A DNA stretch of 16,098 nt, from contig JAKSAU010000833.1 of assembly GCA_022361535.1 (NCBI GenBank), forward strand, positions 1 through 16,098, in the 5' to 3' direction. Made by a program: the position numbers and the translations under genes. The notes under the pieces were generated by a model. It did not search any database. It saw only the letters and a list, made by a program, of their open reading frames with translations, and had not been told where the DNA came from. Positions 1-16,098 of the stretch are shown piece after piece (the stretch's first letter is position 1; each line of letters starts with the position of its first letter). This stretch comes from Desulfobacterales bacterium (GTDB lineage Bacteria > Desulfobacterota > Desulfobacteria > Desulfobacterales > Desulfobacteraceae).

Positions 1-1
1 T

Positions 2-2587
2 ATCAATGAAGAGCAAACTGATTTAAATCGCCTTATGCGCCAAGCAGAGTGGGGAGATCCGGTCGCCCAATTTGAAGTTGGAGAGCTTTATTATTGCGGT
101 TGCAAATATGACATTTCAAAAAATTATAAACAAGCTGCTGCTTGGTATCGAAAATCCGCCGAACAAGGTTATGCTGAAGCCCAAAACGATATTGGCTTTT
201 TATACGAGAAAGGCCTTGGAGTCGAAAAGGACTACTTTCAAGCTTCTGGTTGGTATCGAAAAGCTGCTCAAAAAGGATATGTTGTTGCCCAAAACAATAT
301 TGGCTTTTTATACGAGAAAGGCCTTGGAGTCGAAAAGGATTATCTTAAGGCGGCTTACTGGTATCGAAAAGCTGCACACCAAGGTAATAATTGGGCACAA
401 CAATCTCTCGGCTATTTGTATGAAAAGGGTTTAGGTGTTGAGCAAGATTATGCCCAGGCAACGCTCTGGTATAGAAAAACTGCAGAACAAATGTTTGGCA
501 ATTTATCAAACCAATTTGGTTGTTCAGAGATTTTAAATATTAGTGAAAAAACTAGACAAAGTTTTTTAGATGAATTTGATTTCTATTTAAATTCTACTAT
601 AAAAGCAGCGGAGCAGGGAGATACATTGGCGCAGAATGTTCTTGGCTTTTACTTTATTCTTCAAAAAGAACCTTATAATTTCATTCAAGCTTATAAATGG
701 ATTCGAAAAGCAGCAGAAAAAAACGACGCTTTTGCACAAATGTTTTTGGCAACGTTTTATCATTGTGGCGTAGGTGTCAGTATAGATTATTCACAAGCTG
801 CTTTCTGGTATAGAAAAGCAGCAGAAAATGAAATAGTTGATGCACAAACGGCACTAGCTCATTTTTATGAAAATGGTATAGGTGTAAAACAAAGCTATTC
901 AGATGCAGTTCATTGGTATTATAAAGCAGCTGACAATGATGAGCCTATGGCGCAAAAGCAACTTGGCTATATGTGGGAGAATGGGAAAGGCGTTAATAAA
1001 GATTATGTAATGGCTTCCTTTTGGTATGGAGAGGCAATTAAGAAAAAAAATCCAAAAGATGATTCTTATGACATTTATTTAAAAAATGCTGCGGAACAAG
1101 GCAGTCCCTATGGGCAAACAATTGTTGGTAAATTGTACCATGATGATGAAGATTATATTAATGCTGCTTTTTGGTTTAAAAAGGCTGCCGAGCAAGAAGT
1201 CGAAATCGCGGAGTTCATCCTTGGAACTTTATATGAAAATGGTCAAGGTGTTGAGCAGAACTATAAAAAAGCGGCTTATTGGTATAGAAAAGCAGCGAAC
1301 CAAGGTAATGTTTGGGCTCAAAATTCTCTTAGTCATTTGTATGAAAATGGTTTAGGTGTAGACCAAGATTACAAAGAGGCTCTTGTTTTGTATCGGAAAG
1401 CTGCCGCGAAAGGGGATGCAACCGCTCAGGCAAACCTTGCTGAAGCTATCGAATACGGTAAAGGCGATAGAATTGACTACAAGGAAGCCCAAGAGTGGTA
1501 CCAAAAAGCAGCCCTTCAAGGAATTCAACACGCACAAAATGCTTTAGAAAGATTGAAAAAAGGTAACTGGGGGACACTACAACTCCAACACCTGCTTGCA
1601 AAGAAAGGTTTTGATTCTGGGGTGATGGATGGCGTTTTAAAACCAGAAATATATGATGCCCTAAAAAAATATCGAGATGAGAATGGGCTACTTGAAGATC
1701 ATCGTTTTCTGACTGCCATGCATAATTATCTTTTCGAAAATAACAAAGATGAGCATAGTGAGCGAGGACCTAAAACTAGTTTAGTGCCCCAAATAAAAAT
1801 TGAAGAAAGATTCGAACCAACAAAATATTACGCTCTCTTAATCGGAGTATCAAATTACCCAAACCTTCCACCACATAGAAATTTAGAAACACCTATTAAT
1901 GATGTAAAAGATGTCGCCAGTCTTCTAAGCAATAAATACGGTTTTGAGGTTACTATTTTGGAGAATCCAGACCGAACTGCAATCATCGACAAATTGGATG
2001 AATTTACCAGAACATCATTTAATGAACAGAATTACAATTTATTGATCTACTATGCTGGACATGGATTTTATGATACTGACCTTTCGGAAGGTTATTGGTG
2101 GCCAAGAAATGCAAGCGATAAAAGTAAAAGTGAGTGGCTGTCCAATGGGACTCTTACAAACTTCATCCATGGAATGAAGGCACAACATGTTCTTGTTATT
2201 GCTGACACCTGCTTTTCTGGATCAATCTTGAGAGGCCCAAGTATTACTAAAAGAGATTCAACAATTAGTAATAAAACGTATTTAAAAAGTATGTACAATG
2301 GTCGTTCAAGATATGCATTAACATCAGGAACCATGCAACCCGTTTCGGATAACGGTGGCGCAAATGGAAACTCAGTGTTTGCGAGCGTATTTATAAAACA
2401 ATTAAAAGAAAACCAAGAGATAATTGAGATGGGGAGGCTATCACTAAAAATAATAGAAGTCGTAGAAGGTAAGACGTTTAAAACAACCAAGCAAAAACCA
2501 CGATATGGTATAATTCCACCACCTTTACCAATAGAGGAACAAGGAGATTTTGTATTCATACCAGAAGGATTAGATCCCAATGGGTAG
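2..2587 (+). CDS. Sel1-repeat / peptidoglycan-binding-like / caspase-like protein (5' end outside window)
   Basis: The frame is open back to the window edge, so the ATG at 35 need not be the start; residues here are numbered from that Met. Residues 1 to about 505 hold roughly twelve Sel1-type repeats (36-residue units such as AQNDIGFLYEKGLGV followed by WYRKAA), broken by one longer insert near 150-190. Residues about 508-550 (GTLQLQHLLAKKGFDSG, MDGVLKPEIYDALKKYR) resemble a peptidoglycan-binding-like domain. From about 605 there is a caspase/metacaspase-like (peptidase C14) domain: opening strand YYALLIGVSNYP, catalytic His676 in YYAGHG and Cys726 in IADTCFSGS. Both dyad residues are present, so it is probably an active cysteine protease, with the Sel1 array as sensor or scaffold. 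No signal peptide can be judged because the N-terminus is missing. A membrane protein gene follows at 39 bp. A stress or defence role is inference; the domain calls are firm. Confidence 0.88.
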   Translation: MNEEQTDLNRLMRQAEWGDPVAQFEVGELYYCGCKYDISKNYKQAAAWYRKSAEQGYAEAQNDIGFLYEKGLGVEKDYFQASGWYRKAAQKGYVVAQNNIGFLYEKGLGVEKDYLKAAYWYRKAAHQGNNWAQQSLGYLYEKGLGVEQDYAQATLWYRKTAEQMFGNLSNQFGCSEILNISEKTRQSFLDEFDFYLNSTIKAAEQGDTLAQNVLGFYFILQKEPYNFIQAYKWIRKAAEKNDAFAQMFLATFYHCGVGVSIDYSQAAFWYRKAAENEIVDAQTALAHFYENGIGVKQSYSDAVHWYYKAADNDEPMAQKQLGYMWENGKGVNKDYVMASFWYGEAIKKKNPKDDSYDIYLKNAAEQGSPYGQTIVGKLYHDDEDYINAAFWFKKAAEQEVEIAEFILGTLYENGQGVEQNYKKAAYWYRKAANQGNVWAQNSLSHLYENGLGVDQDYKEALVLYRKAAAKGDATAQANLAEAIEYGKGDRIDYKEAQEWYQKAALQGIQHAQNALERLKKGNWGTLQLQHLLAKKGFDSGVMDGVLKPEIYDALKKYRDENGLLEDHRFLTAMHNYLFENNKDEHSERGPKTSLVPQIKIEERFEPTKYYALLIGVSNYPNLPPHRNLETPINDVKDVASLLSNKYGFEVTILENPDRTAIIDKLDEFTRTSFNEQNYNLLIYYAGHGFYDTDLSEGYWWPRNASDKSKSEWLSNGTLTNFIHGMKAQHVLVIADTCFSGSILRGPSITKRDSTISNKTYLKSMYNGRSRYALTSGTMQPVSDNGGANGNSVFASVFIKQLKENQEIIEMGRLSLKIIEVVEGKTFKTTKQKPRYGIIPPPLPIEEQGDFVFIPEGLDPNG
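189..339 (+). repeat. Tandem Sel1 repeat units identical over 43 bp
   Basis: Bases 189-231 and 297-339 are identical (43 bp) with a period of 108 bp, exactly one 36-residue Sel1 unit. The preceding bases also match apart from one substitution. This indicates a recent unit duplication or gene conversion inside the Sel1 array. Confidence 0.9.
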
Positions 2588-2626
2588 GAGTTTTAATAGG
2601 GTTTATAACAATATTTAGGGGGGCTT

Positions 2627-3358
2627 TTGGATTCAATAAGCGCTTTAATAATTTATCTTGCTATTTATCGACTTGGGATGATCGCTGCTGGGATTTTTAC
2701 AATTTATATTGGATACCGATTATTTCACATGGGCATTAGCACAACAGAAACGGGGAAAAACCAAGGAAGTGGAAGAATCATCGGGAATTTTGCAGGGATG
2801 AATCTTTCGATAATCAATACGGCTCCAGGAACAGCTTTTGCCCTATTTGGAGTTATAATTATTGGACTACAAGTTGTTCAAGGGGGACCTGAAGCAATAA
2901 TTAATTTTTATGAAACTGGCAACCCCGCGAAAGCCTCTCTACGCGGTGAAGCAATTGAGAAAGTTATTCAAACAGAATCCGCTGTAATATCCTTTCGCGA
3001 ATCCTCTCATAAAGCAGTTGAATTGCTTCAAGACAAGAAGCCAATAGCAGCAGAGCAAAGAGTAGTTAACCTATTATTATCTATTCAACCTGAAATAAAT
3101 AATTTGGCTTGGGTTTTATCTCAAACAAAACCAAAAACAACTTATGCCCGTTCCTTAGCTGATCTCGCATTGTCTTTAAAACCACATGATCCAGAAACAC
3201 TTCATACTGCTGCAATTATAGCACATGCTAATGGTGAACGAGACCGAGCATTTAGTCTACTGAAAAAAGCTAACAAGTCTGATAACACTAAAAATAATAA
3301 GTATTTGAAACTTCTTGAAAAGTGGACGCAGAGTGAACTATTACATCTAAAGCAATAG
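2627..3358 (+). CDS. Two-helix membrane protein with soluble C-terminal region, partner of the caspase-like gene
   Basis: I do not recognise a family. The start is a TTG at 2627, chosen because a strong G-rich ribosome site (TAGGGGGG, about 2615-2623) sits just before it and no better start follows. Residues about 5-30 (ALIIYLAIYRLGMIAAGIF) and about 64-86 (TAPGTAFALFGVIIIGLQVV) are hydrophobic and look like transmembrane helices. The rest (about 155 residues) is soluble and helical; the end (LADLALSLKPHDPETLHTAA, then GERDRAFSLLKKA) looks like one or two TPR-type helical hairpins. It lies 39 bp after the caspase-like gene on the same strand, so they probably share a transcript. A plausible role is membrane effector or substrate of the protease, but that is inference from linkage. 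Confidence 0.75.
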   Translation: MDSISALIIYLAIYRLGMIAAGIFTIYIGYRLFHMGISTTETGKNQGSGRIIGNFAGMNLSIINTAPGTAFALFGVIIIGLQVVQGGPEAIINFYETGNPAKASLRGEAIEKVIQTESAVISFRESSHKAVELLQDKKPIAAEQRVVNLLLSIQPEINNLAWVLSQTKPKTTYARSLADLALSLKPHDPETLHTAAIIAHANGERDRAFSLLKKANKSDNTKNNKYLKLLEKWTQSELLHLKQ

Positions 3359-4060
3359 TGTAAAAAAATGGTGGGATACATAATGAATTGGAAAAGGAAA
3401 ATATTTAGTCGTCCCCTCAACTTACATTACTTTTCATAATTCTATTGATATCTTAAAAATATTCAAAAATTATTAGCCTAACGTTGCTACTCAGCCACAC
3501 GATTTTTTGTGTAGGCTTCATTCGCTTTGATAGTGAGTAACATTAACTTTCTTTTGAAACAAGAAACTCCCAACCCTTTTCTGAATTTACGGTCACTGTA
3601 TTCAATATTGAACAAAATGAATTAAAATCAATAAGTTTAAACAGTTAAGTTGTTTTTTGCTTAAGAGTTCTCTCGCTATTTTCTCAGATACTTTTGAGAA
3701 ATGATCGGCAGTAGAAAGGATTACACCGCGCTTGCTTTAATGGATACCATGGAACATTTGGAGAACCTAAAATCCTGAGATCCTTTACTAAAGGGATGTT
3801 AAGGGGTGTGATCAAAAAGAAATTGTCTTATAATCCGCAGCAGTAACTTCATCATCAATCTGGACTTTTCTATATCCCTGTATATTGTATGTCTGTAAAT
3901 TAAGCATCTGAAATTGAATTAGAAATTCTTACAATTCTTGTCAGGGCAAAGAGCGATTTGTACAGATTATAAATATAAAATAGGCTGGTCACATGTGACC
4001 AAATTGCGGTGAAAATAGGTAAAATCCGGTAAAAACTATATATAAATAGGATACTTAAAA
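3359..4060. other. Long spacer with no convincing gene; native selenoprotein promoter at its right end
   Basis: About 700 bp, AT-rich, with no reading frame of convincing length or composition. A 25-residue frame at 3701-3778 (ATG to TGA, containing DYTALALMDTMEHLENLK) looks protein-like and may be a gene remnant, but it has no clear ribosome site. A nested inverted repeat lies at 3487-3539 (TACTCA ... TGAGTA enclosing ACAC/GTGT). The last 75 bp hold the palindrome and phased repeats listed separately. Confidence 0.6.
3986..4037 (+). promoter_or_regulatory. Native selenoprotein promoter/leader: palindrome plus three 10-bp-phased GGTAAAA-like repeats
   Basis: A perfect 16-bp palindrome, TGGTCACATGTGACCA, spans 3986-4001. 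It lies just after a GATTATAAATATAAAAT stretch that could hold a -10 element. It is followed by GGTGAAAAT, GGTAAAAT and GGTAAAAA with GGT at 4008, 4018 and 4028, an exact 10-bp period. The same order of elements, with different bases, precedes the functional copy at 10675-10725, so this is a conserved control region of this gene. It could be a repressor or activator operator, or a leader hairpin. Confidence 0.55.
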
Positions 4061-4171
4061 ATGACTGATAATACAGCTTCAAAGCCAACAATACCAATGC
4101 TGGAGATCTTTTCCGACTACGTCTGACCCTGGTGCTACTTCATTACCGGGAGTATTAAACGCGTCCTATGA
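4061..4171 (+). pseudogene. Severed 5' end of the native UPWC selenoprotein gene
   Basis: ATG at 4061 with AGGAT at 4047-4051 as ribosome site. The frame reads 21 codons ending LEIFSDYV, an in-frame TGA at 4124-4126 where the family has the first redox Cys, then PWCYFITGSI. After the 33-bp core it runs into element DNA (KRVL) and stops at the TGA of 4169-4171. It would give a 36-residue peptide if the first TGA is read as selenocysteine. The N-terminus (DNTASKPTIP) differs from that of the intact gene at 10736. I read it as the host gene's original start, cut off by integration. The promoter appears intact, so a short selenopeptide might still be made. Confidence 0.85.
4124..4156 (+). repeat. 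attL core (33 bp, starts at the Sec UGA codon)
   Basis: Identical to 10814-10846 over 33 bp. Homology extends left to about 4103 with only two mismatches (4114, 4123), and four further bases match after a mismatch at 4157. The core contains imperfect inverted integrase core-type arms, CCCTGGTGC (4127-4135) and ATTACCGGG (4142-4150), around a short central stretch, typical of tyrosine recombinase crossover sites. Confidence 0.9.
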
Positions 4172-5332
4172 TTTCAGTATGTTATGACGGGGTGTTACCA
4201 AATTGTTACCATTTAGGACTCTCTCAAAGGCTGATCCATCCTCTCTCGTTAAGTTCGGAATAAACCGATTATAACGATTCAAAGTTATTTCCACAGACGA
4301 ATGACCAAGGGTTTTTGAAACCCATGAAATTGATTCGCCAGCGCCGATATGCAGGGTTGCAAATGTATGCCGCATCTGTTTCGGTGGCCGGATTTTTAAA
4401 CCCACCAGGCGCAATTGATACTTAAAGGCATCACGGAAAGATGTCATAGTCCATTGACCTTGCCTGGGATTAAGGAACACCCACTTATTTAGCATCCCGG
4501 TTCTGACCTGCTGCCGTTTAAGGGCCTTGGTTACAACTGGTCGCAAGTGAATTTCCCTGTCGCTTGCTTCTGTTTTAGGGGGACCGTCACCGCCATAATA
4601 GTTCCTGGTTGCACAGATCAGAACTTGCTTATTGAAAAAGTCGACACTCTCCCAACGTAAAGCCATTAGTTCTCCAGGACGAACCCCGGTCCGGCTCCAA
4701 AATAAAACAAGATCATGCCATTCAGGGTCTTTTTCTTTCAAAGAATTCAGTAAGTGTTTCAGTTCATCAAAGGTGAACGGATCTATATGAGCTTTACTCT
4801 CTTTTACCTTTCGTATTTCTTCACATGGACTTTGAGTGATGAACCCTTGTTTGGCAGCATCTTTCAAAGGCATACAAAAGACTTTGATGTATTGGTTCAC
4901 GGTGGATGGCTTCAGGCCACGTTCAAGCAGTTTTTTACGGAAAACTTTTATTTCATGCTCCGTAATATCCGATAGGTGCCAATGCCCAAAATATGGTTTG
5001 ATGTAATTTTTGTAGGGGTAGGTATAATTGTCCTCAGTCCCTTTTCTTATCGCTAATTCTTCAACCCAGTTCGTACGAAATTCGGCATAGGTTATTTGAG
5101 ACTGGTCCTGAAGTGTGAACTGTTTAGCTTTTGAACCATGGGGAAAGAATCTCAGATAATTAAAAGTGCCCTGCCCAATGTGGTATTCAATTGCTTTACA
5201 CTTTTGCTTGACTCGTTTTAGATTTGTAGCAGTCTCTTTGCCTTCTCGTTCTACACAACGGACTCGACGGCCATCTGGTAAATAACATCTAAAATCAATA
5301 ACCAGAGTGTTTCCTCGTTTACCTACTCCCAT
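4166..5332 (-). CDS. int: Tyrosine recombinase / integrase with N-terminal DUF3596-type arm-binding domain
   Basis: 388 residues. Residues 1 to about 70 match the DUF3596-type arm-DNA-binding domain (LPDGRRVRCVE, then FNYLRFFP). Residues about 80-165 form the SAM-like core-binding domain. The catalytic domain follows: Arg218 (SRTGVRPGELMALRW), Lys253 region, Lys318-x-x-Arg321 (KQMRHTFATL), His344 (LGHSS) and nucleophile Tyr354 (LNRYNRF). Box II has Lys in place of the usual His, a known variant. The gene ends 9 bp inside the left repeat and reads toward it. It overlaps the upstream AlpA/Xis-like gene by 14 bp, so it is last in a leftward three-gene operon. It should catalyse recombination between the 33-bp cores. 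Confidence 0.95.
   Translation of the reverse strand: MGVGKRGNTLVIDFRCYLPDGRRVRCVEREGKETATNLKRVKQKCKAIEYHIGQGTFNYLRFFPHGSKAKQFTLQDQSQITYAEFRTNWVEELAIRKGTEDNYTYPYKNYIKPYFGHWHLSDITEHEIKVFRKKLLERGLKPSTVNQYIKVFCMPLKDAAKQGFITQSPCEEIRKVKESKAHIDPFTFDELKHLLNSLKEKDPEWHDLVLFWSRTGVRPGELMALRWESVDFFNKQVLICATRNYYGGDGPPKTEASDREIHLRPVVTKALKRQQVRTGMLNKWVFLNPRQGQWTMTSFRDAFKYQLRLVGLKIRPPKQMRHTFATLHIGAGESISWVSKTLGHSSVEITLNRYNRFIPNLTREDGSAFERVLNGNNLVTPRHNILKS
4193..4211. repeat. Paired TGTTACCA octamers near the left end (candidate integrase arm sites)
   Basis: TGTTACCA occurs at 4193-4200 and 4204-4211 (direct, 11-bp period, within the 3' end of int). The same octamer occurs twice, inverted, at 10676-10683 and 10685-10692 near the right end. 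Positions just inside both termini are what integrase arm-type sites should show. Confidence 0.4.
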
Positions 5333-5549
5333 CTTGTTCCTCCATCCATTGGATAAATTCTTTCACTTTGATGAGTGGTTTTCTTGCAACCTTTAGATAA
5401 TGAACGCCCCGGATTAATTTCCCGTTATTTATCCAATTATACAACGTCTGAGGCGCAAACCCGAAGGCCTTAGAAGCGTCATTAATATTTAATGTATATG
5501 CTTGGATAACAACCCCCCAATGGAATTTTATGCTCTTATAGCGGATCAA
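5319..5549 (-). CDS. AlpA/excisionase-like helix-turn-helix protein
   Basis: 76 residues. The central part (LNINDASKAFGFAPQTLYNW, then INNGKLIRGVHYLKVARKPLI) is a MerR/AlpA-type winged helix-turn-helix as in recombination directionality factors: residues for helix, turn, helix, then a basic wing. It lies between the regulator (14-bp overlap at 5536-5549) and the integrase (14-bp overlap at 5319-5332), so translation is probably coupled. The start given is a TTG overlapping the end of the upstream gene, with no clear ribosome site of its own; a slightly later start is possible. It likely directs excision or controls int expression. Confidence 0.75.
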   Translation of the reverse strand: MIRYKSIKFHWGVVIQAYTLNINDASKAFGFAPQTLYNWINNGKLIRGVHYLKVARKPLIKVKEFIQWMEEQDGSR

Positions 5550-5796
5550 CTTTTTTCATTCTGATTCTTTCTGCCCATTCAGATAAATTTTCACTCATAT
5601 TTCGTAATAAAACGCCAAACTGATAAACCCCAACTTTTTCACACATTTCAAGGTCTTTAGAGACTTCAGTAATGATATTGCTCACTAATTGGGCCTTAGA
5701 CAGATCAGCTTTTTTTGCAAGCCTATCTAACCGCTCGTCAAGTTCGCGTGAAGGTTTAAATTGAATTGGCGAGATTTGTTTTTTTTCTTCGGTCAT
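5536..5796 (-). CDS. Small ribbon-helix-helix-like regulator
   Basis: 86 residues. Residues 8-50 (ISPIQFKPSRELDERLDRLA, then KKADLSKAQLVSNIITEVSK) match the pattern of a CopG/Arc ribbon-helix-helix: a short beta strand (IQFKPS), a helix (ELDERLDRLAKKA), and a second helix after LSKAQ. A good ribosome site, AGAGGGG, precedes the ATG by about 7 bases. It is first in the leftward operon with the Xis-like gene and int. The promoter 50-80 bp upstream contains two GGGTATG heptads, the kind of direct repeat bound by such repressors, so autoregulation of the integration module is likely. Confidence 0.7.
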   Translation of the reverse strand: MTEEKKQISPIQFKPSRELDERLDRLAKKADLSKAQLVSNIITEVSKDLEMCEKVGVYQFGVLLRNMSENLSEWAERIRMKKVDPL

Positions 5797-5844
5797 TTTA
5801 TCCCCTCTAATTCTTTACATTAAGAAAAAACTATTTTTATGCGA

Positions 5845-5874
5845 ACTATAGACTGGGTATGCAGGGTATGTCAA
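5845..5874 (-). promoter_or_regulatory. Sigma-70-type promoter of the int operon with GGGTATG direct-repeat operator
   Basis: On the minus strand TTGACA (5869-5874) is followed after 18 bp by TATAGT (5845-5850). Between the two boxes, plus-strand heptads GGGTATG at 5855-5861 and 5864-5870 form a 9-bp-period direct repeat. Binding there would occlude polymerase. The first gene downstream encodes a ribbon-helix-helix-like protein. Confidence 0.6.
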
Positions 5875-5923
5875 GTAATTTATAGGTGATCTGGTACAAA
5901 CTTATATTGGGGTAGTTTACTGA

Positions 5924-5952
5924 TTGACATCAAGATAGGATCTTCATAAAAA
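5924..5952 (+). promoter_or_regulatory. Promoter of the AbiGi/DUF2971-like cargo gene
   Basis: TTGACA at 5924-5929, a 17-bp spacer, then TAAAAA at 5947-5952; the start codon lies 39 bp further on with ribosome site GAGGAG at 5981-5986. The -35 is consensus, the -10 weaker. Confidence 0.5.
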
Positions 5953-5991
5953 TATAGAAAATTTTTATGGATATTAAGAAGAGGAGAAAAT

Positions 5992-7068
5992 ATGAGTCTT
6001 CCACCGCCCGATCCAAATGGAAGAGGACCTTGGATTGAATATAAAATCGGTACGCCAGCTTTTCAGCTTCGTCCATTTGAAAAACCTGATATGTCACCTT
6101 ATTTAGTGCATATGACTGCCAAAAATTCGATACTTGGCATACTGAATTCCGGTGAGGATGGGAACGGTATAATTAAATCCAATAGACCATTAGATGCAAA
6201 AAGTTGGTATGACGAATCGGTTGTTTGTTTTACTGAATCCCCAATTTTCGCAATTGATGCCTTCAGATACATCCGTTTTAAACGTTGGCAAATGGATCTG
6301 CGTTATGGAGTAGGCTTCTCAAAAGAGCGTCTCATAGAGAAGGGGGTAAGACCTGCCTTGTATTTTGACTCCGCTTTGGTTGGTAAAATTAGACAACTGA
6401 GCGGACTGACAACTGGAGATCCGCAAAATCCACTTCAAGAAATATCTAAAGAAATATCCGATCAAATTATGCCGCTCATGAATTCTCTTATGGAAAATGA
6501 GACCAAACAGGGTTTCATCTGGGAAAGGGAGTGGCGTTATCCAGGCAAAGACGGTTTTCAATTCGATTATGATGATATTGAAATAATTTGTTGCCCGAAT
6601 GAAGAACGAGAAAAAATAGTGAGTATTCTTGGTGACTCAGCCAATAAAATAAAATTTGTTGAATCCTGGTCTCAATATAATGAAGTGAAAGAATTTCTTG
6701 ATTCAAGGTCTCGTGGTTGGGAGACTGAAATTCAGGTTGATGGTTACAAAATAGATCAACTGAAAACCTTAAAAAACGAATATCAACAAGAGCTTAATAA
6801 AGCTGAAGCGTATAAAGCTTACACAGAAAAATTGCAAAGTGAAATGGACGGAATAAAAAGATATTCTGAGGAACTGAAAAACAGAGTTTCTGAAATTGAG
6901 TCTGGGATAAAGGCAAAGCAAAAAGCTGAACCGAACGAAAAGTGCTGTAATTGCGGAAGAGTTTTTGATGGAAAAACAACCATGGTTACATGGAATGATG
7001 AAGAAACCTTTAAGGACGCTCTTTGTGGCGAATGTTACGCAGAGTATCGATATATGTTAGGATTATAA
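5992..7068 (+). CDS. AbiGi/DUF2971-like protein with coiled coil and C-terminal zinc ribbon; probable defence cargo
   Basis: 358 residues. Residues about 37-66 (YLVHMTAKNSILGILNSG), about 75 (VVCFTESP) and about 177-186 (FIWEREWRYPG) follow the pattern of AbiGi/DUF2971 and related folds of ADP-ribosyltransferase type, in which an N-terminal His, a central FTE and a late acidic EREWR form the pocket. Residues about 245-310 are a charged heptad-like coiled coil. The end is a zinc ribbon, Cys318-x2-Cys321 and Cys345-x2-Cys348. Strong ribosome site and own promoter; transcribed away from the int operon. Family members are abortive-infection or unknown proteins, so a phage-defence role is plausible. 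The zinc-ribbon tail on this core is not one I recognise. Confidence 0.6.
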   Translation: MSLPPPDPNGRGPWIEYKIGTPAFQLRPFEKPDMSPYLVHMTAKNSILGILNSGEDGNGIIKSNRPLDAKSWYDESVVCFTESPIFAIDAFRYIRFKRWQMDLRYGVGFSKERLIEKGVRPALYFDSALVGKIRQLSGLTTGDPQNPLQEISKEISDQIMPLMNSLMENETKQGFIWEREWRYPGKDGFQFDYDDIEIICCPNEEREKIVSILGDSANKIKFVESWSQYNEVKEFLDSRSRGWETEIQVDGYKIDQLKTLKNEYQQELNKAEAYKAYTEKLQSEMDGIKRYSEELKNRVSEIESGIKAKQKAEPNEKCCNCGRVFDGKTTMVTWNDEETFKDALCGECYAEYRYMLGL

Positions 7069-7129
7069 AAAATACACATAGTGTACAGGAATAGACAATT
7101 ACAATAAGCAAAATTTCAGGAAAAAAGTA

Positions 7130-7352
7130 GAAAGGCTGAAACCCGCGCCAGTCGTGGTCAGTTCCGTGTATTCGCATACTTACCAAGGGGGCCGGTCAAA
7201 TGGTCCGGTCCGGTGCGGCCGCTCGGGGGCGAGCCGCGGGCGCTCCGGTCCTCCCACATGCCCGGCCCCTGGGCTAAAGCCACCGACTACACCGAGGCTC
7301 CTATCGTCGAATTCTGGCACAACACTTCAAGCTGTGACGGTGTGCCTTTTTT
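7130..7352 (+). ncRNA. GC-rich, strongly structured candidate non-coding RNA ending in a terminator
   Basis: Composition changes sharply to GC-rich at about 7143-7300. An 8-bp perfect long-range stem, GGGGCCGG (7188-7195) with CCGGCCCC (7262-7269), encloses further hairpins including GCTCG-GGGG-CGAGC (around 7220-7233). The segment ends in an intrinsic terminator (7316-7352). The only reading frames here have aberrant residue content (runs of Pro, Gly, Arg, Ser) and no ribosome sites. I match it to no known RNA family, and the 5' end is uncertain. It sits between two cargo genes. Alternative: a decayed foreign gene or a 3' UTR. Confidence 0.4.
7316..7352 (+). terminator. Intrinsic terminator
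   Basis: GGCACA (7316-7321) pairs with TGTGCC (7341-7346), with an inner CAC/GTG stem, and is followed at once by six T (7347-7352). It can end a transcript from the cargo gene at 5992 or an RNA from the GC-rich segment. Confidence 0.65.
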
Positions 7353-7895
7353 GTTAACAAAGAGGGAATTTAACTTACGGCCAGAAGGGAGAGCTGGAAC
7401 ACCGACCGGGATCGACTTCGACGAACGAACGTTAACGCAACACTTTAAAGACGGTTCCGGGTCATTCTCTACCAAACGCATTGGTTCATCCGAGTAGAGT
7501 GTTATCAGCGCAAAGCTGTTTTTAGTCAGGCCGGTGATGCTTTTAAAACAATCTATACCCAGGGCGCTTACTTTCCAGGTGGACGAGTTGATTAGTTAAA
7601 TTGCCATTTGAGTAGTCTGTATAACCGCCTCAGACTCTCAGTATAATCAAGTCGACCAGTTAAAAAAAATCATTCTGGTGCAGACTGATAATAGGAGCAG
7701 GGCAGACCGCATTGGCTTCGACCAAAACACGACTGCCTAAAGCAGAATGAGGGCATAGCCCAGGCAGGGGGTATAATTATTTATAAACCATATTTCATAA
7801 TGATCCCTGTGTAATATATGCTATACAGAATAAATATAATAAAATTGACACATATAAGCACCATTATCCAAAAAGAATAAGGGCCATTACTCAAC
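7353..7895. other. Non-coding stretch before the nuclease-like gene, with a compact two-stem hairpin
   Basis: No convincing gene. A frame open to 7497 (ending DGSGSFSTKRIGSSE) has no recognisable start or family. At 7733-7767 CTGCCT and AGGCAG enclose GGGC-ATA-GCCC (7751-7761), a stacked double hairpin that could be a replication or RNA signal. An AT-rich block (7776-7850) with TATAAT at 7835-7840 probably holds the promoter of the next gene. Confidence 0.45.
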
Positions 7896-8753
7896 ATGGA
7901 TGACGTATTGATAAGAAAAATCAAAAAAGATATTCAAAAATCTGGATTCGCATCAGAACTAAATGTTAGAAAAATTCTCTATGATCACGGTTGGTCCTTA
8001 TCTGGGGGGTCTGCGTATTTCGATAAAGATGAGAACAAATCGCGGGAGATTGATATTATTTCCCACAGATCAAGTTTTATTAAGCACAAAAGAAACTATC
8101 TGGTAAGAAATTTTTGGTACTTATTTGTTGAAGTAAAAAAAACCGAGAAACCATGGATTGTTTTTAAAAAATCTGTAGAAGAGCCTTTTGATTCCTGTGC
8201 TTGGAATAACCTAATAAACTCTATAAACTTACCATGCAAACCAAGGTTTTTGTCTAAGTCACTTCGTAAGCATTCTTTATTGAAAGCCAATGGGTGGGAA
8301 GGTACGGGAATACATGAGGCATTTAAAAATCCAAGCCAACCATCTCAATGGTATAAAGCTTTTTTAAGCGCCTGCAAAGCTGCGGAAGCATATAAGGAAC
8401 AATACGGCAGTGATGGTAATAAAGTATCCGACGATATTATCGAAGATTCATCAGAAATTTCTTTTCACCAACCCATCGTAGTACTAGACGGAGTTTTAGC
8501 CTCAGCAGAACTAGACGAGAACAATCAAATATCCATTGAAGAGGTGAAGTCGGCAGCTTTTAAGTTTCAATATAAAACTCTAAATTATAAACAAAGAAGC
8601 TACAGAGTAGATTTAGTAACTGTTGATGGATTAATCGATTATATTGAACTAATAAAAAAGAGGCAGAGTAATTTTACTAAAGAATTATTGAATCAAATAA
8701 ACAAGGAATTTGATCTTTCACTAAATTCAAATGCTATGCTCTTCTCAGATTGA
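7896..8753 (+). CDS. PD-(D/E)xK nuclease-like protein; probable defence cargo
   Basis: 285 residues. The N-terminal 90 residues carry a restriction-endonuclease-like core: Glu21 in a first helix (FASELNVRKILYDHGW), Asp53 in REIDII, and Glu79-x-Lys81 in YLFVEVKKTEKPWIVF. The spacing of helix, D and ExK fits the PD-(D/E)xK superfamily. The C-terminal 120 residues (IVVLDGVLASAELDE, then KQRSYRVDLVTVDGLIDYIE) look like an appended alpha/beta domain. There is no methylase or partner gene, so it is not a standard restriction system. ATG at 7896 with AAGGG at 7879-7883, a somewhat long spacing. The gene converges on the leftward small genes at 8829-9332. Nuclease fold is likely; target unknown. Confidence 0.6.
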   Translation: MDDVLIRKIKKDIQKSGFASELNVRKILYDHGWSLSGGSAYFDKDENKSREIDIISHRSSFIKHKRNYLVRNFWYLFVEVKKTEKPWIVFKKSVEEPFDSCAWNNLINSINLPCKPRFLSKSLRKHSLLKANGWEGTGIHEAFKNPSQPSQWYKAFLSACKAAEAYKEQYGSDGNKVSDDIIEDSSEISFHQPIVVLDGVLASAELDENNQISIEEVKSAAFKFQYKTLNYKQRSYRVDLVTVDGLIDYIELIKKRQSNFTKELLNQINKEFDLSLNSNAMLFSD

Positions 8754-8783
8754 ATTATAAGATGATTGAACTCACTCGGTAGC

Positions 8784-8815
8784 CATTACCGGGGATATTC
8801 CTACTCCCGGTAATG
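8784..8815. repeat. Perfect 10-bp inverted repeat sharing 15 bp with the att core
   Basis: CATTACCGGG (8784-8793) and CCCGGTAATG (8806-8815) are perfect inverted arms around 12 bp, with partial extension outward. The reverse complement of 8802-8816 is TCATTACCGGGAGTA, identical to core positions 4140-4154 and 10830-10844. It sits between convergent genes but has no T tract, so it is not a typical terminator. It may be a secondary integrase site, the double-strand origin nicked by Rep, or a relic of an earlier att site. Confidence 0.7.
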
Positions 8816-8828
8816 ACTACTGTGTATT

Positions 8829-9056
8829 TCAAGCCTTTTTACCTGGGCCTGGTTTCGGATCAAAATGATATTCTGGAAGATTTGGGCACATCGTCCGGAG
8901 GTAATCGCAAATGATATACCGAACCACTTCTGCAGTCGAAGCCTTGTTCTGGGCTACAAGGATACGGATCAGATCAAAATAAGGCTTAGGAAGAGAAGCT
9001 GTTACTTGAGTGAATAAATCACCTTTAGGTTTAAAATCCAGAGTGGTCTTTTTCAT
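8829..9056 (-). CDS. Small hypothetical, possibly ribbon-helix-helix, protein of the rep operon
   Basis: 75 residues; the family is not recognised. The middle (VTASLPKPYFDLIRILVAQN, then KASTAEVVRYIICDYLR) fits strand-helix-helix as in CopG-type regulators: TQVTASLP strand, PYFDLIRILVAQN helix, STAEVVRYIICDYL helix. Start ATG at 9056 with AAAGGGA upstream; 12 bp after the preceding gene (9069-9332). Being last in the leftward group after the replication gene suggests copy-number control or partition, as CopG does in small rolling-circle plasmids. That role is inference. Confidence 0.55.
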   Translation of the reverse strand: MKKTTLDFKPKGDLFTQVTASLPKPYFDLIRILVAQNKASTAEVVRYIICDYLRTMCPNLPEYHFDPKPGPGKKA

Positions 9057-9068
9057 AGTGGTCCCTTT

Positions 9069-9332
9069 CTATTTTAGGTCATCAAGAAAAGCTTTTATAG
9101 TGTTTGCGTTGGAGTGGATTTCATCGCAGGTAGCTTCAAGAAGATCCGCAAAAGAATGATTGTGAGGATCATATAGTCTGCCTTCTTCCGGTAGTTCCCT
9201 CATGATGTATGCAAAAAATCCAACACGTTCAGCTAAAGCCTGTATTTCATCCACGTAATCACCGACAATACTGTTAAGTAGTTTGGGATCAGATCCATTT
9301 GCTTTTGTTTGTTTTTTGGTAGATACTTTCAT
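9069..9332 (-). CDS. Small hypothetical protein between rep and the CopG-like gene
   Basis: 87 residues with a Lys/Thr-rich N-terminus (KVSTKKQTKANG), then two predicted helices (LNSIVGDYVDEIQALAERVG; DLLEATCDEIHSNANTIKAF). No known motif. A strong GGAGGAG ribosome site 9 bases before the ATG and tight spacing to the next gene support that it is real. It starts 78 bp after the end of the replication gene, on the same strand. The function is unknown; acidic helical proteins of this size in such elements are often copy-control or mobilisation accessories. Confidence 0.6.
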   Translation of the reverse strand: MKVSTKKQTKANGSDPKLLNSIVGDYVDEIQALAERVGFFAYIMRELPEEGRLYDPHNHSFADLLEATCDEIHSNANTIKAFLDDLK

Positions 9333-9368
9333 AGTACTAACTCCTCCTCGATAGGGGTTGGTATTAGA

Positions 9369-9400
9369 GCTGGCAGCGGAACGGCCATTCTGCTGTCAGC
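9369..9400. promoter_or_regulatory. 9-bp hairpin between rep and the small genes
   Basis: GCTGGCAGC (9369-9377) pairs fully (one G-U) with GCTGTCAGC (9392-9400) around a 14-base loop. On the plus strand it is followed by a T-rich tail; on the coding (minus) strand it is not. It could be an mRNA processing site, a single-strand origin, or a weak plus-strand terminator. Confidence 0.4.
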
Positions 9401-9409
9401 TTGTTTCTT

Positions 9410-10549
9410 TTAAGCGGCCTTATCAGCCTGGTATGCTTGAATCAGTTTGTCCAACTCATCCATAAATTCGAACTCATTCATGTGTTCAGTGATCGCCAGC
9501 ACTTCTCCTTTGATTTCCAGGGCATTGATATCAGTCCACTGGTCATTGGTGATGAATGCGTAATGATTGCCGGTGCTGTTTTCTTTCAAAAGTTCGTCAT
9601 CGGTCTTGTTAACAATTCCCAGGAACTTTGAAAGGCCGGGGGTGGGGAAAAACTGTTTTTTGCCTTTCATGGTTTGTGCGTATTCCCAAAATTTAGCCGA
9701 ATAAAGGCGGGAATGGGGATCACCCTGACGGATAGCTTCGAGCATACCAAAAGGTGTTATATTGCCGTTTTTTCCGAATTTAACGATACCTTTTGTTGCT
9801 TCTTTGGCTAAGCTCCAGTTTTCACCTTCAACCGTAGTGATATATTTTGAGATACGATCAAAGCCATCATCAGAGTTGATTTGATCAATTCTTACGGATC
9901 TGGAACAAAAAGCATCAAAATTATCTATATCTCCACCGGCCTTCAAAAAGGCAACCGCCCAGGCCACGGATAAAGCATGACGCCATTTTTTGAGTTGGGA
10001 GGTATTTGCACGGATCATGAAATGAAGATCATGCCGGTGAGGGTGCCAACCATTTCTTTGACCAAAAGTATTTTCCCTGCCTGTGTATGCCCCTACAGAA
10101 CACATTTCTTCCATGATAGTTCGATAAACCGAATATAGACCCCTTTGGGGCTGTTGTTTCATGATCCGCATAGCCCTGTCTTGAACGTGGAGGACTTCGG
10201 ATAAAGGCTGTCTGATCTTGTGAGGCGTTGTCCAGGTGATCATTGCAACTGAGTTTTGGCAATCTCGGTTTCTCCAAATATCGCAGGACTCCTGGACCTG
10301 CTGGCAGCGGCGTTCAGAAATGATGGAAGCACAAACTTGACACGACCATACAGAACCGCACGTCTGCAAATCACCGTAGTGGGCTTTTTTTGCTCCCTCT
10401 TTTTTTCGTAGTGACACACTGGTTGATCGTTTTGATTTTAGCCGATGGCAATTTTCAACACGATCAGGGAAAGAGTTTTTGGGACGGTTTCGAAGGTGGA
10501 TAAGTTGGGAAACTCTTTGATTTTTAAAACGATTGATGATAGTGTTCAT
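9410..10549 (-). CDS. rep: Rolling-circle (HUH) replication initiator protein
   Basis: 379 residues. An N-terminal zinc-type cluster, Cys64, Cys70, Cys73 in CGSVWSCQVCASIISERR, is followed by the metal-binding HUH motif His169-Pro-His171-Arg-His173 (GWHPHRHDLHFMI) and the candidate nicking Tyr236 with Lys235 (DRISKYITT). This order matches the Rep proteins of small plasmids (Rep_1-like). It should nick a double-strand origin on the circular element. The start is well supported by AAGGAGTT at 10559-10566. The leader carries a strong attenuator-like hairpin. No origin could be fixed; the inverted repeat at 8784-8815 and the structured region at 7733-7767 are candidates. Confidence 0.88.
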   Translation of the reverse strand: MNTIINRFKNQRVSQLIHLRNRPKNSFPDRVENCHRLKSKRSTSVSLRKKEGAKKAHYGDLQTCGSVWSCQVCASIISERRCQQVQESCDIWRNRDCQNSVAMITWTTPHKIRQPLSEVLHVQDRAMRIMKQQPQRGLYSVYRTIMEEMCSVGAYTGRENTFGQRNGWHPHRHDLHFMIRANTSQLKKWRHALSVAWAVAFLKAGGDIDNFDAFCSRSVRIDQINSDDGFDRISKYITTVEGENWSLAKEATKGIVKFGKNGNITPFGMLEAIRQGDPHSRLYSAKFWEYAQTMKGKKQFFPTPGLSKFLGIVNKTDDELLKENSTGNHYAFITNDQWTDINALEIKGEVLAITEHMNEFEFMDELDKLIQAYQADKAA

Positions 10550-10586
10550 ATAAATCGGAACTCCTTACACGGGGAACTGACGAATC

Positions 10587-10625
10587 AAAAAAGGGAGCTG
10601 GCCGCCAAACCGCGTTCCCTTTTTT
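10587..10625. terminator. Bidirectional terminator / rep leader attenuator
   Basis: AAAAAAGGGA (10587-10596) and TCCCTTTTTT (10616-10625) pair perfectly, giving a stem with a T tract on both strands. For leftward transcripts it lies about 20 bp before the rep ribosome site, a position typical of transcriptional attenuation in rolling-circle plasmids. For rightward transcripts it insulates the selenoprotein gene, whose promoter must then lie at 10626-10735. Confidence 0.65.
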
Positions 10626-10674
10626 TATTTTTGTACTGTTCATCTTTTTCCCTGTGATTATGTTAGTAAAATGG

Positions 10675-10725
10675 TTGGTAACATTGTTACCAATCCGGTA
10701 AAAATTCAGGTAAAAACTGGTAAAT
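10675..10725 (+). promoter_or_regulatory. Element-supplied promoter/leader of the selenoprotein gene: palindrome plus phased repeats
   Basis: TTGGTAACATTGTTACCAA (10675-10693) has 8-bp arms around ATT. Three GGTAAA-type repeats follow, with GGT at 10697, 10709 and 10719. Upstream, GATTAT and TAAAAT (10667-10672) align with the native promoter at 3976-3985. The bases differ from the native palindrome but the symmetry is kept. The arms also contain two TGTTACCA octamers shared with the left end. Confidence 0.55.
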
Positions 10726-10735
10726 TGGAGTTAAA

Positions 10736-11407
10736 ATGGACAATTTAGAAAACACTGAAAATAAAGGCTCAGAACCCCGTAAACACGTACTTGAGATCTT
10801 TTCAGACTACGTTTGACCCTGGTGCTACTTCATTACCGGGAGTATTGAACGATTAGAAAAAAAATATAATGTTGCCGTCCGTTGGCGGGCCTTCCCTCTT
10901 CATCCCGATACCCCTGAACAAGGTCTGAGTATGGATGACCTGTTCAAAAAAAAGGGATTGCCCATTGATGTGGATAAAGCCATGACAGAACTCCAGGCGG
11001 TGGCTGCACGTTTTGATCTGGAAATGGGTAAGCGGACAATGACCTATAACAGCCGAATGGCTCAGGAGCTTGGGCTGTGGGCGGAATCCTGCGGCAAAGG
11101 CCACGAATTTCATAATGAGGCATTCAGGGCTTATTTTGCCCGAGGGGACAATATTGCCGACCATTCCGTTTTATTGGATATGGCAGCAACTGTGGGGCTC
11201 GATAGGCAAGATGCCAAAAAAGTCCTTGAAGAGAGAACTTTTGCACAAGCTGTAGACAAGGATTGGGAGTTGTCCAGGGCCAAAGGAGTGACAGCGGCAC
11301 CAACCTTTTTCATGGGCCTTGACCGGCTGGTTGGCGCTCAACCCTACGAAGTTCTGGAGAAAATGGTGCAAAAATATACAACACCTTCCAATACCGGGCA
11401 AAACTAG
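10736..11407 (+). CDS. DsbA-family (FrnE-like) thiol oxidoreductase, selenoprotein with U-P-W-C active site
   Basis: Reading from ATG 10736 (ribosome site TTGGAG at 10725-10730) gives 223 residues with one in-frame TGA at codon 27 (10814-10816). It falls exactly where FrnE/DsbA relatives have the first Cys of CPWC: FSDYV-Sec27-PWC30-YFITGSIERL. The rest is a full thioredoxin-fold protein with helical insert (AFPLHPDTPEQG, AAPTFFMGLDRLVGAQPYEV), including cis-Pro189. No signal peptide, so cytoplasmic. If TGA meant stop, the next ATG (10931) would give a protein without its active site. The first 26 codons lie inside the mobile element; the remainder is host DNA. Likely a redox or detoxification enzyme; substrate unknown. 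Confidence 0.88.
10814..10846 (+). promoter_or_regulatory. Sec UGA codon with candidate SECIS; also attR core
   Basis: The segment is identical to 4124-4156. After UGA, UACUUC (10826-10831) can pair with GGAGUA (10839-10844), with either a U-G pair or a bulged U, leaving a loop about 15 bases from the UGA, the spacing expected of bacterial SECIS hairpins. An alternative hairpin pairs CCC-U-GGU (10817-10823) with ACCGGG (10835-10840), also with a bulged U, but its loop is nearer to the UGA than usual. Which forms is not settled by eye. Confidence 0.6.
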
Positions 11408-11414
11408 TCTTTGG

Positions 11415-11431
11415 CAGGAAGATTTTTCCTG
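11415..11431 (+). terminator. Probable terminator of the selenoprotein gene
   Basis: CAGGAA (11415-11420) and TTCCTG (11426-11431) form a short hairpin 8 bases after the stop codon, followed by a T-rich stretch (11434-11451). The stem is short, so termination may be weak. Confidence 0.4.
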
Positions 11432-11613
11432 GATTTATTTCTTAAATTTTTATGAAAAAAATGAATGTTTTATGAATTCAAATGGATAGCTTTATAGGTA
11501 CAAGTTTTGCTTAAAATATAAATGGCCCGGCAGCATCGGAGGTTGCCGGTATACTGAATTTCGGCCCTGATTCATGAGGATGAAGCAGCCGGCACTATGA
11601 AAAGGGGGCGAAA

Positions 11614-12720
11614 TTGAAGATTGAATCTTTCGATTTAGACCTTAGCTCAACAAGAACCTATACGGAAAGTTATTCCAGTGAATTCACACGGGAACTTTCA
11701 TTTGTGGACCTTATGGACACCCGATTGGGTGAGACTGATAACCGGACGCGCCAGATAACAGAGTCCCATTCTATTTCATCTGATGATTCCGGTGCCCAGG
11801 AGGTGTCCTTTAATGTATCAAGACGGTTCGAACGAACAAGTGAGTGGTTTTATTCCGTATCGGTTGAGGATCAGGAGTTGGTATCTCTTTCTGACCGGTT
11901 CTTGTTTGAACTGGAAAAAATGCGGCAAATCGCCTCAAAGCTTATGGAAGCGCTTGAGTCAATGATGGTTGACGGCTGTCAGTGTTATCTGGATAAGTTT
12001 AACCAGGTGTACGCCATGTCACTTGAAAGAACCGATACCACTCAATACTTGTCCTGGAACTATAGCCAGACCCATACAGAAACCTACGAAGAATCCGAAT
12101 CAACCCATGTTTTTGCTGACGGTATTGTCAGGACAGCAGACAACCGGGAAATTGATTTTAATTTCCAATTTCAGATGGATCGTACGTTTCTCAGGGAGGA
12201 TGCGTTTACCTGGACAGAGTCTGGAGTGGCCCTCATAGATCCATTGATTATCCGGACAGATATGACAGCACCGCTTTTATCCGGCACAGAATTTTCCTTT
12301 GATCTTGATCTTGACGGGGATTTGGAAGATATGCCGGCACCCGGTCCCGGCATGGGGTTCCTTGCTCTTGACCTAAATGAGGACGGGATTATCAATGACG
12401 GATCTGAATTGTTCGGCCCTTCTACCGGCAGTGGGTTTGGTGAGTTAGCTGAATATGATCTGGATGGAAACAACTGGATAGATGAAAATGATGCGGTATT
12501 TGACCAACTTACCCTATGGCAAAGTGCTGAATCCGGTGGCATGACACTGACCCGGCTCCAGGATACCGGCATTGGGGCTATTTATCTTGCCGGTGTGGAA
12601 TCTTCCTTTGATCTGACAGATAATGAAAATGATACTTGGGCAAGAATCTCTAAAACATCTGTGGCACTCACGGAAGATGGCGATGTGCTTCCTGTTCAGG
12701 AATTGAACTACAACGTATAA
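11614..12720 (+). CDS. EF-hand/dockerin-type calcium-binding repeat protein
   Basis: 368 residues from a TTG start at 11614, supported by AAAGGGGGCG at 11601-11610. There is no signal peptide. The N-terminal half is Ser/Thr/Glu-rich with two similar stretches (STRTYTESYSSEF, SQTHTETYEESES) and a helical segment near 95-120. The second half carries two EF-hand-like loops, from Asp253 (DLNEDGIINDGSELFG) and Asp282 (DLDGNNWIDENDAVFDQLTLW). This is the signature of C-terminal segments of VCBS/RTX-associated calcium-binding proteins. Its role is unknown; such proteins often occur alone near secreted repeat proteins. A single-gene unit, with an inverted repeat after its stop. Confidence 0.7.
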   Translation: MKIESFDLDLSSTRTYTESYSSEFTRELSFVDLMDTRLGETDNRTRQITESHSISSDDSGAQEVSFNVSRRFERTSEWFYSVSVEDQELVSLSDRFLFELEKMRQIASKLMEALESMMVDGCQCYLDKFNQVYAMSLERTDTTQYLSWNYSQTHTETYEESESTHVFADGIVRTADNREIDFNFQFQMDRTFLREDAFTWTESGVALIDPLIIRTDMTAPLLSGTEFSFDLDLDGDLEDMPAPGPGMGFLALDLNEDGIINDGSELFGPSTGSGFGELAEYDLDGNNWIDENDAVFDQLTLWQSAESGGMTLTRLQDTGIGAIYLAGVESSFDLTDNENDTWARISKTSVALTEDGDVLPVQELNYNV

Positions 12721-12727
12721 ACCCTAC

Positions 12728-12776
12728 GGCATCGGCAGGCTATATATGCGTTATGTATCTGTTTTCTGCCGGTGCC
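12728..12776. terminator. 11-bp inverted repeat after the EF-hand gene
   Basis: GGCATCGGCAG (12728-12738) pairs over its full length (one G-U) with CTGCCGGTGCC (12766-12776). The loop is 27 bases and no T tract follows directly. It lies between convergent genes, so it is probably a transcript end or mRNA-stabilising hairpin. Confidence 0.45.
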
Positions 12777-12844
12777 GGACTCTCACTTCGGCTTTTCGTT
12801 TCGTCCCCAAAGGCTAAATGAATCGAACCTCCATTTTGATGCGT

Positions 12845-13324
12845 CTATTTACACCAGGTTCTTTTAAATAACAAAAAGCGATCTGATTTATCTACGATTT
12901 TAAATCCCAGCTTTTTGTAGAATTTTGGTGTCCTGGTATTCCAGGTAGGCACCTTTAGAGTCCAGACTTTAATATCTGGAAAGTTTTCAAATAGAAAGAG
13001 GAATGCTTGTAATCCAATACCCTTTCGATGAAACTCAGGATCGAGAAATACGCGATATAGATAAGCGTTTTCCAAGTTCTCTTGATTAAACCAAAATCCT
13101 CCAACAATTTTTTTATCAACCTTGATTGTGAAAAACTTTGTTGATTCTTGGATCATTTGTTCATGAAATGCAATTGAATCATATCCCGGGGGCCCGCCTT
13201 TTGAGTTTCTTCCTGCAACCGTATCGTCTGTATGAAATGCCTCAATTGAAATTAGCGTGAGCTTTGGGGCGTCTTTGAGGTCTGCTATCTCAAAATGGGG
13301 TTTCATAGATTCAGATTTGATCAT
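12845..13324 (-). CDS. GNAT-family N-acetyltransferase
   Basis: 159 residues. Residues about 88-112 hold the acetyl-CoA binding motif A (YRVFLDPEFHRKGIGLQAF, with the R-x-x-G-x-G/A-like turn RKGIG), and TPKFYKKLGFKIV near 132-144 is motif B. The N-terminal part (FEIADLKDAPKLTLISIEAF) is the usual first strand and helix. The length fits a single-domain GNAT. It overlaps the upstream CsaA-like gene by 4 bp (ATGA), so translation is coupled. The substrate cannot be told from sequence; candidates are a small amine or a protein N-terminus. Confidence 0.85.
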   Translation of the reverse strand: MIKSESMKPHFEIADLKDAPKLTLISIEAFHTDDTVAGRNSKGGPPGYDSIAFHEQMIQESTKFFTIKVDKKIVGGFWFNQENLENAYLYRVFLDPEFHRKGIGLQAFLFLFENFPDIKVWTLKVPTWNTRTPKFYKKLGFKIVDKSDRFLLFKRTWCK

Positions 13325-13674
13325 CCTGCTCTTGAACCATTTGGTACTTGGGACTCGGGCATTGCAAGGCAGGGTGTTATTTTATCGGCATAGCCAATAT
13401 CAAACAGCATTCCTTGAGAAAGTTCACCTGCCATTTTTCTCTCAGGTAAATTGACCACAAACAATGCTTGCTTTCCTTCAATTTCTTTGGGATTTTCTCT
13501 TTCTTGCCTTATACCGGCAAGAATCGAACGAATGTGATCTCCAAAATCAACTTCCAACTTCATCAATTTGTTTGATTTTTTAACTTCAGAAACCGATACA
13601 ATGGTTCCTACTCTAATATCTAATTTTTGAAAATCATCGAATGAAATCGTCTCTTTTATTGGCGCTGGCGTCAT
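13321..13674 (-). CDS. CsaA-like tRNA-binding (EMAPII/OB-fold) protein
   Basis: 117 residues. FDDFQKLDIRVGTIVSVSEV is the start of the tRNA-binding OB fold shared by CsaA and the C-terminus of methionyl-tRNA synthetase; LEVDFGDHIRSILAGIRQ and GKQALFVVNLPERKMAGELS, then QGMLF, are its next conserved blocks. The length (about 110) matches stand-alone CsaA/YgjH proteins, which bind tRNA as dimers and have been described as chaperone-like. First gene of a two-gene leftward unit with the GNAT gene. The end (ESQVPNGSRAG) is slightly unusual because of the overlap with the next gene. Confidence 0.85.
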   Translation of the reverse strand: MTPAPIKETISFDDFQKLDIRVGTIVSVSEVKKSNKLMKLEVDFGDHIRSILAGIRQERENPKEIEGKQALFVVNLPERKMAGELSQGMLFDIGYADKITPCLAMPESQVPNGSRAG

Positions 13675-13770
13675 AGCTGCCTCTTTGATTTTGCATATTC
13701 ATGAAGCCATACTGCAAATACTTCTTGTGGCCTGTTTTTTTCTTAGCGCTTTAGCTCATATCTATGCTGT

Positions 13771-14040
13771 TTAGTCGTCTGAAAAGAAATCTAAAATATC
13801 AAAGACAGTATCTACGGCTTTGACAGCAGTTTTGGCTTTTGAGTGGCTGTGTTTTTTCAAAATTTTAGTTTTATTCAGGTTTGAACTTTGTCCTTTAGAG
13901 GCAGACCGATCAATGATTTTGTTTAATTCTCCGCAGTCCAGCCAAATACCACTGCATTGAGGACAATAGTCGATTTCAATTCCTTTGCGGTCGGCAATTC
14001 TTAACTTAACATTTACACAATTAGGACATAGTTTCGCCAT
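13771..14040 (-). CDS. TFIIB-type zinc-ribbon protein
   Basis: 89 residues. The first 45 residues form a zf-TFIIB (PF13453-type) zinc ribbon: Cys5-x2-Cys8 (LCPNCVNVKL) and Cys26-x2-Cys29 in YCPQCSGIWLDCGELNKI. The rest is a basic linker (KTKILKKHSHSKAKTAVKA) and a short hydrophobic, acidic end (VFDILDFFSDD). No partner is evident. It is 97 bp upstream, in leftward transcription, of the CsaA-like gene and may or may not be co-transcribed. Family function is unknown. Confidence 0.85.
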   Translation of the reverse strand: MAKLCPNCVNVKLRIADRKGIEIDYCPQCSGIWLDCGELNKIIDRSASKGQSSNLNKTKILKKHSHSKAKTAVKAVDTVFDILDFFSDD

Positions 14041-14380
14041 TTGTTAATTCCTTTTTTAGATTCATTTCGCATAAAATGACCATTTATTATCAGAGCAACT
14101 TGCCTTGATAAGTTTTAACTATCGTTATTACCAAGGAAGAAGCTTAAAGATAACCTAAATTGGAGATTAGCCTTACTGTGGAAGGTATTGCAAGAGGAAA
14201 TAGTATATCAGGATCAGAGTAACTTGGTGAAATAAGAGAATTATCCGGAGGGTAGGCTGTGCTTCGTGTGGCCGGTGTAACCATTTGAGGTGTAAATTTA
14301 TTTTAAAAACAGAGATCTAAAAAATTGGTGAGAATAGTATCAGGCTTTACAAGCTGTCGTAGTGTGGTAAAGAAAAGAAC
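14041..14380. other. Divergent intergenic region, no gene seen
   Basis: About 340 bp between the leftward zinc-ribbon gene and the rightward regulator gene. No reading frame with a ribosome site, no tRNA and no riboswitch fold that I recognise. It presumably holds both promoters; LysR-type operators (T-N11-A) would be expected near 14300-14380 but none is distinctive enough to call. Confidence 0.5.
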
Positions 14381-15265
14381 ATGTTGGACTATAAACTATT
14401 GGAAGCTTTGGAACGGGTTGTTGCGGAAGGCGGGTTTGACAAAGCAGCCCGACAACTGAACATTACACAGTCGGCTGTATCCCAGCGGGTCAAGCTGCTG
14501 GAGGATCAGACCGGCATGGTGCTGCTGACCCGAACCACCCCTCCTGTACCGACCCACGAAGGCCAGGCGCTGCTCAAGCATTTTATACAGGTCCGCCAGC
14601 TTGAAGGAGACCTGGCAGCTAGTCTAAAGTTAGAAGGTGGATCATCGTTCAGAACCATGGCATTGGGAATCAATGCAGACAGCCTTGCCACCTGGTTTTA
14701 TCCGGCTGTCTCCCCATTTCTAAAAGACCGGAAGGTTGTTTTGGATCTGCGGGTGGATGATCAAGACCAGACCCATAAGCTGTTGCGGAACGGAGAGGTG
14801 TTAGGGTGCATTTCATCCGAGCAAACACCGGTGCAGGGATGCAAGGTGTCACATTTGGGTAATATGAATTACCGCATGGTGGCTACACCGGAATTCAAAG
14901 CCCAATACTTTGCATCAGGCCTGACCCAAGAAGGCTTAAAAGCCGCACCTGCCGTGATTTACAATCAGCATGATGATCTGCATGCACGATATATTGGAAA
15001 GGCAATCTCTTCTGAATGCATGCGAGACATCCCAATTCATTTTGTTCCATCTTCAGAGCAGTTTGTCGTCATAATCCTGGACAGCCAGGCCTATGGAATG
15101 GTGCCGGATTTACAATCTATGCCGTATCTTGAAAATGGGAATCTGGTGGAACTTGTACCGGATACCACTTGGCAGGTATCCTTGTACTGGCACCGGTGGA
15201 ACCTGGATTCAACCCTGCTGGATGATTTCTCAAAGGCAATTGTGAAAAATGCCGTGATTTGTTAA
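14381..15265 (+). CDS. argP: LysR-family transcriptional regulator, ArgP (IciA)-like
   Basis: 294 residues, the usual size. The N-terminal winged helix-turn-helix (LDYKLLEALERVVAEGGFDK, AARQLNITQSAVSQRVKLLE) is very close in pattern to ArgP/IciA, and the rest is a LysR-type effector-binding domain (DSLATWFYPAVSPFL, YNQHDDLHARYI, HFVPSSEQFV). In enterobacteria ArgP responds to lysine and arginine and activates argO and dapB. The ligand here is unproven. The ATG at 14381 has only a weak AAAGAAAAG ribosome site. The next gene, for a DUF2868 protein, starts about 8 bp after its stop, so the two are probably co-transcribed. Confidence 0.85.
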   Translation: MLDYKLLEALERVVAEGGFDKAARQLNITQSAVSQRVKLLEDQTGMVLLTRTTPPVPTHEGQALLKHFIQVRQLEGDLAASLKLEGGSSFRTMALGINADSLATWFYPAVSPFLKDRKVVLDLRVDDQDQTHKLLRNGEVLGCISSEQTPVQGCKVSHLGNMNYRMVATPEFKAQYFASGLTQEGLKAAPAVIYNQHDDLHARYIGKAISSECMRDIPIHFVPSSEQFVVIILDSQAYGMVPDLQSMPYLENGNLVELVPDTTWQVSLYWHRWNLDSTLLDDFSKAIVKNAVIC

Positions 15266-15273
15266 AACCAGGC

Positions 15274-16098
15274 ATGACCATGTCTCTCAAAGATATCGTT
15301 GATCTGGATTTTCTCCTTGGCCTGGATGACAATGCCGAGGCTGGAGAATCAGAGGCAATTGCTGCCCGGGACAGGGATATTTTCCAACAAATCAGCAAAC
15401 CTGAGCTTGATGACACCCGTTTGATGGCAGCCTGGCTTGACTACCGCAGGCTTTTGTTTTTTCATGAGGCAGGCAAAGATTCGGAACCGAGGCTTCCCGG
15501 TTCCCTGTTTGATTCTTTATACCGGTGGGCAGTTAGAATAATCATCTTTATAAGTCTTTTCGCCGGATGGCTGACCTCATATTCTTTTTTGGCCTATCAT
15601 GGAAGCAGACCGGTGAATGTCACCCTGTTTGTTGCGTTTTTTATTTTGCTTCAGATTGTGCTTTTTCTTGTTGCAGCCATGGTCGTATTACGCCGTCTCC
15701 GGCTGGAGGCCAGCGGTCGTGGACACATGGGTTACTCTTTAATACAAGGATTGAGTTTCCGCGTATTTGTCACAAAGTTTTACGCCCTGTTTCAAAAATT
15801 ATCTAAACAGCCGGAAGGGCATTTTCTTTCATCTGCCCATGCAGATGGCCGTTTGGCGCGGTTGGATACCAGGGAATATAGAAACCTGTTGTTTTGGCCT
15901 TTTTTTATGCTTTCTTCCCTGGCTGCTTTAGGGTTTTCTTCAGGTGCTCTTGGCGGTACCCTGTTCCGGGTCATGGTGACCGATCTTGCCTTTGGGTGGC
16001 AGTCCACCTTGTTTAATTCAGGCGCTCAGATCCACAGCCTGGTTTCCTGGATGGCGCTTCCATGGTCATGGGCAATGCCGGATGCTTTTGCCGTTCCA
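15274..16098 (+). CDS. DUF2868-type membrane protein (3' end outside window)
   Basis: The frame is open from ATG 15274 (or ATG 15280) to the window edge, at least 273 residues. The soluble N-terminus (about 90 residues) is followed by four hydrophobic spans: near 92-112 (VRIIIFISLFAGWL), 123-146 (VTLFVAFFILLQIVLFLVAA), about 210-230 (LLFWPFFMLSSLAALGF) and a later one. The segment GWQSTLFNSG, then HSLVSWMALPWSWAMPDAF, is the DUF2868 signature. In many proteobacteria a DUF3482 GTPase gene follows DUF2868, so one may lie just beyond the window. Function unknown. It follows the argP-like gene closely. Confidence 0.8.
   Translation, partial: MTMSLKDIVDLDFLLGLDDNAEAGESEAIAARDRDIFQQISKPELDDTRLMAAWLDYRRLLFFHEAGKDSEPRLPGSLFDSLYRWAVRIIIFISLFAGWLTSYSFLAYHGSRPVNVTLFVAFFILLQIVLFLVAAMVVLRRLRLEASGRGHMGYSLIQGLSFRVFVTKFYALFQKLSKQPEGHFLSSAHADGRLARLDTREYRNLLFWPFFMLSSLAALGFSSGALGGTLFRVMVTDLAFGWQSTLFNSGAQIHSLVSWMALPWSWAMPDAFAVP

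What the first reader, a model, noticed from the sequence alone, without database searches (positions are those of the whole stretch)
4124..10846. An integrative element that uses a selenocysteine codon and SECIS region as its attachment site
The perfect 33-bp direct repeat flanking the element begins exactly at the in-frame UGA of a selenoprotein gene and spans the U-P-W-C codons and the downstream SECIS window. Known integrase targets are mainly tRNA/tmRNA genes, and conserved protein-coding ends in some cases. I know of no described element that targets a selenocysteine-insertion signal. The logic fits: the UGA, redox motif and SECIS are constrained at both RNA and protein level, so the site is conserved across hosts, and the core also has inverted integrase-type arms (CCCTGGTGC / ATTACCGGG).
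Basis: partly seen in the sequence, partly recalled or inferred. Interest (0 to 1): 0.95.

Follow-up and report, generated by a model that had tools for sequence, protein, structure and literature searches.

The report
Mobile elements targeting a selenocysteine codon
A small DNA element that likely moves by its own integrase sits exactly at the selenocysteine codon of a bacterial redox gene and carries a replacement start for that gene, and inserts of three dissimilar kinds sit at the same spot in this and six other genomes, so the DNA around a selenocysteine codon likely serves as a landing site much as tRNA genes do.

Summary
Observation confirmed. A perfect 33-bp repeat (4124-4156, 10814-10846) starts at the in-frame UGA of a DsbA-like UPWC selenoprotein gene and brackets a 6.7-kb element with a tyrosine integrase, a likely excisionase and a plasmid-type Rep. 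The left copy ends an orphaned gene 5' end. The right copy lies in a complete gene whose promoter region and first 26 codons are on the element side.

The same arrangement recurs. Six of 147 site-bearing genomes (389 searched) have inserts at this UGA, of three kinds: the window's own (G749, G774), one with a dissimilar integrase (G720, G639, G468), and a 3.4-kb insert (G651). G657 holds the uninterrupted gene that G720's two copies divide between them. Window versus G774 (87-90% identity upstream, chance level downstream) shows that the replacement 5' end travels with the element.

The repeat is the best-conserved 33-nt stretch of the gene region compared, also in a set not chosen by DNA pattern, and holds most of a covarying hairpin, probably the SECIS. 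Gene-restoring integration is known (SXT in prfC); I found no description of this target in the library searched. Integrase activity, excision and selenoprotein synthesis are inferred.

The parts
4061..4171 (+). orphaned native 5' end of the selenoprotein gene (left copy), ending in a stop just past the core
   Evidence: translation; that it is the native side is inferred from G720, whose left copy matches the intact gene of G657 upstream of the UGA
3986..4001 (.). operator-like palindrome TGGTCACATGTGACCA, 138 nt upstream of the UGA (native side)
4124..4156 (+). 33-bp direct repeat, left copy (attL core): UGA codon, PWC codons and most of the predicted SECIS
4166..5332 (-). tyrosine recombinase (integrase)
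   Evidence: PF00589 2.7e-19, PF12167 arm-binding domain 6.3e-08; phrog_1 integrase 8.5e-61
5319..5549 (-). HTH protein overlapping int, probable excisionase; 78% match (58 aa) beside the integrase of G749
   Evidence: PF12728; excisionase PHROGs 9.7e-05
5536..5796 (-). ribbon-helix-helix-like small protein, weak match
   Evidence: PF01402 E 0.0098, below cut-off; CopG-like phrog E 8e-4
5992..7068 (+). cargo, function unclear (weak AbiGi and LmuB matches)
7896..8753 (+). cargo protein without a family match
8829..9056 (-). small protein, 80% identical in the G774 insert
9069..9332 (-). small ORF next to rep
9410..10549 (-). replication protein similar to 'protein rep' of small plasmids; 89% identical in G774, next to the same gene
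   Evidence: phrog_11698 (unknown function) 1.9e-50
10676..10692 (.). operator-like palindrome TGGTAACATTGTTACCA, 138 nt upstream of the UGA (element side)
10658..10813 (+). element-borne cap: promoter region (left limit approximate) and first 26 codons supplied to the host gene
   Evidence: 87-90% identity to G774 upstream of the UGA, chance level downstream
10736..11407 (+). complete DsbA-like UPWC selenoprotein gene (223 aa, U27)
   Evidence: PF01323 8.4e-20 on the ORF after the UGA (10931-11407)
10814..10846 (+). 33-bp direct repeat, right copy (attR core)
10830..10848 (+). covarying hairpin, predicted SECIS (+16 to +34 from the U of UGA)
   Evidence: six pairs, 99% of pair cells standard, 26 double changes in 153 sequences
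11614..12720 (+). host gene downstream of the selenoprotein gene; same neighbour in G749 and in the intact locus of G748

Best explanation
The 6.7-kb stretch is a plasmid-like integrative element whose tyrosine integrase likely recombines a 33-bp core, identical in its two copies here, that starts at the selenocysteine UGA of a DsbA-like gene. Integration would leave the host's own gene 5' end stranded at the left junction and join the element-borne promoter region, start codon and first 26 codons to the host's remaining codons, so the selenoprotein is predicted to be made from the hybrid gene. The core is well suited as a target because it is held nearly constant at the DNA level, likely both by the U-P-W-C active site and by the hairpin needed to read UGA as selenocysteine. 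Inserts of at least three kinds (window/G749/G774; G720/G639/G468; G651) sit at it. Shown: layout, repeat, integrase family, the cap shared by two related inserts whose host genes differ, an uninterrupted counterpart for G720, and recurrence. Inferred: integrase activity, excision, replication by Rep, expression of the hybrid gene.
For: Repeat and two gene 5' ends. Integrase, excisionase-like gene and Rep. G749: fragment followed by an integrase 59% identical, full gene on another contig with the same host neighbour as the window. G774: Rep 89% identical directly upstream of the full gene; 87% and 90% identity to the window upstream of the UGA, 70% and 60% past the core, which is what this aligner gives for shuffled DNA (mean 62%, maximum 71-72%). 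G720 against uninterrupted G657: left copy 84% and 77/77 upstream, 53-64% past the core; right copy 65-68% upstream, 94% and 91% past the core. G639: an 88.5% identical integrase beside the full gene. G468: a 42-aa remnant of that integrase beside the full gene and a left fragment 4.6 kb away. G651: a 3.4-kb insert with a recombinase of a third kind. The three integrases are not significantly alike by BLASTP (best E 0.025). The stretch 0-33 has the highest summed information of any 33-nt window in 153 intact genes (-45 to +300) and again in 31 genes collected by protein search and located by protein motif (-45 to +255).
Against: No empty site was found for the window's own host, which is not held as a genome. 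In G749 the two junctions are on different contigs; in G774 and G639 only the right junction was read, and no integrase of the window's family was found in G774. The G651 recombinase ORF is short (221 aa, profile matched to 124 of 172). In G749 and G651 the perfect match around the UGA is only 26 and 20 nt and has ended by +11, so the core is not perfect in every case. Integrase relatives at 55% and below were found away from the UPWC core, so the integrase branch is not bound to this target. No activity was measured.
Confidence: 0.9

Rival explanations
1. The elements target a conserved protein active-site codon stretch, and the selenocysteine signal is incidental: any strongly conserved coding segment would do.
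For: Integration into protein-coding genes is well known (PMC12884075 passages). The U-P-W-C residues alone fix most bases of the core's first half.
Against: Third codon positions in the core carry 1.46 bits against 0.37 elsewhere (most of positions up to +17 were restricted by the search pattern) and 1.4 against 0.5 in a set not chosen by DNA pattern, so the DNA is constrained beyond the protein. The repeat covers 17 of the 19 nt of the covarying hairpin. None of four query integrases matched in the 80 loci L001-L080, fetched with the cysteine form of the query, but these come largely from other taxa.
Confidence: 0.35
2. Integration and excision act as a switch: the native and element-borne 5' ends carry different operators, so the element changes when the selenoprotein is made.
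For: Both 5' ends in the window carry a palindrome at -138 with different half-sites. Eight other upstream regions have one at -129 to -147 (10 of 177 with the window's two); two of the eight are the G749 and G774 caps.
Against: The two palindromes are variants of one pattern at the same distance, which fits kept regulation better than changed regulation. 167 of 177 upstream regions, G720, G639 and G468 among them, lack it. No expression data.
Confidence: 0.12
3. A duplication of the gene's 5' end with unrelated genes lying between, no site-specific recombination involved.
For: The 5' ends are similar over 118 nt including non-coding DNA (77%).
Against: Similarity stops just past the core at the left junction; the same breakpoint recurs with other inserts in other genomes; window and G774 share the cap but not the rest of the gene at the DNA level; G720 against G657 shows exchange at the core.
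Confidence: 0.03
4. Assembly chimaera.
For: Many of the genomes read are fragmented; G466 has scaffold gaps right at its split site.
Against: The window holds both junctions in one contig and its integrase is listed in 2 contigs. In G720, G468 and G651 both junctions lie in one contig.
Confidence: 0.02

Closest known systems
SXT/R391 integrative and conjugative elements at prfC
   Same: tyrosine recombinase; integration in the 5' end of a conserved protein gene; attP and attB nearly identical (PMC2791158 passages); that SXT supplies a new 5' end and promoter is recalled, not read here
   Different: target is a selenoprotein gene at its UGA/SECIS; the element is 6.7 kb with a plasmid-type Rep, and no conjugation gene was recognised
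Genomic islands that reconstitute the gene they enter (tRNA, tmRNA, protein-coding genes)
   Same: reconstitution of the target gene after insertion is described as frequent (PMC12884075 passages); the target DNA encodes a conserved RNA fold
   Different: the RNA fold is a recoding signal inside a coding sequence, and the 5' part with the start codon is replaced
Small rolling-circle plasmids with 'protein rep' (Acinetobacter, Psychrobacter, Comamonas; the rolling-circle class is recalled)
   Same: Rep 28-32% identical over 83-96% of its length in the 20 records listed
   Different: here Rep sits in an integrated element with integrase and excisionase-like genes
DsbA-like UxxC selenoproteins
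   Same: PF01323 and UxxC motif, a listed prokaryotic selenoprotein family (PMC13188914 passages)
   Different: here the gene serves as an integration site; 'mobile genetic' and 'integrase' have 0 occurrences in that review

Membership tests
tyrosine-integrase integrative element (genomic island) | tyrosine recombinase gene at one end | tested here: met
   PF00589 2.7e-19; R218, R321, H322, H344 and Y354 invariant in 15 aligned sequences; that these are catalytic residues is recalled
tyrosine-integrase integrative element (genomic island) | direct repeats at both ends inside the target | tested here: met
tyrosine-integrase integrative element (genomic island) | uninterrupted target in a close relative | tested here: inconclusive
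   met for G720 against G657; for the window only more distant intact loci such as G748
tyrosine-integrase integrative element (genomic island) | excision and circular form | not testable with these tools
   needs reads or PCR
SXT/R391 ICE | integration at prfC and conjugation genes | tested here: not met
   target is the UPWC gene; no conjugation family among the element proteins scanned
rolling-circle plasmid (integrated) | Rep related to plasmid replication proteins | tested here: met
   129 plasmid records match, first listed 31% over 93%
rolling-circle plasmid (integrated) | Rep catalytic motifs and double-strand origin | not tested
   not examined
bacterial SECIS (model in PMC13188914, Fig. 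2 legend) | apical loop 3-9 nt, G in its first two positions, 4-16 bp stem, 16-37 nt from UGA | tested here: met
   window copy: loop CGGGA, stem of 6 pairs with one mismatch, 20 nt from UGA (positions)
bacterial SECIS (model in PMC13188914, Fig. 2 legend) | minimum free energy of -7.5 kcal/mol or less | tested here: inconclusive
   the 48-nt stretch folds at -9.4 but into the 5' hairpin; a 30-nt piece folds at -4.1, also otherwise; the covarying hairpin is in the lowest-energy fold of only 25 of 153 sequences, the 5' one in 109
DsbA-like UxxC selenoprotein | DSBA domain and in-frame UGA conserved among homologues | tested here: met
   PF01323 8.4e-20; UPWC motif in 29 of the 30 loci L081-L110
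DsbA-like UxxC selenoprotein | selenocysteine machinery in the same genome | not testable with these tools
   the window's genome is not held

The most novel reading that the evidence does not exclude
The DNA that programs selenocysteine insertion is an integration hot spot in its own right: dissimilar integrases have converged on the UGA/SECIS segment because the dyad that folds as a recoding hairpin in RNA is read as a recombination core in DNA, as happens with tRNA genes, and each element brings its own 5' end so that the selenoprotein survives.
Probability: 0.5. Interest if true: 0.9.

Novelty: new variant of a known kind. Interest (0 to 1): 0.82.

Why it matters
Integration sites tend to lie where sequence stays constant across hosts, and tRNA genes are the textbook case. 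A recoding signal inside a protein gene, used by at least three kinds of insert, would widen that rule to translational recoding signals and give a simple way to look for more: scan other selenoprotein, frameshift and pyrrolysine signals for split copies. It would also mean that selenoprotein genes in anaerobes can exchange their promoter and first codons through mobile DNA, and that gene finders that stop at UGA can miss both the gene and the insertion.

Tried and rejected
Rejected: tRNA or tmRNA target (none found); known Rfam element in the window (one match only, of a lncRNA family at E 1.5, taken as chance); exact core in viral contigs (0); relatives of the integrase in viral contigs with the single sequence (none of 9 stretches). 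With an alignment, 63 loci were found, the closest (L158/L159, 55%) without the UPWC core.

Broken UPWC genes that are not evidence for an element: G420 has an internal deletion; G304, G310 and one of two copies in G771 have frameshifts or stops further on; G500 is cut at the same place but is followed by genes that look like hydrogenase subunits, and no second half was found. G466 has a 5' fragment and a full gene at scaffold gaps, while its relative G459 has the gene order intact; suggestive, not counted. G752 runs off its contig 48 nt past the UGA.

Counts. Distinct exact-pattern sites in loci L081 onward, window left out: 177, of which 163 complete, 5 at a contig or locus end, 9 broken. 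These come, so not only from the 389 genomes. The match list was cut, and at least one listed site (G004) was not read, so six of 147 is a lower bound. G774 and G639 count among the complete sites, because their right-hand gene is whole. G468's left fragment differs from the pattern by one base and was found by protein search. Integrase genes near the site were sought with 32 query integrases, so inserts with other recombinases would be missed.

The identities come from an aligner that allows gaps freely: shuffled DNA gives 62% on average and up to 71-72%, so values below about 72% there mean no detectable similarity. The conservation score used genes collected by a DNA pattern; one search repeats it without that.

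One search used a pattern with one base too many, so its 0 of 389 means nothing; searches used the corrected pattern (31 of 96 and 147 of 389). Searches were read in the wrong frame; replace them.

Gene labels such as hydrogenase, proline dehydrogenase, DoxX, acyltransferase and M48 for genes of fetched loci are my reading of the ORFs and come from no call.
Full report
What is there. Positions 4124-4156 and 10814-10846 hold the same 33 bp, starting with the TGA of an in-frame UGA codon. The right copy lies in a 224-codon frame (10736-11407, stop included) that reads as a 223-aa DsbA-like protein with selenocysteine at residue 27 in a UPWC motif; the ORF after the UGA matches PF01323 at 8.4e-20. 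The left copy is the end of a second 5' end of the same gene (4061-4171) that stops just past the core. Between them lie, from the left: integrase, excisionase-like HTH gene, a small ribbon-helix-helix-like gene, two cargo genes of unclear function, two small ORFs and a replication protein.

Is the gene real and usually whole? In a draw from the phylum of Desulfofustis glycolicus, 92 of 297 genomes match the protein (weak matches included), and 29 of the 30 loci L081-L110 show the UPWC motif. In one order, 147 of 389 genomes hold the exact site pattern. Of 177 distinct sites in the loci read, 163 have a complete gene, 5 run off a contig or locus end and 9 are broken. The window itself is from no held genome; the nearest relative with a name in the list, for the ORF after the UGA, is a Desulfobacter sp. 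MAG at 72%.

Other inserts at the same place. Six genomes among the 147 have one; the match list was cut, so this is a lower bound. G749: fragment, then an integrase 59% identical to the window's and a match to its excisionase-like gene, 78% over 58 aa; the full gene is on another contig, with the same downstream neighbour as in the window (60.6%). G774: the window's Rep at 89% directly upstream of the full gene, with different cargo that matches PADLOC candidate defence proteins PDC-M48A and PDC-M48B. G720: a 9.5-kb insert with a different tyrosine recombinase, next to the right junction. G639: an 88.5% identical recombinase at the same place beside the full gene. G468: a 4.6-kb stretch with a 42-aa piece of that recombinase and a left fragment. 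G651: a 3.4-kb insert with a recombinase ORF of yet another kind. BLASTP finds no significant similarity between the three integrases (best E 0.025). Of 15 pairs of left junctions compared on the element side, only window with G749 and G720 with G468 score above all of 100 shuffles.

Direct evidence for insertion and for the travelling cap. G657 has the uninterrupted gene beside a gene (by my reading proline dehydrogenase) 93% identical to the one beside G720's left copy. G720's left copy agrees with G657 at 77 of 77 aligned positions before the UGA and at 53% and 64% past the core; its right copy agrees at 68% before the UGA and at 94% and 91% past the core. The aligner gives about 62% for shuffled DNA, so the contrast is between near identity and none. 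The two G720 copies are thus the two parts of a G657-like gene, parted at the core. Conversely, window and G774 right copies agree at 87% and 90% upstream of the UGA but at 70% and 60%, chance level, past the core: the upstream part goes with the element, the downstream part with the host.

What the cap does. It holds a start codon, 26 codons and a promoter region with a palindrome 138 nt before the UGA. The native 5' end in the window has a variant of the same palindrome at the same distance. Ten of 177 upstream regions have one: these two, the G749 and G774 caps, and six in loci where no insert was recognised. The caps of G720, G639 and G468 lack it. The likely result for the window's kind is that the gene keeps both its reading frame and its kind of regulation; for the other kinds only the reading frame is supported.

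Why this site. In 153 distinct intact genes, the 33-nt stretch that begins at the UGA has the highest summed information of the region -45 to +300. Those genes were collected with a pattern that restricts most of positions -9 to +17. In 31 distinct genes collected by protein search and located by a protein motif, the same stretch again ranks first (-45 to +255), with third codon positions at 1.4 bits in the core against 0.5 elsewhere. A hairpin at +16 to +34 has 99% standard pairs over six pairs and 26 double changes. A seven-pair version keeps 97% of pairs, against 22-58% and at most 5 double changes when one side is slid by 1-3 nt. It meets the loop, stem and spacing rules of the published bacterial SECIS model but not clearly its energy rule.

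Comparison with what is known. SXT/R391 elements enter the 5' end of prfC through a tyrosine recombinase (PMC2791158 passages), and islands often reconstitute the gene they enter (PMC12884075 passages). The present elements appear to work like these. Not found in print: searches of the held library for selenoprotein, selenocysteine, SECIS or DsbA together with integration terms gave no paper on the subject, judged by listings and by passages of PMC11222575; most subscription papers are not held. A 2026 review of prokaryotic selenoproteins has 0 occurrences of 'mobile genetic' and 'integrase' (PMC13188914).

Verdict. The finding is real and stronger than first stated, since the site is used again and again; its mechanism is a new variant of gene-restoring integration. 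What is shown is sequence layout and comparison; recombination, excision and selenoprotein synthesis remain to be tested.

Noticed in passing
window 35-2587: Large protein with 108-bp repeats (TPR/Sel1-like by my reading) and a C-terminal caspase-like domain (NCBIfam caspase 8.5e-19, below its cut-off; PADLOC caspase 3.4e-11), upstream of the insertion; a possible defence or signalling gene.
   Followed up: partly
L314 8594-10110 (G774): Cargo of the related insert matches PADLOC candidate defence pair PDC-M48A (1.2e-62) and PDC-M48B (2.6e-30); cargo differs from the window's although Rep and site are shared.
   Followed up: partly
L256 and L257 (G466): Selenoprotein gene split between two places of a gapped scaffold, with about 240 bp of duplicated 5' end; gene order intact in G459. 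May be a further insertion or an assembly effect.
   Followed up: partly
L363 (G500): Gene cut at the same position past the core but followed by hydrogenase-like genes, without an insert or a second half; possibly a scar.
   Followed up: partly
L158 8001-9161: Integrase 55% identical with a similar overlapping HTH gene, in a viral contig beside a radC-like gene and without the UPWC core; its target was not worked out.
   Followed up: no
window 3986-4001 and 10676-10692: Palindrome TGGTNACA-TGTNACCA followed by GGTAAA repeats, shared with a few intact homologues; the regulator is unknown.
   Followed up: partly
G484, G430, G579, G549: Two or three UPWC selenoprotein genes per genome on different contigs; the ones read were complete.
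   Followed up: no
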